NCBI RefSeq assembly: GCF_019278465.1
Contig: NZ_CP058983.1
Location: 806,001-870,000 of the forward strand
Source: Tenacibaculum sp. AHE14PA
GTDB taxonomy: Bacteria > Bacteroidota > Bacteroidia > Flavobacteriales > Flavobacteriaceae
DNA length: 64,000 bases
Reading direction: 5' to 3'
Shown here: positions 1 to 64,000 of the stretch, in pieces
How positions within the stretch are numbered: the first letter of the stretch is position 1
Layout of the letters: each line of letters begins with the position of its first letter
Notes under the pieces: model-generated
What the model was told of the DNA's origin: nothing
The model's database searches: none
The model's input: only the letters and a program-made list of their open reading frames with translations
Program-made: the position numbers and the translations under genes

Positions 1-523
1 CATCCTTAAACATTACTTTGGTTATACCTTCTTCTAACTGCGGAGTTAGTATACCTTTGTAAGATGAAGACATTAAGTACCAATGTGTTTCTTTTAATCG
101 ATGTTTTCCTTTCTGAATAAAAAAGTGATATGTTTTAATTAGTTTTTTATCTATTTTAAGGTTTGTAATACCGCATTCTTCTTCAACTTCTCTTATTGCT
201 GTTTCCTTTATATTCTCTCCTTTTTCTTGTCTTCCCTTTGGCAAATCCCATTTACTACCTCTGTAAATAAATAAAATTTCTTTTTTATCGTTTAAAACGA
301 GTCCGCCTGCGGCAACAAGAACCTTAAATTTCATTTTAAAGATCTCCCAATCTTCTTCCAAATTACTAGTACAAAGATAAACACCTTTTAATTTGCCTAG
401 TTTTAACTTATAAATAAGTTCTTCTATAATTGTATTTTTGTAAATATAAACAACATAATCTTCTTCATTTTTTACTGAAGTTGTAAAGATTATTGGTTTA
501 TCATTAACAAAAACTTTATACAT
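1..523 (-). CDS. Nudix hydrolase (3' end beyond window)
   Basis: About 174 codons are visible from the ATG at 523, with no stop before the window edge, so the C-terminus is missing. The protein carries a complete Nudix box of the form G-x5-E-x7-REV-x-EE-x-GI, visible around 175-250 on the minus strand (it includes GRQEKGE and REVEEECGI). The family hydrolyses nucleoside diphosphates linked to another moiety; the substrate cannot be told from the sequence. A stretch of about 75 residues precedes the Nudix fold. It is divergent from pyrE with only 7 bp between the two start codons. Confidence 0.9.
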   Translation of the reverse strand, partial: MYKVFVNDKPIIFTTSVKNEEDYVVYIYKNTIIEELIYKLKLGKLKGVYLCTSNLEEDWEIFKMKFKVLVAAGGLVLNDKKEILFIYRGSKWDLPKGRQEKGENIKETAIREVEEECGITNLKIDKKLIKTYHFFIQKGKHRLKETHWYLMSSSYKGILTPQLEEGITKVMFKD

Positions 524-526
524 TTG
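493..526 (+). promoter_or_regulatory. Candidate pyrE promoter (TTG-N23-TACATTTG)
   Basis: TACATTTG at 519-526 matches the Bacteroidota -7 box, with a TTG 23 nt upstream at 493-495. The box ends 4 nt before the pyrE ATG and overlaps the start codon of the divergent Nudix gene, so the pyrE transcript would have essentially no leader. Confidence 0.45.
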
Positions 527-530
527 CGTT

Positions 531-1181
531 ATGGATTTTAACAAAGATACAGCAAAAAAAACTGCCGAACTTCTTCTGCAAATAAAAGCTATTAAATTAA
601 GCCCTCAAGAGCCTTTTACATGGGCTTCTGGTTGGAAATCACCAATTTACTGCGACAATAGAGTAACCCTATCTTACCCACCAGTTAGAAATTTCTTAAA
701 AGAAAAGATTGCTAAATTGGTTGAAGAGAAACATGGTAAACCCGATGTAATTGCTGGTGTTGCTACCGGTGCAATTGCAATTGGTATGTTAGTTGCTCAA
801 GAACTAGGAGTTCCTTTTATATACGTACGACCAGAACCTAAAAAACATGGCCGTAAAAACCAAATAGAAGGACATTTAGATAGCGGTCAGAATGTGGTTG
901 TTATTGAAGATCTTATTAGCACAGGTAAAAGTAGCTTAAATGCGGTTAAAGCTTTAAAAGAAGCAAACGCAACAGTTAAAGGTATGATTGCAATTTTTTC
1001 ATACGGATTTGACATTGCTACCGAAAACTTTAAAAACGATCGTGTAGAACTAACTACCTTAAGCAATTACGAATACCTACTTGAGCAGGCTTTAGATAGT
1101 AAATATATTACTAGTGAAGAATTAAGATTGTTAGAAGATTGGAGAGTAGCACCTAGTAAATGGAAACAAAACGAAAAATAA
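531..1181 (+). CDS. pyrE: Orotate phosphoribosyltransferase
   Basis: This enzyme catalyses orotate + PRPP to orotidine 5'-phosphate + PPi, the fifth step of de novo pyrimidine synthesis, in the cytoplasm. The type I phosphoribosyltransferase PRPP loop is clear at residues 122-134 (VVVIEDLISTGKS), and the flexible catalytic loop with Lys/His/Arg residues lies at about 104-114 (KKHGRKNQIEG). The length of 216 aa is typical. The SRPBCC gene follows 6 nt downstream on the same strand and is probably co-transcribed. Confidence 0.96.
   Translation: MDFNKDTAKKTAELLLQIKAIKLSPQEPFTWASGWKSPIYCDNRVTLSYPPVRNFLKEKIAKLVEEKHGKPDVIAGVATGAIAIGMLVAQELGVPFIYVRPEPKKHGRKNQIEGHLDSGQNVVVIEDLISTGKSSLNAVKALKEANATVKGMIAIFSYGFDIATENFKNDRVELTTLSNYEYLLEQALDSKYITSEELRLLEDWRVAPSKWKQNEK
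542..549 (-). promoter_or_regulatory. Candidate -7 box for the Nudix gene
   Basis: The minus strand reads TATCTTTG, matching the Bacteroidota -7 consensus TAnnTTTG. It sits 18 nt upstream of the Nudix ATG and lies inside codons 4-7 of pyrE. I see no well-spaced -33 TTTG. Confidence 0.4.
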
Positions 1182-1187
1182 GATATA

Positions 1188-1577
1188 ATGAATATTGAAG
1201 GAAACAAAGTAATTGTAAAGAAATCACCTAAAGAAGTATTTGATTTTTTAATCAAATTAGAGAACTTCGAACAATTAATGCCAGAAAACACTCAGAAATT
1301 TGAAGTAGATGGCGATAGTTTTATTTTTGGTTTAAAAGGAATGCCTGAAATAAGATTGGTAATGAAAGATAAAACAGAGTATTCTAATATTACATTAGGT
1401 GCTGCTAGTAGTAAATTACCTTTCACTTTATCAGCAGATATTAGTGAAATTTCTGACAATAAAAGTGAGGTTACTTTAAAGTTTGACGGTGAATTTAATG
1501 CGATGATGGCAATGATGGTAAAAAAACCATTAACTAAGTTTATTGAAACTTTAACTGAGAATATAGCAAAAATATAA
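1188..1577 (+). CDS. SRPBCC/START-like small protein
   Basis: A 129-aa soluble protein with the pattern of the SRPBCC (polyketide cyclase/START-like) fold: an N-terminal beta strand, the motif SPKEVFDFLIKLENFEQLMPE at about residues 13-33, a run of beta strands, and a C-terminal amphipathic helix (KPLTKFIETLTENIAKI). Members bind hydrophobic ligands in a cavity, but no ligand can be assigned here. It follows pyrE by 6 nt. As far as I recall, this pairing is common in Flavobacteriia, which suggests co-transcription rather than a shared pathway. It converges on birA with a 1-nt gap and no terminator. Confidence 0.75.
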   Translation: MNIEGNKVIVKKSPKEVFDFLIKLENFEQLMPENTQKFEVDGDSFIFGLKGMPEIRLVMKDKTEYSNITLGAASSKLPFTLSADISEISDNKSEVTLKFDGEFNAMMAMMVKKPLTKFIETLTENIAKI

Positions 1578-1578
1578 A

Positions 1579-2310
1579 TTAGGCAAACGAAACTTCTTTA
1601 ATTCCAAATTCTTTAATCGTTTCGTTTTCTAATTCGATTTGGAGATTACCAGTATCGGAAACTCCAACAATTTTACCCATAAACAAAATGTTTTGAGCTG
1701 TTTTAAACATGCTCGGAACATTTTTTTTATACAATACCTTTAAATATTCCTCTTCTAAAAAAGTATACTCCTTTTTATTCAGCAATGCTATTTTTTGTTT
1801 TAAGCACTGTAAAGCTTTGTCAAATAACAATTCTAAATCTACTTCTCTACCAATAATCATTTTTATGGAAGAAGCATTTGGCAAATCAATTGAAAAACTA
1901 TTTTGATTTACATTAATACCAATCCCTATGACAGATGAACTAATTTCGGATAAATTAAAAGTGTTTTCAATTAAAATACCTGCTATTTTTTTGTTTTCTG
2001 ACATAATGTCGTTGGGCCATTTTATAGCTAATCGAGGTAGTTTCAAATCTTTAACTGCTTCATAAACACTCAAAGAAACACAATAATTCAAATACTTAAA
2101 ATCAGCAATACTAAGGTTAGATAACTCACAAAAAACACTAAAAGTCAAGCTCTTACCTGCATCTACAATCCAGTTAGCATTCATTTGTCCTCTGCCAGCT
2201 GTTTGAGTTTTTGCAATTACTACAGTAAAATCACCGACCTTTACTTTTGCTGCCATATCCTTTAAAAAAGAATTAGTTGAATCAATGGCATTAAGTTTGA
2301 TTATTTTCAT
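1579..2310 (-). CDS. birA: Biotin--[acetyl-CoA-carboxylase] ligase (monofunctional BirA)
   Basis: This enzyme attaches biotin, via biotinyl-5'-AMP, to the biotin carboxyl carrier lysine. With the start at 2310 the protein is 243 aa: the N-terminal IDSTNSFLKD opening, the biotin/ATP loop GRGQMNANW at 39-47, KWPND at 97-101 and KKIAGILIE at 107-115. It lacks the N-terminal winged helix of E. coli BirA, so it should be a ligase only and not a repressor. A longer frame opens at 2358, but its 16 extra residues look unlike the family and run towards the rsfS promoter, so the internal ATG is preferred. Confidence 0.92.
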   Translation of the reverse strand: MKIIKLNAIDSTNSFLKDMAAKVKVGDFTVVIAKTQTAGRGQMNANWIVDAGKSLTFSVFCELSNLSIADFKYLNYCVSLSVYEAVKDLKLPRLAIKWPNDIMSENKKIAGILIENTFNLSEISSSVIGIGINVNQNSFSIDLPNASSIKMIIGREVDLELLFDKALQCLKQKIALLNKKEYTFLEEEYLKVLYKKNVPSMFKTAQNILFMGKIVGVSDTGNLQIELENETIKEFGIKEVSFA

Positions 2311-2368
2311 AGAAGTTTTGTGAGTAAAACAAGTATCAATATTAAGCAAATAACTCACAAAAAAATAA

Positions 2369-2376
2369 TAACTTTG
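2369..2376 (+). promoter_or_regulatory. Candidate rsfS operon -7 box
   Basis: TAACTTTG fits TAnnTTTG and lies 21 nt before the rsfS ATG at 2398. No good -33 element is evident. It would drive rsfS-ftsH and the genes behind them. Confidence 0.4.
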
Positions 2377-2397
2377 CTAAAAACTTAATTTTTTTTG

Positions 2398-2766
2398 ATG
2401 ACTAAAAAACAAGCAAGCACAGACGATTTAATCGCTGTGATTATAAAAGGTATTGATGAGGTAAAAGGAGAAAACATCCAATTACTAGATTTAAGAGGAA
2501 TAGAAAATACTGTATGTGATTATTTTATAATCTGTTCAGGAAATTCAAACACTCAAGTAAACGCCATTTCAGGTTCTGTACAAAAAATGGTAAGCAAAGA
2601 ACTTAAAGATAAACCTTGGCATATTGAAGGGCAAGGAAACTCTGAATGGGTTTTAATGGATTATGTGAATGTTGTTGTTCATATTTTTCAAAAACAAGTA
2701 CGTGACTATTACGATATTGAAAGTCTTTGGGGTGATGCTAAAATCACTGAAATTAACCCAGCTTAA
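2398..2766 (+). CDS. rsfS: Ribosome silencing factor RsfS (Iojap family)
   Basis: RsfS binds ribosomal protein uL14 and blocks joining of the 30S and 50S subunits when nutrients run short. The 122-aa protein shows the family's core: GIENTVCDYFIICSGNSNTQV around residues 37-57, the KPWHIEGQGNSEWVLMDYVNVVVHIF block, and the terminal YYDIESLWGDA. The start is taken as the ATG at 2398; a TTG directly before it (2395) is less likely. It is followed 26 nt later by ftsH and probably heads that operon. Confidence 0.93.
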   Translation: MTKKQASTDDLIAVIIKGIDEVKGENIQLLDLRGIENTVCDYFIICSGNSNTQVNAISGSVQKMVSKELKDKPWHIEGQGNSEWVLMDYVNVVVHIFQKQVRDYYDIESLWGDAKITEINPA

Positions 2767-2792
2767 TTGCTAATAATTTACACATATTATTT

Positions 2793-4721
2793 ATGAGTGA
2801 TAAGAAAAAAAATCCTCCAAAATTTAGTTTTAATTCATTTTGGATATACATTCCGATATTAGTTGTCCTGTTAGGATTGAGTTTCTTTAACTCAAACGAC
2901 TTAGGTTCTAGAAGCATTTCTAAGAACGAGTTTCATGAAATTTTACAAGAAAACGATATTCAAAAAATCGTTATTGAAAATAATAATGTTGCTCAGATAT
3001 TCTTAAAAAGCGAAGCTGAGAAGAAAGAACAGCACAAAAAAATAACAGATTCTCCTTTTTACAGAAAAGGATCTCCTTTGTACACTTATAATTTTGGAGA
3101 TTTACAAAATTTCGAAAATGAAATTAAAAAAGAGAAAGCCGAAAACAATCTTGATTTTGATAGAACTAATGTAGAGCCTACAAGTTTGGTAAAAACATTG
3201 TTCGACTTTCTTCCTTTTATTTTATTAATCGGTATCTGGCTTTTCTTTATGAAAAGAATGTCTGGTGGTGGATCTGGAGCCGGTGGCGGTGGTCAAATAT
3301 TTAATATTGGTAAATCAAAAGCTAAATTATTTGATGAAAACACCAAGGTAAAAACAACCTTTAAAAATGTTGCTGGTTTAGAAGGAGCAAAAGAAGAAAT
3401 TCAAGAAATTGTAGATTTCTTAAAAACACCTGAAAAATACACAAAACTTGGTGGTAAGATACCTAAAGGAGCCTTATTAGTAGGACCTCCTGGAACAGGT
3501 AAAACCCTCTTAGCAAAAGCTGTTGCAGGTGAAGCTGGAGTTCCTTTTTTCTCTTTATCAGGATCTGATTTCGTAGAAATGTTTGTAGGCGTTGGTGCGT
3601 CTCGTGTAAGAGATTTATTTAAACAAGCGCAACAAAAATCTCCTTCTATAATTTTTATTGATGAGATTGATGCTATTGGTCGTGCAAGAGGTAAAAACAG
3701 CATGACAGGTGGTAATGATGAACGCGAAAACACATTAAATCAACTTTTAACAGAAATGGATGGTTTTGGTACTGATACAAATGTTATTGTATTAGCAGCT
3801 ACTAACCGTGCTGATGTATTAGATAAGGCTTTAATGCGAGCGGGACGTTTTGACCGTCAGATATATGTTGACTTACCTGATTTACATGAACGTAGAGAAA
3901 TCTTTGAAGTACATATTAAACCATTAAAATTAGCCGAAAATGCTGATTTAGAATTGCTAGCACAGCAAACTCCAGGGTTTTCTGGTGCAGACATTGCTAA
4001 CTTATGTAACGAAGCTGCTTTAATCGCTGCAAGAAACAATAAGGAGGCTATTGAGCATCAAGATTTCTTAGATGCTGTTGATAGAATAGTTGGTGGTTTA
4101 GAAAAGAAAAACAAGGTAATCACGCCAAAAGAAAAGAAAGTTATTGCTTTTCATGAAGCTGGTCATGCTACCGTAAGTTGGATGTTAGAACACGCAGCTC
4201 CGTTAGTAAAAGTAACTATTGTTCCTCGTGGCCAGTCATTAGGTGCTGCCTGGTATCTTCCTGAAGAAAGAAAGATTATTCAAACAGAGCAAATGCTTGA
4301 CGAAATGTGTGCTACAATGGGTGGTAGAGCTGCTGAAAAGTTAATGTTCAATAAAATTTCTACTGGTGCATTAAGTGATTTAGAAAAAGTTACCAAACAA
4401 GCTCGCGCTATGGTTACTGTATATGGATTAAACGAAAAAGTAGGTAATATTACCTATTACGACTCATCAGGAAATGATTCTTTTGTAAAGCCATATAGTG
4501 ATGATACTGCTAAGACCATTGACGAAGAAATTTCTAAAATGATTGAATTTCAATATCAAAGAGCTATTGATCTTTTAAGTGAACACAAAGATAAACTTAA
4601 CTTACTTGCTGATTTATTGTTAGAAAAAGAAGTTATGTTTAAAGCTGATTTAGAAAAGATATTTGGTGAAAGACCTTTTGAAAAGAAAGAAAATAAAACT
4701 AATCCAGTAATAGAAGAATAG
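2793..4721 (+). CDS. ftsH: ATP-dependent zinc metalloprotease FtsH
   Basis: A membrane-anchored AAA+ protease that degrades misassembled membrane proteins and selected regulators. The order is TM1 at about 16-32, a periplasmic segment of about 100 residues, TM2 at about 135-153, a Gly-rich linker, then the AAA module: Walker A GPPGTGKT 231-238, Walker B IIFIDEID 286-293, and the second region of homology with the arginine fingers around 340-356. The peptidase motif HEAGH is at 454-458. The length of 642 aa is normal for Bacteroidota. It sits in the run rsfS-ftsH-LUD-cdsA. Confidence 0.97.
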
Positions 4722-4732
4722 TTTTTATTTGA

Positions 4733-5323
4733 ATGAATTTTTTTAAAAAAATATACAAATCATATAAAAAATCATCTGAAGAGAAGTTAATTAACGAACA
4801 GGAAGTTAACTTATCTTTAGATGATTCTTTTGTTCACAATTTTATTAATAAAGGAGGTAAATTTTTATACTCTACCTCTATTGATGAAGTGTCAAATAAT
4901 TTAAAACATATTTTACAAGAAAATAATTGGGATACAATTACATGTTCTGATTTTGACTTATTAAAAATAACTAAAAATATAGATGTTAATATTCAGAAAT
5001 ACCCTTCTGAATCTGTTCCTTTTTTCACTTCTTGTGAACACCTAATAGCTAATAACGGAAACATATTGTTTTCTTCTCACCAACTCGGAAGCAATAAACT
5101 AACATCCCATTCAGAACACTTTATCGTGTATGCTACTACTAGCCAATTAGTAAATAATATGGGTGAAGGTTTAACGGGTATAAAAACGCACTTTAGTGGT
5201 AATATACCTACCAATATTAGTTCAACCACCAACTACAAAATAGATGTTGACGATGATAGTTTTTTAAGTTATGGTAATAGTAACTCAAAAAACTTATATT
5301 TGCTGCTATTTGAAGATTTATAA
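4733..5323 (+). CDS. LUD-domain protein (LutC/YkgG-like)
   Basis: A 196-aa protein of the LUD (lactate utilisation) domain type. Recognisable parts are the segment with SCEHLIANNGNILFSSHQLGSNKL around residues 100-123, the strand FIVYATTSQLVNNMGEGLTGI around 131-151, and the C-terminal LYLLLFEDL that closes the domain. In lutABC operons LutC takes part in lactate oxidation, but no lutA or lutB is nearby. In this position between ftsH and cdsA its role is unknown. It starts 11 nt after ftsH and ends 3 nt before cdsA, so co-transcription is likely. Confidence 0.75.
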   Translation: MNFFKKIYKSYKKSSEEKLINEQEVNLSLDDSFVHNFINKGGKFLYSTSIDEVSNNLKHILQENNWDTITCSDFDLLKITKNIDVNIQKYPSESVPFFTSCEHLIANNGNILFSSHQLGSNKLTSHSEHFIVYATTSQLVNNMGEGLTGIKTHFSGNIPTNISSTTNYKIDVDDDSFLSYGNSNSKNLYLLLFEDL

Positions 5324-5326
5324 ACT

Positions 5327-6121
5327 ATGCGCAACCTTATAACAAGAAGTATTTCTGGACTTGTTTATGCTGTACTTTTTATTTCCGCTATCCTTTTCTC
5401 TAAAGAATCATATATAGGATTAATGGCGATATTTTCAGTAATATGTGTTTTTGAGTTTTCGAGAATGCTAAAATCGAAAAATATTATACCCTATGTTCTT
5501 TTAGCAGGGTTTATATATTTATCTACGATTGAAATCCCTAATAATTACACAAATTATTTAACAGGATTTTCTTTCTCAGGTTTATTAATACTGATCTATT
5601 TATTAATAAGCACAAAACCTATAAAGACAGATAGTTTAGCGCAAAAAATATTTTTACAAGTAATATACTTAATACTGCCTTTTTACTTCTTAATAAAACT
5701 ACCTCTTATAGATAACAATTACCATCCAAATGTAATTATCTATATTATTTTAATGATTTGGACGAATGATAGTTTTGCTTTTATCGTTGGTAAAAACTTT
5801 GGTAAACATAAATTATTTGAATCGGTATCTCCCAAAAAAACGATTGAAGGTTTTATTGGCGGATTATTATTTGCTGTTTTAGCCGGATTTTTAATTGGTT
5901 ATTACTCTGGTATATTTTCAATATTAAATTGGATTATTATTGCGATTATTGTTGCCGTTCTTGGTTCTTTAGGCGACTTGGTAGAATCTAAGTTTAAGAG
6001 ACAATCAAACGTAAAAGACAGTGGTACAATTATGCCTGGGCATGGCGGTTTATTAGACAGGCTTGATAGTTTGTTTTTCCTTGCTCCTTTCGTATATTTG
6101 TATATACACTATATAATATAA
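5327..6121 (+). CDS. cdsA: Phosphatidate cytidylyltransferase
   Basis: This enzyme makes CDP-diacylglycerol from phosphatidate and CTP at the inner membrane, the branch point for all phospholipids. The protein is polytopic (about 7-8 hydrophobic segments) and ends with the CDS signature: KFKRQSNVKDSGTIMPGHGG followed by LLDRLDSLFF, carrying the conserved K-D, H-G-G and D-R-x-D residues. The 264-aa length is normal. It starts 3 nt after the LUD gene and is followed 27 nt later by an acyl-CoA-binding protein. Confidence 0.95.
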   Translation: MRNLITRSISGLVYAVLFISAILFSKESYIGLMAIFSVICVFEFSRMLKSKNIIPYVLLAGFIYLSTIEIPNNYTNYLTGFSFSGLLILIYLLISTKPIKTDSLAQKIFLQVIYLILPFYFLIKLPLIDNNYHPNVIIYIILMIWTNDSFAFIVGKNFGKHKLFESVSPKKTIEGFIGGLLFAVLAGFLIGYYSGIFSILNWIIIAIIVAVLGSLGDLVESKFKRQSNVKDSGTIMPGHGGLLDRLDSLFFLAPFVYLYIHYII

Positions 6122-6148
6122 TTACTTTCTTACCTGATTCTTCTTTAT

Positions 6149-6406
6149 ATGATGAGTGATTTAGATATACAGTTTAATAAAGCTTATAAAAAAGCTTCTA
6201 GTTATAAAAAAAAGCTGCCACCTGATATTATGCTTAAATTCTATGCATATTACAAACAAGCTGTAAAAGGAGATAAATTTACTTTTAATAGCAATCATGA
6301 CTTACGAAATGCGTTTAAATTTAATGCATGGATTCAATTACAAGGCATGACAGAAGATGAAGCTAAACAAGAATACATCAACTTAGTTAATTCAATTATA
6401 AAATAA
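6149..6406 (+). CDS. Acyl-CoA-binding protein
   Basis: An 85-aa four-helix ACBP. It shows LDIQFNKAYKKA (helix 1), the YAYYKQAVKGDKF segment with the Tyr and Lys residues that bind the CoA phosphate, and a helix 3/4 region with KFNAWIQLQGMTEDEAKQEY. The family shuttles long-chain acyl-CoA esters in the cytoplasm; it is universal in eukaryotes and patchy in bacteria. Two in-frame ATGs (6149 and 6152) are possible starts. Its place directly behind cdsA fits a role in lipid synthesis, but that link is inference. Confidence 0.9.
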   Translation: MMSDLDIQFNKAYKKASSYKKKLPPDIMLKFYAYYKQAVKGDKFTFNSNHDLRNAFKFNAWIQLQGMTEDEAKQEYINLVNSIIK

Positions 6407-6411
6407 ATATC

Positions 6412-7041
6412 ATGAAAAAAATCATTTATTCTTTATTCGTATTTGCTGCTTTAGCAAACTTTACTTCTTGTAAATCAGAAGCAAAAAAAGAAACATCTGA
6501 AAAAGAAGAAATTAAACTAGAAAACAACGCACCTTTCTCTTTGCAAGAAGCAAACAATGAAATAAACTTTACAGCCTATAAAACAAGTGAAAAAATACCT
6601 GTAGGTGGTTCTTTTAAAAAAGTAACAATAACCGCTAATGGTGATGGAACAACAGCTAAAGAAGCAATTAATAATGCTGAATTTTCTATTCCGGTAAGCA
6701 GTCTTTTTACTAAAGATTCTAGTAGAGACTTTAAAATAAAAAAGTTCTTTTTTGGAATTATGGACAAAACAGAGTTACTTTCTGGGAAATTAGTTTTAGA
6801 AAACGATTCTATTGGTTATTCTGATTTAACAATGAACGGTGTTACCAAAAAAATGGATTTTAAATACAGTATTGATGGTAAGGTTTTTACTTTAAAAGGT
6901 AATCTTAAAATTACACACTGGAATGCTGATAAAGCTTTAAACTCTTTAAACGAAGTTTGTAAAGATTTACATAAAGGAGCTGACGGTGTTTCTAAAACTT
7001 GGGACGATGTTGCTATTAACATTACATCTACTTTTAAATAA
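6412..7041 (+). CDS. YceI-family lipoprotein
   Basis: A 209-aa envelope protein with a lipoprotein signal peptide: MKKII, a hydrophobic stretch and the lipobox FTSC, which puts the modified Cys at about residue 20. The rest is a YceI-like lipocalin-type beta barrel (NEINFTAYKTSEKIPVGGSF near the start; GYSDLTMNGVTKKMDF and WDDVAINITSTFK near the end). YceI proteins bind isoprenoid or other lipid tails. It starts 5 nt after the acyl-CoA-binding protein and ends at a strong terminator, so it is the last gene of the rsfS-ftsH-cdsA run. Confidence 0.85.
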   Translation: MKKIIYSLFVFAALANFTSCKSEAKKETSEKEEIKLENNAPFSLQEANNEINFTAYKTSEKIPVGGSFKKVTITANGDGTTAKEAINNAEFSIPVSSLFTKDSSRDFKIKKFFFGIMDKTELLSGKLVLENDSIGYSDLTMNGVTKKMDFKYSIDGKVFTLKGNLKITHWNADKALNSLNEVCKDLHKGADGVSKTWDDVAINITSTFK

Positions 7042-7060
7042 AAATTATTTTTATACTTAT

Positions 7061-7098
7061 AAAAGAAAGCCTTAGATTTTATCTAAGGCTTTCTTTTT
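7061..7098. terminator. Bidirectional terminator
   Basis: AAAGAAAGCCTTAGAT, a 3-nt loop, then ATCTAAGGCTTTCTTTTTTT. This is a near-perfect 16-bp stem with a T tract on the + strand and a shorter one on the - strand. It lies between the convergent YceI and hydrolase genes. Confidence 0.9.
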
Positions 7099-7992
7099 TT
7101 AGGTTAATATCCATTCTAATAAATCATCAACATTTACAATAGACCAACTATGAGGGTTCCGCTTTCCGTTCGCTCTATACCCTTTATTATTTGTTTCTAT
7201 TAATGTTACTTTTTTCCAACTATTGGCGACTAATAAATCATTTAATTTTCTGATTCGGTATGCATTGGTCGATTCATAATCGGTTTTACGAACTTCTTTC
7301 CACCAACGTTCATCTGGTTCTGTATATAAACGGAGTTTCGCTTTTTTCAAACTATAAATATTATTAAAGTTTTCTGTTTTATAAGTAAAAGGAGAAACCT
7401 GCTGAATATTACTTAGCAACGAATCTTTAGTAAATCGTTCTTCAAAAAAACTGACAATCCATTTTGGTTCCGCCAAACGTTCTTCAGAAAAATCCTTTCG
7501 CTGAATATCTTTTACAGAACTTTCATACAACCCAAATAAGTCGATAGGAGAATCTACTATAAAAGTTCCTTTAACAGCTACTATTTTATTTTTTAGTAAA
7601 TAATCAGACAATGTTAATGCCAAATTACCACCTATAGACATCCCTCCAATATAAATATTGTCAGTTTTTAAGTTATTCTTTTTGATGGTTTCAAGAATTA
7701 AGGCAGTTAATTTTGCGCTGTCTTCTTTCTCTATCCATAATTTTCTCGCAAAGTTTATTAGCAGTAATGAAACTCCTTTTTCGTTTGCTTTCTGTACAAT
7801 ATCAAACTCTTTTTTAATTTTTCCTGCACTACCTCCTCCTCCGGGAAATAAGATTAATAATCCCTTTTGTTGCTTGGAAACAAGTAATTCGAATTCATCG
7901 GTTTTTATGTTTTTAAACGCCACATTGGCAACCTCTTTTTTACAGCTTATTAATAACAGTAAACAAACGATTAGTACTATTCTCTTTTTCAT
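7099..7992 (-). CDS. Alpha/beta hydrolase lipoprotein
   Basis: A 297-aa lipoprotein (signal MKKRIVLIVCLLLLISC, Cys at about 17) with an alpha/beta hydrolase fold. The oxyanion segment is LLILFPGGGGSAG at about 46-58. The nucleophile elbow is GGMSIGG at about 115-121 (G-x-S-x-G), and the likely catalytic His is in NPHSWSI near the C-terminus. An esterase or peptidase-like activity in the envelope is likely, with substrate unknown. It lies 12 nt downstream of the POT peptide transporter on the same strand, so a peptide-related role is possible but unproven. Confidence 0.75.
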   Translation of the reverse strand: MKKRIVLIVCLLLLISCKKEVANVAFKNIKTDEFELLVSKQQKGLLILFPGGGGSAGKIKKEFDIVQKANEKGVSLLLINFARKLWIEKEDSAKLTALILETIKKNNLKTDNIYIGGMSIGGNLALTLSDYLLKNKIVAVKGTFIVDSPIDLFGLYESSVKDIQRKDFSEERLAEPKWIVSFFEERFTKDSLLSNIQQVSPFTYKTENFNNIYSLKKAKLRLYTEPDERWWKEVRKTDYESTNAYRIRKLNDLLVANSWKKVTLIETNNKGYRANGKRNPHSWSIVNVDDLLEWILT

Positions 7993-8004
7993 GTATTAAT
8001 TATT

Positions 8005-9552
8005 TTAATGAATATTATGCATTCTTCTTTTTATTGGTGATGAAAACATGATGACTAAAACCCCTACAAAAGATGCCATTACTCCGAAACTTGCATACAC
8101 CGAAACATAAGAGTATAATTGCTGAAAAATAACACCTTTTTCTAAAACTACACAATTTGATAAACCTGTTATAAACTGAGTAATTTCACCAAACATACCG
8201 GTCGAAAACAGCCCTAAATCACCTTCTGAAACAGTTGTTAGTTTTGCAATTTTCCCTGCGAAGAAGTGGCCATAAAAATTTGCCGAAAACCATACCCCCA
8301 TAATAAAAGAAACATATTTAATCGGCGATAATTCTGTCATTTTAGATAAACCTATTGGTGATAAAAATAACTCACCTATTGTTAGCACTAAATAACCAAC
8401 AACCAAATAAAGCATTGGTGTTTTTGCAAATTCATCTACTTGATTTGCCGACATACCAAAAATAATAAAACCAAGTCCAAGAAATAATAACCCAAGTCCG
8501 AATTTAATTACCGAATTAGGATTCTTATTTATTTTACTCAAAAATGTCCATAAAATAGAAAACGGAATTGCTAACAAAATTATAAAACACGAGTTAATAC
8601 TATTGGTTCCTGCTGCGCTCATACCTACTAAATTTACATTTCTATCTGCAAAAAGCGTTAACGAACTACCTGCTTGCTCAAAAATGGCTGCGAATAATGT
8701 ATATAAAACTGTAAAATACACAGCAACCAATAAACGCTGTTTTTCTGTTTTACTTACTTGTTTTAAAATATAAGCGATGTAGAAAATTAAAAATACTGAA
8801 ACTACCCAAACTAAATAATGCTCAAACTGATGAAATCGTATAATCAAAGCAAAAATTGGCAACGATAAAAATGCGGCAATAATAATGGCAGTTCCTTTTT
8901 TTAATCCGAAAATTGGTTCATTATACAACTCCTTATTTGTAACCAAACCTTTATCTTCAAAAGTATTATTTTTAAGACCTCTTTGAAACACAAGCAACCC
9001 TAACAACATACCAATTCCGGCTAATACAAAACCATAATGCCAACCATAAGTCTCGGCAAACCATGCACAAGCTAAAGGAGCAATTGCGCCACCAATATTT
9101 ATTCCCATATAAAAAATTGTAAATCCCGCATCTCTACGCACATCTCCTTGTTCGTATAAATTACCTACAAACGAAGAAATGTTTGGCTTAAAGAATCCGT
9201 TTCCTACAATAATTAAAGCCAATGATCCATAGAAAAAAAATGGTTGCTCGAAGGTTAGTAGGAAATGACCTAATGCCATTAATACACCTCCTAATAAAAT
9301 AGCTTTTCTAAAACCTAGTATTTTATCAGCAAGAATACCACCAATCATTGGTGTTACATATACGAGTGACATGTATGCCGCGTATACTCCGAATGACATT
9401 TCATCAGAATACAATAAATGCTTTGTCATATAAAGAACAAGTAGTGCTCGCATTCCGTAAAACGAAAATCGTTCCCATAGTTCAGCAAAAAATAAATATA
9501 ACAATCCCTTAGGATGTCCTATAAAATCGGATGTAGATGTGTGTGTTTTCAT
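8005..9552 (-). CDS. POT/PTR2 proton-coupled peptide transporter
   Basis: A 515-aa MFS protein with about 14 membrane segments. The family's proton-coupling motif ExxERFxYYG appears as ELWERFSFYG at residues 24-33, and the PTR2 motif GGILADKILGFRK follows at about 72-84. Members import di- and tripeptides by proton symport at the inner membrane. A candidate -7 box lies just upstream of the ATG. The lipoprotein hydrolase gene follows 12 nt downstream and is likely co-transcribed. Confidence 0.93.
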   Translation of the reverse strand: MKTHTSTSDFIGHPKGLLYLFFAELWERFSFYGMRALLVLYMTKHLLYSDEMSFGVYAAYMSLVYVTPMIGGILADKILGFRKAILLGGVLMALGHFLLTFEQPFFFYGSLALIIVGNGFFKPNISSFVGNLYEQGDVRRDAGFTIFYMGINIGGAIAPLACAWFAETYGWHYGFVLAGIGMLLGLLVFQRGLKNNTFEDKGLVTNKELYNEPIFGLKKGTAIIIAAFLSLPIFALIIRFHQFEHYLVWVVSVFLIFYIAYILKQVSKTEKQRLLVAVYFTVLYTLFAAIFEQAGSSLTLFADRNVNLVGMSAAGTNSINSCFIILLAIPFSILWTFLSKINKNPNSVIKFGLGLLFLGLGFIIFGMSANQVDEFAKTPMLYLVVGYLVLTIGELFLSPIGLSKMTELSPIKYVSFIMGVWFSANFYGHFFAGKIAKLTTVSEGDLGLFSTGMFGEITQFITGLSNCVVLEKGVIFQQLYSYVSVYASFGVMASFVGVLVIMFSSPIKRRMHNIH

Positions 9553-9570
9553 AAAATAAATATGTTTTTA

Positions 9571-9578
9571 CAAATGTA
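9571..9578 (-). promoter_or_regulatory. Candidate POT transporter -7 box
   Basis: The minus strand reads TACATTTG, a match to TAnnTTTG, 18 nt upstream of the ATG. No clear -33 partner is present. Confidence 0.4.
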
Positions 9579-9698
9579 TTTTTACACCAACCGTTTAAAA
9601 AGCTTTGTAGTTAATTGTACTAAAAAATAAGTGTTTGTGAGTTTTTGTTATTGACAATAATATCAATTTTAAAATAAAATAACATATATACTTTCTTT

Positions 9699-9719
9699 TA
9701 TAATAGTATTACTATTATA
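9699..9719. promoter_or_regulatory. Candidate TetR-family operator palindrome
   Basis: TATAATAGTA-T-TACTATTATA is a perfect 10-bp inverted repeat around a single central base at 9709. It overlaps the -7 box (9716-9723) of the TetR gene that follows. Its size and position fit autorepression of the tetR-ABC-HlyD-TolC operon. The AT-rich composition makes chance symmetry easier, but 10 of 10 pairs is unusual. Confidence 0.6.
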
Positions 9720-9723
9720 TTTG
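9716..9723 (+). promoter_or_regulatory. Candidate -7 box of the export operon
   Basis: TATATTTG fits TAnnTTTG exactly. With transcription starting a few bases downstream, the ATG at 9725 would lie at or before the transcript start. The ATG at 9743 is therefore the likely start of the TetR protein. Confidence 0.55.
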
Positions 9724-9742
9724 CATGTGTAAATATTATTTT

Positions 9743-10423
9743 ATGAAAAGTTTATTAGCTAATATTAAAATTGAAATTCCTTGTGGAATTTATATCAAAG
9801 ACCCTGAAACATCTGATTTAGGGAAAAGAATTGTAGAAAACAGTATTAAGTTAATAGAAGAGGTTGGTTTTGAAAACTTTACTTTTAAAAAGTTGGGAAA
9901 ATTAATTGGTTCTAATGAAAGCTCTATATACAGGTATTTTGAAAGTAAACATAAGCTTTTAGTTTACTTAACTTCATGGTATTGGGGTTGGGTACAATAT
10001 CAATTAGTAATAGAAACTTATAGCATAAATGATCCGAAAGAAAAATTAGTTAAAGCCATAAGTATAGTTACTAAAACAACAGAACAAGACAGTAACTTTT
10101 CACATATAAATGAAATTTTACTAAATTTAATTGTAATTAATGAAAACTCTAAATCATATTCTACAAAAGAAGTAGACTCAGAAAATAAAGAAGGTTTCTT
10201 TAAACTATATAAAGAAGTAGTAAAGCGTTTCGCCGATATTGTTACCAATTATAAGAACTCTTATCAACATCCTTTAACATTGGCTAGCACTGTTATTGAA
10301 GGCGCTCTACATCAGCAATTTATTAAGCAACATTTTAAGTCATTAACTAATTGTAATGATACTATTTCTATTACTTCATTTTTTCTTAATCTAACATTAA
10401 ATACTCTTTCAAATGACAGATAA
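9743..10423 (+). CDS. TetR/AcrR-family transcriptional regulator
   Basis: A 226-aa regulator. The N-terminal helix-turn-helix region reads IVENSIKLIEEVGFENFTFK followed by KLGKLIGSNESSIYRYFESK, the hallmark TetR DNA-binding domain at about residues 28-67. It is followed by an all-helical ligand/dimer domain (WYWGWVQYQL onward). It heads an operon with an ABC-type protein, a HlyD adaptor and a TolC channel, overlapping the ABC gene by 11 nt, so it very probably regulates this export system. A palindrome over its own -7 box suggests autorepression. The ligand is unknown. Confidence 0.9.
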   Translation: MKSLLANIKIEIPCGIYIKDPETSDLGKRIVENSIKLIEEVGFENFTFKKLGKLIGSNESSIYRYFESKHKLLVYLTSWYWGWVQYQLVIETYSINDPKEKLVKAISIVTKTTEQDSNFSHINEILLNLIVINENSKSYSTKEVDSENKEGFFKLYKEVVKRFADIVTNYKNSYQHPLTLASTVIEGALHQQFIKQHFKSLTNCNDTISITSFFLNLTLNTLSNDR

Positions 10424-12077
10424 TAACCCATTAACTCCTTGGCAACGTTTTTTAGGCCTTTTAAAACTAGAGAGAAAAGATGTTTTACAAATATCATACT
10501 ATGCCGTTTTTGAAGGTATCGTTGCTTTGTCACTTCCATTAGGAATACAAGCCATTATAAATTTATTACAAGGTGCTCAGGTTTCTGCTTCATGGATTGT
10601 TTTGGTAATATTGGTTACAATAGGAGTTGCTTTCAGTGGCGTTTTAAAACTAATGCAAATAAGAATTATAGAAACCATACAGCAACGTATTTTCACCAGA
10701 GCATCTATAGAGCTTAGTTATCGATTTCCTAAAATTAAAATGAGCGAGTTAAGAAATTATTATCCACCTGAATTGGCTAATCGTTTTTTTGATACACTTA
10801 CAATTCAAAAAGGAATTTCAAAGATCTTAATTGATGTTCCTTCAGCATTTTTACAGATTGTTTTTGCCCTACTTTTGCTATCTTTTTATCACGCTTTTTT
10901 TATATTATTTGGTTTTCTATTATTGTTATTAATCTATATTGTCTTTAAATATACCGCAAAAATAGGTTTAGAAACAAGTTTAAATGAATCTAAAGACAAG
11001 TATAAAGTAGCACATTGGTTACAAGAAATAGCAAGAACAATTATTAGTTTTAAGTTATCTGGAAAAACAAAACATGCCTTAGAAAGAAGTGATGTATTGG
11101 TTAATGATTATTTAAACTCGAGAGAAAGTCATTTTAAAATATTAATTATCCAATATATTCAAATGATTAGTTTTAAAGTTATTATTACAGCTGGTTTATT
11201 ACTTATGGGTGGTTTTTTAGTATTAAATCAACAAATGAACATTGGTCAGTTTGTTGCTGCAGAAATAATAATATTATTAGTAATTGCTTCTGTAGAAAAA
11301 CTTATTATTGGTTTAGAATCCTTTTACGATGTTCTTACGGCTATTGAAAAATTAGGCCAAGTAATAGATAAACCTATTGAAAATCAAACAGGAAGTAAGA
11401 TTAGTAAAGCAACACCTTTTAAGCTTGAGATTCAGAACCTTTCATATAATGTTGATAAAAAAGATTTCGCTATTTTAAATGGTATATCTTTTAATGTTAA
11501 TCCAAAAGACCGAATATTAATTCAAGGTGAAAGTGGCTCTGGAAAATCGAGTTTAATTCACTTAATTTGCGGACTTATAAAACCTACATCGGGAAATATA
11601 TTTGTGAATGACTTATCATTAGAGAGCATTAAAATTAACGACTATAGAGCTAATTTAGGTTTATCATTGTCTGAAGAAACACCTTTTAAAGGAACGGTAA
11701 GAGAAAATGTAACTTTCGGTGATCTTTCAATTACGGATGATGAAATTTACTCGATATTTAATATCGTTGGTTTAACAGATTTTTTAAAACATCAGCCTAA
11801 TGGTTTAGACACCCATTTAAAACCAGAAGGAAAACTTATTGGCTATACTATTTCTAAAAAAATAATTTTAGCAAGAGCTATTATTAAAAAACCTCAACTT
11901 TTAATATTAGAAGATCCTTTAGATCAACTAGAAAAACAAGAAGCCAAAAAAATTATCGATTTTATAACAAAACCATCACAAACATGGAGCTTAATTATTG
12001 TTAGTAGTAATGATAATTGGAAAGAAAAATGCAACAAGCTAATTACCCTTAAAAAAGGTATTATTGTTAATAATTAA
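10413..12077 (+). CDS. ABC exporter, fused TM-ATPase, with degenerate ATPase motifs
   Basis: A 554-aa half-transporter: an ABC type-1 membrane domain (hydrophobic segments at about 25-50, 60-80, 145-180 and 250-300) and a C-terminal nucleotide-binding domain. Walker A is intact (GESGSGKSS, 372-380), but the other motifs are altered. The Q-loop reads GLSLSEE (416-422) with no Gln, and the LSGGQ signature is replaced by LIGYTISKK (475-483). Walker B/catalytic Glu reads LLILED instead of LLxLDE (496-501), and the H-loop His is Ser (VSSND, 530-534). It probably couples to the HlyD and TolC proteins behind it. Whether it hydrolyses ATP normally is open. Confidence 0.85.
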   Translation: MTDNNPLTPWQRFLGLLKLERKDVLQISYYAVFEGIVALSLPLGIQAIINLLQGAQVSASWIVLVILVTIGVAFSGVLKLMQIRIIETIQQRIFTRASIELSYRFPKIKMSELRNYYPPELANRFFDTLTIQKGISKILIDVPSAFLQIVFALLLLSFYHAFFILFGFLLLLLIYIVFKYTAKIGLETSLNESKDKYKVAHWLQEIARTIISFKLSGKTKHALERSDVLVNDYLNSRESHFKILIIQYIQMISFKVIITAGLLLMGGFLVLNQQMNIGQFVAAEIIILLVIASVEKLIIGLESFYDVLTAIEKLGQVIDKPIENQTGSKISKATPFKLEIQNLSYNVDKKDFAILNGISFNVNPKDRILIQGESGSGKSSLIHLICGLIKPTSGNIFVNDLSLESIKINDYRANLGLSLSEETPFKGTVRENVTFGDLSITDDEIYSIFNIVGLTDFLKHQPNGLDTHLKPEGKLIGYTISKKIILARAIIKKPQLLILEDPLDQLEKQEAKKIIDFITKPSQTWSLIIVSSNDNWKEKCNKLITLKKGIIVNN

Positions 12078-12087
12078 ATAAGATACA

Positions 12088-13443
12088 ATGTTAAATATAT
12101 CTAATAATTCGGTTTCTAACCAACTAAATTTATCTAATTTTAAATCAGGTAAAAAAGTATTTAGAAAAGAACATCATAAATTATTTCGAAAACTCCTTCT
12201 TTTATTTTTACTTATACTACTTGTTACGATGTTTTTACCGTGGACACAAAACGTAACTAGTTCTGGTAACGTAACTACTTTAAAACCTAACCAAAGACCA
12301 CAAACATTGCAGTCTCAAATACCAGGTCGTATAGAAGAATGGTTTATTCAAGAAGGTGACTTTGTTAAAAAAGGCGATACAATATTAAGAATATCGGAAA
12401 TAAAAAGTGACTATTTCGATCTTAAACTTGCAGAAAGAACAGGAAGTCAATTAAACTCTAAAAATCTTTCAGGTGAATCTTATACTAATAAAATAGCAGC
12501 ATTAAAAAGACAAATTAATGCTTTAAAAGATGAACGAGGATTAAAATTACAACAAGCCAAAAACAAACTACAACAAGCTTATTTAAAGGTTAAAAGTGAT
12601 AGCATCGATTTAGAAACTATTGTTATAAAACAAGGCATTGCTAAAATTCAATACGACAGAACACTTACTTTACAAGAAGAGGGCTTAAAAGCTGTTAAAG
12701 AGGTAGAAGAAAAGAGAGCTAAACTTCAAGAATATACCGCAAAAGTTATCTCTCAAAAAAACAAATTTTTAACATCTAAAAATAATATTATTAACGTAAA
12801 ACTTACCATTTCAAGCATTGGAGCTTCTTATATGGATAAGCTTTCTAAGGCTGAAAGTAGTTTATATTCAGCCGAATCAGGAGCTTATGAAACAGCAATA
12901 CAAGTTTCTAAATTAGAGACAAGTTTAGCGAATTACAACAAAAGAAACTCTTTGTTATACGTTACGGCACCACAAGATGGCTACATAAACAAAGCTATAA
13001 AATCTGGTATAGGAGAAACCTTTAAAGAAGGCGAGCAATTGGTAAATATTATGCCTGCCGTATACGACTTGGCTGTAGAAATGTACATAAAACCAATCGA
13101 TTTACCACTGATACATATTAACGAAAAAGTTCGTGTTCAGTTCGATGGTTGGCCTGCTTTAGTTTTTAGTGGCTGGCCAAACATGTCTACCGGAACGTAT
13201 GAAGCAAAAATAATTGCTATCGAAAATTTTATTAGTAATAATGGTAAATACCGAGTTTTAATTGCTCCAAACAACGAACTAGAACCTTGGCCAAAAGCGA
13301 TTAGAATTGGTTCGGGTGCAAAAACAATAGCTTTATTAGAAAATGTACCGATTTGGTATGAATTATGGAGACAAGTTAACAGCTTTCCTCCTAATTTTTA
13401 TCAACCAGAAAATACTAAAAACAGTTCAAACAAAAAGAAATAA
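12088..13443 (+). CDS. HlyD-family periplasmic adaptor protein
   Basis: A 451-aa membrane fusion protein. A cytoplasmic N-terminus precedes one TM segment at about 35-50. The N-terminal half of the lipoyl domain follows (GRIEEWFIQEGDFVKKGDTI, about 76-95), then a long alpha-helical hairpin at about 130-290 rich in Lys/Gln/Glu. The second lipoyl half is APQDGYINKAIKSGIGETF at about 305-323, followed by a C-terminal beta barrel. It bridges an inner-membrane pump and TolC. It begins 10 nt after the ABC gene and its stop codon overlaps the TolC ATG by 1 nt, indicating a tightly coupled tripartite system. Confidence 0.92.
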   Translation: MLNISNNSVSNQLNLSNFKSGKKVFRKEHHKLFRKLLLLFLLILLVTMFLPWTQNVTSSGNVTTLKPNQRPQTLQSQIPGRIEEWFIQEGDFVKKGDTILRISEIKSDYFDLKLAERTGSQLNSKNLSGESYTNKIAALKRQINALKDERGLKLQQAKNKLQQAYLKVKSDSIDLETIVIKQGIAKIQYDRTLTLQEEGLKAVKEVEEKRAKLQEYTAKVISQKNKFLTSKNNIINVKLTISSIGASYMDKLSKAESSLYSAESGAYETAIQVSKLETSLANYNKRNSLLYVTAPQDGYINKAIKSGIGETFKEGEQLVNIMPAVYDLAVEMYIKPIDLPLIHINEKVRVQFDGWPALVFSGWPNMSTGTYEAKIIAIENFISNNGKYRVLIAPNNELEPWPKAIRIGSGAKTIALLENVPIWYELWRQVNSFPPNFYQPENTKNSSNKKK

Positions 13444-14840
13444 TGAAAAAATTACCCTTTTTATATCTATTTATAAGCTTTATTTCTTTTTCTCAAAATA
13501 AACCGATCAACACACTTTCTTTAGAGGAAAGTTTGGGTTATGTAAAAAAACACCATCCTGTTTTAAAACAGGCTAAACTTATTACAAATACAAACGAAGC
13601 TAAATTAATGAAAGCGCGTGGTGCTTTTGATCCTAAAATAGCAATTGACTATGATAGAAAAGAATTTAAGGATACCGATTACTACAAAAATTTAACCTCA
13701 ACATTTAAAATACCAACTTGGTACGGAATTGAATTAAAAGCTAGTTATGAAAACAATTCAGGTCAATTTTTAAACCCACAATCTAAAACCCCTAAAAATG
13801 GGTTATACAATGTTGGTGTCGCCATTCCATTAGCCAAAAACTTATTTATTAATAAAAGAATGGCTACTTTAAAACAAGCTAAACTGTATACCAAACAAGG
13901 TAAACTAGAACAACAACTTCTTATAAATACCATTTTATTTAATGCTATTGATTCTTATTTAAACTGGACTTTGTATTACCAACAACATACTATTTATAAG
14001 GATTATTATACCAACGCACAGGTGCGGTTAAAAAACGTAATTACCAGTTTTAAAGCTGGTGATAAAGCTGCTGTAGATACTTTAGAAGCTAGTATTAATT
14101 TAAAAAGCAGAAAGTTAGATTTAGAAAAAGCCAATATCAAATACATAAAATCGAAATTAGAGTTTTCTAATTATTTATGGATTGATACTAATATTCCGAT
14201 GGAGTTAAAAGATGAGATGATACCTGATGTTACAACTTTTAGCAAGATGGATGTACTTTTAAAATCGACAGCAAATGCCATTGTTCAGAATAATTTAAAT
14301 GATCATCCTAAAGTAAAATTATTAGAATTAAAGAGAAGAAACCTTGAAATCAACAAACAATTAAAGGCAAATAACTTACTTCCTAAAATTGATTTTCAAT
14401 ACAATTTACTAAGCTCTAAAGTGGATAATTTAGATGCTTTTAATGTGTCTAACTATAAAAACTCACTGCAAGTGAGTGTTCCTTTATTTTTAAGAAAATC
14501 TCGAGGAGAATTAAAATTAGCGAAACTTAAATTACAAGATTTAAATTTTGAAATATCATCTACAAAAACAAGTTTACAGAATAAAATTAATGCTACAAGG
14601 CAACAAATAGTTTCGTACGAAAAGCAAAAGAATATATTAGAGGACTTAGTTAACGGTTATCAAAAAATTGTAAAAAGCGAAGAAAGAAAATTTTCATTAG
14701 GAGAAAGTTCGCTTTTTCTAATTAATTACCGCGAAGTAAAATTAATCGAAAGCAATTTAAAAGAAGCAAAAAACAACTATGAATACGCCAAAACAAAAAG
14801 TGCTCTTATTCAGTTACTAGGGCAGCTAAATACGTTATAA
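13443..14840 (+). CDS. TolC-family outer-membrane efflux channel
   Basis: A 465-aa outer-membrane factor with a signal peptide (MKKLPFLYLFISFISFSQ). It has the duplicated helical-hairpin layout of TolC: SLEESLGYVKKHHPVLKQAK near residue 27-45 and a second repeat NDHPKVKLLELKRRNLEINK around 283-302. The beta segment FNVSNYKNSLQVSVPLFL lies between long helices. It is the last gene of the tetR-ABC-HlyD-TolC operon. It converges on the next gene with no spacer and no visible terminator. Confidence 0.92.
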   Translation: MKKLPFLYLFISFISFSQNKPINTLSLEESLGYVKKHHPVLKQAKLITNTNEAKLMKARGAFDPKIAIDYDRKEFKDTDYYKNLTSTFKIPTWYGIELKASYENNSGQFLNPQSKTPKNGLYNVGVAIPLAKNLFINKRMATLKQAKLYTKQGKLEQQLLINTILFNAIDSYLNWTLYYQQHTIYKDYYTNAQVRLKNVITSFKAGDKAAVDTLEASINLKSRKLDLEKANIKYIKSKLEFSNYLWIDTNIPMELKDEMIPDVTTFSKMDVLLKSTANAIVQNNLNDHPKVKLLELKRRNLEINKQLKANNLLPKIDFQYNLLSSKVDNLDAFNVSNYKNSLQVSVPLFLRKSRGELKLAKLKLQDLNFEISSTKTSLQNKINATRQQIVSYEKQKNILEDLVNGYQKIVKSEERKFSLGESSLFLINYREVKLIESNLKEAKNNYEYAKTKSALIQLLGQLNTL

Positions 14841-15941
14841 TTATTCTTTATATTCCTTTAACAAAGCTTCGTCAATAAAAATATGTTCAGGTAAAACTCG
14901 CAAACGATATTTACTTTCACCTATAAATGTGATTAAATCTTTGCGCTCTAATCGATCATTTTCTTCTAACTGAAGTATCGAGTTTATATTATCAACGATT
15001 CTCGTTAAATAGGTTTGACTCTTAATCTCTCCTCCCGAATTTACCACAATCGATTGGTTTGTAGCTTCCGAAAACTTTCGGCGATAGGCAAAATTTAATA
15101 AGTTTTTGTACTGTGTTGTTTTAGAACCAAAATCGATTTTTTCTTCATAAATACCTTTAGATGGCACACTTAATTGAATTAAAGACCAATCTAAAAATTT
15201 AATTCGAATCTCATTAGGCTTTGGTGTATGTGCTAATTGAATTACCCAACTTGTTGCCAATACTAAAAAGACAGAAACCAAAGAGGTTTTGGCGATAATA
15301 CGAATCATAAGATTTACAAAATCATTATCTAAACCAACAAAAACATCATATAATTGTGACAAGAATAATAGCGAAATTACAACCACTGAAATAATCGCTA
15401 CCAACTTTAAATCTCGATGCATAAAAGTTCTAAAAAAAGAAACTCCCATTAAATAACACAAAAAAGTAGTTAGCAAAACATCCGGAATTGCAGCTATTTT
15501 TACACCGTAATAAACCTCATTACCTACAAAAAAGGATAATAACATTGTTAGTGAAGCTACCGCCACGATTATAATGCCTATAATTTTTACATTCTTTTCA
15601 TTCTGATAAATAAATTTTGGTGCATCGTGCACATAATACAAAGCCAATAACCAAAATAAATTATTAATGGTAGATAAAATATTTACTCCTATTTGATAGC
15701 TGGTTGTTTCTGTATAACTAAAATAGCCCGCAACATAAGCCCAAATACCAGAAACTACCCAAACTAACATTCCAAAACTTAAATACAACAAGCCTTTATC
15801 TACACGCTTTATTGTGTTTCCTTCTTCTAATACTTGTTTAAATCTATTTCTAATATTATAATAAATTGCTAACAGTAATATTGCACCAATAAAGGAAATA
15901 AAAATGTGTGATACATTATGAAATTGAGTAACTTCAGACAT
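14841..15941 (-). CDS. Seven-TM membrane protein of unknown function
   Basis: A 366-aa protein with about seven hydrophobic segments in its first 235 residues (near 13-27, 50-72, 86-104, 119-139, 148-168, 179-198 and 213-233). A soluble C-terminal domain of about 130 residues (from IRIKFLDWSLIQLSVP) follows, which I do not recognise. There are no kinase, HATPase or cyclase motifs. The topology is that of a membrane sensor with a cytoplasmic output domain, but this is inference. It begins 1 nt after the ACMSD stop codon, so it is probably the last gene of the kynurenine operon. Confidence 0.6.
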   Translation of the reverse strand: MSEVTQFHNVSHIFISFIGAILLLAIYYNIRNRFKQVLEEGNTIKRVDKGLLYLSFGMLVWVVSGIWAYVAGYFSYTETTSYQIGVNILSTINNLFWLLALYYVHDAPKFIYQNEKNVKIIGIIIVAVASLTMLLSFFVGNEVYYGVKIAAIPDVLLTTFLCYLMGVSFFRTFMHRDLKLVAIISVVVISLLFLSQLYDVFVGLDNDFVNLMIRIIAKTSLVSVFLVLATSWVIQLAHTPKPNEIRIKFLDWSLIQLSVPSKGIYEEKIDFGSKTTQYKNLLNFAYRRKFSEATNQSIVVNSGGEIKSQTYLTRIVDNINSILQLEENDRLERKDLITFIGESKYRLRVLPEHIFIDEALLKEYKE

Positions 15942-15942
15942 C

Positions 15943-17028
15943 TTACTTCAAAATTTTCGAAATCAAATCTTGTTTCGCTTTTTCATCATCACCAAACAAC
16001 CAACGTAACGTATTATCTTCCCAAATTTCATGGTATTGTTTTTCATTGATAATATCTCTCTCTATCGCTAAATCTAACAATTTTCCTGGATACGAAGATT
16101 GTGCATCGCTTTCCATTTCTCCTAACGGATACGGATCATCTAAGCCCATAATTACCTGATTTGATCCCTGACGATCTATCATTAACTTCAATGAATCAGT
16201 GTCATGAACCAAAGTATCAAAGAAAATATTTGGATGTCCAACTGCTTTTCTAGGATGTGTTTTTCCTTCAAATAAATCAGGTCTACCATCAAATCCTTGA
16301 ATACGACGTCCTAAATTCATTTGTGCCAATTGACCTCCGTGCGCAAAACAAGTTCTGATATTAGGAAAACGCTCTTGCATACCGTTTAAAGTATAAAAAT
16401 GATACGCGTCACCACATTGTGCCAACATCCAAATTAAATGAAAACGCCAATTGGTATTTTCTAATTTTATCATTTTATCCCCGTCATACGGATGAATTTC
16501 AATTGCCAATTTATATTTATCTGCCAATTCGAAAATAGCATCATTTTCTTTATCAAAAACACAACGCCATTGCCCAATAGAATCCATAAAATGCGTTGGC
16601 AAACACAATACTCTTAACCCTAACTCTTCTACGCAACGCTTCATTTCCCACAAAGCACCCTGAATAAAACCAGGATGTACCACAAAACCACAAGTAAATT
16701 TCCCCGGATGATCGTGCTGTACTTTTGCATTAAAATCATTCTGAAAACGCAAAGCTTTTTTCATTTCCTCCAAACGCAAACCATTTCCATAGAGTTGAGA
16801 CAAATTTAAAACTACTGCATGATCTAACTTGTTTTTTTCCATCCAACGTAGTTTCTCATCCAAGAAAAAACTAGAATCTGTTACCGGTCGTTTCCAACCT
16901 TTTTGTAACATGTGTTTGCGCTCATCATCTACCCAAAAAATTTCTTTTTCCCTCATAAAAGCGGGTATTTGCTCTGGGTATGGTAATAAATGTGAATGTC
17001 CGTTTATGCGTAGTTTTCTTTTAGTCAT
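15943..17028 (-). CDS. 2-amino-3-carboxymuconate-6-semialdehyde decarboxylase (ACMSD-like amidohydrolase)
   Basis: This enzyme converts 2-amino-3-carboxymuconate semialdehyde to 2-aminomuconate semialdehyde + CO2. The 361-aa amidohydrolase-fold protein has His11 and His13 (GHSH), His179 (IEIHP), His230 (FAHGG) and Asp297/298 (GLDDP). These match the spacing of the zinc ligands His9, His11, His177 and Asp294 and the catalytic His228 known in the Pseudomonas enzyme. It sits with the genes for the steps before and after it. A repeat element lies between it and the upstream dioxygenase gene. An isolated amidohydrolase would be harder to name; the operon makes this call strong. Confidence 0.87.
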   Translation of the reverse strand: MTKRKLRINGHSHLLPYPEQIPAFMREKEIFWVDDERKHMLQKGWKRPVTDSSFFLDEKLRWMEKNKLDHAVVLNLSQLYGNGLRLEEMKKALRFQNDFNAKVQHDHPGKFTCGFVVHPGFIQGALWEMKRCVEELGLRVLCLPTHFMDSIGQWRCVFDKENDAIFELADKYKLAIEIHPYDGDKMIKLENTNWRFHLIWMLAQCGDAYHFYTLNGMQERFPNIRTCFAHGGQLAQMNLGRRIQGFDGRPDLFEGKTHPRKAVGHPNIFFDTLVHDTDSLKLMIDRQGSNQVIMGLDDPYPLGEMESDAQSSYPGKLLDLAIERDIINEKQYHEIWEDNTLRWLFGDDEKAKQDLISKILK

Positions 17029-17055
17029 CTTTCTGAATTAATTTCAGTGTTATGA

Positions 17056-17134
17056 TGTCATTGCGAAGAAAGCTTTTCACTTGCTGTAGCAATCTAATTA
17101 TCAATAAAAAGATTACTTCGTTCCTCGTAATGAC
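17056..17134. repeat. Intergenic inverted repeat, family B
   Basis: TGTCATTGCGAAGAA at the left end is complementary to TTCCTCGTAATGACG at the right end, with a second inner pair (AATCTAATTA / GATTACTTCG region). The same ends recur at 17726-17806 and 44646-44717. It fills the gap between the dioxygenase and ACMSD genes and contains no ORF. Confidence 0.8.
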
Positions 17135-17143
17135 GATAATATT

Positions 17144-17671
17144 TTATTTAATCTTCTTTGGAGCTTCCATTGTTGTTCCACAATTAGAACAAGTACATTT
17201 CTGTTTATCAGAATAATATGTATCGAAAATAATAGGCATATCTGTTTCGATATTATCTAGTGCAAATTCTTCCCTGTATAACTGATTTCCACAGTTTTCA
17301 CAATACCATTCTAACGCATCTAACATTCCTTCCGAACGCGGATATTCAATTACCAAACCAACTGTATTTTCTTTACGTTGCGGTGAATGTGGCACTTTTC
17401 CTGGCAATAAATAAATATCACCTTCATTAATTTCAACATCTATCAATGTACCTTTATCATCTATGATTTTTAAAATCATATCCCCTTCAACCTGATAGAA
17501 AAATTCAGGTGTTTCATTATAATGGTAATCTTTTCTATTATTTGGGCCACCAACAACCATAACAATATATTCACCGTTATCCCAAACCTGTTTGTTACCA
17601 ACTGGCGGCTTTAATAAATGACGGTTTTCATCAATCCACTTTTTAAAATTTAAAGGCTGTACTAAACTCAT
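17144..17671 (-). CDS. 3-hydroxyanthranilate 3,4-dioxygenase
   Basis: This enzyme opens the ring of 3-hydroxyanthranilate with O2 to give 2-amino-3-carboxymuconate semialdehyde. The cupin iron ligands are His50, Glu56 and His95, with substrate-binding Arg46, Arg99 and Glu109 all in place. The 175-aa protein also keeps the bacterial C-terminal rubredoxin-like site: Cys124-x2-Cys127 and Cys161-x2-Cys164 (CENC, CSNC). The spacing agrees with the Cupriavidus enzyme. It lies in the kynurenine operon, upstream of ACMSD, its direct partner that removes the unstable product. Confidence 0.95.
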   Translation of the reverse strand: MSLVQPLNFKKWIDENRHLLKPPVGNKQVWDNGEYIVMVVGGPNNRKDYHYNETPEFFYQVEGDMILKIIDDKGTLIDVEINEGDIYLLPGKVPHSPQRKENTVGLVIEYPRSEGMLDALEWYCENCGNQLYREEFALDNIETDMPIIFDTYYSDKQKCTCSNCGTTMEAPKKIK

Positions 17672-17685
17672 ATCTCTATTTTTTT

Positions 17686-17853
17686 GGCGTTCCCTAAAGG
17701 TCGGGCTTTTCGCTGTATCTTTTTATGTCATTGCAAAGAAAATTTTTATCTTTCTATGATATCATCTAATCTTCAAAGAGATTACTTCGTTTCACTCGTA
17801 ATGACGCCGTTTTATTAACTTATAAAAAGGATGCCGCTGCAATCCCTAACGCT
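17686..17853. repeat. Repeat family D split by a family B element
   Basis: The outer arms are 17686-17724 (GGCGTTCCCTAAAGG onward) and 17824-17853 (ending CAATCCCTAACGC). Their outer ends, GCGTT and AACGC, are complementary. I recognise both arms as parts of a repeat seen in other Flavobacteriaceae genomes (from memory, not checked). A family B element occupies 17726-17806 between them. Confidence 0.65.
17726..17806. repeat. Intergenic inverted repeat, family B (nested)
   Basis: TGTCATTGCAAAGAA at the left and TCACTCGTAATGACG at the right are complementary ends, matching the copy at 17056-17134. The inner right arm GAGATTACTTCGTT also matches. It sits inside the family D repeat. Confidence 0.75.
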
Positions 17854-17939
17854 AAATTTGGTTTCTAAATTACAAACTTGTTATCTCTTTATAAATAATC
17901 CTTCAATTCGCTTATATAACAAACCTCAGCAAACAAGTT

Positions 17940-18067
17940 TAGCCCTGATTGAGTGGTTTGTTTGAGCTGTTTTTTGCTGTTAGTTCGAGTAAATTTGTAA
18001 AGTATGAACAAATTTGTATCGAGAACAGCAGCAAAAAAAGCGAGTAACGAAAGCAGGAAATAGCTTC
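17940..18067. repeat. Repeat family E with a nested family C segment
   Basis: The outer parts (TAGCCCTGATTGAGTGG ... GTTTGAGCTG and AAAAAAAGCGAGTAACGAAAG ... AGGAAATAGCTTC) match the element at 59399-59480. Between them, 17981-18026 (AGTTCGAGTAAATTTG ... TTTGTATCGAGAAC) resembles the left part of the family C element at 59157-59284. The composite lies 8 nt downstream of the SDR stop codon. Confidence 0.7.
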
Positions 18068-18075
18068 TAAAAAAA

Positions 18076-18852
18076 TTACAAACTCTTTGTTCTACCTCCA
18101 TCAACCGGAACGTTAATTCCGTTAATAAAACTTGCTTTTTCACTTGCTAAAAACACAATTGCATTGGCAATTTCTTCTGGCTTTGCAAAACGTTTTGCTG
18201 GTGAAGCATTCATCATGTTTTCTGAAACCACCTCAACAGACATTCCTGTTTTAGCTGCTTTATTATTTATAATTTCTTTTAAACGCTCAGTTCCTGTTGC
18301 ACCTGGCAACACGTTATTTACAGTAATATTAAACTGTCCCAGTTCGTTTGCCAATGTTTTAGACCAACTCGCAACGGCTCCACGAATAGTATTCGACACT
18401 CCCAAGCCGTCTAAAGGTTGTTTTACTGAAGTAGAAATCACATTAATTACCCTACCAAAACCTGCTTCTTTCATAAACGGAACCACCGCTTGCACTAATA
18501 CATGATTGCATTTTAAATGTTGAGTAAATGCAAGTTCAAACTCATCTAATTGCGCATTAAATACCGGTCCTCCTGCTGGGCCACCTGTATTGTTTACCAA
18601 AATGTGAAAATTTAAATCACTTGCTTCAATCTTTTCTTTTAATTCTGATGGATTCGAAAAGTCAGCAACAATATAATTGTGATTTTGGTTGTTATTTGGC
18701 AATTCTGCCAAAACGGCTTTCAACTTTTCTTCGTTACGAGCAATTAACGTTACGTTTACACCTTCTGATGCCAACCCTATTGCCGATGCTTTTCCTATTC
18801 CTTGTGTGCTTCCGCAAACCAAGGCGTTTTTATTTTGTATGTTTAAATTCAT
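18076..18852 (-). CDS. Divergent short-chain dehydrogenase/reductase-like protein
   Basis: A 258-aa Rossmann-fold SDR with the cofactor motif GSTQGIG at 14-20 and NNTGG at 87-91. The family's catalytic Tyr-x3-Lys is absent: the aligned segment reads SNTIR at 153-157, so Tyr is Ser and Lys is Arg. The same variant occurs in a recognised SDR subgroup (from memory), so the gene is not simply damaged. Its place between the aminomuconate semialdehyde dehydrogenase and the 3-hydroxyanthranilate dioxygenase suggests a part in kynurenine breakdown, but the reaction is unknown. Confidence 0.8.
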   Translation of the reverse strand: MNLNIQNKNALVCGSTQGIGKASAIGLASEGVNVTLIARNEEKLKAVLAELPNNNQNHNYIVADFSNPSELKEKIEASDLNFHILVNNTGGPAGGPVFNAQLDEFELAFTQHLKCNHVLVQAVVPFMKEAGFGRVINVISTSVKQPLDGLGVSNTIRGAVASWSKTLANELGQFNITVNNVLPGATGTERLKEIINNKAAKTGMSVEVVSENMMNASPAKRFAKPEEIANAIVFLASEKASFINGINVPVDGGRTKSL

Positions 18853-18873
18853 TTTTTTCTATTATATTATAGT

Positions 18874-18946
18874 TGTCAGATCGAGCGCAGTCGAGAACCA
18901 TTTATAGTTGATTTTTAATAACCTCTCGACTGCGCTCGAGGTGACA
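18874..18946. repeat. Palindromic repeat, family A
   Basis: TGTCAGATCGAGCGCAGTCG and, inverted, CTCGACTGCGCTCGAGGTGA form a hairpin of over 20 bp with an AT-rich loop. It ends 21 nt upstream of the SDR start codon and fills the gap behind the small gene at 18972. Confidence 0.85.
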
Positions 18947-18971
18947 AATCTATTGCCAATTTTTTTATTTT

Positions 18972-19190
18972 CTAATTGTTATTCTGGATCATTGTTTTAA
19001 TTTTAACCGCTTTTTCAAAGTGATCTAACTCATGAGTTTCAATCCACCATTTTGCGACTTCCATCAATAATTTCGGATTGTCATTTTTATTTTTAAAAAA
19101 CGCATAAAAAGATACCCCTACATTGGTTCCTTTTTTTGTAATCTTCTCATCACAAACATCAATAATTTTTTGTTGTATTTCTTTATTCAT
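18972..19190 (-). CDS. Small conserved-looking protein of unknown function
   Basis: A 72-aa protein starting MNKEIQQKIIDVCDEKITKK, with the block GVSFYAFFKNKNDNPKLLME and WWIETHELDHFEKAVKIKTM. It looks soluble and helical. I recall similar small proteins grouped as an uncharacterised DUF (possibly DUF6500), but cannot confirm it. The start at 19190 is preferred over an upstream in-frame ATG at 19250, because the extension is just the dehydrogenase 3' end read in another frame. It overlaps the dehydrogenase stop by 8 nt, so translation is probably coupled. Confidence 0.7.
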   Translation of the reverse strand: MNKEIQQKIIDVCDEKITKKGTNVGVSFYAFFKNKNDNPKLLMEVAKWWIETHELDHFEKAVKIKTMIQNNN

Positions 19191-20625
19191 AACTAATACA
19201 AATATTTTTAGGTTCTGTAAAAAAACGCAAGGCTTCAAAACCACCTTCACGCCCTACTCCGCTTTCTTTTTGGCCGCCAAAAGGCGTTCTTAAATCTCGT
19301 AACAACCATGTATTTACCCATACAATTCCTGCATGAACTTGTTTTGATATTTGCATGGTTCTGTTTAAGTTATTCGTCCAAAGTGTAGCTGACAATCCGT
19401 ATTTTACATCATTTGCCAAACGCAAAGCTTCTGCATCTGTTTTAAACGGCATTATGGTAACCACAGGCCCGAAAATCTCTTCTTGATTCAGCCTGCATTT
19501 ATTATCGGAAACCTCAATAATTGTTGGTTGTAAATAATATCCATTTTCACTGTCTATGACAGTAACAGTTTTCCCTCCAAAAAGGATTTTTCCGCCTTCT
19601 TGCTCGGCGATATCAATATATGATTTTACTTTTTCTAAATGTTGTTTAGAAACTAATGCGCCTATATTTGTATCTACTTCGGATGGATTACCAACCTTTA
19701 ATTCGGATACTTTTTGAATAAAACCTTTTTTAAATTTCTCATAGATTTTCTCCTCTACAAAAATTCTACTTCCGCATAAACAAATCTGACCTTGATTGGC
19801 AAATGAAGAGCGAACCGTAGTATTTAACATCTTTTCGTAATCGCAATCAGCAAAAATTAAATTCGGATTCTTACCTCCTAATTCTAATGATAGTTTCTTA
19901 AACATTGGTGCCGCCACTCGTGCAATGTGTGCCCCTGTAGCCGTGCCGCCTGTAAAAGAAATTGCTTTAATATTCGGGTGCTCTACAATTGCTTGCCCTG
20001 TGGTGGTTCCCAATCCGTGAACAATATTTAAAACACCTTTCGGGAGACCTGCCTCCGTACAAATCTCACCCAATAAATAAGCAGTCATTGGCGTTACTTC
20101 GCTTGGTTTTGCAACAACGCAATTTCCTGCAGCAATTGCCGGAGCTATTTTCCAAGTAAATAAATACAACGGTAAATTCCACGGAGAAATACAACCTACT
20201 ACTCCGATTGGCTGACGCATTGTAAAATTCATCGCATTTAAACCAACACTTTCATGCGCTTCGGATGAAAACTGCGTAATTGCATTTGCAAAAAACTGAA
20301 AATTACTTGACGCTCTCGGAATATCTATCTGAGTAGCTAAGCTTACTGGTTTTCCGTTATCTTTAGATTCTTCGGCTGCTAAAAAAGATAACTTTTCTTT
20401 TATCAATGTTGCAATCTTTGATAAGATGTTACTTCTCTCATCTAAAGATGTATTTGACCAACTAGGAAAAGCATCTGCTGCTGCTTTATAAGCTAACTCA
20501 ACATCTTCTTTTGTTGAATTCGGAATTTGAGAATATACTTCTCCATTTGATGGATTGTAATTATCAATCCATCTGTCAGCAACAGGAGAAATGAGTTTAC
20601 CGTTTATGTAGTTTTGTATATTCAC
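19183..20625 (-). CDS. 2-aminomuconate 6-semialdehyde dehydrogenase
   Basis: This NAD-dependent enzyme oxidises 2-aminomuconate semialdehyde to 2-aminomuconate. The 480-aa aldehyde dehydrogenase has Asn150 (SPWNLP), the NAD-binding FTGGTATG at 224-231, general base Glu248 (LELGGK) and catalytic Cys282 in GQICLCGSR. This is the hydroxymuconic/aminomuconic semialdehyde dehydrogenase type. The substrate is assigned from the operon, which holds the enzymes just before (ACMSD) and just after (2-aminomuconate deaminase) it. It starts 18 nt after the cupin gene and overlaps the small gene behind it. Confidence 0.88.
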   Translation of the reverse strand: MNIQNYINGKLISPVADRWIDNYNPSNGEVYSQIPNSTKEDVELAYKAAADAFPSWSNTSLDERSNILSKIATLIKEKLSFLAAEESKDNGKPVSLATQIDIPRASSNFQFFANAITQFSSEAHESVGLNAMNFTMRQPIGVVGCISPWNLPLYLFTWKIAPAIAAGNCVVAKPSEVTPMTAYLLGEICTEAGLPKGVLNIVHGLGTTTGQAIVEHPNIKAISFTGGTATGAHIARVAAPMFKKLSLELGGKNPNLIFADCDYEKMLNTTVRSSFANQGQICLCGSRIFVEEKIYEKFKKGFIQKVSELKVGNPSEVDTNIGALVSKQHLEKVKSYIDIAEQEGGKILFGGKTVTVIDSENGYYLQPTIIEVSDNKCRLNQEEIFGPVVTIMPFKTDAEALRLANDVKYGLSATLWTNNLNRTMQISKQVHAGIVWVNTWLLRDLRTPFGGQKESGVGREGGFEALRFFTEPKNICISYE

Positions 20626-20643
20626 TTTATTTTTTTTATTAAT

Positions 20644-21036
20644 CTATTTATATTCAATAATTAAAAAAACGGCAGTTTCATCACCTATATTTAAAACTTC
20701 GTGTGATGATCTCTCATCTTTTGAAAAACTAGAACCTGTTGGCACATTAACTTCTCTAGTCCCTTTAGCATCTTTAATTTTAAATCTACTTCCAGCCAGC
20801 GTATAACCAAAATGTTTGTTATGATAATGTTTCTCATGGCCAACTCCCGGTGGAAAAGTACATTTTAACACTCTTAATTCAGCATTATCCTTTAGTACTT
20901 CACAAACCTTTTCTCCTTTCCAACCAGCTTCTAAAGGATCTGGAAGCGTAGTTTTAGGCTTACATGATGATAAACCAATAATTAAAAAACAAAAAACTAT
21001 CTTTTTTATATGGATACTTCTTTTTAATATAACCAT
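20644..21036 (-). CDS. Cupin-domain lipoprotein
   Basis: A 130-aa protein with a lipoprotein signal (lipobox LSSC, Cys at about 25) and a single cupin domain. The metal motif region HEKHYHNKHFGYTLAG is at about 71-86, and the second motif, ERSSHEVLNIGD, is near 107-118. A lipid-anchored cupin outside the cytoplasm is odd in a cytosolic catabolic pathway. A ligand-binding role or an envelope enzyme is possible, but nothing in the sequence decides it. Its ATG follows the deaminase stop codon directly with no spacer, so the two are translationally coupled. Confidence 0.75.
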   Translation of the reverse strand: MVILKRSIHIKKIVFCFLIIGLSSCKPKTTLPDPLEAGWKGEKVCEVLKDNAELRVLKCTFPPGVGHEKHYHNKHFGYTLAGSRFKIKDAKGTREVNVPTGSSFSKDERSSHEVLNIGDETAVFLIIEYK

Positions 21037-21438
21037 CTATTGTTTTTTATACGCCATTACTTTAATCTCCACTACTAAATCTGGATGTGGTAATTGATGT
21101 ACAGCAACTGTTGTACGTGTTGGGCCTGTTTCTTTCTCAAAAAACTCTCCGTAGGCTTTATTATAACCTGCAAAATCATTCATGTTTACCAAGAATGAGG
21201 TCACATCAACCACGTCTTTAATACTTGCCCCAACGGTTTGTAATGTCTTATCGATATTCTTTAAAACTTCGCGTGTTTGTATTTCTGCATCTAACTTTTT
21301 AGTATTCATTTCGTCAATCAACTCCACACCTGCTATCGTATTGTCCGAACGCCTTGAACTTGTTCCTGAAACAAAAATAAAATCTCCCACAACTTTTACA
21401 TGTGGATATGCGCCTCTTGGTGTTACTTTTTTTTCCAT
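21037..21438 (-). CDS. 2-aminomuconate deaminase (RidA superfamily)
   Basis: A 133-aa RidA/YjgF-fold trimeric protein: [20 protein letters not shown] near the N-terminus, the [20 protein letters not shown] block with the conserved Arg, and the terminal Glu-containing strand. General RidA proteins hydrolyse enamines/imines. In this operon it should deaminate 2-aminomuconate to 4-oxalocrotonate, as in the 2-nitrobenzoate and tryptophan meta-cleavage routes. The deaminase assignment rests on the operon. It is followed without a gap by the cupin lipoprotein gene. Confidence 0.85.
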
Positions 21439-21449
21439 ACTTACTTTTT

Positions 21450-21520
21450 GTCTGGTCGAGCGCAGTCGAGACCTTTTTATATTCTTTATTTTAAAAACCT
21501 CTCGACTGCGCTCGAGGTGA
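21450..21520. repeat. Palindromic repeat, family A
   Basis: GTCTGGTCGAGCGCAGTCGA and the inverted CTCTCGACTGCGCTCGAGGT form a long hairpin around an AT-rich loop. It starts 8 nt after the DUF1697 stop and ends 11 nt before the deaminase ATG, filling the gap. Confidence 0.85.
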
Positions 21521-21528
21521 AATTTTAG

Positions 21529-22050
21529 TTATTTTTCTGCTAACTCCAACAACTTAAGTGTTGTTCTTAAATTCCGCGTTGTTGCAATTGCATTAAGCTT
21601 TTTCTCTATAAGATTATTTGTCAACTTTGTTTTTCCAAAACCTGTCGGACAATATAAGTACACAACATCATTATCTATTTTGCACTTATCTTCTTCTATA
21701 TTCTTAACTACAATTTCAGATATTTCTGTTTTTCTATCTAAGAATGTAAAGGCTACTATTTTTTCATTTTCAAGTGAAAAAGGATAGTTATTAATCGCTT
21801 TTTTCCATTCAGAAACTGTTCTAATAATCACAGGAACATGGTAACCGAATTCATCAAAAATTCCGTCTTTTATCTTTTTACAGATTGTTCTTTTATTTTC
21901 ATCTGATTCTAAAATAATATTCCCACTCTGAATATACGTTTGTATATTTTGAAACTGTAAATCGTTTAATAACTCACGTAAATCTACCATCGGGAGTTTA
22001 TTTTTTCCCGACACATTTATTCCGCGTAGTAAAACAATGTACTTTTTCAT
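21529..22050 (-). CDS. DUF1697 protein
   Basis: A 173-aa protein that opens with the family's signature MKKYIVLLRGINVSGKNKLP and continues with LQFQNIQTYIQSGNIILESD. The C-terminal KLTNNLIEKKLNAIATTRNL and TLKLLELAE are also typical. The family adopts a small alpha/beta fold with no known activity. It lies inside the kynurenine operon between the GIY-YIG gene and the deaminase, bordered on both sides by family A repeats. No link with kynurenine breakdown is apparent. Confidence 0.88.
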   Translation of the reverse strand: MKKYIVLLRGINVSGKNKLPMVDLRELLNDLQFQNIQTYIQSGNIILESDENKRTICKKIKDGIFDEFGYHVPVIIRTVSEWKKAINNYPFSLENEKIVAFTFLDRKTEISEIVVKNIEEDKCKIDNDVVYLYCPTGFGKTKLTNNLIEKKLNAIATTRNLRTTLKLLELAEK

Positions 22051-22066
22051 TTTTATTTTTGTTAAG

Positions 22067-22270
22067 CTCTCGACTGCGCTCGAGGAGACACATTTTATTT
22101 GATTTTACTTTTTTCTTCCTCTCAACTGCGCTCGAGGAGACAATTTTATCCTCTTTCGTAATATCAGTTCGAACTCAGTCAATAACTATTTATTTTATTA
22201 ACCTCTCGACTACACTTAAGGCGACATTTTTATCCTTTTCCGCAATGTCAATTCGAGCGCAGTCGAGAAC
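22067..22270. repeat. Cluster of family A repeats
   Basis: At least four copies fill this gap. Forward-oriented units are at 22067-22090 and 22118-22142. A degenerate inverted pair lies at about 22162-22225, and a unit of opposite orientation at 22246-22270 runs into the GIY-YIG stop codon. The first two units with their spacer (22067-22142) are nearly identical to 22598-22673 on the other side of the GIY-YIG gene: 76 nt with 4 mismatches by my count. Confidence 0.85.
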
Positions 22271-22590
22271 TATTTATTACCTGGATTGTATTTATGATGA
22301 GTTGCATTTCTACATTCTGATAAAATCCCTAACATGTCAAAATCTTTATTTGCTAATGCTAACTTCTTTTTACTGCTCCACTGTTTTATCTTTTTCTCGA
22401 AATAAATGGCTTGTTCAACGTCATTAAAAACCTGTTTAAATATCAATTCTAAAGGTCTTCTTTTAAAAGTAAAACAAGTTTTATTTAAACCTTTTTGATG
22501 CTCTTCATATCTTCTATTTATATCATTAGTCATTCCGGTATATAATAAACCATCCGCACATTTAATAATATAAACATAATACGTTTTCAT
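22270..22590 (-). CDS. GIY-YIG nuclease-domain protein
   Basis: A 106-aa single-domain GIY-YIG protein. The motif appears as YVYIIK (5-10) and LLYTGM (15-20), with the conserved Arg at 26-27 (NRRYEEH) and the metal-binding Glu at about 65 (YFEKKIKQW). Related small proteins are often called UPF0213/YhbQ-like; the family's cleavage targets are mostly unknown. Its stop codon touches a family A repeat, and another repeat pair begins 7 nt before its start codon. It interrupts the kynurenine operon in the same orientation, and no pathway role is evident. Confidence 0.88.
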   Translation of the reverse strand: MKTYYVYIIKCADGLLYTGMTNDINRRYEEHQKGLNKTCFTFKRRPLELIFKQVFNDVEQAIYFEKKIKQWSSKKKLALANKDFDMLGILSECRNATHHKYNPGNK

Positions 22591-22597
22591 AATTAAC

Positions 22598-22673
22598 CTC
22601 TCGACTGCGCTCGAGGAGACACATTTTATTTGATTTTACATTTTTCTTCCTCTCGATTGCGCCCGAGGAGACA
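22598..22673. repeat. Two family A units in direct orientation
   Basis: CTCTCGACTGCGCTCGAGGA and CTCTCGATTGCGCCCGAGGA are separated by an AT-rich spacer. The 76-nt block repeats 22067-22142 with 4 mismatches. It lies between the kmo stop and the GIY-YIG ATG. Confidence 0.85.
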
Positions 22674-22684
22674 TTTTAATTTAT

Positions 22685-24109
22685 TTACAATCCTGCTATT
22701 TTATCCTCTTCTAAAATATCGTTTGTTTCTTCTTTTACTTTTTCTAAAATAACCTTTAACTCTTCTTTTGTCATTTTTAAATGTGTGTGAACTTCATCAT
22801 CTACAATTAAATTTAATAAAGCTTTGTCTTGCGCTCTTCCTCGTTTCATAGCTTCATTATAACTAATTTCTTCGTTAAAAGTTACCAATGAATATTTAGA
22901 AAAATATTGATCCGGGAAATTTTTCTCTAAATCCTTTTCTATTTTTTGTTTTTCTTTAAATAACGGATTCGCCACATGATCTTTCATTTCATGAAAATTA
23001 TCAATTGCTAAATCGGCAATTGCATCTGTATCTTGTTTTCTTGCTTTTTCGTACCTTTTAAAAACTGTTTCCCAATCACTTATTTCTTCATCATCTTCGA
23101 AACTATTTAATATCTCATCAAAAACAGTAACATCTTCAAAAGAAGCATTCATTCCTTGTCCGTAAAACGGAACAATTGCATGCGCAGCATCTCCTATTAA
23201 AATTGTTTTATTTTTATAATACCACGGCGAACATTTTACGGTTCCTAACGCTCCTGTTGGATTGTTTAAAAACTCGTCTTTTATACTTGGTATTAAGGCT
23301 AAAGCATCTGGAAATTGCTCTTCAAAAAAGGTTGTTATTTTTTCTTCGGATGTTAAATTGTTAAAATTATATTCGCCTTCATCATAACTTAAAAACAAGG
23401 TTACTGTAAAACTTCCATCCATATTTGGTAAGGCTATTAACATATACTCACCACGAGGCCAAATATGTAAATGATCTTTACTTATTTGATGTTTACCTAC
23501 TTTATCAGCAGGAATTTCCAATTCTTTATATCCGTGGGATAAATAATTTTGAGAATAGCTAAATAAAAATTTACGCTCTAAATAATAGTTTTTTCTCAAA
23601 ATAGAACCAGCTCCGTCGGCACCAAAAATCACATCCGAGTTCACAGAAAACTCTTCTTTTGTAATATAGTCTTTAAAATGTGCAATTGTATTTTCAATAT
23701 CAACCGATGCACATTTTTTATTAAAATGAATCGTTACATTTTCATGCTTTTCTGCTTCTGTTAACAAAATACCATTTAAATCGCCTCGTGAAATTGAATT
23801 GATATACTCTCCTTCTCTTCCTGAGTAATTAGATGCAAAAGTATTTCCTTTAATATCATGCATTAATCGACCATACATGGGAATACAAATTTCTTTAGCT
23901 TTTTCTTCAACACCCGCTAAGCGCAATGCTTTAAATCCGCGATCAGATAGTGCTAAATTTATAGATCTTCCTGCAGAAATATCTGTAGTTCTTAAATCTG
24001 GTCTACTTTCATAAACCGTAACTTTAAAACCTCTTTGAGCTAAACGTAAAGCCAATAAACTTCCGCATAAACCAGCTCCTATAATTAATATGTTATCTTT
24101 TTTATTCAT
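22685..24109 (-). CDS. kmo: Kynurenine 3-monooxygenase
   Basis: This FAD enzyme hydroxylates L-kynurenine to 3-hydroxykynurenine using NADPH and O2. In 474 aa it shows the FAD dinucleotide-binding motif GAGLCGSLLALRLAQRGFKV at about 8-27, the mid-protein GADGAGSILRKNYYL, and the flavin-ribityl motif GDAAHAIVPFYGQGMNASFED near residue 300. The last about 60 residues form the C-terminal helical part typical of KMO. It follows kynureninase in the operon, across a gap holding family A repeats. Confidence 0.95.
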   Translation of the reverse strand: MNKKDNILIIGAGLCGSLLALRLAQRGFKVTVYESRPDLRTTDISAGRSINLALSDRGFKALRLAGVEEKAKEICIPMYGRLMHDIKGNTFASNYSGREGEYINSISRGDLNGILLTEAEKHENVTIHFNKKCASVDIENTIAHFKDYITKEEFSVNSDVIFGADGAGSILRKNYYLERKFLFSYSQNYLSHGYKELEIPADKVGKHQISKDHLHIWPRGEYMLIALPNMDGSFTVTLFLSYDEGEYNFNNLTSEEKITTFFEEQFPDALALIPSIKDEFLNNPTGALGTVKCSPWYYKNKTILIGDAAHAIVPFYGQGMNASFEDVTVFDEILNSFEDDEEISDWETVFKRYEKARKQDTDAIADLAIDNFHEMKDHVANPLFKEKQKIEKDLEKNFPDQYFSKYSLVTFNEEISYNEAMKRGRAQDKALLNLIVDDEVHTHLKMTKEELKVILEKVKEETNDILEEDKIAGL

Positions 24110-24119
24110 TTTATATTCG

Positions 24120-24178
24120 TGTCAGTTCGAGCGCAGTCGAGAACTAGTTAAAACCTCTCGACTGCGCTCGAGGAGACA
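24120..24178. repeat. Palindromic repeat, family A
   Basis: TGTCAGTTCGAGCGCAGTCG and CTCGACTGCGCTCGAGGAGA form a hairpin of over 20 bp with a short AT-rich loop. It lies 10 nt upstream of the kmo start codon. Confidence 0.85.
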
Positions 24179-24308
24179 TTATATGTATATTGTAAAATAT
24201 TATTTAACCATTTTATATAGCAATACTTTTCCTGAAAAAATATTAACGCTGAGACTTCAATAATCATCATTTTTTTCTCACTAAAACGCTGCTTACAATT
24301 AATAAACA

Positions 24309-24332
24309 CCTCTCGATTTCGATCGAGGAGAT
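24309..24332. repeat. Degenerate family A half-unit
   Basis: CCTCTCGATTTCGATCGAGG resembles one arm of the family A repeat. It lies 10 nt downstream of the kynureninase stop codon. Confidence 0.6.
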
Positions 24333-24342
24333 CTTTTTAGTT

Positions 24343-25605
24343 TTACAGCAACCCTTTTAATATTGAAACCATTTTATAGACATCTTCAAAAGAATTATAC
24401 ATTGGCACAGGTGCACAACGTATAACATCAGGCTCTCGCCAATCGGTAATAATATTGTTTTCTGTTAGTTTTTTATGTAAATTTTTATCCGCATTTTTTA
24501 CCTGAACAGACAACTGACAACCTCTTTCTTTTGGATTTGAAGGTGTAATAATCTTAATACTATCAGAAGCTATTTGATTGATTAAAAACTCAAAATATCC
24601 TGTTAATTTTTCTGATTTCTCACGCAATGCTTCCATACCAACCTCAGCAAACATATCAAGCGAAGCTTTAATTGCCGTCATTGATAATATTGGCGGGTTA
24701 GATAATTGCCATCCTTCGGCACCCGGCATTACATCAAAAGGTTGACGCATGTTAAATCGTGTATCTTTATTATGATTCCACCATCCTGAAAAACGTGGTA
24801 ACTCTTTATTCTCTGCATGTTTTTCATGTACAAATAATCCCCCTAAACTTCCTGGACCAGAATTTAAATATTTATAAGTACACCAAGCTGCAAAATCTAC
24901 TCCCGAATCATGTAATTCTGGAGAAATATTCCCTGCTCCGTGTGCTAAATCAATCCCTACAAAACACTCTTTTGAATGCCCTATTTCAGCTATTCTTTTT
25001 AAATCTAAATATTGACCGGTGTAATAATTTACGCCACCGATTAATAACAACGCAATTTCATCCCCTTGTTCGGCTACAATCGTTTCTAAATCTTCAATAT
25101 TTAATAATTCCTCTCCTGCTCTAGGTTTCCACTCTATCAATCCCTCTTCTACATCAAATCCGTGAAATTTTAATTGCGATTGCACTGCATATCTATCCGA
25201 AGGAAAAGCATCAGACTCTATTACAATTTTATATTTCTTTTTTGTAGGCTGATAAAAAGACACCATTAAGAGATGTAAATTTGTTGTTAAAGTATTCATC
25301 ACAACAACTTCTAGTGGTTTTGCACCCACTATTTCTGCCATATTCGCTGTTAAAAGTTCGTGATATGACAACCAAGGATTCTTGGCTTCAAAATGGCCTT
25401 CTACACCATAATTAGCCCAATCATCTAATTCTTGTTGAATATATTTTTGTGTACTCTTAGGTTGTAATCCTAATGAATTCCCTGTAAAATACAACCAATC
25501 TTTTCCTTCTTTATCTTTCGGTATATGAAATTGACTACGCAAATGCGCTAACTTATCTTCTTTATCTTGTTGCTGTGCGTATTCTAAGGTATTTATATAT
25601 GTCAT
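24343..25605 (-). CDS. kynU: Kynureninase
   Basis: This PLP enzyme cleaves 3-hydroxykynurenine (or kynurenine) to 3-hydroxyanthranilate (or anthranilate) and alanine. The 420-aa fold-type I protein shows YFTGNSLGLQPK at about 39-50, NTLTTNLHLL at 104-113, Asp219 in GIDLAHGAG, and the Schiff-base lysine Lys245 in WCTYKYLNSGPG. The length is standard. It appears to be the first gene of the operon, with a candidate -7 box just upstream. Confidence 0.95.
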   Translation of the reverse strand: MTYINTLEYAQQQDKEDKLAHLRSQFHIPKDKEGKDWLYFTGNSLGLQPKSTQKYIQQELDDWANYGVEGHFEAKNPWLSYHELLTANMAEIVGAKPLEVVVMNTLTTNLHLLMVSFYQPTKKKYKIVIESDAFPSDRYAVQSQLKFHGFDVEEGLIEWKPRAGEELLNIEDLETIVAEQGDEIALLLIGGVNYYTGQYLDLKRIAEIGHSKECFVGIDLAHGAGNISPELHDSGVDFAAWCTYKYLNSGPGSLGGLFVHEKHAENKELPRFSGWWNHNKDTRFNMRQPFDVMPGAEGWQLSNPPILSMTAIKASLDMFAEVGMEALREKSEKLTGYFEFLINQIASDSIKIITPSNPKERGCQLSVQVKNADKNLHKKLTENNIITDWREPDVIRCAPVPMYNSFEDVYKMVSILKGLL

Positions 25606-25616
25606 TATTAAAACTA

Positions 25617-25656
25617 AAAAAATGATTGTTTTTCAAATATAAAACAATCATTTTTT
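25617..25656 (-). terminator. Terminator of the SerB-SerA gene
   Basis: On the minus strand AAAAAATGATTGTTTT, an 8-nt loop and AAAACAATCATTTTTT make a perfect 16-bp stem followed by T residues, starting 25 nt after the stop codon at 25681. The loop contains the candidate kynU -7 box. Confidence 0.8.
25634..25641 (-). promoter_or_regulatory. Candidate kynurenine operon -7 box
   Basis: The minus strand reads TATATTTG, a TAnnTTTG match, 29 nt before the kynU ATG. It coincides with the loop of the terminator hairpin. I see no -33 partner. Confidence 0.4.
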
Positions 25657-25680
25657 AGATAATAATATTTACTGTAGAGA

Positions 25681-27570
25681 TTAATATAAAACTCTAAATT
25701 TTATGGTCCCTTCTATCTCGCGAAGCTTTGCGATTACTTCTTCATTATATTCTTTATCAACATCAGTAATTACATAACCAACTTTAGAATCAGTTGACAG
25801 ATATTGTCCTGTAATATTTAGCTCGTACTTTGCTAACTGTCTATTAATTTTTGCCATTACACCCGGTACATTTTTATGAATATGTAAAAAACGATGTGCA
25901 TTGGTTTGGCGCGGTAATCTAATATTCGGAAAATTAACAGCATCTACAGTATCACCAGAGTTAATATATGCCATAATTTTACTCGGCACAAAATCTGCAA
26001 TATCTCTTTGCGCTTCTTCTGTACTTCCTCCAACATGTGGCGTTAGAATAACATTGTTTAATCCTTTTAATTCCGTTAAAAAATCACCATTTTTAGCTGG
26101 TTCTTCCGGATATACATCTACTGCACAACCTGCTATTTTACCTGATTTTAATCCAGCAACCAAGGCTTCAATATCTACTACAAAACCTCTAGAAAGATTT
26201 ACAAAGTGAACTCCGTCTTTCATCTGAGAAATTTCTTCTTTACCTATATAATTTTTATTAGCAGCATTATCATCAACATGTAAAGTAACTACATCTGAAA
26301 TATTTAGCAACTCTTTTAAAGTTGCTACTTTAGTTGCATTACCTAAAGCCAGCTTATCTTCTACGTCGTAATAATAAACGTACATTCCCAGAGCTTCTGC
26401 TAAAACAGATAATTGTTTACCGATGTTTCCGTAACCAACAATTCCTAATTTTTTACCACGAACTTCACGCGAACCTTGCGCTGTTTTGTTCCATTGTCCG
26501 TTATGCAACTCGGTACTTCTTTGAAAAACACTACGCATTAGCATAATGATTTCTCCGATTGCTAACTCAACCACAGAGCGTGTATTGCTATAAGGTGCAT
26601 TAAAAACTACGACTCCGTTTTCTTTGCAAACTTCTAAATCGATTTGTTTTGTGCCGATACAAAAAGCTGAAACAACCATTAATTTTTCGGCAGCTTCAAT
26701 TACTCTTTTTGTGACCTGTGTTTTAGAACGAATTCCTAAAACATGCACGTCTTTAAGTTTTGCAATTAACTCATCTTCTGATAAGCTTTTAGAAACTGTT
26801 TCTACAGAAAAACCATCTCCAGATAACTTCGTAAATGCATCTGGATGTACGTTTTCTAATAATAAAATTTTAATTCTGTTCTTTGGATATGATATATTTC
26901 TTGGCAAATCGTTTAGGTATAAAAATTCGTCTAAATTAGGTGTAATATGATCGGCATTGGCAACTGTTTTTTCTCTAGATACATTTTCGGTGTATGCAAA
27001 AAAAGTATCAGCCACACCTGCTTTTTTTGTTACGGCATCACTATAACCATCGCCAATTACTTGTATTTCTCCTGGTAAATTTAAGTTTTGTAGGCACTCA
27101 ATTTTTCCATCGTGTTTGGAAAGCGGATTCTCTGCATCAAACCCAATAATCAAATCGTTTTTATCAAATTTAAAAGTATTTGCAAAAACTCTTTCAGAAG
27201 GAATATTATATGCTGCAACTATCGGATCTATAAAGTCTTTAAATCCGGCAGAAATAACATATATATCATCAGAAAATTTCTCAAAAAACTCTTTATTACT
27301 TTCAATAGAACGCGAAACCTTTTGTTTTAATTCTTTTATTAAAATAGGTAAATCTGTTTTTTTAGCGTTCAGTAATTTAATACGTTTTTCTAAAGATTCA
27401 GGAAAGGAGATTTCTCCATCAATACCTTGGTTTGTAATTTCTATTATTTCATTAATAATATCCGTTTTTTTAGGATTACCTACTAAAGTGATTTCAGCTA
27501 AAACATCTAACGCCTCTACTCGCGTAAGTGTACTATCGAAATCGAAAACAAAACTTCTTTTTGGTGCCAT
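25681..27570 (-). CDS. Phosphoserine phosphatase-phosphoglycerate dehydrogenase fusion
   Basis: A 629-aa two-enzyme protein. Residues 1 to about 225 form a HAD phosphatase of the SerB type, with the nucleophile motif DFDSTLT (Asp10, Asp12) and a distal GDGYSDAV acid motif. From about 230 on it is D-3-phosphoglycerate dehydrogenase: KLGIVGYGNIGKQL for NAD, SRGFVVDIEAL, and the LTPHVGGSTEEAQ catalytic block. A C-terminal ACT domain at about 555-629 (HKNVPGVMAKINRQL) may sense serine. The first and last steps of serine synthesis from 3-phosphoglycerate would thus be on one chain, lacking only the aminotransferase. Confidence 0.92.
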   Translation of the reverse strand: MAPKRSFVFDFDSTLTRVEALDVLAEITLVGNPKKTDIINEIIEITNQGIDGEISFPESLEKRIKLLNAKKTDLPILIKELKQKVSRSIESNKEFFEKFSDDIYVISAGFKDFIDPIVAAYNIPSERVFANTFKFDKNDLIIGFDAENPLSKHDGKIECLQNLNLPGEIQVIGDGYSDAVTKKAGVADTFFAYTENVSREKTVANADHITPNLDEFLYLNDLPRNISYPKNRIKILLLENVHPDAFTKLSGDGFSVETVSKSLSEDELIAKLKDVHVLGIRSKTQVTKRVIEAAEKLMVVSAFCIGTKQIDLEVCKENGVVVFNAPYSNTRSVVELAIGEIIMLMRSVFQRSTELHNGQWNKTAQGSREVRGKKLGIVGYGNIGKQLSVLAEALGMYVYYYDVEDKLALGNATKVATLKELLNISDVVTLHVDDNAANKNYIGKEEISQMKDGVHFVNLSRGFVVDIEALVAGLKSGKIAGCAVDVYPEEPAKNGDFLTELKGLNNVILTPHVGGSTEEAQRDIADFVPSKIMAYINSGDTVDAVNFPNIRLPRQTNAHRFLHIHKNVPGVMAKINRQLAKYELNITGQYLSTDSKVGYVITDVDKEYNEEVIAKLREIEGTIKFRVLY

Positions 27571-27594
27571 TATGTTGAATTACTAGTAAGTAAC

Positions 27595-27602
27595 CAAAAA
27601 TA
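27595..27602 (-). promoter_or_regulatory. Candidate -7 box of the SerB-SerA gene
   Basis: The minus strand reads TATTTTTG, fitting TAnnTTTG, 24 nt before the ATG at 27570. Confidence 0.45.
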
Positions 27603-27664
27603 CAAATGATATTAAAAAAGAAGCTGATTATGAAAGAAGATTTTTATTTTTTATCAACATTAAT

Positions 27665-28477
27665 TTAAACGATTGATAAAAGCAACCACCAAACTATGGG
27701 AATTGATTCCACTATAAAGGCACTATAATATTTAGATTTTTTTTCTGATGACCTCATCAACAGTATTAAAATGGTCATAAAAATCAATAAAAAAACTGTT
27801 CTAAAACTAGCGTTTGGTGCTATCATAAACTCTAATAGCAGGCAAAAAACTAATAATATATATCCGAGTTTTTTTGTTTTTTCTATTCCTATTTTTTTGG
27901 GTATTGTTTGCAGTGAAACAGCATCATATTTTACATCTCTAATATCAAAAGGTAAAATTAAAACCATCACTAATAAAAAACGCTGTATAATAGTTATATA
28001 AAATTGATTTGATAAATCAACATTTGCATCATAAACTGGTAAAAACACCGTTGCTCCCGCCCACACAAAAGCAACTATTATAATTTTTAAATACCCAATA
28101 CTTCTTAAATTTTTTTGAAATCCACTAAAAAAAGGAACTGCATACAAAAATGTTAAAAGTCCGAAAGGCACAAAAACAAGCAATGTTTTTACATTTAGTT
28201 TAATGGCATAAAAACACATCAACAAAAAACAAATCAAAGAAAATATTTGAATTATTTTTAAATGTGTCGTTAAACTTCTGTGGTGCAATTTGGCAACTCC
28301 TACATATTTAACAAAGTTATAGCCAGTAATTGTTCCGAAGAAAAGAAAAAAATCTAACGATTCATTATAAGTTAACCCAAAATATAATTCAGTAACCTTA
28401 ACAAAAGCGCACACGGCTAAAGCCACATGAATACTAGCGTTTATATAAAAATCAAGCACTTGTTTTAAAACCCTCAT
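27665..28477 (-). CDS. UbiA-like membrane protein
   Basis: A 270-aa protein with about eight membrane segments that resembles UbiA-type prenyltransferases. It has a DIRDVKYDA motif (second Asp-rich motif) at about 180-188 with QTIPKKIGIEKTKKLG following it, as in that family. The first motif (NDxxDxxxD) is not seen; the place reads GYNFVKYVGVAK. The start is set at 28477 because a -7 box lies at 28482-28489, which would leave a longer frame (from 28513) untranscribed. The prenyl acceptor is unknown, and it may not be an active transferase. Confidence 0.7.
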   Translation of the reverse strand: MRVLKQVLDFYINASIHVALAVCAFVKVTELYFGLTYNESLDFFLFFGTITGYNFVKYVGVAKLHHRSLTTHLKIIQIFSLICFLLMCFYAIKLNVKTLLVFVPFGLLTFLYAVPFFSGFQKNLRSIGYLKIIIVAFVWAGATVFLPVYDANVDLSNQFYITIIQRFLLVMVLILPFDIRDVKYDAVSLQTIPKKIGIEKTKKLGYILLVFCLLLEFMIAPNASFRTVFLLIFMTILILLMRSSEKKSKYYSAFIVESIPIVWWLLLSIV

Positions 28478-28481
28478 TACA

Positions 28482-28489
28482 CAAAAATA
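28482..28489 (-). promoter_or_regulatory. Candidate -7 box of the UbiA-like gene
   Basis: The minus strand reads TATTTTTG, ending 4 nt before the ATG at 28477, so the transcript would be nearly leaderless. Confidence 0.45.
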
Positions 28490-28574
28490 GTTTTTATGTT
28501 TATAACCCTTCAATTTAGTTAATAAAATATCAGTTTAAAAATAAAAACATACTATAAAAATTATACAATTTCAT

Positions 28575-28582
28575 TATTTTTG
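28575..28582 (+). promoter_or_regulatory. Candidate gcvP -7 box
   Basis: TATTTTTG fits TAnnTTTG, 25 nt before the gcvP ATG. No clear -33 element; no glycine riboswitch was recognised in the short leader. Confidence 0.45.
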
Positions 28583-28607
28583 AACCACTAAACACAAACA
28601 ACACAGA

Positions 28608-31454
28608 ATGAACACAAATTCATTTCAACTAAGACATATTGGTCCACGTGTAGCGGATCAAGAGCAAATGTTAAAAACAATCAAAGCAGATAGCTTAGAT
28701 CAATTAATTTATGAAACTATTCCTGATGATATTCGTCTTGAAAGCGGATTAGATTTAGCGCCTGCAATGAGCGAATATGAGTATTTAAATCATATTAATG
28801 AGCTTGGTGCTAAAAATAAAGTTTTTAAAAGCTACATCGGTTTAGGATACCACGAAGCAATTGTACCGAGTGTTATTCAACGTAATATATTAGAAAACCC
28901 GGGTTGGTATACAGCTTACACGCCATACCAAGCAGAAATTGCTCAAGGACGTTTAGAAGCCTTATTAAATTACCAAACAATGGTTTGTGATTTAACAGGA
29001 ATGGAATTAGCAAATGCTTCTTTATTAGACGAAGGAACTGCTGCTGCCGAAGCAATGGCTTTATTATTTGATGTACGTGAACGTGCACAGAAAAAAGCTG
29101 GCGTTAACAAATTCTTTATTTCTGAAGAGATTTTACCACAAACATTATCTGTTCTACAAACACGTGCAATTCCTATCGGAATTGAGTTAGTAATTGGAAA
29201 TCATGAAGAGTTTGATTTTTCTTCAGCGTTTTTCGGAGCTATTATTCAATACCCAGGAAAACATGGTGAAGTATTTGATTATACTGCATTTGTTGCCAAC
29301 TGTAACGAAAAAAACATAAAAGTAGCTGTTGCTGCGGACATTTTATCTTTAGCTAAATTAAAAGCTCCAGGTGAATTTGGCGCTGCAGTTGTGGTTGGAA
29401 CCACACAGCGTTTCGGAATTCCTTTAGGTTACGGCGGACCTCATGCTGGCTATTTTGCTACGAAAGAAGCTTACAAACGTAGTCTTCCTGGTCGTGTAAT
29501 TGGTATTACCAAAGATGTTGACGGTGGTCGTGCTTTACGTATGGCTCTACAAACTCGTGAGCAACATATAAAGCGCGAAAAAGCAACTTCAAACATTTGC
29601 ACCGCCCAAGTTTTACTAGCTGTTATGGCTGGTATGTATGCTGTATATCATGGGAAAGAAGGAATACAATATATTGCTGATAAAGTACACGCTACAGCAA
29701 ATACTTTAACTGCAGCCCTAGAAAGTTTAGGCTTTAAACAAAAAAACAAATCATATTTCGACACTATTTTAATTGAAGTTGAAGCTAATAAATTACGCCC
29801 TGTTGCCGAGGCAAACGGAATTAACTTTAACTATATTGACAACAATCATATTTCAATTTCCGTTAACGAAACTGTTAGCTTAAAAGAAATCAATGCCATT
29901 GTTGATTGTTTTGAACAAGCCTTCAATATTCAAGATATTACAGTAACTGAATTTATTTCTTCGGATATAATCACAGAAAATGTAAAAAGAAATACTTCAT
30001 TTTTAGACAACGAAATATTTAATACGTATCAATCAGAAACTGAAATGATGCGTTATATTAAAAAACTAGAACGTAAAGATTTAGCTTTAAATCATTCTAT
30101 GATTTCTTTAGGATCATGTACAATGAAGCTAAATGCAGCTTCTGAAATGCTACCTTTAAGCAACCCTCAATGGGGAAATATTCACCCTTTTGTACCATTA
30201 AATCAAGCAGAAGGATATCAAACAGTTTTAAAAAACCTTGAACATCAATTAAATGTAATTACAGGTTTTGCAGGTACTTCTTTACAACCAAACTCTGGTG
30301 CACAAGGAGAATTTGCTGGATTAATGGTTATTCGTGCTTATCACGAGTCTAATAACGATTCTAATAGAAACATTTGTTTAATTCCTGCTTCTGCTCACGG
30401 TACTAATCCTGCGTCAGCAGTAATGGCCGGCATGAAAGTAGTTGTTACCAAAACTGATGAAAGAGGTAATATCGACGTAGAAGATTTACGCGAAAAAGCA
30501 GAAAAACATAAAGATAATTTAGCCGCTTTAATGGTTACATACCCATCAACACATGGGGTTTACGAAAAAGCTATTAAAGAAATTACCAAAATTATTCACG
30601 ATAACGGCGGACAAGTTTATATGGATGGTGCGAATATGAACGCTCAGGTAGGATTAACAAATCCTGCAACTATTGGTGCAGATGTTTGTCACTTAAACCT
30701 ACACAAAACCTTCGCTATTCCACATGGTGGTGGTGGACCAGGAGTTGGTCCAATTTGTGTTGCTCCTCAATTAGTGCCATTTTTACCAACAAATCCTTTA
30801 GTTGCAACAGGAGGCGAAAAAGCAATTACAGCTATTTCTGCTGCCCCTTGGGGATCTGCTTTAGCTTGTTTAATTTCTTACGGATACATAACAATGCTTG
30901 GCGCTAATGGATTAACGGACTCTACTAAATTAGCTATTTTAAACGCAAACTACATTAAAGAACGTTTACACGGACATTACGAAACATTGTACTCTGGAGA
31001 AATGAACAGAGCTGCACATGAAATGATTATTGATTGTAGAGATTTTAAACAAAACGGAATTGAAGTTGTAGATATTGCGAAACGCTTAATGGATTACGGT
31101 TTTCATGCACCGACTGTTTCTTTTCCCGTAGGAGGAACTATGATGATTGAACCTACAGAATCTGAAAGCGTTGCAGAATTAGATCGTTTTTGTGATGCAA
31201 TGATTTCTATTAGAAAAGAAATTTCTAGCGCAACTAAAGATAACGCTAACAATCCTCTAAAAAATGCACCACATACACAATATATGTTAACTACTGATGA
31301 GTGGATTTTACCGTATACTCGTAAGCAAGCTGCTTTTCCTTTAGATTATATTGCTGATAATAAATTTTGGCCTACTGTACGTAGAGTTGATGATGCTTTT
31401 GGAGATAGAAATTTAATTTGTTCTTGTAATCCTATTGAAGATTATATGGATTAA
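28608..31454 (+). CDS. gcvP: Glycine dehydrogenase (decarboxylating), P protein
   Basis: This is the PLP subunit of the glycine cleavage system; it decarboxylates glycine and passes the aminomethyl group to the lipoyl H protein. At 948 aa it is the single-chain form with both P-protein halves. The N-terminal half begins FQLRHIGPRVADQEQML; the C-terminal half holds the PLP lysine at Lys700 in HLNLHKTFAIPHGGGGPG. It ends with the usual RRVDDAFGDRNLICSCNP block. It stands alone between a divergent gene and a terminator; gcvH and gcvT are not in the window. Confidence 0.97.
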   Translation: MNTNSFQLRHIGPRVADQEQMLKTIKADSLDQLIYETIPDDIRLESGLDLAPAMSEYEYLNHINELGAKNKVFKSYIGLGYHEAIVPSVIQRNILENPGWYTAYTPYQAEIAQGRLEALLNYQTMVCDLTGMELANASLLDEGTAAAEAMALLFDVRERAQKKAGVNKFFISEEILPQTLSVLQTRAIPIGIELVIGNHEEFDFSSAFFGAIIQYPGKHGEVFDYTAFVANCNEKNIKVAVAADILSLAKLKAPGEFGAAVVVGTTQRFGIPLGYGGPHAGYFATKEAYKRSLPGRVIGITKDVDGGRALRMALQTREQHIKREKATSNICTAQVLLAVMAGMYAVYHGKEGIQYIADKVHATANTLTAALESLGFKQKNKSYFDTILIEVEANKLRPVAEANGINFNYIDNNHISISVNETVSLKEINAIVDCFEQAFNIQDITVTEFISSDIITENVKRNTSFLDNEIFNTYQSETEMMRYIKKLERKDLALNHSMISLGSCTMKLNAASEMLPLSNPQWGNIHPFVPLNQAEGYQTVLKNLEHQLNVITGFAGTSLQPNSGAQGEFAGLMVIRAYHESNNDSNRNICLIPASAHGTNPASAVMAGMKVVVTKTDERGNIDVEDLREKAEKHKDNLAALMVTYPSTHGVYEKAIKEITKIIHDNGGQVYMDGANMNAQVGLTNPATIGADVCHLNLHKTFAIPHGGGGPGVGPICVAPQLVPFLPTNPLVATGGEKAITAISAAPWGSALACLISYGYITMLGANGLTDSTKLAILNANYIKERLHGHYETLYSGEMNRAAHEMIIDCRDFKQNGIEVVDIAKRLMDYGFHAPTVSFPVGGTMMIEPTESESVAELDRFCDAMISIRKEISSATKDNANNPLKNAPHTQYMLTTDEWILPYTRKQAAFPLDYIADNKFWPTVRRVDDAFGDRNLICSCNPIEDYMD

Positions 31455-31476
31455 TTAATACCCCATACTAAAACTA

Positions 31477-31510
31477 AAAAATCCCACTCCTTAAAAGAGT
31501 GGGGTTTTTA
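31477..31510. terminator. Terminator after gcvP
   Basis: AAAATCCCACTC, a short loop and GAGTGGGGTTTTTA form a GC-rich stem with a T tract. It also lies just beyond the stop of the convergent gene at 31514 and can serve both. Confidence 0.85.
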
Positions 31511-31513
31511 TTT

Positions 31514-31798
31514 TTAAGCTACAGCAATAATATCACTGTACGAAACTTCTTTTGTATTCTTAAGAATAATTGATTTTTCACAAACAGTCCAAATTGAAGT
31601 CTCAACTTTCTTTAAACCAGTATCATCGGTAAAAAACACTTCAATTTTCTCTCTGTTTAAGTTTCTTGAAAAGAAAACTTTTCGTTGCCTTATAAACTCG
31701 TTTACTTGCTCTATTTGATGTTCAAGAATGTTAATCTTTGGAAACTCCAAAATTTTATTTTTCTTTTTATCTGCAAGTGCTGTTTTTTCTAAAAACAT
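31514..31798 (-). CDS. Small protein of unknown function
   Basis: A 94-aa soluble protein I do not recognise. It has a basic N-terminal part (ADKKKNKILEFPKINILEHQ), a central KVFFSRNLNREKIEVFF, and a C-terminal beta-rich TSIWTVCEKSIILKNTKEV. No signal peptide, membrane segment or metal motif is visible. Support for a real gene comes from a good -7 box 57 nt upstream and a terminator just past its stop. It is monocistronic. Confidence 0.65.
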   Translation of the reverse strand: MFLEKTALADKKKNKILEFPKINILEHQIEQVNEFIRQRKVFFSRNLNREKIEVFFTDDTGLKKVETSIWTVCEKSIILKNTKEVSYSDIIAVA

Positions 31799-31854
31799 AT
31801 TAATTGGGGATTTTGGGGATTATCGTAATACACAATACATTGTTAATAACATAC

Positions 31855-31862
31855 AAAGATAT
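31855..31862 (-). promoter_or_regulatory. Candidate -7 box of the 94-aa protein gene
   Basis: The minus strand reads TATCTTTG, fitting TAnnTTTG. It implies a leader of roughly 50 nt. Confidence 0.4.
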
Positions 31863-31961
31863 GAATTTTATCAACAAGTGTTAATAACTATTTAAATAAA
31901 TTGTTAATAACTTTTACCTTGTGATTATAATAATTAATAAACCTAACTAATTTTACTTAAA

Positions 31962-32009
31962 TTTAAAAAGGGAGGTAAAATGCTAATACATTATACCTCC
32001 CTTTTTAAA
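31962..32009 (-). terminator. Terminator of the methyltransferase gene
   Basis: AAAAAGGGAGGTA and TACCTCCCTTTTT form a perfect 13-bp stem (longer with flanking A-T pairs) around a 16-nt loop, followed by T residues on the minus strand. Confidence 0.8.
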
Positions 32010-32023
32010 TACTTTTATTTTTT

Positions 32024-33115
32024 CTACATCATACATTCATAAACTACAAACTTCTTATTATCTGCCATTATTTCAACCGTATTAAAAAGTTTCTCTAAAT
32101 GTGTTTTATAATTCAAATGCTTGTTTGCCACCAAAACAAAACGTCCGTCGGGTTTTAAACAACTCTTTACATCTTTAAAGAGCGATAAAGTTACTTCTAT
32201 ATTATTCTCATGTTCAAAATGAAAAGGAGGATTAGATACTATTAAATCAAAACTTTCCTTTTCTAAATCACTTAAATCATCCGCGCATACAAACCTAGCT
32301 TCTTTACCCTTTAAATTAAGCTGTGAAGAGGCAATCGCTAAATTAAAATCATCTACTAAAGTAATTTCAGATTCTGTATTTTGATTCGCTATTTCAAAAG
32401 CTATAATTCCGTTACCAGAAGCCACATCTAACACTTTTAATTCGCTAGGATGCACTTTTAAATTATCTAATAAAAAACGAGTACCAACATCAACCTTACC
32501 TCCAGAAAATACTCCGTAATATTGCTGAAGTATTTCTTCGTTCCAATTAATTTTATTTATTAATTCTTTCTCTTCTGTTAATTTCTTAGGATTTTTTAAA
32601 ATCAACAACCTTGCTTTTTTCCATGCTTTACTCTGTTCAACTTCTTCAAAATACAACTCTGCAATTTTAAGAAAAGAAACAGAAAAATATTTAGTCATAA
32701 ATCCGCAAACAACTATTGTTTTATTATCAGAAGCTTTATGTATCTGCTTTAAAAACAACTCAAACAATTCAAGAGATTTCGGAACTTTTAAAAGCGCCAA
32801 TTCCACCTTATCTAAATCATCTAAAGGTTCTTTGTAATTTACATCTAACGAAAATTTGTTTAGCTTTAAATTGTTAGCAATTGCTTTTTGCTGACTCGCG
32901 TATGTCCAAACGGTTGTTAGCCTTACATCATTTAATAGCGTGTTAAAAACACCAAACCTATCATTATATAAATGAATGTTTACTGTTTTTTCATCCTTAA
33001 TATAATCAAGCATTAATAACTCCGCATTACTCCATGAACGCAAGGCTTTATCTGTTGTTACCGGGTAACGCTCTAATTGATATTCTTTCAAATTAAACTC
33101 CAATGTTATCTTCAA
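32024..33115 (-). CDS. SAM-dependent methyltransferase (RsmC/RlmG-like)
   Basis: A 363-aa class I methyltransferase with the two-domain layout of RsmC/RlmG rRNA guanine-N2 methyltransferases. A degenerate N-terminal domain (to about residue 195) precedes a catalytic domain with motif I VLDVASGNGIIAFEIA at about 224-239 and the N2-guanine motif SNPPFHFEH at about 291-299. The bacterial relatives modify G1207 of 16S (RsmC) or G1835 of 23S rRNA (RlmG); the sequence does not decide between them. It is flanked by its own terminator. Confidence 0.8.
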   Translation of the reverse strand: MKITLEFNLKEYQLERYPVTTDKALRSWSNAELLMLDYIKDEKTVNIHLYNDRFGVFNTLLNDVRLTTVWTYASQQKAIANNLKLNKFSLDVNYKEPLDDLDKVELALLKVPKSLELFELFLKQIHKASDNKTIVVCGFMTKYFSVSFLKIAELYFEEVEQSKAWKKARLLILKNPKKLTEEKELINKINWNEEILQQYYGVFSGGKVDVGTRFLLDNLKVHPSELKVLDVASGNGIIAFEIANQNTESEITLVDDFNLAIASSQLNLKGKEARFVCADDLSDLEKESFDLIVSNPPFHFEHENNIEVTLSLFKDVKSCLKPDGRFVLVANKHLNYKTHLEKLFNTVEIMADNKKFVVYECMM

Positions 33116-33167
33116 TACTTTTAATTTTATTAGCTCAATTTATGACCTGATATTTCTAATTACTTCT

Positions 33168-34685
33168 CTACTCCTGTAAATCGTAAATAACGTTTAGAGG
33201 TGTAATTTCTTCTTCCTTATTTCTTCTAAAAATATGTTTTGCTTTTATATCAGAAATTGATTCTTTACCCATCGCCGCAACCACCTCTTTTACTGCTGTT
33301 ATTGTTTTGATATGATAATTTTTAACACGAACATTTTTGTCTTCAACAACCAAAGCTTCAACTAAATCCTCATCTTGCGTTGCTACACCAACAGGACAAG
33401 TATCTAAATTACACTCACGCGCCTGAATACAACCTAAACTAAGCATAAAACTACGTGCCATACCAATAACATCAGCACCTAAAGCTTTGTATTTAATAAT
33501 ATCAAAAGCATCAATTGCTTTACCACTTGCTATTATTTTTATCTGCTCTTTTAACTGGTACTTTTGCAATGTTTTATTTACAAAAACCAAACCTTCTAAC
33601 AACGGAGTACCTATATAATTAGAAAATTCTAATGGTGCTGCCCCTGTACCTCCTTCTCCTCCATCGACTGATATAAAATCTGGATAATTATTAGCCAACG
33701 AAAATGCTTTTATCATTTCTTCTATCTCTTCATTATCACCCACACAAAATTTTATCCCAACAGGTTTTCCTTCGGATAAATCTCTTACTTCCTGAATAAA
33801 AACAATCATTTCTCCATAATTAGAAAAAGCTGAATGACCTGGAGGCGAATTCACATCTGTAAAAGGTATTACCGAACGTATTTTTGCAATTTCTTCAGTG
33901 TTTTTTTTAGCTGGTAAAATACCTCCATGACCTGGTTTTGCTCCTTGTGAAAATTTAATTTCAATCATTTTAACTTCCGGGCGAATTGCATTTTCCTTAA
34001 AAATGGCAGCATCAAAAACACGCTTGCCATCTACGCTTTTCCCCGCTCCAAAATAACCTGTTCCTACCTGAAAAATTAAATCTCCCCCTTGTAAATGATA
34101 GGGTGATATTCCGCCTTCTCCTGTATTATGAGCAAAACCAGCCATCTTTGCTCCTTGATTTAAAGCTTTAATGGCATTTTTACTTAACGAACCAAAAGAC
34201 ATTGCTGATATATTAACAATAGAAGCATCGTATTTTTGAATACATTTATCAGAACCAATTAATACTCTTTCTCCTTTAATATGATGATGATTTTTTGGAA
34301 ACAAGGAATGCTTTACAAATTCATACCCTTTTTTATATACGTTATGCAGCGTACCAAAAGGCACTGTTTCTATCTCTTTTTTCGAACGTTGGTAAACAAT
34401 ACTTCTTTTTTCACGGTTAATTGGCACACCACTTAAGTCATCTTCAATAAAATATTGTTGGATTTTCTCTCTTTCATCTTCAAAAAACCAACGTAAACGA
34501 GCTACAACAGGAAAAGCACGTAATAAAGAGTGTTTTTTCTGAAAAAATGCATCATACAAAGCAACTATACTTAATGCAGAGGCAATTGTTAGCAAAATAA
34601 AATTACCTACATCTGGTACAAAATAAACCAGCACACCGCATAAAACATTAATTACAATAACAATTGCTAAAATAGTATCTCTCAT
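33168..34685 (-). CDS. FMN-binding glutamate synthase-family protein
   Basis: A 505-aa protein similar to the central/FMN domain of glutamate synthase. Two N-terminal membrane segments (about 5-25 and 30-47) precede a TIM-barrel with the FMN-binding region SVDGGEGGTGAAP and a cysteine cluster CIQARECNLDTCPVG like the 3Fe-4S site of GltB. It lacks the glutaminase domain and the GltB beta-helix, so it is not a classical glutamate synthase. The membrane anchor suggests a membrane-bound oxidoreductase of unknown substrate. It appears monocistronic. Confidence 0.85.
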   Translation of the reverse strand: MRDTILAIVIVINVLCGVLVYFVPDVGNFILLTIASALSIVALYDAFFQKKHSLLRAFPVVARLRWFFEDEREKIQQYFIEDDLSGVPINREKRSIVYQRSKKEIETVPFGTLHNVYKKGYEFVKHSLFPKNHHHIKGERVLIGSDKCIQKYDASIVNISAMSFGSLSKNAIKALNQGAKMAGFAHNTGEGGISPYHLQGGDLIFQVGTGYFGAGKSVDGKRVFDAAIFKENAIRPEVKMIEIKFSQGAKPGHGGILPAKKNTEEIAKIRSVIPFTDVNSPPGHSAFSNYGEMIVFIQEVRDLSEGKPVGIKFCVGDNEEIEEMIKAFSLANNYPDFISVDGGEGGTGAAPLEFSNYIGTPLLEGLVFVNKTLQKYQLKEQIKIIASGKAIDAFDIIKYKALGADVIGMARSFMLSLGCIQARECNLDTCPVGVATQDEDLVEALVVEDKNVRVKNYHIKTITAVKEVVAAMGKESISDIKAKHIFRRNKEEEITPLNVIYDLQE

Positions 34686-34725
34686 TTTTGAAAATTTTCT
34701 AGGCTAAAATACAAGATTTTCAGCA

Positions 34726-34758
34726 TAAAAAAAGCCCTAACTGTAGTTAGAGCTTTTA
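34726..34758 (-). terminator. Terminator of rpmE2
   Basis: On the minus strand TAAAAGCTCTAACT and AGTTAGGGCTTTTTTT form a stem (with one G-U pair) followed by a T tract, 20 nt after the rpmE2 stop codon. Confidence 0.8.
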
Positions 34759-34778
34759 AATATCTTAGATACTTGAAA

Positions 34779-35030
34779 TTATTTTTTAAATTTCGAGTAT
34801 TTATTTTTGAACTTATCAATACGTCCTGCAGTATCAATTAATTTAGACTTACCTGTGTAAAAAGGGTGAGAAGTTCTTGAAATTTCTAATTTGATTAATG
34901 GGTATTCAGCTCCTTCTACTTCTAAAGTTTCTTTAGTGTTAGCAGTTGAACGTGTTAAAAATACATCTCCGTTAGACATATCTTTAAAAGCTACCATTCT
35001 ATAATTTTCTGGATGTATTCCTTTACGCAT
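34779..35030 (-). CDS. rpmE2: 50S ribosomal protein L31 type B
   Basis: An 83-aa L31 with the type B pattern [40 protein letters not shown] and a basic C-terminus. It has no cysteines, so it is the zinc-free form. In many bacteria that form replaces a zinc-binding L31 during zinc shortage; no second L31 is visible here to say whether it is the only copy. It has its own strong promoter, a leader of about 85 nt and its own terminator. Confidence 0.96.
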
Positions 35031-35124
35031 CTTAAATGACTTTTAAATATTGTTTTGTTTTTTTATCAAACGTTGTAAAAATGGTAAAGTTTTACACTAA
35101 AATTGTTTTAGCTGTTTGAGGATG

Positions 35125-35154
35125 CAAATTTAACCATATTTTTTAATTTTCAAA
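35125..35154 (-). promoter_or_regulatory. rpmE2 promoter (TTTG-N18-TAAATTTG)
   Basis: On the minus strand TTTG (35151-35154) and TAAATTTG (35125-35132) are separated by 18 nt, the best match in the window to the Bacteroidota -33/-7 consensus. Confidence 0.65.
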
Positions 35155-35213
35155 CAAATAAATTGTTTTAATTTGTAGTGTAAACGAATAAATTAGAAAT
35201 CAAACTATAAAAT

Positions 35214-36254
35214 ATGCGTATTTATACATACTTCACTTTAGCTTTATCAACATTATTTATTACTTCTTGTAGTAATTCTGGATACAAATTTAAGTTAAAT
35301 ACTTCTAAAAAAACCACTTTAGGGCAAAAGGCTGCTATTAAATTCGAACAACTTAAAGGTGAAAAGATCGATTCTGTTCACTTATTCGTTAATAATAAGC
35401 GTGTAAATAAAAACGAAACAAGTTTAACAATTAATACAGCCGATTTTGGTGTTGGTAAACATGCGGTTACTGCATTGGCTTTTTATCCTAATAAATCTAA
35501 AAAAGTTAATAATTCTATTGAAATTTTAGCTAAAAACGCTCCTGCTGTTTATTCTTATACTATTATAAACACTTTTCCTCATGACAAAGATGCTTACACG
35601 CAAGGATTGGAGTATAAAGATGGGTTTTTATACGAAACTACAGGTCGTAAAGGCGAATCAACTTTAAGAAAGGTTGATTTAAAAACAGGTGATGTTCTTC
35701 AAAAAATTGATTTAGATAAAGAGTACTTTGGTGAAGGAATGACTATTTATAATAATAAAGTGTACTGGTTAACATGGCAAGCTCGTAAAGGTTTTATTTA
35801 TAACCTAGATACTTTTAAGCAAATTGGTGAGTTTGACTATAACAAGAGTAACCAAGGTTGGGGGTTAACACACAACGAAACTGAGTTAATAAAATCTGAC
35901 GGAACAAATAAAATATGGTTTTTAAATACCGAAAATCAAACAGAAAAAAGAAGTATTCAAGTATATACTAATAAATATTCTGTAGATAACTTAAATGAAA
36001 TAGAATTAATTAATGGCAAAATTTACGCCAATAAATGGCAGCAAAACTCAATTGTAATTATCAATCCAGAGACGGGTGTTGTTGAAGGTGTTGCTAATTT
36101 AAACGGACTAAGAGATATCGTTGCTAAAAATCAACAATTAGACCCAAATGATGATGTTTTAAACGGAATTGCATACGACAAAGAAAACAACCGTTTATTT
36201 GTTACAGGAAAGCATTGGGGGAAATTATTTGAAATTGAGTTGATTAAAAAATAA
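35214..36254 (+). CDS. Glutaminyl-peptide cyclotransferase lipoprotein
   Basis: A 346-aa lipoprotein (lipobox ITSC, Cys at about 19) whose C-terminal 230 residues match plant/bacterial-type glutaminyl cyclases. It contains YTQGLEYKDGFLYETTGRKG, YFGEGMTIYNNKVYWLTWQ and LNGIAYDKENNRLFVTGKHW, repeating beta-propeller-like blades. This type converts N-terminal Gln to pyroglutamate and is unrelated to the zinc-dependent animal enzymes. The 100-residue N-terminal part looks like a separate beta domain. The lipid anchor places it in the envelope. Confidence 0.88.
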   Translation: MRIYTYFTLALSTLFITSCSNSGYKFKLNTSKKTTLGQKAAIKFEQLKGEKIDSVHLFVNNKRVNKNETSLTINTADFGVGKHAVTALAFYPNKSKKVNNSIEILAKNAPAVYSYTIINTFPHDKDAYTQGLEYKDGFLYETTGRKGESTLRKVDLKTGDVLQKIDLDKEYFGEGMTIYNNKVYWLTWQARKGFIYNLDTFKQIGEFDYNKSNQGWGLTHNETELIKSDGTNKIWFLNTENQTEKRSIQVYTNKYSVDNLNEIELINGKIYANKWQQNSIVIINPETGVVEGVANLNGLRDIVAKNQQLDPNDDVLNGIAYDKENNRLFVTGKHWGKLFEIELIKK

Positions 36255-36297
36255 TATCTTTACCTTTTAACCGTTATTAACCTGCCTTCTTTTATAT

Positions 36298-37797
36298 ATG
36301 AGATACTCCCTTCAAATTTTAGCTTTCTTTATTTTAATTGCTGTAAGCTCGTGTAGAAAAGATTTTAAAACTGTTCCTAATTTTGGTAAATTAGAATTCT
36401 CTAAAGACACCATATTTTTAGACACCGTTTTTTCGAATATAGGATCAGCTACATACAATTTAAAAGTATACAACAGGAGTAATAAATCGATTACAATTCC
36501 GGAAATTAAATTAGAGAACGGAAACAGTTCTAATTATCGTTTAAATGTTGATGGAATATCTGGTAAGAATTTTAACGATATTGATATATTAGCAAATGAC
36601 AGTATCTATGTTTTTGTAGAAACTACTATTGATTTTAGCACAACAACAGATCCTTTATACACAGATAAATTATTATTTGATAACGGAAATAATCAACAAG
36701 ATGTTGATTTAATTACTTTAGTGCAAGATGCCACTTTTATATTCCCATCAAAAAATAGTATGGGAATTGAAACCTTAACTATAAATGGTACAGACTCTGA
36801 AATTCAAGGTCGTTTTTTAACAGATGCTGAATTAACTTTTACTGATGAAAAACCATATGTTATTTACGGTTATGCGGCTGTACCGTCAGAAAAAACATTA
36901 ACAATTAATGCTGGTGCAAAAATTTACTTTCACAATAACTCAGGTTTAATAGTAGATAAAAAAGGAAGTTTAAAAGTAAACGGAACTCTTGACAGTAAAG
37001 TTATTTTTGAAAGCGACCGACTAGAACAACGATTTAACAATATACCGGGCCAATGGGGAACTATTTGGTTACGTGCAGGTAGTACTGAAAATGAAATTAA
37101 CCATGCCTTAATTAAAAACGGAACCATCGGTGTACTTGTTGATAGTATTAGCACTGTTGCTTCACCTACATTGTCTATAAAAAACACAGAAATTTATAAC
37201 AATTCTAATTATGGAATCTTAGGAAGGGATACTAATATTAAAGGAGAAAACATCGTTATTGGTAACGCCGGACAATCTTCTTTAGCTTGTACTTTTGGGG
37301 GAACTTATAATTTTACTCATGCTACTTTTGCTAATTATTGGAGCAATAGTTTCCGTCAGCTACCTACAGTTTTAGTAAATAATTACACTAATTTTCTTAA
37401 TAGTAATAATGATGAAGTAACAGCTACAAGAGATTTAATTGCTGCTACCTTCACCAACTGTATTATTGAAGGTAACAACAATATTGAATTTGTTTTAGAT
37501 AAAAATGACGGTAGCGATTTTAATTATAATATTGAAAACTCTATGATTCAGTTTAATGATTTTAATGATTCGTTTGCTAGTAATACAGAGTTGAATTTTG
37601 ATGATGCTACTCATTATAAAAATATTATTTTAAATGGAGAACCTAACTTTAAAAACACCTCTTTAAATCATTTTATAATTGGTGAAAATTCTGAAGCTAT
37701 TAACAAAGCAAAAGCATCCGCTATTTCTGAAGATATTTTAGGAATTGATAGAACAACAAATCCTGATATTGGTGCATACCAACACATAACATTTTAA
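36298..37797 (+). CDS. Lipoprotein with beta-helix-like repeats
   Basis: A 499-aa lipoprotein (lipobox VSSC, Cys at about 19). It begins with an Ig-like segment (DTVFSNIGSATYNLKVYNRS). A long region rich in Asn, Ile, Gly and Thr then repeats short strands (NGTIGVLVDSIS, IYNNSNYGILGRDTNIKGEN), the pattern of a right-handed parallel beta-helix. The ending GIDRTTNPDIGAYQ is the Bacteroidota 'choice-of-anchor Q'/beta-helix type closure. No catalytic residues can be assigned; a surface binding or carbohydrate-related role is possible. It sits 43 nt behind the glutaminyl cyclase gene. Confidence 0.7.
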   Translation: MRYSLQILAFFILIAVSSCRKDFKTVPNFGKLEFSKDTIFLDTVFSNIGSATYNLKVYNRSNKSITIPEIKLENGNSSNYRLNVDGISGKNFNDIDILANDSIYVFVETTIDFSTTTDPLYTDKLLFDNGNNQQDVDLITLVQDATFIFPSKNSMGIETLTINGTDSEIQGRFLTDAELTFTDEKPYVIYGYAAVPSEKTLTINAGAKIYFHNNSGLIVDKKGSLKVNGTLDSKVIFESDRLEQRFNNIPGQWGTIWLRAGSTENEINHALIKNGTIGVLVDSISTVASPTLSIKNTEIYNNSNYGILGRDTNIKGENIVIGNAGQSSLACTFGGTYNFTHATFANYWSNSFRQLPTVLVNNYTNFLNSNNDEVTATRDLIAATFTNCIIEGNNNIEFVLDKNDGSDFNYNIENSMIQFNDFNDSFASNTELNFDDATHYKNIILNGEPNFKNTSLNHFIIGENSEAINKAKASAISEDILGIDRTTNPDIGAYQHITF

Positions 37798-37829
37798 TAA
37801 AAAGAGCGGTTTTAAAACCGCTCTTTTTA
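37798..37829. terminator. Bidirectional terminator
   Basis: AAAAAGAGCGGTT, a 3-nt loop and AAACCGCTCTTTTT form a near-perfect stem with T tracts on both strands, between two convergent genes. Confidence 0.9.
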
Positions 37830-37830
37830 T

Positions 37831-39111
37831 TTATTTCTTATAAACGATTCCGTTTTTCATTACAAAAATAACGTTTTCCATTGTTTTAATATTTTTAGTT
37901 GGATCTTCGTCTACAGCTATAATATCTGCGAAGAAACCTTTTTTAATTTGCCCTATTTCATTCTCCATCTTTAATATTTTAGCATTGGTAATAGTTGCTG
38001 CCTGAATCGTTTCTATCGCTGGCATACCTGCTGCTACCATATAACCAAATTCTTTACCATTGTTACCGTGTTTAAAAACTCCTGCATCGGTACCAAATGC
38101 AATTCCTACACCTTTCTTATATGCTTTTGCAAATGTTCCTTGAATTTTTGGACCAACAGCTAATGCCTTTGGAACTACAATATCTGGATAAAATCCTTTT
38201 ATTTTAGCTTTCTCTTCTACCTCTTTTCCTGCAGTAATTGTTGGAACTAAAAAAGCGTTGTGCTTTTTCATCAATTCCATCGTTTCATCACTCATATAAG
38301 TTCCGTGTTCAATAGTTTTTACACCACCAATTATTGCACGCTGCATTCCCTCATCACCGTGAGCATGAGCAGCTACATGCATTCCATAATCTTTAGCCAT
38401 ATCACATATTGCTTTTACCTCCTCAATTGTAAATTGTGGATTATCGCCAGATTTAGCCACACTTAAAACGCCACCTGTTGCTGTAATTTTAATACAATCT
38501 GCTCCATTTTTATAACGCTGACGTACCGCTTTTTTAGCGTCTTCAACCGAATTTACAACACCTTCTTTTGGCCCCGGATTACCAGTTAAAACTCTACTAC
38601 TTCCGTTTGTAGGGTCTGCATGACCACCCGTTGTTGCCAATGATTTACCTGCTGTAAAAACTCTTGGCCCAGGTATTTTCCCAGCTTCGATTGCTTTTTT
38701 TATTGATATATTTACTCCAGTTCCACCCAAATCTCTTATCGTTGTAAATCCGTTTAACAAGGTTGATTTTGCAAAACCAACAGAATTATAAGCTACATCT
38801 GCTTCGTTTAAAGTATATTTGTTTAAGCGCGTTTTAGCATCAAATTCCATTTCAATATGTACATGCATATCTATCAAGCCAGCCATTACAACTTTATCTC
38901 TTAAATCTATTATTTTAGATGTTTTATCTCTTGGCATAATGTAGCCATTTTTAACATGTGTGATTTTATTGTCATTAACAACAATTGTTTTTTCTGTTTG
39001 AATTTCTCCAGAAGCTGTATCAATTAACTTTCCGCATAAAACATAAGTGTTCTGACTAAAAGAATAAGTTACAATCAATAAAAACAAAAGTAAAAAGCTA
39101 TTTTTTTTCAT
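37831..39111 (-). CDS. Secreted metal-dependent amidohydrolase
   Basis: A 426-aa amidohydrolase with a signal peptide (MKKNSFLLLFLLIVTYSFSQ). The metal motifs of the imidazolonepropionase/Xaa-Pro dipeptidase-like group are present: GLIDMHVHIEM (HxH) at about 75-85, a carboxylated-lysine candidate in CIKITATGGVL near 208, AHAHGDEG near 245, and GTDAGVFKHG near 340. Members cleave prolyl dipeptides or other cyclic amide bonds; the substrate is unknown. The signal peptide places it in the periplasm. Confidence 0.85.
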   Translation of the reverse strand: MKKNSFLLLFLLIVTYSFSQNTYVLCGKLIDTASGEIQTEKTIVVNDNKITHVKNGYIMPRDKTSKIIDLRDKVVMAGLIDMHVHIEMEFDAKTRLNKYTLNEADVAYNSVGFAKSTLLNGFTTIRDLGGTGVNISIKKAIEAGKIPGPRVFTAGKSLATTGGHADPTNGSSRVLTGNPGPKEGVVNSVEDAKKAVRQRYKNGADCIKITATGGVLSVAKSGDNPQFTIEEVKAICDMAKDYGMHVAAHAHGDEGMQRAIIGGVKTIEHGTYMSDETMELMKKHNAFLVPTITAGKEVEEKAKIKGFYPDIVVPKALAVGPKIQGTFAKAYKKGVGIAFGTDAGVFKHGNNGKEFGYMVAAGMPAIETIQAATITNAKILKMENEIGQIKKGFFADIIAVDEDPTKNIKTMENVIFVMKNGIVYKK

Positions 39112-39183
39112 GATAAAAATTTAGTTTGAACTATAAATGTATGAAAATTTTAAGTAGCTTGCTTGTTTAACTTATCCTATTAA

Positions 39184-39864
39184 ATGAAAAATATTGTAAT
39201 TACAGGAACCAGTAGAGGTATTGGTTTTGAACTAGCACAACAGTTTGCAAACGAAGGACATAAAGTACTTGCTTTATCAAGAAACACAAGTCCGTTAGAA
39301 AAAATAAATCATAAAAACATTACTACGATAGCTGTCGATTTATCTAATAATGACGATTTAAACAAAGCAACCTTATTCATTAAAAAAGAATGGAAAACTG
39401 TTGATGTTTTAATTAACAACGCAGGAAAACTAGTAAATAAGCCTTTTACAGATTTAACTACGGCTGATTTCCAGGAAGTTTATAAAGTAAATGTATTTGC
39501 TGTTGCCGAATTAACAAAGCTATTGATTCCATTTTTCAAAAAAGGAAGTCATGTAGTTACCGTTAGTTCTATGGGCGGAGTACAAGGAAGCATGAAATTT
39601 CCAGGTTTAGCTGCTTATAGCTCTGCTAAAGGAGCCGTAATTACTTTATCTGAACTATTAGCTGAAGAATACAAAAAACAACAAATAGCCTTTAATATAT
39701 TGGCTTTAGGCGCTGTACAAACCGAAATGTTAGAAGAAGCTTTTCCTGGTTATGTTGCTCCATTATCAGCAAAAGAAATGGCAAGTTATATTTTTGATTT
39801 CGCTTTAACAGGAAACAAGTTTTACAACGGAAAAGTACTAGAAGTATCTAGTTCAACGCCATAA
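39184..39864 (+). CDS. Short-chain dehydrogenase/reductase
   Basis: A 226-aa classical SDR with intact motifs: cofactor loop GTSRGIG at 8-14, NNAGK at about 79-83, catalytic Ser in VSSMGG at about 121-126, and Tyr-x3-Lys in AAYSSAKGAV at about 140-149. An NAD(P)-dependent carbonyl reductase is expected; the substrate is unknown. The SprT-like gene follows after 10 nt, so the two may be co-transcribed. Confidence 0.88.
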   Translation: MKNIVITGTSRGIGFELAQQFANEGHKVLALSRNTSPLEKINHKNITTIAVDLSNNDDLNKATLFIKKEWKTVDVLINNAGKLVNKPFTDLTTADFQEVYKVNVFAVAELTKLLIPFFKKGSHVVTVSSMGGVQGSMKFPGLAAYSSAKGAVITLSELLAEEYKKQQIAFNILALGAVQTEMLEEAFPGYVAPLSAKEMASYIFDFALTGNKFYNGKVLEVSSSTP

Positions 39865-39874
39865 AAAACTTTCA

Positions 39875-40474
39875 TTGTACAAAACACTTATAAAATATAT
39901 CCCTGAAAAAGCAATTCCGTTAGTTGAGTATTTAATTAACGAGCATAAAATCAATCTTAAAATTGTAAATCAGCGACAATCCAAACATGGTGATTTTAGG
40001 ACTTTTCCGAACGGACAAACACAGATTACTGTTAATAATAACCTGAACGAATTTCAGTTTTTACTGACTTTAATTCATGAAATTGCGCATCATGTTACGC
40101 ATAAAAGGTTTGGGCGAGTACAACCTCATGGCAAACATTGGAAAACAGTTTTTCAGCATTTAATGTTGCCATTTTTACAACCAGATATTTATCCGAAGGA
40201 AATATTACCTTATTTGGCTAACTATCTTAAAAACCCGAAAGCAAGTACCGATACGGATGTTAATTTATCTTTAGCGCTACGTGGTGGTGAAGCTGAAAAC
40301 GGAAAGAATTTTATCTTTCAAGTTCCTGTTAATAGTGTTTTTCAGTTTAAAAATACTTTATACAAAAGAGGAAATAAACGCAGAACTCGTTATGAATGTT
40401 TAAATTTAACGAACAAAAGAGTATATCTTTTTAATCAAAATGCAGAAGTAAAGTTAGTAGATTCAAACATATAA
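39875..40474 (+). CDS. SprT-like zinc metalloprotease domain protein
   Basis: A 199-aa protein with the zinc-peptidase motif HEIAHHVTHKRFG at about 69-81 and a downstream HGKHWKTVF, as in SprT/SprT-like proteins. The C-terminal part includes a zinc-ribbon-like region without obvious cysteine pairs (only one Cys, in RYECLNL). The start codon is TTG at 39875: it gives MYKTLIKYIPEKAIPLVEYL, which fits the family's N-terminus, and no in-frame ATG lies nearby upstream. The function is unknown; eukaryotic relatives (Spartan) cleave DNA-protein crosslinks. Confidence 0.82.
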   Translation: MYKTLIKYIPEKAIPLVEYLINEHKINLKIVNQRQSKHGDFRTFPNGQTQITVNNNLNEFQFLLTLIHEIAHHVTHKRFGRVQPHGKHWKTVFQHLMLPFLQPDIYPKEILPYLANYLKNPKASTDTDVNLSLALRGGEAENGKNFIFQVPVNSVFQFKNTLYKRGNKRRTRYECLNLTNKRVYLFNQNAEVKLVDSNI

Positions 40475-40512
40475 ATAAAACGTCTATCTTTAAGGAATTA
40501 TAACTAATTATT

Positions 40513-41574
40513 ATGAATAAAAATTATTACGCAATAGTTATGGCCGGCGGTGTTGGTTCACGTTTTTGGCCAGTAAGCACGCAAGAATACCCGAAACAGT
40601 TTCATGATATGTTAGGAACTGGTGAATCGTTAATTCAGCGTACTTTTAATCGAATTAATGCTTTAATTCCGGCTGAGAATATTTTAATTGCCACAAACGA
40701 ACGTTATGAAAGTTTGGTTTTAGAGCAATTACCAAAAACTACCAAAAAGCAACTTTTATTAGAGCCGGCAATGCGCAACACAGCTCCTTGTATTTTATAT
40801 GCGGCTTTAAAAATTCATAGCCAAAATAAAGATGCTGTTATGTTAGTTGCACCTTCTGATCATTGGATTGAAGATGAAACTGAATTTTTAAATAACATCA
40901 AAACTTCGTTTGAAACATCCGCAAAAAACAGCTCTTTAATGACGCTAGGTATCCAACCAAATACACCAAATACTGGTTATGGATATATTCAGTTTGAAGA
41001 AAGTTCTTCGAATATAAAAAAGGTAAAAAAATTTACTGAAAAACCGAACTTAGCAACTGCAAAAGAATTTATAGCTAGTGGTGATTATTTATGGAATGCA
41101 GGAATTTTCATTTGGTCTACCAAAAGCATTTTAGCCGCTTTTAAAAAGCACTTACCAAATATGTTAACGGTTTTAGAAGGCACAAATACTATTTATAATA
41201 CTGATTTAGAAGCTGACTTTATTAAAAACAATTACGAAAAATGTGAAGATATTTCTATTGATTACGGAATTATGGAACGCTCGAATAATGTACATATTTT
41301 ACCGGTAGATTTTGGTTGGAATGATCTTGGTACTTGGGGATCTTTGTATAATAAATTAGAAAAAGACGATCAAAAAAATGCTGTTGTAGGTGCTGAAACC
41401 ATTTTTAGAGATGCAAGCGGAAATATGATTCGTACCGAAAGCGGTAAAAAGGTTATTATTCAAGGTTTAAGTGATTTTATTGTGGTTGAAAAAGATGGAG
41501 TACTTTTAATTTGTCCGCGAAAAGACGAACAAGACATCAAGCAAATAAGCGCAGCCGCTACTAAGAAATTTTAA
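40513..41574 (+). CDS. manC: Mannose-1-phosphate guanylyltransferase
   Basis: This enzyme makes GDP-mannose from GTP and mannose 1-phosphate, feeding LPS, capsule and glycan synthesis. The 353-aa nucleotidyltransferase has the signature MAGGVGSRFWPVSTQEYPKQF at about 10-30, APSDHWIED near 115 and the sugar-binding FTEKPNLATAKEF near 177. It lacks the isomerase domain of bifunctional ManC-AlgA enzymes. It stands 38 nt behind the SprT-like gene and 26 nt ahead of the TetM-like gene, on the same strand. Confidence 0.93.
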   Translation: MNKNYYAIVMAGGVGSRFWPVSTQEYPKQFHDMLGTGESLIQRTFNRINALIPAENILIATNERYESLVLEQLPKTTKKQLLLEPAMRNTAPCILYAALKIHSQNKDAVMLVAPSDHWIEDETEFLNNIKTSFETSAKNSSLMTLGIQPNTPNTGYGYIQFEESSSNIKKVKKFTEKPNLATAKEFIASGDYLWNAGIFIWSTKSILAAFKKHLPNMLTVLEGTNTIYNTDLEADFIKNNYEKCEDISIDYGIMERSNNVHILPVDFGWNDLGTWGSLYNKLEKDDQKNAVVGAETIFRDASGNMIRTESGKKVIIQGLSDFIVVEKDGVLLICPRKDEQDIKQISAAATKKF

Positions 41575-41600
41575 TTCTAAACCAAGTATCACACTAATTA

Positions 41601-43586
41601 ATGAAGCATTCTAACATTCTTAATATTGGTATTTTAGCACATGTAGATGCCGGAAAAACCACATTAACAGAACATTTGTTATATCATGTTGGTGCTATTA
41701 GAAAAATAGGAAGTGTAGATAAAGGATCTGCAGTTACCGATAATTTAACTTTAGAAAAAGAACGCGGAATTTCGATTAAAGCTGCTACGACTTCTTTTAA
41801 TTGGAAAAACACGAAAATTAACTTAATTGACACTCCTGGCCACGTAGATTTTTCTAGTGAGGTTGCAAGAACTCTTTGTGTTGTTGATGCTGTTATTTTA
41901 GTAATTTCTGCTGTTGAGGGCGTGCAAGAACATACCTTAACAATAGTCGATGCTTTGCATAATTTAAAAATACCTACATTAATTTTCATCAATAAAATAG
42001 ACAGACCAGGCGCAAACACAGAAGCCGTTTTACGACAAATAAAAAAAGAGCTCCAATATAAAACGGTAGCTATTTCTACGAGTTATGATGAAGGTTTAAC
42101 TTCTGCGTATATAACCGAGGTTTTTAACAATAATAAAATTAGTAAGGAGCAAAAAGAAGCTATTACTGAAGAACTCATAGAAACTGATGAAAAGCTGCTT
42201 ACTCAATATTTAAACGGAATTCATTTTTCTGATGAAGTCTATTTAAACACAATTGCAAAAAGTACTTCAAACAATATGATAGTTCCTGTTTTTACTGGAA
42301 TTGCGAAAAACAACATTGGTGTTGAAATTTTATTAAACGGATTGGTAGATTTTATCAAACCTAAAAAGAGAAATATTTCTGAAGAAGTTGCCGCTTACGT
42401 ATATAAATTAGAGCATAATAAAGTTCATGGCGCAATGGCACATGTAAAAGTTTTTTCGGGTGAATTATCTACCAAATCGGTTATTAATAATCATACACAA
42501 GGATTAGAAACTAAAATTAATCAGACTAAAGTATTTCATCATACAAAACATTTAGATACTAATATTACAGCAGGAGACATCGGTATAATTACTGGAGTTT
42601 TAGGTACAAAAGCAGGTGATATTTTAGGAAATCCTTCAGAGATTCCAACCTTACCTGAATTAAACATTCCCGTTTTAAGCGTACAAGTAATTGCCATTAA
42701 CGATAAAGATTATAATGCCCTTGCTCAAGCATTACAGCTTATCGATAAAGAAGATCCGAGTTTACAATTTAAATGGCATAAACCCGAAAAAGAATTGATT
42801 CTTTTATTAATGGGAGACATGCAAATAGAAGTACTCACCCACTTATTACAAGAACGCTTTAATATTGCTGTAAATTTTACAGATCCACAAATAGTTTATA
42901 AAGAAACAATAACTAAAGCTGCCGAAGGTTATATTCGTTATTGGATGCCGAAACCTTGTTGGGCAATTATGACTTTTTTAATTGAACCAGCAGCGTTAAA
43001 CTCTGGCATTACGTATCAATCAATTGTTTCTAAAAATGATGTTCATAATAAATATCAAAATGAAATAGCAAAAACAATTCCAAAAGCCTTAGAACAAGGT
43101 CTTTTAGGCTGGAATGTTACCGATGTAAAAATCACTTTAATTAAAGGAGAAGATCATAATGTGCACTCTAGACCTGGAGATTTTAATTTAGCCACTCCAA
43201 TGGGAATCATGAAAGGTTTAGAAAATGGCGGAACTCATTTGCTAGAACCTTTATTACGCTTTGAAATAAAAACCAATGAAGAGTTATTAGGTAAATTAAT
43301 TTCTGAACTTACTCATAGAAGAGCAACGATAAATACTCCTACTTTTGAGCAAGATTTGGTAATATTATCGGGTACGATTCCTGTTGCTACGTCTTTAGAT
43401 CTTAGCATAAAACTAAATAGTATTTGCAGCGGTAGACTTCGTTTAAGAACCGTTTTTCATGAATATGCTGTTTGTCCTGAAGGAGAAGGAAAAACAAAGA
43501 AGTTTAAAGGTGTAAATCCGTTAGATGAAGCGCAATGGATTTTACATCGCCGTGGTGCTTACAAGGCCGATGAACGTGTTATTTAG
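41601..43586 (+). CDS. TetM-like ribosomal protection GTPase
   Basis: A 661-aa translational GTPase of the EF-G/TetM type. The G motifs are intact: AHVDAGKTTLTEHLLYHVG (G1), TLEKERGISIKAA (G2), DTPGH (G3) and NKID (G4). Domains III-V follow, with segments that match TetM/TetO well: AKNNIGVEILLNGLVDF, EQGLLGWNVTDVKI and SRPGDFNLATP. The domain IV loop that carries YSPVSTPADF in TetM reads GEDHNVHSRPGDF here, and the C-terminus also differs, so tetracycline protection is uncertain. It is distinct from canonical EF-G. The 3' end overlaps the convergent lpxK gene by 8 nt. Confidence 0.85.
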   Translation: MKHSNILNIGILAHVDAGKTTLTEHLLYHVGAIRKIGSVDKGSAVTDNLTLEKERGISIKAATTSFNWKNTKINLIDTPGHVDFSSEVARTLCVVDAVILVISAVEGVQEHTLTIVDALHNLKIPTLIFINKIDRPGANTEAVLRQIKKELQYKTVAISTSYDEGLTSAYITEVFNNNKISKEQKEAITEELIETDEKLLTQYLNGIHFSDEVYLNTIAKSTSNNMIVPVFTGIAKNNIGVEILLNGLVDFIKPKKRNISEEVAAYVYKLEHNKVHGAMAHVKVFSGELSTKSVINNHTQGLETKINQTKVFHHTKHLDTNITAGDIGIITGVLGTKAGDILGNPSEIPTLPELNIPVLSVQVIAINDKDYNALAQALQLIDKEDPSLQFKWHKPEKELILLLMGDMQIEVLTHLLQERFNIAVNFTDPQIVYKETITKAAEGYIRYWMPKPCWAIMTFLIEPAALNSGITYQSIVSKNDVHNKYQNEIAKTIPKALEQGLLGWNVTDVKITLIKGEDHNVHSRPGDFNLATPMGIMKGLENGGTHLLEPLLRFEIKTNEELLGKLISELTHRRATINTPTFEQDLVILSGTIPVATSLDLSIKLNSICSGRLRLRTVFHEYAVCPEGEGKTKKFKGVNPLDEAQWILHRRGAYKADERVI

Positions 43587-44622
43587 TATTTTCTTCAGCT
43601 TTTACATGATCAATTATAAACTGCTTAAACTTTTCTTCTTCTGATAAAAAAGCACTTTTTATAGTTATATAACACATGTTTTTAAGTTTACCTTGTAAAC
43701 GCATATAATCTTTTTCCGTTGTTAAGATTATCTTGTTTTCAGACGCTAAATCATTAAATAATTTTTCGATTTTTAAAATATCTTGCGCATTAAAATCATA
43801 ATGATCTGCATATTCTAAATGCTTATAATTGATATTTTCTTTTGATAAAAAACTTAATAACGAACTAGGCTTTGCAATTCCTGTAACTAACAAAACATCT
43901 TTATGCTTTAAATCAGCAATGGTAAGTTCAGATTCTGCTCCTTTTAAGTTTTCATCGTAAGAAATACTGGTAAAAAATAACTGTTGATTTTTACTAGGAT
44001 TAATTTTTATTCTGATTTTTTCTTTAGCTGCTTCTGATAAATTCTCAGGACATTTCGTAACAATTATTATAGCTGCACGATTTGCCCCTCTTCTACTCTC
44101 TCTTAAATTTCCGGTAGGTAAAATAAAATCATCCACATACAAATCGTCATATTTCGTTAACAAAATATAACTACTACCCTTTACTTTTCTATGCTGATAA
44201 GCATCATCTAATAAAACAACTTGCGGCGAAACATCACTTTTTAATAATTGTTGAATTCCGTTTGTTCTATCAGCATCAACAGCTATGGTTACTTCATTTT
44301 TAAACTTTTTATAAAACTGTAAAGGCTCATCACCAACATCAGCTGCAGCATGTTTGGAATTTACAATCTGAAAACCTGTTGTTTTACGCTTGTAACCTCT
44401 ACTTAAAACTGCAACCTTATGTGTATCTTTTAGTAAACGAATTAAATATTCTATTTGTGGCGATTTTCCTGTTCCACCAACACTTAAGTTTCCGACTACA
44501 ATAACAGGAATATCAAAAGAGGTAGATTTTAATACACCTAACTCAAAAAACCAATTACGAATCGTTGTAACAACGTCGTATAAAACAGCAAACGGAAATA
44601 ATAAAAATCGAAGTAATTTCAT
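43579..44622 (-). CDS. lpxK: Tetraacyldisaccharide 4'-kinase
   Basis: This enzyme phosphorylates the 4' position of the lipid A disaccharide at the inner membrane. The 347-aa protein has an N-terminal membrane-anchoring segment (LLRFLLFPFAVLYDVVTTIRN), the P-loop VGNLSVGGTGKSPQIEYLI at about 41-59, and LDDAYQHRKV near 138, as in the family. The presence of lpxK is expected for this Gram-negative phylum. A candidate -7 box ends only 5 nt before the ATG. Confidence 0.95.
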   Translation of the reverse strand: MKLLRFLLFPFAVLYDVVTTIRNWFFELGVLKSTSFDIPVIVVGNLSVGGTGKSPQIEYLIRLLKDTHKVAVLSRGYKRKTTGFQIVNSKHAAADVGDEPLQFYKKFKNEVTIAVDADRTNGIQQLLKSDVSPQVVLLDDAYQHRKVKGSSYILLTKYDDLYVDDFILPTGNLRESRRGANRAAIIIVTKCPENLSEAAKEKIRIKINPSKNQQLFFTSISYDENLKGAESELTIADLKHKDVLLVTGIAKPSSLLSFLSKENINYKHLEYADHYDFNAQDILKIEKLFNDLASENKIILTTEKDYMRLQGKLKNMCYITIKSAFLSEEEKFKQFIIDHVKAEENTK

Positions 44623-44627
44623 TACAT

Positions 44628-44635
44628 CAAAAGTA
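44628..44635 (-). promoter_or_regulatory. Candidate lpxK -7 box
   Basis: The minus strand reads TACTTTTG, fitting TAnnTTTG, ending 5 nt before the ATG at 44622. It implies a leaderless or nearly leaderless transcript. Confidence 0.4.
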
Positions 44636-44645
44636 AAAATTATTT

Positions 44646-44717
44646 CGTTATTACGAACAAAGTGAAGTAATCTTTCAAGGTAAATTAGATTACTTCGTCA
44701 TTCTTCCTCGTAATGAC
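44646..44717. repeat. Intergenic inverted repeat, family B
   Basis: TCGTTATTACGAACAAAGTG at the left end and CTTCCTCGTAATGACAAG at the right are recognisable as the ends found at 17056-17134, with GAAGTAATCT / AGATTACTTC as the inner complementary arms. It lies between the divergent lpxK and Nif3-like genes. Confidence 0.7.
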
Positions 44718-44756
44718 AAGTTTTAGTAACTTAGCGGTATCCATTAAATCAAGAAA

Positions 44757-45851
44757 ATGCAAATAAAAGACGTTACTGACCATATTGAAAAACTAGCACC
44801 ACTTTCGTATGCTGAAGATTTTGACAATGTAGGTTTACTAATTGGAAGTTATAACACAAAAGTAACTGGAGTTATAGTTACGCTTGACACTTTAGAAGAA
44901 ACCGTTGATGAGGCTATTGCCAACAACTGCAACTTAATTGTAAGCTTTCACCCGATTGTTTTTAGTGGATTGAAAAAAATAAATGGAAATAATTATGTAG
45001 AGCGTGTTGTTTTAAAAGCAATTCAAAACAACATTGCCATTTATGCTACACATACTGCTTTAGATAACGTTAATAATGGAGTTTCAGCTAAAATGTGTGA
45101 AGTTTTAGGCTTACAAAATTGTAAAACATTAATTCCTAAAAAAGGAATTATAAAGAAACTTACTACCTATGTTCCGATTGCTGAAGCTGAAAAATTACGC
45201 ACCAAACTTTTTAATGCCGGAGCAGGAAGTATTGGTAATTATGAAAATTGCTCTTTTAATGTAGAAGGCAAAGGAAGTTATAAAGGCGGAGAAAACTCAA
45301 ACCCAACCGTTGGCGAAAAAGGTACATTCATGTTTGAAGAAGAAACCTGTATTTCGGTAACTTTTGATAGTTATTTAGAAGGTAAAATATTAAAAGCTTT
45401 GTTCGATTTTCATTTGTATGAAGAAGTAGCTTACGAAATTATTACTTTAGAAAACAGTAACCAACATATAGGTATGGGAATGCTTGGTGAATTAGCAAAC
45501 CCTATGAATGAAAAGGAATTTCTAACTTTTGTTAAGAAAACTTTTAAAACTGATTGCGTTAGACATTCTGAATTGTTAGATAAACCAATTAAAAAAGTTG
45601 CTGTTTTAGGCGGATCAGGAAGCTTTGCCATAAAAAAGGCCATGAGATTGAAAGCAGATGCTTATATTAGTGCTGATTTTAAATATCATGAGTTTTTTAA
45701 AGCTGAAAAAAGAATATTACTTGCTGATGTTGGACATTATGAAAGTGAACAGTTTACAAAAAACCTTTTGAGTGATTATCTTCGTAAAAAATTTAGTACT
45801 TTTGCGATTATTTTAAGTGAAAAAAGTACAAATCCAATACACTATATATAA
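44757..45851 (+). CDS. Nif3-like dinuclear metal-centre protein
   Basis: A 364-aa NIF3/DUF34 protein. N-terminal APLSYAEDFDNVGLLIG and SFHPIVFSG carry the metal-binding His/Asp residues; a central inserted domain covers about 125-230, and the family's C-terminal GHYESEQF supplies further ligands. Members form hexamers with two metal ions. They have been linked to GTP cyclohydrolase-like activity, but the function here is unknown. It is followed 3 nt later by the coiled-coil zinc-ribbon-type gene, a pairing common in Bacteroidota. Confidence 0.9.
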   Translation: MQIKDVTDHIEKLAPLSYAEDFDNVGLLIGSYNTKVTGVIVTLDTLEETVDEAIANNCNLIVSFHPIVFSGLKKINGNNYVERVVLKAIQNNIAIYATHTALDNVNNGVSAKMCEVLGLQNCKTLIPKKGIIKKLTTYVPIAEAEKLRTKLFNAGAGSIGNYENCSFNVEGKGSYKGGENSNPTVGEKGTFMFEEETCISVTFDSYLEGKILKALFDFHLYEEVAYEIITLENSNQHIGMGMLGELANPMNEKEFLTFVKKTFKTDCVRHSELLDKPIKKVAVLGGSGSFAIKKAMRLKADAYISADFKYHEFFKAEKRILLADVGHYESEQFTKNLLSDYLRKKFSTFAIILSEKSTNPIHYI

Positions 45852-45854
45852 CAG

Positions 45855-46625
45855 ATGGCAAAAAAAGAAGTAACGGTAGAAGAAAAGTTAAGAGCGTTAT
45901 ATGATTTACAGTTAATCGATTCTAGAATTGACGAAATCAGAAATGTTCGTGGTGAATTACCTTTAGAAGTTGAAGATTTAGAAGATGAAGTTGCCGGATT
46001 AAACACAAGACTTTCTAAGTTAAAAGAAGAAGCTACAAGTATAGATACTGATGTTAGCAATAAAAAATTAGCTATTACAGAATCTAAAGCTTTAATCGAA
46101 AAGTATGCAGAACAACAAAAAAATGTTCGTAACAATCGTGAGTTTGATTCTTTAACAAAAGAAGTTGAATTTCAAGAATTAGAAATTGAATTGTCTGAAA
46201 AGAGAATTAAAGAATACAAGGTTAAAATAGCTCAGAAGAACGAAGTTATTGAAAAAACTAAAGAGAAATTAAAAAAGCAAGAAAATCATTTAACTCACAA
46301 GAAAAATGAATTAGATGCTATTTTAAAAGAAACAGAGAAAGAAGAGCAATTATTAAAAGATAAATCTATAGAATATGCAAAATCTATAGATGACCATTTA
46401 TTAACTGCCTATAACAGAATTCGTACAAAAGTAAGAAATGGTTTAGCCGTAGTTGCCATTGAACGTGGTGCTGCAGGAGGTTCTTTCTTTACAATACCAC
46501 CTCAGGTACAGTTAGAAATTGCTAATCGTAAGAAAATTACAATCGATGAGCATAGTGGTCGTATCTTAGTAGATGCTGCTTTAGCGCAAGAAGAAAAAGA
46601 AAAAATTGACAACTTATTTGTTTAA
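45855..46625 (+). CDS. Coiled-coil 'zinc ribbon' protein that has lost its cysteines
   Basis: A 256-aa protein: a long antiparallel coiled coil (about residues 10-180, rich in Glu/Lys) and a C-terminal domain that aligns with the C4-type zinc ribbon of this family. The domain's usual four Cys are all replaced: the knuckle GxCGGC reads GAAGGS, and CxxCGRIL reads DEHSGRIL. The frame and its length are intact and the rest of the domain is conserved (FFTIPPQVQLEIANRKKI), so this is a lineage-specific change and not decay. It follows the Nif3-like gene by 3 nt and ends at a terminator. Confidence 0.85.
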   Translation: MAKKEVTVEEKLRALYDLQLIDSRIDEIRNVRGELPLEVEDLEDEVAGLNTRLSKLKEEATSIDTDVSNKKLAITESKALIEKYAEQQKNVRNNREFDSLTKEVEFQELEIELSEKRIKEYKVKIAQKNEVIEKTKEKLKKQENHLTHKKNELDAILKETEKEEQLLKDKSIEYAKSIDDHLLTAYNRIRTKVRNGLAVVAIERGAAGGSFFTIPPQVQLEIANRKKITIDEHSGRILVDAALAQEEKEKIDNLFV

Positions 46626-46644
46626 TATTTTACTTTTAAATATA

Positions 46645-46678
46645 AAAAAAAGCTCTCGAAAACGAGGGCTTTTTTTTA
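46645..46678. terminator. Bidirectional terminator
   Basis: AAAAAAGCTCTCG, a 4-nt loop and CGAGGGCTTTTTTTT form a stem with T tracts in both directions, between convergent genes. Confidence 0.85.
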
Positions 46679-46703
46679 TGCGTAATAATAACAGTTTAAT
46701 CTT

Positions 46704-47669
46704 TTAACTATCGTGAATTGCTATATGCGCAATCGCATCTCCCTGATTTACGATTGGAGAATGGTTTAAGCAAATAATATAACCCGATACAGATGCTTTT
46801 ATTTTTCTTTCAAAAAAACCATATGGATCGGTTATCAAACCAATAACGGCTCCTTTTTCTACAGGATCTCCATTACGTAATAATGACCTATACATACCAG
46901 AAGCACTAGCTCTTATCCATTTTGAATCGCTAAAAACAACTTGCTCCTCATCTTTATCAAAAGGCTTATATGTGGCTGGAAATTTTTTAACACCTAAATG
47001 ATCTAAAACATTTAAAATCCCTGTAACCCCAACATGCGTTACTTTATTATTTATATCTAAAGACTTTCCTCCTTCATACAATAATACTTTTTTTCCTATT
47101 GCAACAGCCGATGCTCTAAAAGACTTATCACGCTCAGAAGAGTATTTAACAAACTTAGCTCCGAAAATCTTAGCTAAATTAAAAGTATCCGTATCATCTT
47201 CAGAAATTCTTACCTGCGGATAATTAAATCTATCATCACCACCTGTATGAAAATCAATACAATAATCTGCATACTCAACTACCTCATTCATAAAAGAATA
47301 CGCAAAATTACTTGCTAAAGAACCTTTTTTAGTACCAGGGAAACTTCTATTTAAATCTTTACCGTCAGGAAATTCTCTTGTCTTAATGATAAACCCAAAT
47401 ACGTTTACCACAGGAACGCAGATAATCATTCCTGCATCTGGCACATTGTATTTATTAGCAACTATTTGTCTAACAATCTCAATTCCATTCACCTCATTAC
47501 CATGAATACCTGCACTTACTAATACGCAAGGTCCATCTTTTTTGGCTCTACTTACAATAACAGCAACTTCTATTTTTGTTCTTGTATGTAATCGAGCAAT
47601 ATCCATTTTTATTTGATACGACTTACCAGGTAAAATTTTCTCTCCTAGTATTGTAATTTCTTTAGACAT
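46704..47669 (-). CDS. Succinylglutamate desuccinylase/aspartoacylase-family protein
   Basis: A 321-aa M14-like zinc protein. The metal motif HGNE is in [15 protein letters not shown] at about 52-66, the RDLNRxFPG-type motif in [12 protein letters not shown] at about 103-114, and the third ligand in [11 protein letters not shown] at about 137-147. It ends with a barrel-like segment. Members remove an acyl group from an amino acid. The upstream RimK-like ligase overlaps it by 8 nt, so the two very likely act together; one idea is addition and removal of amino acids on the same target. Confidence 0.85.
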
Positions 47670-48549
47670 TTCTTTCTATATAACGAATAATGTTTTTAGC
47701 AATATCTAATTTAGTTGCTTGCTCTATACCTTCTAAACCAGGCGAAGAGTTTACTTCCATGATCATTGGTCCTGAATTAGATTGTAGCATATCTACCCCA
47801 CAAACACTTAAACCTAATTTCTTTGCAGCTTTTAACGCAGCGTTTTCTTCTTCTTCTGTTAATTCAAATAATTCGGCAGTTCCTCCTCTATGTAAATTAG
47901 ATCTAAACTCACCTTCTTTACCTTGTCTTTTCATTGCTCCAACTACATTTCCATCAACTACAAAAACACGTAAATCTGCTCCTTTAGCCTCTGCTATAAA
48001 TTCCTGAACAATAACACGTGCTTGCAAACCATTAAAGGCTTCTAATACCGATTCTGCCGCACTTTTTGTTTCTGCCAAAACAACACCTACACCTTGCGTA
48101 CCTTCAAGTAATTTAATAATACAAGGAGCTCCCCCTACTTTATTTATTACGGCACTAACATTTTTAGAGTTATTTGTAAAGGTAGTTTTAGGCATATTTA
48201 AACCAGCCTTAGATAGTACTTGCATGCTTTGCAACTTATCTCTAGAACACACCAAAGCTTGAGAGTTTAATGTAGAAAAAACATTCATCATCTCGAATTG
48301 GCGAACAACTGCAGTACCATAAAAAGTAATTGATGCTCCAATTCTTGGAATTACTGCATCTATGTTTTCTAAAAGTTTACCTTTATAATATATTTGCGGC
48401 TTTTTTTTCTCAATTAACAAATCACATTTTCCATGATCTATCACCAACATTTCATGTCCGCGTGCTTCTCCTGCAGCGACTAATCTTTTTGTTGAATATA
48501 ACTCTGGATTCCTTGATAATACTGCAATTCTTAATTTTTGCATTTTCAT
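47662..48549 (-). CDS. rimK: RimK-family ATP-grasp ligase
   Basis: A 295-aa ATP-grasp protein of the RimK type: [20 protein letters not shown] at the N-terminus, [31 protein letters not shown] for ATP, and the metal/ATP-binding [20 protein letters not shown] at the C-terminus. RimK adds glutamate residues to ribosomal protein S6 in E. coli, and relatives act on other targets. It overlaps the following aspartoacylase-like gene by 8 nt. An ATG two codons downstream (48543) is an equally possible start. Confidence 0.88.
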
Positions 48550-48572
48550 TAAATTATTTAATTTTCAGACAA

Positions 48573-48580
48573 CAAACATA
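48573..48580 (-). promoter_or_regulatory. Candidate rimK -7 box
   Basis: The minus strand reads TATGTTTG, fitting TAnnTTTG, 23 nt before the rimK ATG. Confidence 0.45.
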
Positions 48581-48765
48581 GAGCATTTTATATTTTATAT
48601 AGTAAAAAAAATAAAAATAAATTTTAAAGCTAAATCATTATAAAAAACCTAAATAAATAAGGGTTTAATAATTCATTTACAAAATTCTAATATTCATTGA
48701 GTATTTATATTTTCTTAATATAAGAAATTAAATTATTGGTAAAAAATTATCGCTATATTATATAA

Positions 48766-48795
48766 AAAAACTCGAATCATAAGATTCGAGTTTTA
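48766..48795 (-). terminator. Terminator of the DUF349 gene
   Basis: AAAAACTCGAATC, a 4-nt loop and GATTCGAGTTTTA form a perfect stem 24 nt past the DUF349 stop codon. The AT-rich stretch between it and the rimK promoter shows nothing else. Confidence 0.8.
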
Positions 48796-48818
48796 TAGTA
48801 ATTATTAAAAAAGTTAAA

Positions 48819-50663
48819 TTAATAATCTAACTTTTTTACATATGATAATTTAGATTTCCAAATAGCTAATTGGTCTTTAAATTCCTGAATTCCTTTGCGA
48901 ACATTTAAAACCAAAGGGTTGTCATCTTTAGCATTCGATATAAAACTTAAGTTATTCTCTAACTGCTGCATATCGCGAACAGATTCATCTATTTTTTTAC
49001 GAATAAAGTACTGCTCGTTATCTAATTTCTTATAATCTTCTTGCAACAAGTAAGTATCTACAACATTTTTAAACTTCATCATTTCGATATCAGCTTTACT
49101 CATATTTAGGTTTCCTAAATGAGCGTCTATAGCCTTGTTAAATTTCTCATCTAAATGACGAGCGTTTCTTGGCAAAGAACCTAAATTTCTCCAATTAACA
49201 ATGCTTTCTTTTATAGCTTCTAGCGTTAAATCTTCGGATGTTTTAAGGTTCTCTAAAAATTCTTTTTTAGTTTCTACAACAACTAACTGCTCTTTATTTT
49301 GTTCGTCTTTTTGAGCATGTAATCTATCGAAGTAGAAATTACATGCATTTTTAAAACGTTTCCATATATCATCAGAAAACTTTCTTGGCACATGACCAAC
49401 CTTTTTCCAATCAGACTGAATACGCTTCATTGTATTGGTCGTTTCTTCCCAATCGTCACTATCTTTTATACTTTCAGCAAGCTCTATTAAGGCTATTTTT
49501 CTTTTTAAATTCTCATTTTGAGTACTTTTCTCTGCTTTATAAAAAACGTTTTTAGAGCTGTTAAACTTTTTGGTTGCGTTTTTAAATTGTTGCCAAACAG
49601 CTTCACTTTTATTATAAGGCAATTTACCTATGTCGAAATATTTTTTTCTTAATTTTTCTAACTCCACAATACTTTTCTGCCAATCGTTATGTGATTTATT
49701 CTTAGAAGTATCAAATGCATCTATCTCTGCTATAACTACTAATTTAGCATCAATCATTTCTTGATACTTAGATTTTAATTCTTTAAAATATAAGTGTCGT
49801 TTGTCGTGTATTTTTTTGGTAGCTTCACTAAATTTACCCCAAACATCTTCTCTATGTTCTTTTCCTACAGGGCCTATTTCTTCTTTCCACAAACGGTGTA
49901 AGTCTTGTAAATCTTTAAATGCAACATTTACATCTGCTACCTCGTTTAATTCTTCTGCTCGCGTAATTAACTTTAATTTCTCTTCTAAATTATGTTTAAA
50001 GTCAAGCTCTCTAAAGTCTTTATTTAAGTTTAATAAATCATAAAAACGCTCTACATGATGATGGTAAACCTTCCAAGTATCATTATATTTTGTTTTGGGT
50101 ACAGGTCCAATCGTTTTCCAGCTTTTTTGAATTTTTTGAAAATCGTTGTACATCGTTTTTGCATCGGCAGTTACAATCAACGTTTTTAACTCATCTATTA
50201 AAACATTCCTTTCAGTAAGGTTCTCTTTTAATTGATTTTCTAATTGAGAATAATAAGCATCTCGTTTTGTTTTATACTCTCCTAGTAACTTATTGTATTC
50301 TGCTTTTACAGGACTTGAGAACTGAAAATCGATTGAATTTCCACCCTCAGCCAAGAAAGCTTCTTTTTTCTCTGCTAATAATGCACCAAACTTAGCATTA
50401 AATGCATTTTTAAGCGAATCGATATTCGATTTTAACTGCTGTACTTGATAGTTAGCTAATAACTTTTTTAATTCTTCAACCAATGAATCTAACTCCATAG
50501 AAGTATATTCTAACATTGGTATTTCGTGCTTTTCATCTGCTTTTTCAGCATCGTTAGCCACTTCATTCTCTACTTCGTTTACTGCATTTTCAGTTTCTGC
50601 TTTTACTACAGTATTTTCTTCAGTAATTGGTTGTTGTAATTTTTCTTCGTTATTTTCTAACAT
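48819..50663 (-). CDS. DUF349 repeat protein
   Basis: A 614-aa soluble, helical protein. An acidic N-terminus (about 1-60, rich in Glu/Asn/Val) precedes several DUF349 repeats marked by a Trp-containing core: QKSWKTIGPVPKTKYNDTWK, RLWKEEIGPVGKEHREDVWG, YFDIGKLPYNKSEAVWQQFK and QSDWKKVGHVPRKFSDDIWK, plus a degenerate copy. The repeats are spaced about 70 residues apart. The family is uncharacterised; the repeats suggest a protein-binding scaffold. It is the last gene of the tamB-DUF368-aroE run. Confidence 0.88.
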   Translation of the reverse strand: MLENNEEKLQQPITEENTVVKAETENAVNEVENEVANDAEKADEKHEIPMLEYTSMELDSLVEELKKLLANYQVQQLKSNIDSLKNAFNAKFGALLAEKKEAFLAEGGNSIDFQFSSPVKAEYNKLLGEYKTKRDAYYSQLENQLKENLTERNVLIDELKTLIVTADAKTMYNDFQKIQKSWKTIGPVPKTKYNDTWKVYHHHVERFYDLLNLNKDFRELDFKHNLEEKLKLITRAEELNEVADVNVAFKDLQDLHRLWKEEIGPVGKEHREDVWGKFSEATKKIHDKRHLYFKELKSKYQEMIDAKLVVIAEIDAFDTSKNKSHNDWQKSIVELEKLRKKYFDIGKLPYNKSEAVWQQFKNATKKFNSSKNVFYKAEKSTQNENLKRKIALIELAESIKDSDDWEETTNTMKRIQSDWKKVGHVPRKFSDDIWKRFKNACNFYFDRLHAQKDEQNKEQLVVVETKKEFLENLKTSEDLTLEAIKESIVNWRNLGSLPRNARHLDEKFNKAIDAHLGNLNMSKADIEMMKFKNVVDTYLLQEDYKKLDNEQYFIRKKIDESVRDMQQLENNLSFISNAKDDNPLVLNVRKGIQEFKDQLAIWKSKLSYVKKLDY

Positions 50664-50750
50664 ATCTACAATGTTTAAGTTCCTAATAATTAATTTTATA
50701 AATATACGGATTCTAATAGAATACCAAATTTTATTTTCAAGTAGTTATCG

Positions 50751-51512
50751 TTAGTTATCATTCCATATTTTCCAAGCTTTTTCTGCTTGCTGCTCTAACA
50801 TTTCCAATCCGTTTTTTATTACGGAACCATTCTCTTTTCCTTTTCTTAAAAAAGTTGTTTCGGATGGATTATATATTAAATCAAACAATAAATGTTCTTT
50901 TGATATAAATTGATAAGGAATATCTGGGCAATCACTAATATTAGGATGTGTTCCTAAAGGTGTACAATTAATTATTAAGTGATGAGATTTAATCATTTTC
51001 TTTGTTACATCTTGATATGCAATTTGCCTATTCCCTTGCGGATTTCTTGAAACAAATTTATATTTAATATTTAATTTCTTAAGCACATAAGCAACCGCCA
51101 TAGACGCACCACCTGTACCTAAAATTAAAGCTTTTTTATGATGATTTTTTAATAACGGTTTTAAAGACTTTTTAAATCCATAAACATCCGTATTAAAACC
51201 TTTTAACTTTCCTTTTTTAGATATTTTTATAGTGTTAACTGCGCCTACTTTTTGTGCTTTTCTATCTATTTTATCTAAATAATTAAAAACATCTAACTTA
51301 TAAGGAATCGTTACATTCATTCCTTTTAATTGTTTTTTATGTGCTTTTATTTTTAAAGGCAGTTCTTTTATTTCTTGAATATCAAAATTTACATACTCAT
51401 TACTATCAAGCCCTAACTCTTTAAATTTATTTGTAAAATATCCTTTCGAAAATGAATATGAAATGTTTTTACCCACTAAAGCATAAACATTGCTATTTTC
51501 TTTTTCTTCCAT
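50751..51512 (-). CDS. aroE: Shikimate dehydrogenase
   Basis: This NADPH enzyme reduces 3-dehydroshikimate in aromatic amino acid synthesis. The 253-aa protein shows GKNISYSFSKGYF (substrate Ser residues), the catalytic Lys in NVTIPYKLDVFNYL at about 64-77, the NADP loop LGTGGASMAVAYVLKK at about 130-145 and INCTPLG near 184. It starts 20 nt inside the upstream DUF368 gene, so the two are translationally coupled. Confidence 0.94.
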   Translation of the reverse strand: MEEKENSNVYALVGKNISYSFSKGYFTNKFKELGLDSNEYVNFDIQEIKELPLKIKAHKKQLKGMNVTIPYKLDVFNYLDKIDRKAQKVGAVNTIKISKKGKLKGFNTDVYGFKKSLKPLLKNHHKKALILGTGGASMAVAYVLKKLNIKYKFVSRNPQGNRQIAYQDVTKKMIKSHHLIINCTPLGTHPNISDCPDIPYQFISKEHLLFDLIYNPSETTFLRKGKENGSVIKNGLEMLEQQAEKAWKIWNDN

Positions 51513-52500
51513 AAAAATCTATAATTAAAATTAAGGCAATACCAAAAATGATATAGCCTATTGAAATCCACGTTTCTACTATCGAAAAATCTGGCATAAA
51601 TCGCTCGTAGTTTTCAACAACTCTATTTCCTTGTTGATCTAATAAAAAATCGTCGTTATTTACTTTGTATATTGTTTTTTTCCATGGCCATACAATACCT
51701 AAAGATCCGGTAATAAAACCTATAATAACTGCTGTTACTATTTGATTCCACCTTTTTAAAACATAGCCTAATATATGCGACATAGAAACTAACCCAAATG
51801 CAGAACCTGCTGTAAAAACACTTATAATTTTTAAATATCTAATTTTTGTTTGATCTTTTAAAACTTCAAAATCTCCCGACAAAATATTTGTAACAACACT
51901 TCCTAAAACATTTACACTATCAACCAATAGTAATACATAATTACCTAATAAAATTAGAATAAATGAACCCGAGAGACCTGGTAATGTCATTCCAGAAACA
52001 CCTATAATTCCGCATATAAAAACAAACAAAAGATTGTCATTTTCTTTTGCAGGTGTCATAAAACTAATAAATATGCCTATTGACACTCCTACTACTAAAG
52101 CTACTAAATTTTTTGGCTGCCAATCTTTAAAATCTTTTGAAATATAATAAATAGACCCTATAATCATTCCAAAAAACCACGCCCAGACATATAACTCGTA
52201 ATTTTTTAAAAAATAATCTAAAACTAAGGAAATACTAAAGTAACTAAACATGCTACCTAACATTACCGAAACTAAAAACTGTAAATTGATATACGCTGCA
52301 AAACTTTTAAATCTCCCTTTAAAAAGCAACATAAAGGCCTTGCCATTTATTCTTTGAAAAGAAAAAATAAGCTCTTTATAAAACCCCATTACAAAAGCTA
52401 CCATACCACCAGAAACTCCCGGTACTTTATTGGCACTTCCCATAATTAACCCTTTAAAAAAAAGGTTTATTTTTTGTAATAGTGTACGTTGTATATACAT
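51493..52500 (-). CDS. DUF368 membrane protein (candidate polyprenyl-phosphate transporter), copy 2
   Basis: A 335-aa polytopic membrane protein with two inverted copies of the DUF368 core: NKVPGVSGGMVAFVMGFYKE near 24-43 and TLPGLSGSFILILLGNYVLL near 169-188. DUF368 proteins (PopT) are reported to recycle undecaprenyl phosphate across the inner membrane, a step shared by peptidoglycan and O-antigen synthesis. It lies directly behind a paralogous DUF368 gene (33-nt gap) and overlaps aroE by 20 nt. Confidence 0.85.
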   Translation of the reverse strand: MYIQRTLLQKINLFFKGLIMGSANKVPGVSGGMVAFVMGFYKELIFSFQRINGKAFMLLFKGRFKSFAAYINLQFLVSVMLGSMFSYFSISLVLDYFLKNYELYVWAWFFGMIIGSIYYISKDFKDWQPKNLVALVVGVSIGIFISFMTPAKENDNLLFVFICGIIGVSGMTLPGLSGSFILILLGNYVLLLVDSVNVLGSVVTNILSGDFEVLKDQTKIRYLKIISVFTAGSAFGLVSMSHILGYVLKRWNQIVTAVIIGFITGSLGIVWPWKKTIYKVNNDDFLLDQQGNRVVENYERFMPDFSIVETWISIGYIIFGIALILIIDFYGRKRK

Positions 52501-52533
52501 TCTATGCTATTAGAGCTCTAAGATACTTATTTT

Positions 52534-53457
52534 CTATTGCTCTTTTACAGCAAGTTTTTCTAGTAGTAAGATTAATGCAAAACCGATGATGATTAATATT
52601 GATGCATACATTAATTGCGGATTTCCATCATATGCAAAAGGTGAAACTGATAACTCATTAAAAGGCACTTGCTCTCCGTGAGAATTTGTTCTAAATGTTA
52701 ATGCTTTTTTCCAAGGCCAAATTTTATTTAACGAACCTATTATAAACCCTGTTAAAACAGCTAGTGTATAATTTTTATAATTTGCAAATAAGTATTTTAA
52801 AACTCTAGAAAAAGATAACAATCCTATAATTGCTCCTGCTCCAATAGCTGCTATCGTTGTAAAATCACGATTATTTACTGCGGCTAGCACAGGTTTATAA
52901 GCTCCTAAAAGCACTAATATAAACGAACCTGAAATACCTGGCAAAATCATAGCACAAATAGCTATTGCACCTGCAAAAAACATAAAAAGAGTTGATGAAT
53001 TTTCGGATATCATCGGATTTAAAGTTGTTATATAATATGCTACAACGGCACCTACAGCAACCAAAAAAAAGGCTATAATATTCCACTTTGTAATTTGTTT
53101 TGCAATATAAATTACACTTGCTAAAACCAATCCGAAGAAAAAAGACCACAATAAAATTGGATGGCTTGTTAATAACCAAGAAATTACTTTTGCTAAAGAA
53201 ATAACGCTAATAAACATCCCAACAAATAGCGATGCTAAAAAATTACCATTTAATTGTTTCCAAGCAGCTTTTAAACCATCATTTTTTAATGTCTTAAATA
53301 GGCCTAAATTAATATTACTTATCGATCTTAACAATTCCTCGTAAATTCCTGAAATAAAAGCAATGGTTCCTCCTGAAACTCCAGGAACAACATCTGCTGC
53401 TCCCATGGCAATTCCTTTTAACATGATTACCAAGTAATCTTTTTTGGTTCTGTTCAT
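52534..53457 (-). CDS. DUF368 membrane protein (candidate polyprenyl-phosphate transporter), copy 1
   Basis: A 307-aa membrane protein of about 8-10 hydrophobic segments with the DUF368 motifs: ADVVPGVSGGTIAFISGIYE near 21-40 and MILPGISGSFILVLLGAYKP near 170-189. The family includes PopT, reported as an undecaprenyl-phosphate flippase. It shares the whole layout with the next gene (51493-52500), including the IGSLNKIWPWKK / TGSLGIVWPWKK segment, so the two arose by duplication. It starts 10 nt after the tamB stop codon. Confidence 0.85.
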   Translation of the reverse strand: MNRTKKDYLVIMLKGIAMGAADVVPGVSGGTIAFISGIYEELLRSISNINLGLFKTLKNDGLKAAWKQLNGNFLASLFVGMFISVISLAKVISWLLTSHPILLWSFFFGLVLASVIYIAKQITKWNIIAFFLVAVGAVVAYYITTLNPMISENSSTLFMFFAGAIAICAMILPGISGSFILVLLGAYKPVLAAVNNRDFTTIAAIGAGAIIGLLSFSRVLKYLFANYKNYTLAVLTGFIIGSLNKIWPWKKALTFRTNSHGEQVPFNELSVSPFAYDGNPQLMYASILIIIGFALILLLEKLAVKEQ

Positions 53458-53467
53458 ATAAATATGG

Positions 53468-56400
53468 TTATTCTTTCTCTTCTTTTGCCTTAAAGCGTAT
53501 TAATTTTTTCTTTTGGGGTTGTAAACTGTCTTTTTTTACGGTTTTTTTCTTTAAACCTAATTTTTTACCTAAATCTGATAAATTATTAAAGTTTACTTGA
53601 TATGAAAGACCAATACCTTGTGTATAGCCTTCTTCTTCTGTAGAATATTGCACTTCGTTTTGTCGGTTAAAAACAGTTCCTCTTAAATTACCTTCTTCAT
53701 TTAATAAAACTTCCACCTTTACCTCACCTACAACACTTGTTTGTGTATTTGCTCCCACCGGAACCCCTACTTTACCATTAACAAGAACACGATCGCTTAA
53801 TTGCGTTGAGATAGATACATCTACCTGATCATCTGATCGCAAACTATTAACATCACCTCTATCTCCTTGGGTATAACCTAATCCTAATTGAAACTTATTT
53901 CCTTTACTATTTAACATATCTGTTAAAATACTTGAGGCTATTTCTGATGCCGTACCTGTTAATCCTGATGCTGCGCTATTACCTATCGTTTCTTCATTAT
54001 AAAAAGTACCAAAGGCTAACAAAAATGTAAAGTGTTGCATTTTTGTATTTAAATCATTTCCGTTTAAAATAAATTCTAACTCTGATGCTACTGTTGAATT
54101 TGCGTTCGGAATTTTAATATCAAACTCTTGCTTTGAACTAAATAAACCTCCTGTTATTTTAGTATATAAATCAATAGGTATTTTTCGATTCGAGTTAATA
54201 TTATCTAACAATTGTGACGGATTTGCTTTGGTCTTATAAATTGCAGTTAAATCTAACTCTGCATCATACGGACTTCCGTTCCAAGCAATCGTTCCTCCCT
54301 TTTGAACCGTAAAAGGTTTTGTTATTCCGGCATATTTAAAATTATATAATCCTTTATCTATTTCAAAGTCTCCATACATTTTAAATTTACCAAGCGTATT
54401 AATATCAATTCTTAAATTTCCTTCTCCACTCCCTTTTAACTCACTTCCAGAAACTTTATCTATCACTACCTGAGCAATAGCATCTTTGGTTACTGCTAGA
54501 TTTATTTTTAAATCGAGTCCTTTTATATCCTTTATTGTCTTATTTATATTTTCATCTTCGGGCTTACCTGTTTTAAAACGGATTAACCTATAATTATCTA
54601 TTGTTTTTACGTTGTTTAAAGGAATTACAAACACAGTTCCTTTGTTTGTTTTACCTTCTACAATAATATCTAAATTACTAGTAAGTCCTCTAATTTCTGC
54701 ACTTCCATCTAAAAATCCTGTACCGTAATAAGAAGACTCCTCAGTTTCTGAGGTATCTAATATTAATAAATTTCGAGTTTTTATATCTAGTTTTAAATAC
54801 CAATCTTTAAAATTTTGATGCGCAATATATCCTGATAAAGTTCCTTTCGTCTTGTGTTTTGTATCTTCTAATAAGAAATTATTTAGTGTAAACTGCTGCT
54901 TATCTAAAGTAATGCTTGTTTTACCTTTAAAGTCGAAATCGATATTTAAATACGGAAAAGTTAAACCAGCATCTTTAAATTTTAATACTCCCTGAAAATC
55001 AGGGTTATTTAAAAACCCTTTGGCTGTAAAATCTCCAGTAACTTTTCCTCGTAACTTACTTAAAACTTCTTTTCCTAAAGGACTAAAAGCAGCTAATTCG
55101 TATTCTTTTAAAGACACATCCAAATCAATTGTTGATCTCTTTTTTGATAAATCAATCTCCCCTTTTGCCGAAATATTCTTAGCATTTTCACTAACTAAAG
55201 AAAGATTTACGTTGTATTTTTCGTAAGAATTGTTTCCAGTAACATCTAGCGCTAAATCACCTTGCGAAAACTCATTTATTTTAAAATTATCTATGGTTAA
55301 ATTTCCTTTTGGTGCTATTTTATCTCCTTCTTGCTTAAAATCTATAACTCCGCTTAAATCACCATCTAAACGCAAACTATCAACCAAGGGCAAAAAACTC
55401 CCTAATTTAACCTTATCAAAAGTAGCTTCTAAATCTTTATATGTACTGTCTCTAACAACTCCCTTAAATTCAATTTTTTGTGCTGCGGATTGAAATATAA
55501 ATGGACTAATCTTAAAGTTATTCTTCTTTAAATCGAACGCTACTTTATGATTTCTATCTTCTTTTTCATTTATAACCCAATCAAATCCTTTGTAATTAAG
55601 AGTAGATTTTTGAATTCCCACAACCGATTTTTGCAATTCATTAATGGTATAATAAAAATCTAAATTGAAACTTTCAGAATACTCCTTGCCACCTTTAAAA
55701 ACAGATTTAAAATACAAAGTATCATTTTCTGTTCTGTTTAAAAGATTCAGTTTTTCTATATTATAATGTTTTGTGTTAATTTTACTTGCCGTTAACTGCG
55801 TATTATATAATGGATTTTTATTATCCATTCTTAACACTATATTTTCTATAACATTCTTATAAACATCAACTTCGGGTGAAGTAAAAATTAGTTTTAATGC
55901 ATTCTTATCTGAATTTATTTTTCCTTTTAACCTTGTGTTTTTACCTATAGATATGTTTGGTAAAAAGATATCTATAATTTGATTATAAATAGTAAAATCG
56001 AAATCTAAAAACTGATTTGGTGCTACTTTATTAGGTTGGTAATTTGTATAAACACTTCCCAAAGCATTTTGAGTTATCGGAATTAGTTCTTCAAACGTAA
56101 ATTTCCCTTTTAATGCTCCTCTTACAATATCTTCAGAGTTTACCTCTATTGTTTTGATACTGTCTTTTACCGATGAGTTTATTTCGAATATTTTAAAAGG
56201 ATATTGTTGTTTTTGATTTGTATAAATTAAGTTTTCGAAAGTTGCTTTTCCTACAATATCATCAAAAGTATTTCCTGATATATTTAAATTGATAATACCC
56301 TTTAACTCAGAAATACTATCTCGAGTAAATAAATTTGTTCTTTTTAGATCTATCTTATCAATATTCGCAATAAAATCAAACTTATTTATTTCTGATGAAA

Positions 56401-57886
56401 AATCCGCTAATCCTTCAAATCTCAAATTAAAATTATCATCTTTAGAACTTAGCAAACCATCAAATTTCTTGTTCTGAAATTGTCCGTTAACGTTTAAGTT
56501 TTTGTAATTATAATCATTAAATTCTAGGCTACTAACTTTACCTATAATAATAGTATTTATATTATTTACATTAAAACCACTTCCATTAACATCTGCCTTT
56601 AATGATACTTTTCCTAATACAGCATCATTTGCAAAAACTCCTAAATCTAAATTTTTAAATTCTACTTCACCAATATAAGTAGCGTCTTCAATTTTATCTA
56701 TATTGGTTAACTGAAGGTCAGAAGTTATCGATCCTATTTCTGAATTTACAGAAAGTGTCGCATCCATTTGTTCGGGCGTAATTCTAATAAGCCCCTTTAA
56801 TTTAAAGTCGCCTAATCTTTCAAATTCTGGCGGTAAGGATTTACCTAATAAGTTAGGCAATACATTTTTTAATTGAGAATAATTTGCTGTAACATTGTCT
56901 AAATCTGCATCAAAAACAAATCCTCTACTTGTTTTAACTGCATTAACAAAACCCATGTCTCCAATAACTTTCATTCCGTTTTTAGAATAAAGTCTAATAT
57001 TGTTCGCACTAAAGTTATTTAATACACCATTAATATTTCCTTGAAAATATAAAATATCATTACCGTTTAACTCGTCATATAATTTATTTAAATCTTTAAC
57101 AGCAAGAGCACTTTTAACAAAATTTGCTTTAATTTTTACTTTATCATTAAAGTTAACAAAATCTTTACGGTCGTAGGTAAATTTTATGTCTCCTTGTATT
57201 TTTGAATTATGGCTAGTTTTTAATACTGTTTTATCTAAATTCATATACGATCTTGTGTATATAAAATCAGTTGTTAAGTTAGATACCTTAATGCCTCTAT
57301 TTTCTGTAAAACTCATTCCCCTCATATTCAAAGAAATGTCAGGCCCAATAATAGAAAAATCTAATATGTTTCCGTAAGCGTTATAAGCGGCAAATTTAAG
57401 TGGATTTCTTTCGTTTTCATCTAGTAGTTTAAACGTTAAGTTCTCTAAAGTAATTTTATTACTTTTTAATACAAAAGGATTAGATAAGCTATCTTTAGGT
57501 TTACCATCATCAAAACTGTCGATAAAGATAGACATGTTATCGTCGTCTTCTCCTTTGTATTTTTTCATATTAAAATAAGCACCACTTAAAGAAGCTTCGC
57601 CTAAATCAACATTATTCTCTACTATTCGTTTAACATTTTGTAGAGAAGTGCTTAAATTTTCAACAAAAATTAGGGTGTCTTTATGATGGTCTCTAATTTC
57701 AATTCCTTTTAGCTGAACACTCCCCAACCATGATAAATCTACCTTCTTAACAACAATATTAGTATTGTACTCTTTGTTAAGCCAGTTCGTTGCTTGTTTC
57801 GCTAGTTCGCTTTGAACAATTGGTAGTGATAATAAAATAATAAGCAAGACTAATAAAAGCACAAAGTACTTTAAAAATCTCCACAA
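53468..57886 (-). CDS. TamB-family translocation/assembly protein
   Basis: A 1472-aa AsmA/TamB-like protein with an N-terminal membrane anchor (FVLLLVLLIILLSLPIV, about 8-24). A very long, repeated beta-strand region forms the family's hydrophobic groove, and the C-terminal DUF490-type block contains GGTIAWNGSPYDAELDLTAI, YTQGDRGDVNSL and LSDRVLVNGKVGVPVG. Such proteins span the periplasm and are linked to phospholipid transport to the outer membrane. The start codon is TTG at 57886, as no in-frame ATG precedes the anchor. Two DUF368 genes follow it. Confidence 0.88.
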   Translation of the reverse strand: MWRFLKYFVLLLVLLIILLSLPIVQSELAKQATNWLNKEYNTNIVVKKVDLSWLGSVQLKGIEIRDHHKDTLIFVENLSTSLQNVKRIVENNVDLGEASLSGAYFNMKKYKGEDDDNMSIFIDSFDDGKPKDSLSNPFVLKSNKITLENLTFKLLDENERNPLKFAAYNAYGNILDFSIIGPDISLNMRGMSFTENRGIKVSNLTTDFIYTRSYMNLDKTVLKTSHNSKIQGDIKFTYDRKDFVNFNDKVKIKANFVKSALAVKDLNKLYDELNGNDILYFQGNINGVLNNFSANNIRLYSKNGMKVIGDMGFVNAVKTSRGFVFDADLDNVTANYSQLKNVLPNLLGKSLPPEFERLGDFKLKGLIRITPEQMDATLSVNSEIGSITSDLQLTNIDKIEDATYIGEVEFKNLDLGVFANDAVLGKVSLKADVNGSGFNVNNINTIIIGKVSSLEFNDYNYKNLNVNGQFQNKKFDGLLSSKDDNFNLRFEGLADFSSEINKFDFIANIDKIDLKRTNLFTRDSISELKGIINLNISGNTFDDIVGKATFENLIYTNQKQQYPFKIFEINSSVKDSIKTIEVNSEDIVRGALKGKFTFEELIPITQNALGSVYTNYQPNKVAPNQFLDFDFTIYNQIIDIFLPNISIGKNTRLKGKINSDKNALKLIFTSPEVDVYKNVIENIVLRMDNKNPLYNTQLTASKINTKHYNIEKLNLLNRTENDTLYFKSVFKGGKEYSESFNLDFYYTINELQKSVVGIQKSTLNYKGFDWVINEKEDRNHKVAFDLKKNNFKISPFIFQSAAQKIEFKGVVRDSTYKDLEATFDKVKLGSFLPLVDSLRLDGDLSGVIDFKQEGDKIAPKGNLTIDNFKINEFSQGDLALDVTGNNSYEKYNVNLSLVSENAKNISAKGEIDLSKKRSTIDLDVSLKEYELAAFSPLGKEVLSKLRGKVTGDFTAKGFLNNPDFQGVLKFKDAGLTFPYLNIDFDFKGKTSITLDKQQFTLNNFLLEDTKHKTKGTLSGYIAHQNFKDWYLKLDIKTRNLLILDTSETEESSYYGTGFLDGSAEIRGLTSNLDIIVEGKTNKGTVFVIPLNNVKTIDNYRLIRFKTGKPEDENINKTIKDIKGLDLKINLAVTKDAIAQVVIDKVSGSELKGSGEGNLRIDINTLGKFKMYGDFEIDKGLYNFKYAGITKPFTVQKGGTIAWNGSPYDAELDLTAIYKTKANPSQLLDNINSNRKIPIDLYTKITGGLFSSKQEFDIKIPNANSTVASELEFILNGNDLNTKMQHFTFLLAFGTFYNEETIGNSAASGLTGTASEIASSILTDMLNSKGNKFQLGLGYTQGDRGDVNSLRSDDQVDVSISTQLSDRVLVNGKVGVPVGANTQTSVVGEVKVEVLLNEEGNLRGTVFNRQNEVQYSTEEEGYTQGIGLSYQVNFNNLSDLGKKLGLKKKTVKKDSLQPQKKKLIRFKAKEEKE

Positions 57887-57932
57887 TATTTCGCCTACTT
57901 TTTTAATGAGAATGTTATTTATAAATGACTAA

Positions 57933-57940
57933 CAAATGTA
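57933..57940 (-). promoter_or_regulatory. Candidate tamB operon -7 box
   Basis: The minus strand reads TACATTTG, fitting TAnnTTTG, giving a leader of about 40 nt before the TTG start of tamB. Confidence 0.45.
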
Positions 57941-58013
57941 CTCAGCTAACTGCAAAAATGTTGCCTTATTTTAAAGAAATATTAATTTTAACGAAATTCT
58001 AACGCAATATCGA

Positions 58014-58021
58014 TATTTTTG
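58014..58021 (+). promoter_or_regulatory. Candidate tsaD -7 box
   Basis: TATTTTTG fits TAnnTTTG, 19 nt before the TTG start of tsaD. No good -33 element is seen. Confidence 0.45.
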
Positions 58022-58040
58022 CATTTTAATACAACATACA

Positions 58041-59069
58041 TTGAGTACAAAAAACAGCTATATCTTAGGTATTGAAAGCTCTTGTGACGACACAAGTGCT
58101 TCAGTAATTTATAACGGAAAAGTAATAAGTAATGTGGTTGCCAATCAGGAAATACATGCTAAATATGGCGGTGTTGTTCCCGAACTTGCATCAAGAGCGC
58201 ATCAGCAAAATATTGTTCCGGTAGTACAACAAGCTATCGAACAAGCTAATATTACCAAACACGATTTAAATGCTATTGCTTTTACACGTGGTCCTGGCTT
58301 AATGGGATCGTTATTGGTAGGTACTTCATTTGCTAAATCCTTTGCCTTAGGTTTAAATATTCCGCTAATAGATATAAACCATATGCAGGCGCATATTTTG
58401 GCTCATTTTATTAAAGATGAGGGTAGTAAAATACCGCCTTTTCCTTTTGTGTGCTTAACCATAAGTGGCGGACATACCCAGATTGTAAAAATCACCAATC
58501 ATTTTGAGATGGAAATTTTAGGTGAAACTATTGATGATGCTGTGGGGGAAGCTTTTGATAAATCAGCAAAAATACTAGGCTTACCTTATCCTGGTGGTCC
58601 TTTAATTGACAAATATGCGCAATTAGGAAATCCGAAAGTATATCAATTTACAAAGCCTAAAGTGGGCGATTTACAATTTAGTTTTAGCGGATTAAAAACA
58701 GGGATTTTACGTTTTATTCAGAAAAATGTAAAAGAGAATCCTAATTTTATTGCAGAAAACTTACACGATATCTGTGCGTCAATTCAACATACAATTGTTG
58801 AAATATTAATGGATAAATTAAAAAACACCGTTAAACAAACCGATATTAAACACATTGCTATTGCTGGTGGAGTTTCTGCTAATTCAGAAATCAGAAAACG
58901 TTTAGAGCTTGCCGAAAAACATTGGGGATGGACAACCTACATTCCAAAATTTGAATACACTACCGATAATGCTGCCATGATTGCCATTGCCGGTTATTTA
59001 AAATATTTAAACAACGATTTTTCTGATATTTCGGTTACCGCCAAAGCACGATTAAAAGTTACCGAATAA
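58041..59069 (+). CDS. tsaD: tRNA N6-adenosine threonylcarbamoyltransferase
   Basis: TsaD transfers the threonylcarbamoyl group to A37 of tRNAs that read ANN codons, with TsaB and TsaE. The 342-aa ASKHA-fold protein has GIESSCDDTSASVI at about 10-23, the metal ligands His114 and His118 in NHMQAHILAHF, ISGGHTQIV, and the late metal Asp in TTDNAAMIA. The start codon is TTG at 58041; no ATG lies in frame between the -7 box and the conserved N-terminus. It is divergent from tamB, which also starts with TTG. Confidence 0.96.
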   Translation: MSTKNSYILGIESSCDDTSASVIYNGKVISNVVANQEIHAKYGGVVPELASRAHQQNIVPVVQQAIEQANITKHDLNAIAFTRGPGLMGSLLVGTSFAKSFALGLNIPLIDINHMQAHILAHFIKDEGSKIPPFPFVCLTISGGHTQIVKITNHFEMEILGETIDDAVGEAFDKSAKILGLPYPGGPLIDKYAQLGNPKVYQFTKPKVGDLQFSFSGLKTGILRFIQKNVKENPNFIAENLHDICASIQHTIVEILMDKLKNTVKQTDIKHIAIAGGVSANSEIRKRLELAEKHWGWTTYIPKFEYTTDNAAMIAIAGYLKYLNNDFSDISVTAKARLKVTE

Positions 59070-59096
59070 CTATTTTAATATCTTATTTATTTATAC

Positions 59097-59132
59097 AAAA
59101 CACCGTTAAAATTATTTAACGGTGTTTTTTGT
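59097..59132 (+). terminator. Terminator of tsaD
   Basis: AAAACACCGTTAAA, a 4-nt loop and TTTAACGGTGTTTTTTG form a perfect stem with a T tract, 28 nt past the stop codon. Confidence 0.9.
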
Positions 59133-59156
59133 TTAAGAGCTTGTTTAAAAAGAAAC

Positions 59157-59284
59157 TGTCAGTTCGAGTGATTTTTTTCCTTCAAAAAATTGTATCGAGA
59201 ACTTTTTTAACATCAAAATAAAACGATTCAAATTCTCGATACAATTATAATTCCTTTTAGTCATTAAAATCACTCGAATTGACA
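59157..59284. repeat. Long inverted repeat, family C
   Basis: The ends TGTCAGTTCGAGTGATTTT and AAAATCACTCGAATTGACA are complementary, and inner arms AATTGTATCGAGAA / TTCTCGATACAATT pair as well, giving a 128-nt imperfect hairpin. A partial copy sits inside the family E repeat at 17981-18026. Confidence 0.8.
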
Positions 59285-59398
59285 AAATTGTAGCAAATCA
59301 GGATGAGAAACTGAAATAAATTCAGTTTAACGGATTCAATTGACTATTTCCTTTCTATAAAAATTTAAACTCTAAATATAAAATTTAGTACAAATTTC

Positions 59399-59480
59399 TA
59401 GCCCCGATTGCAGCATTTGTTTGAGCTCTTTATTTAATTTTTCTTCAAAAAAAGCGAGTGCGGAAAGCGGGAAATTGCTT
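59399..59480. repeat. Repeat family E
   Basis: TAGCCCCGATTGCAGCATTT, TGTTTGAGCTC and AAAAAAAGCGAGTGCGGAAAG ... GGGAAATTGCTT match the outer parts of 17940-18067. Both copies lie just downstream of a minus-strand stop codon (ABC-F here, SDR there). Confidence 0.7.
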
Positions 59481-59492
59481 CAAAAAATAATT

Positions 59493-61124
59493 CTATAAGT
59501 CGATTTCTTTTAACGCTTTTATATTATTACGTTCTAAAAAAGCATCAATAGTTTCGAAATGCTCAATAACACGTTGATCTTTAAATTCGAATACTTTTTC
59601 TGATAAACCTTGCAGGAAATCACGATCGTGAGATACTAAAATTAAGGTTCCGTCGAAATGCAATAACGCTTCTTTTATCACATCTTTAGATCGTAAATCT
59701 AAGTGATTGGTAGGCTCATCTAAAATTAACACATTTACAGGTTCTAGCAATAATTTAACCATTGCCAAACGTGTTTTCTCTCCTCCAGAAAGCACTTTTA
59801 CTTTCTTTTCAATATCATCACCAGCAAACATAAAACGACCTAAAATATTTTTTATTTGCGTTCGCACGTCACCTTCTGCAACCTCATCTACCGTTTGAAA
59901 AACTGTTAATTCAGGATCTAATAATGATGCCTGATTCTGTGCAAAATAGCCAACCTTAGCATTATGTCCTAATCCACATTCACCATCAAAATCTATTTCT
60001 CCCATAATTGCTTTAATCATGGTTGATTTCCCTTCACCGTTTCGTCCAACAAACGACACTTTTTCACCACGAGAAATTGAAAAAATAGCCTCTTCAAAAA
60101 CGGTTAAATCACCGTATTTTTTGGTTAAGTTTTCTACTTTTACAGGATAATCTCCCGAACGTGGCGATGGCGGAAAACGTAGTTTTAACGAAGTGGTATC
60201 TACTTCATCAATTTCTATTGGAACAATTTTTTCTAACATACGTACTCGCGATGCAACTTGATTGGTTTTAGAATACGTTCCTTTAAAACGCTCTATAAAG
60301 CCTTTAATATCATCAATTGTTTTTTGTTGTTCTTGATACGCTTTTATTTGGTGCGAACGACGTTCTTTTCTAAGCTCTAAATAATGTGAGTAATTAGCTT
60401 TATAATCGTGAATCGTTCCCATGGTAACCTCAATAGTTCGGTTGGTTATATTATCGATAAATGCTTTATCGTGCGAAATTACCACTACTGCTTTGGCTTT
60501 GTTTAATAAGAAATTTTCTAACCAAATCACAGATTCGATATCTACATGATTCGTAGGTTCATCGAGTAAAATTAAATCGGGTTTTTGTAATAAAATTTTA
60601 GCCAATTCGATACGCATACGCCAACCTCCACTAAATTCGCTTGTTAAACGGTCAAAATCTTCTTGTTTAAATCCTAATCCTTTCAGCGCCTTTTCTACCT
60701 CAGCTTCGTAATTTACCTCTTCTAACGCATAATAACTTTCGCCTAAATCGGTAACACGCTCAATAATTTTCATGTATTCTTCCGATTCGTAATCGGTACG
60801 TGTTTCTAACTGCTTATTTAATGATTCCATTTCAGCTTTCATCTTAAAAACAGCATCAAAAGCTTTAGAAGCTTCTTCACGAACCGTACAATTATCTTCC
60901 ATTAATAAATGCTGTGGCAAGTATGCAACTACTGTATCTTTCGGGCTCCTAACTCCGCCTTTACTAGCTTTAGAAACTCCTGCCATAATTTTCATCATAG
61001 TTGATTTTCCAGCACCGTTTTTACCCATTAAAGCAATTTTATCATTTTCGTTTATAACAAACGAAACATCTTTGAATAAGGTTTTTCCACTAAACTCAAC
61101 CGTTAATTGATCTACAGTAATCAT
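59493..61124 (-). CDS. ABC-F family ATPase
   Basis: A 543-aa soluble protein with two ABC domains and no membrane region. Domain 1 has Walker A GKNGAGKST (about 34-42), signature SEFSGGWRMRIELA and LLDEPTNHVD. A linker of charged helices (about 240-300) follows, then domain 2 with GRNGEGKST, VLSGGEKTRLAMV and LDEPTNHLD. ABC-F proteins act on the ribosome: some relieve stalled translation, others protect against antibiotics. The 543-aa length and short C-terminus resemble housekeeping types (YbiT/Uup-like); no particular role can be fixed. Confidence 0.93.
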   Translation of the reverse strand: MITVDQLTVEFSGKTLFKDVSFVINENDKIALMGKNGAGKSTMMKIMAGVSKASKGGVRSPKDTVVAYLPQHLLMEDNCTVREEASKAFDAVFKMKAEMESLNKQLETRTDYESEEYMKIIERVTDLGESYYALEEVNYEAEVEKALKGLGFKQEDFDRLTSEFSGGWRMRIELAKILLQKPDLILLDEPTNHVDIESVIWLENFLLNKAKAVVVISHDKAFIDNITNRTIEVTMGTIHDYKANYSHYLELRKERRSHQIKAYQEQQKTIDDIKGFIERFKGTYSKTNQVASRVRMLEKIVPIEIDEVDTTSLKLRFPPSPRSGDYPVKVENLTKKYGDLTVFEEAIFSISRGEKVSFVGRNGEGKSTMIKAIMGEIDFDGECGLGHNAKVGYFAQNQASLLDPELTVFQTVDEVAEGDVRTQIKNILGRFMFAGDDIEKKVKVLSGGEKTRLAMVKLLLEPVNVLILDEPTNHLDLRSKDVIKEALLHFDGTLILVSHDRDFLQGLSEKVFEFKDQRVIEHFETIDAFLERNNIKALKEIDL

Positions 61125-61317
61125 GCGTATGTATTTTGAATCGCGAAATTAGCAAAAACTGTGCATAACTTATTAAAAACTTTAAGGAATGCTATTTCTT
61201 CATTTCGCTATATTTACAAGAAAAAATTACTAATACATTATACGGCCCTTATTTTATAATCGGGAAGAATTGAATGAGTTTTTGGATATAACGAGTTGGA
61301 AATAATTAAAAAAATAG

Positions 61318-62346
61318 ATGAATAAAATAATAAACATTCAGAAAAATTTAATAATATTCGGAATACCAATGTTGATTTTTGGGTTGATGGCTTTCATTGC
61401 CAAAACTTCGTTGTTTCAAATGAACACTAATAGTTTATCTGCTGGAATTACATTTGATCTTTTATTCACTGCTCCCTTTATTTACTTCTTATTAATTAAA
61501 AAAACCAGCATTCCAAAAACTACTATTATTCCATTTTTATTTCTAGGGTTAATCATTTGCTCAATAATACTTCCACAAGAAAATCAGCAGTATTTAAACA
61601 TATTTAAAACTTGGGTTCTACCACTTGTCGAATTATCAGTTTTATCATATGTGATTTATAATATTAGAAAAGGAATAAAATTTTATAAACAAAAAAAGGG
61701 TGTTTCTTTTGATTTTTTTACTACTCTAAAGAATACGTGTTATGAAATACTGCCCAAAAATGTTGTAATTCTTGTCGTAACAGAAATTGCTATTTTTTAT
61801 TATGGTTTTATTTATTGGAAAAAAAGAGTTTTAAAAGAAAATGAATTCTCATATTATAAGGATAGCGGAACAATAACTTTACTAATTGCAATTATATTTA
61901 TCGTTACAATCGAAACAGTTGTTTTACACATTTTACTTACAAAATGGAGTAGTTTTGCCGCTTGGGTTTTCACTTTTTTTAGCGTTTATTTTGGAATTCA
62001 AGTTTTTGGCCTTTTAAAGTCAATACTTAAAAGACCTATATCAATCGAAAATGATATGCTATTTCTTCGGTATGGAATTATGTCGGAAACAACTATTGAT
62101 CTAAAAAATATTGACATAGTAGAAATTTCATCGAAAGATATAGAGGTAAATAAAGAAACTAAAAAATTATCATTTTTAGGAGAATTGGAAGGTCATAATA
62201 TTATAATCCGTTTGAAAAAAGAAAATGAATTAATTGGACTTTATGGGGTAAAAAGAAAATACAAGAATTTAGCATTATTTGTTGACAACAAAATTGAATT
62301 CAAAAACCGAATAAATAACGCCATACAACATATAATTCATTCCTAG
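61318..62346 (+). CDS. Membrane protein of unknown function
   Basis: A 342-aa protein with about six hydrophobic segments (near 12-30, 40-58, 68-86, 95-112, 155-170, 185-235). A C-terminal cytoplasmic-looking domain from about 240 (ISIENDMLFLRYGIMSETTIDLKNIDIVEISSKDI) follows, whose strand pattern resembles a bacterial PH-like domain. I do not recognise a family. It has a divergent upstream neighbour (ABC-F) and no promoter that I can point to. Confidence 0.65.
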   Translation: MNKIINIQKNLIIFGIPMLIFGLMAFIAKTSLFQMNTNSLSAGITFDLLFTAPFIYFLLIKKTSIPKTTIIPFLFLGLIICSIILPQENQQYLNIFKTWVLPLVELSVLSYVIYNIRKGIKFYKQKKGVSFDFFTTLKNTCYEILPKNVVILVVTEIAIFYYGFIYWKKRVLKENEFSYYKDSGTITLLIAIIFIVTIETVVLHILLTKWSSFAAWVFTFFSVYFGIQVFGLLKSILKRPISIENDMLFLRYGIMSETTIDLKNIDIVEISSKDIEVNKETKKLSFLGELEGHNIIIRLKKENELIGLYGVKRKYKNLALFVDNKIEFKNRINNAIQHIIHS

Positions 62347-62484
62347 TGCAACTTCACACACTAAATCCATACTTACCTGGGGATTAACCATCCAGTTTAT
62401 ATTTACTAAATTAGCTCTTTAAAACTCACAATTTATCCACCATAAACTCTTTATAAAAATTTTTGGACCTAATAACCTAACTTA

Positions 62485-63054
62485 ATGAAAAAAAAATTAT
62501 TTCTAATATTACTAAGCATAAGCGTTTTTACAGTAGCCCAAAACAAGACTGAAAGTGAAAAAGATATAATCAAACTATCTAAAATAAAACGACATAGCAT
62601 TAGCCTAGATATAATTGCCGGACTAGTCTTTCCTGCTTTTAATCCAAGGTATGAGTACGCTTTAAATAAGTACAGTGCTATTGGTGCAGATCTAAATATT
62701 AATTTTGATAATGAAAATGGATCAGATCTCTTAGAGGTGTTTTCTTTCTCTCCTTATTATAGACAGTACTTTTTTTCAAAAGAAGATTATGGTGCTAAAG
62801 GTTTCTATGGTGAAGGCTTTTTAAAATTCTACACCTATAAAGACGATATAAATTCCTTTTTTGGAGGCTCAACAAATACTGAATCTTATTTTGAAACAGC
62901 GGTAGGTGTAGGTATTGGCTGGAAATGGATAAGTGACTCTGGATTCTTGATCGATATAAATGGTGGAATAGGTCGTAATCTTGGTTTCTCTAGTGCTCCT
63001 GAACAACGAGGTCTTACAGGCAAATTTGGGATAAATTTTGGATGGCAATTATGA
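62485..63054 (+). CDS. Small outer-membrane beta-barrel-like protein
   Basis: A 189-aa secreted protein (signal MKKKLFLILLSISVFTVAQ) made of alternating short strands: HSISLDIIAGLVFPAFNPRYEYALNKYSAIGADLNINF, FYGEGFLKFY, SYFETAVGVGIGWKWI and FLIDINGGIGRNLGF. It closes with KFGINFGWQL, a typical outer-membrane C-terminus. That is the pattern of an eight-stranded barrel (DUF3575-like). Its stop codon overlaps the ATG of the next gene (ATGA), so the two are coupled. Confidence 0.78.
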   Translation: MKKKLFLILLSISVFTVAQNKTESEKDIIKLSKIKRHSISLDIIAGLVFPAFNPRYEYALNKYSAIGADLNINFDNENGSDLLEVFSFSPYYRQYFFSKEDYGAKGFYGEGFLKFYTYKDDINSFFGGSTNTESYFETAVGVGIGWKWISDSGFLIDINGGIGRNLGFSSAPEQRGLTGKFGINFGWQL

Positions 63055-63539
63055 AAAAATTGCAATGGAGCAAAGACTTCTTTGATACCTCAACCAAATT
63101 AACAGAAGCTAATAAAAATATAGCCGTTTTAAATGCTGAATGGTTTTCTGACACTGCGAACTTAGAACTGAATGACGAAAAATTTAAGTTTGAAAAACAG
63201 GGGGTTTTCAGTAGTGATTTTTTGATTAAAAATACTACAGAAAAAAAAGTAATAGGAAGTATTAAATACCATTCATTTAAAACTAGAGCAACCGTAAAAA
63301 TTGAAGATAAAGAATTTATTTGGACTCAAAAAGATTTTTGGGGTAGTCAATGGATTTTAACTGATAATAACCAAACAATAGCTACTTATAAAAGTGATTA
63401 CTTTTCTGGCGGAAAAATTGAAACAACAAGTGATGATTATTTATTAATTTCAACAGGCTTATTTATCACAAATTATTATTTAAAAATGATGCTTGCTTTT
63501 TTTATGATTATAATGATTCCTATTTTTATAAATCGATAA
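63051..63539 (+). CDS. Small protein with C-terminal membrane segment, unknown function
   Basis: A 162-aa protein starting MKKLQWSKDFFDTSTKLTEA, with a strand-rich soluble part (IKYHSFKTRATVKIEDKEFI, QWILTDNNQTIATYKSDYFS) and one C-terminal hydrophobic segment (LKMMLAFFMIIMIPIFI) that would anchor it. The beta pattern recalls tubby-like/LURP domains, but this is only a resemblance. The start at 63051 makes an ATGA overlap with the barrel gene; an in-frame ATG at 63042 is less likely. Confidence 0.65.
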   Translation: MKKLQWSKDFFDTSTKLTEANKNIAVLNAEWFSDTANLELNDEKFKFEKQGVFSSDFLIKNTTEKKVIGSIKYHSFKTRATVKIEDKEFIWTQKDFWGSQWILTDNNQTIATYKSDYFSGGKIETTSDDYLLISTGLFITNYYLKMMLAFFMIIMIPIFINR

Positions 63540-63576
63540 TACAACTCATAAACAACAACTTAACTTCTTGTTTCAT

Positions 63577-63611
63577 AAAAAAAAGAGATATCGCTAAATA
63601 TCTCTTTTTTT
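63577..63611. terminator. Terminator between convergent genes
   Basis: AAAAAAGAGATAT, a short loop and ATATCTCTTTTTTTG form a stem with a long T tract, 37 nt after the preceding stop codon. Confidence 0.8.
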
Positions 63612-63730
63612 GTTTTTATAAAATTATAAAGTTTGCTAATCAAGTTCACTTTCGCAAACCGCCATTATTAGTTACTCTTTTAATTTTCATATTTAATTTG
63701 TGACTTAGATAAAATCTAACTCGCTTACGT

Positions 63731-64000
63731 TTATAATTGCTGCATCGCTTCACCAATTACGGTTTCACCTTCTATAATCTCGAAAACCCTATTATTTGGT
63801 GCGTCATCATTTAAAGCTAATACCAGAGTTTCGGCAACATCTGCTCTACTAATCTCTCCTTGCTTATGTAGCTTTTCTTTTAACATTATTTTTCCTTTCC
63901 CATCACCATTCGTTAATGCTCCGGGTCTTACAATTGCAAAATTCAACCCACTTTTAATAAGATGGTCATCTGCCTTTTGCTTCGCTTTCATATACGCTTG
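63731..64000 (-). CDS. NAD(P)-binding SDR-type protein (5' end beyond window)
   Basis: The C-terminal 90 codons of an atypical SDR/NmrA-like NAD(P)-binding protein: AYMKAKQKADDHLIKSGLNF, the FAIVRPGALTNGDG motif, and ISRADVAETLVLAL. The conserved AYxxAKxxAD pattern continues to the window edge with no stop, so the start and the cofactor loop lie outside. Internal ATGs are not the true start. Such proteins are usually annotated as NAD-dependent epimerase/dehydratase-like reductases of unknown substrate. Confidence 0.8.
   Translation of the reverse strand, partial: QAYMKAKQKADDHLIKSGLNFAIVRPGALTNGDGKGKIMLKEKLHKQGEISRADVAETLVLALNDDAPNNRVFEIIEGETVIGEAMQQL

Follow-up and report, generated by a model that had tools for sequence, protein, structure and literature searches.

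A candidate mobile unit composed of a GIY-YIG nuclease gene and inverted TGTC-tagged palindromes in Tenacibaculum

Introduction

Enzymes of the GIY-YIG superfamily hydrolyse DNA without forming a covalent link to it. One of its families, Ssn, is said to comprise single-strand-specific nucleases, and a 2025 paper in Nature Communications reportedly describes a Neisseria member that modulates transformation and whose target sequence exists in hundreds of copies, with homologs that have sequences of their own. The pairing of a nuclease with a repeat may thus be known already. Whether other GIY-YIG members are molecular parasites is a question raised in a survey of the superfamily (PMC1564403). 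Among palindromic repeats, Di Nocera et al. (2013; PMC3733652) separate REPs with a GTAG tag, which go with RAYT, from REPs with a CGTC tag, which "apparently lack a dedicated transposase". The latter include Neisseria dRS3 and some Rickettsia RPE repeats, and what mobilises them is left open in that paper (PMC3733652).

The window analysed here is a stretch of 64,000 nucleotides from Tenacibaculum sp. AHE14PA, and it carries a small GIY-YIG gene among palindromes with a TGTC tag. We consider the gene and the inverted palindromes that surround it to be one unit, a REP together with its own nuclease, which moves or duplicates as a whole, and we put the probability of this reading at about 65%.

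The locus and its parts

The features of the locus are collected in Table 1. The protein encoded by the small gene matches PF01541 with 66.4 bits against a cut-off of 22.6 and is assigned to the GIY-YIG superfamily; the residues Y7, Y17, G19, R27, H31 and E65 are invariant across 28 aligned relatives. The structures nearest to its AlphaFold model (pLDDT 90) are two UPF0213 proteins, followed by Slx1 at E 0.01-0.04.

The first-pass annotation had described a near-identical 76-nt direct repeat on the two sides of this gene, and the repeat is genuine: the copies are identical at 72 of 76 positions, whereas 60 random 76-mers of the window gave no non-self match better than 44 of 76. Each copy consists of two palindromes and a spacer, one copy preceding the GIY-YIG gene and the other the next gene (DUF1697). 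The close contact of gene and palindromes that had been reported also holds, the stop codon (22270-22272) overlapping one palindrome by one base and the ATG (22588-22590) lying 6 nt from the other. What had escaped notice is that the two palindromes nearest to the gene are mutually inverted and have TGTC...GACA ends. The core of this palindrome, REP-A, is CTCGACTGCGCTCGAG; with up to 2 mismatches allowed, the 2.82-Mb genome contains it at 61 places, and its reversed control at none.

Three small GIY-YIG genes are present in the same genome, bracketed by REP types A, B and G, respectively. The fourth match to PF01541 in this genome belongs to a 616-aa frame, and REP-A, the one type tested there, does not occur within 1.5 kb of it. 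The operon around the locus (window 18076-25605) is a kynurenine operon, and the name kmo for the flanking FAD-dependent gene is given because kynureninase (TIGR01814) is found in it. This operon is a hot spot: REPs or REPINs occupy several of the gaps between its genes, and in many relatives a GIY-YIG unit lies in one or other of them. Elsewhere in the window, a head-to-head pair of a second repeat type, REP-B, lies at 59164-59277 (G000:C1:865164-865277). Outside the window, at G000:C1:1126811-1127453, REP-B copies follow one another at regular spacing on alternating strands, resembling a small satellite array.

Table 1. Features at and around the GIY-YIG locus, in window coordinates.
Feature	Position	Strand	Basis
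Candidate unit: GIY-YIG gene within inverted REP pair, TGTC...GACA, 376 bp	22246..22621	-	Inverted arms 22246-22268 / 22599-22621; layout shared with relatives
GIY-YIG nuclease gene, 106 aa	22270..22590	-	PF01541 and invariant residues
REP-A past the 3' end of the gene	22246..22270	-	Sequence; orientation opposite to 22597-22621
REP-A ahead of the 5' end of the gene	22597..22621	+	Sequence
76-nt leader copy (two REP-A and spacer) ahead of the GIY-YIG gene	22598..22673	.	72/76 identical to 22067-22142
76-nt leader copy ahead of the DUF1697 gene	22067..22142	.	Read as probable tandem-duplication relic; compare L244
Decayed REP-A pair, between unit and second leader	22162..22226	.	Sequence reading; repeat families
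Gene-less REP pair (REPIN), ends as in the unit, 59 bp	24120..24178	.	
REPIN	18874..18946	.	Gap holds gene-bearing unit in L005, L020, L025
REPIN, one tag decayed	21449..21521	.	
Flanking host gene, FAD-dependent, kynurenine 3-monooxygenase-like (kmo)	22685..24109	-	PF01494
Flanking host gene, DUF1697	21529..22050	-	PF08002

The direct repeat as a duplicated leader

The origin of the direct repeat is suggested by one relative. At locus L244 (genome G037), a leader of two REPs stands ahead of the GIY-YIG gene and recurs 487 nt further on, this time ahead of what is left of a second, truncated GIY-YIG gene that immediately precedes DUF1697. The two leaders of the window lie 531 nt apart, with decayed REPs and no second GIY-YIG gene between them. 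By comparison with L244, the 76-nt repeat is probably what is left after the unit was duplicated in tandem and the second gene was lost. The earlier view that the direct repeat brackets the gene was not borne out: in relatives it is the inverted REPs that recur as ends, the direct repeat is better read as a duplicated leader, and it was rejected as the ends of an element. Insertion through recombination between the direct copies, which had also been suggested, is unnecessary to explain the presence of the gene.

Bracketing across relatives

Relatives of the protein were collected in a scan of one genome per species, and the best 79 of 189 loci were taken. Inverted REP-A lies within 120 nt on both sides of 42 of these 79 GIY-YIG genes, as opposed to 4 of 1271 other ORFs of at least 90 aa from the same loci (Fisher p 6e-53, a statistic that ignores descent and rests on REP patterns defined on the loci in which they were counted). 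Any REP-A within 120 nt is found at 63 of the 79 genes and at 145 of the 1271 controls, and the reversed REP-A pattern is found 0 times. The order in relatives is TGTC-REP-ATG-gene-stop-REP-GACA, and in 24 of 79 loci a gap of 10-13 nt separates the end of the upstream REP core from the start of the protein match. Counting against a fixed unit, REP-A is absent from one or both sides in 37 of the 79 genes; 9 of the 79 are either short or broken, or are truncated where a contig ends. The enrichment of repeats beside these genes over control genes, which the first-pass annotation had proposed as a check, is strong. Its idea of a mobile or selfish unit of nuclease and palindromes stands in so far as the two belong together, as RAYT does with REP, and falls with respect to the direct repeat as the bracket.

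A comparison blind to the sequence of the repeats, in which 150 nt upstream were aligned with the reverse complement of 150 nt downstream, places 43 of 105 GIY-YIG genes above the 99th percentile of the controls, as against 10 of 1135 ORFs, with some loci entering twice (L007/L087, L019/L092, L028/L095, L029/L096). At the scale of the phylum, 32 of 61 loci taken by PF01541 score exceed the 95th percentile of the controls and 13 of 61 the 99th, with many different repeats, some of which resemble ordinary terminators; this set holds 61 of 63 loci, two lying at contig edges, and within it L143-L176 were picked by hand before their flanks were seen and L123 is the same as L091.

The boundary between gene and repeat is not always sharp. 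The C-terminus of the protein is encoded by the REP (EVSTALDxT or similar, then the stop) in L008, L010, L014, L015, L016, L035 and L038. In L183 and L184 the GIY-YIG frame continues in frame into the downstream gene, by eye ACC-deaminase-like, passing in L183 through a translated REP, and in L030 it likewise runs on into the downstream gene.

Repeat type follows the nuclease lineage

A protein search of 116 genomes of the genus gave 78 places in 47 genomes, of which 72 (the 6 weakest left out), together with the third small gene of the window's genome, form a set of 73 genes. One of seven REP types lies within 150 nt of 70 of the 73, and the identical type lies on both sides of 59 (A and A2 pooled). 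Control ORFs have the identical type on both sides in 14 of 1176 cases, and in 2 of 26 within the genus loci. Any REP type on a side is found at 138 of 1176 controls but at 12 of 26 in the genus loci, which speaks against the gene and its repeats being a unit.

On a tree of 69 proteins, from which L003, L198, L203 and L220 are omitted for length, six REP types are present and their labels need 5 changes, the minimum possible, when L092_0, L095_1, L097_0 and L183_0 are set to A by hand, and 6 with the raw labels. With the unlabelled rows treated as a group of their own, 7 changes are needed, compared with a mean of 39 after shuffling, and 0 of 200 shuffles came as low. By association, every lineage of the nuclease is matched with a cognate REP of its own, and part of the agreement is the inheritance of gene and flank together.

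The REP-A hairpin

REP-A has a structure of 4 + 2 pairs around a 2-nt bulge, with a 6-nt loop. Across 242 distinct copies, the outer two stem pairs are Watson-Crick in 97.5% and 91.7%, and all of G-C, C-G, T-A and A-T are used in them, that is, they covary; 1000 shuffles of these pairs reached at most 37% and 50%, a figure that is not a probability since the copies are partly related by descent. Of the 242 copies, 229 retain the bulge TC and 204 have the tag letters GAC. A covarying hairpin with a kept bulge speaks for recognition of the folded strand. A hairpin register with a 1-nt bulge was also considered and is wrong, all three pairs being formed in 0 of 242 copies, while the 2-nt register fits. 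In L012, L029, L031, L244 and L245 there are REP-A copies whose hairpin loop is lengthened by an insert some tens of nt long.

Copy numbers of the repeats

Exact REP-A cores have a median of 32 in the 16 genomes with lineage A (above 150 bits) and of 1 in the other 100 (p 5e-9). Genomes with and without GIY-A hold 27 versus 1 REP-A where GIY-B is absent (p 4e-6) and 37 versus 4.5 where it is present (p 0.002). For REP-B, genomes with and without GIY-B, a set defined from the REP labels, hold 16.5 versus 1 where GIY-A is absent (p 2e-7) and 25 versus 15 where it is present (p 0.14). Two observations go against the unit: REP-B is also higher with GIY-A where GIY-B is not found (15 versus 1, p 9e-4), and some genomes without lineage A are rich in REP-A (44 in G040, 26 in G009, 26 in G029, 25 in G034 and 24 in G038). 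Sisters on the kmo tree, the second of each pair without lineage A, hold 47 and 44 REP-A (G076/G040), 27 and 25 (G037/G034), 43 and 15 (G020/G058), and 21 and 0 (G080/G108). The copy counts are suggestive and only partly specific to the lineage, and their statistics ignore descent.

The window's genome has no match to PF01797 (Y1, RAYT-type transposase) at E 0.001, and RAYT was rejected as the driver in this genome. Genus-wide a weak correlation remains, with 5.5 REP-A in genomes with PF01797 versus 0 in those without it (p 0.001), or 2 versus 0 when genomes with lineage A are set aside (p 0.004). Five of the 16 lineage-A genomes lack PF01797 and hold 19-46 REP-A cores.

Presence, absence and movement

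The site between kmo and DUF1697 holds the GIY-YIG gene in 5 of 30 genus genomes (the best 30 of 104 kmo matches, DUF1697 not being found in the stretch for L250 and L254). Relatives without the gene, which had been proposed as a check, are the other 25, L250 and L254 among them, and some of their empty sites are so tight that the stop adjoins the start codon. On the kmo tree, the distribution of the five filled genomes requires five changes, and 4 of the 5 have an empty sister. Several gaps of the same operon hold the unit in relatives, twice within one genome in L005 and L020, and a gap that in the window contains a bare REPIN is occupied by a gene-bearing unit in relatives (Table 1). The labels of the gaps need at least 16 changes on the gene tree, of which strongly supported branches force far fewer.

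The surroundings are equally varied, with 36 combinations of neighbour families over the 79 loci, three of them with one side unassigned. At 66 of 76 loci the neighbours on both sides are co-directional with the GIY-YIG gene, which is the arrangement to be expected where there is no room for a promoter of its own. Side-by-side GIY-YIG copies occur at seven places of the phylum PF01541 list, and the tandem pair at L095 is 95.9% identical. Against movement of a unit stands the fact that many units remain within one operon. No excess flank identity at 2-8 nt, the target-site duplication by which DDE IS and MITE elements are judged, is seen in 29 REPINs from the window and the 79 loci, and a comparison of relatives did not fix exact insertion points, the non-coding flanks being too diverged.

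Two further features of the region were seen in passing. After kmo, an intergenic sequence, GAAGCTATTTCCTGCT...AATCAGGGCTA, is shared by L231, L235, L239, L242, L244, L245, L249 and L252, with REP-B inside it in L239 and L244. In L227, L229, L230, L242, L247 and L248, the coding sequence of kmo itself contains, at one place, a stretch resembling REP-A (at most 2 mismatches).

A unit and its alternatives

We favour a unit of nuclease and REPs because of the bracketing, the match of REP type to lineage, the covariation, the patchy sites, the varied neighbours, the remnant in L244, the lack of PF01797, the kept catalytic residues and a protein model near UPF0213 and Slx1. The nuclease gene would then sit in the loop of a REP pair, and the scattered gene-less pairs, the REPINs, would be non-autonomous relatives of the unit. 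The enzyme most likely recognises the folded REP strand, with its hairpin, 2-nt bulge and TGTC/GACA tag, and would cut its own REP there, after which host repair could duplicate or copy the unit or the bare REPIN. As hydrolysis leaves no covalent link, movement would depend on such repair. As to mechanism, homing into bare REPINs is a close alternative.

The catalytic residues, invariant in 28 relatives, could have been kept for the benefit of the cell, in a site-specific and perhaps single-strand nuclease that finds its sites in the REPs and tunes, for example, recombination or the uptake of DNA, the pair being held together by function and not by self-spread. Its long persistence in one operon suits this explanation, as does the Neisseria GIY-YIG nuclease Ssn, whose sites reportedly number in the hundreds and which is said to modulate transformation. 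A selfish unit, however, better fits the patchy site, the side-by-side copies, the 95.9% tandem pair, the remnants and the many neighbour contexts, and we judge a host function of this kind to be unlikely. Less probable still is that the REPs are spread by RAYT or some other enzyme, the GIY-YIG gene having landed among them or been moved by recombination between them. REPs are frequent in this operon, recombination between REPs can generally move the DNA that lies between them, and REP-A is somewhat more abundant in genomes with PF01797; but neither the window's genome nor the five REP-A-bearing lineage-A genomes described above have a PF01797 match, and the fixed layout, the enrichment over other ORFs and the lineage-by-lineage match are unexpected for a passenger.

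Co-directional neighbours in 66 of 76 loci imply that the REPs would be transcribed, and together with the covarying hairpin this could point to RNA, with the enzyme or the REP acting on transcripts and the hairpins serving as RNA signals for the operon. The known substrate of GIY-YIG nucleases is DNA, however, no Rfam family was found in window positions 18000-26000, and the patchy sites and tandem units would be left unexplained, which makes a role in RNA processing very improbable.

Among 8 plasmid loci of other phyla, inverted repeats lie on both sides of the gene in L223, L256 and L260, and a REPIN lies on one side in L224; no flanking repeats were found in L225, L257, L258 and L259. These loci were read with flanks of 300 nt and without controls, and in L256 and L257 the ends of the gene are imprecise. 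The same design may reach Alphaproteobacteria and Cyanobacteria (L223, L256 and L260). The GIY-YIG gene of L260, on a Planktothrix plasmid, has TGTCATTCTGAG-type repeats on both sides and lies between an MmeI-type restriction gene and the DISARM gene drmA.

Comparison with known systems

Like the unit of the window, Ssn is reportedly a small standalone GIY-YIG enzyme paired with a many-copy sequence; it is presented as a nuclease and its sites, and is not known to form a unit that duplicates or moves with the gene enclosed by its own REP pair. If the pairing is known, the present analysis adds four things to it: a gene enclosed by its own REPs as a unit, the correspondence between lineage and repeat within one genus, a bulged hairpin that covaries, and signs that the unit has been duplicated, lost and moved. 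Should the Ssn paper already show the unit form, the lineage match, the hairpin and the signs of movement, the unit of the window would be a new member only. Among the papers listed by our searches, which did not extend to preprints and many journals, none joins GIY-YIG genes with REPs. With GIY-YIG homing endonucleases the unit shares a nuclease gene that is patchy at a site, but it differs from them in its multi-copy palindromic ends and gene-less copies, and the gene-less site is at most a possible target. The nearest solved sequences and folds are the UPF0213 proteins (1zg2, 1ywl), whose entries call them hypothetical, and Slx1, which works with Slx4 on branched DNA and has no link to repeats in the entries consulted.

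Among repeats, REP-A shares with the CGTC-tagged super-family the CGTC/TGTC tag, the head-to-head pairs and the dispersed copies (PMC3733652). The CGTC REPs described there have a stem of 8-9 bp, a loop of 4-5 nt and a CCA tail (PMC3733652), whereas the stem of REP-A is bulged, its loop measures 6 nt and a CCA tail is absent. Another REP type of the genus, D, with the form TGTC ATTCCCAC GAAA GTGGGAAT CCA, fits the CGTC-1 description in that paper by eye, with an 8-bp stem starting with AT, a 4-nt loop and a CCA tail (PMC3733652). It is tempting to propose, although we would give it somewhat less than even odds, that TGTC and CGTC REPs together make up one mobile super-family, that the dedicated enzyme it has seemed to lack is of the GIY-YIG kind, and that the window holds a 376-bp autonomous form, which needs no transposase and spreads through folded-strand cutting and host repair. 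If every repeat type has its cognate GIY-YIG enzyme, the mobilisation of CGTC REPs becomes testable with a 106-aa protein and short oligonucleotides, and several natural enzyme-repeat pairs within one genome are suited to specificity swaps.

The closest parallel in design is the REPIN/RAYT system (REPtrons), which has in common with the unit the multi-copy palindromes, their head-to-head pairs, an enzyme gene bracketed by REPs, the gene-less copies and a lineage-specific repeat. The enzyme and the tag set them apart: an HUH tyrosine transposase (PF01797) and GTAG in REPIN/RAYT, GIY-YIG (PF01541 only) and TGTC in the window. If our reading is true, the unit of the window would be a mobile unit of less than 400 bp whose enzyme hydrolyses DNA and which does without the chemistry of a transposase.
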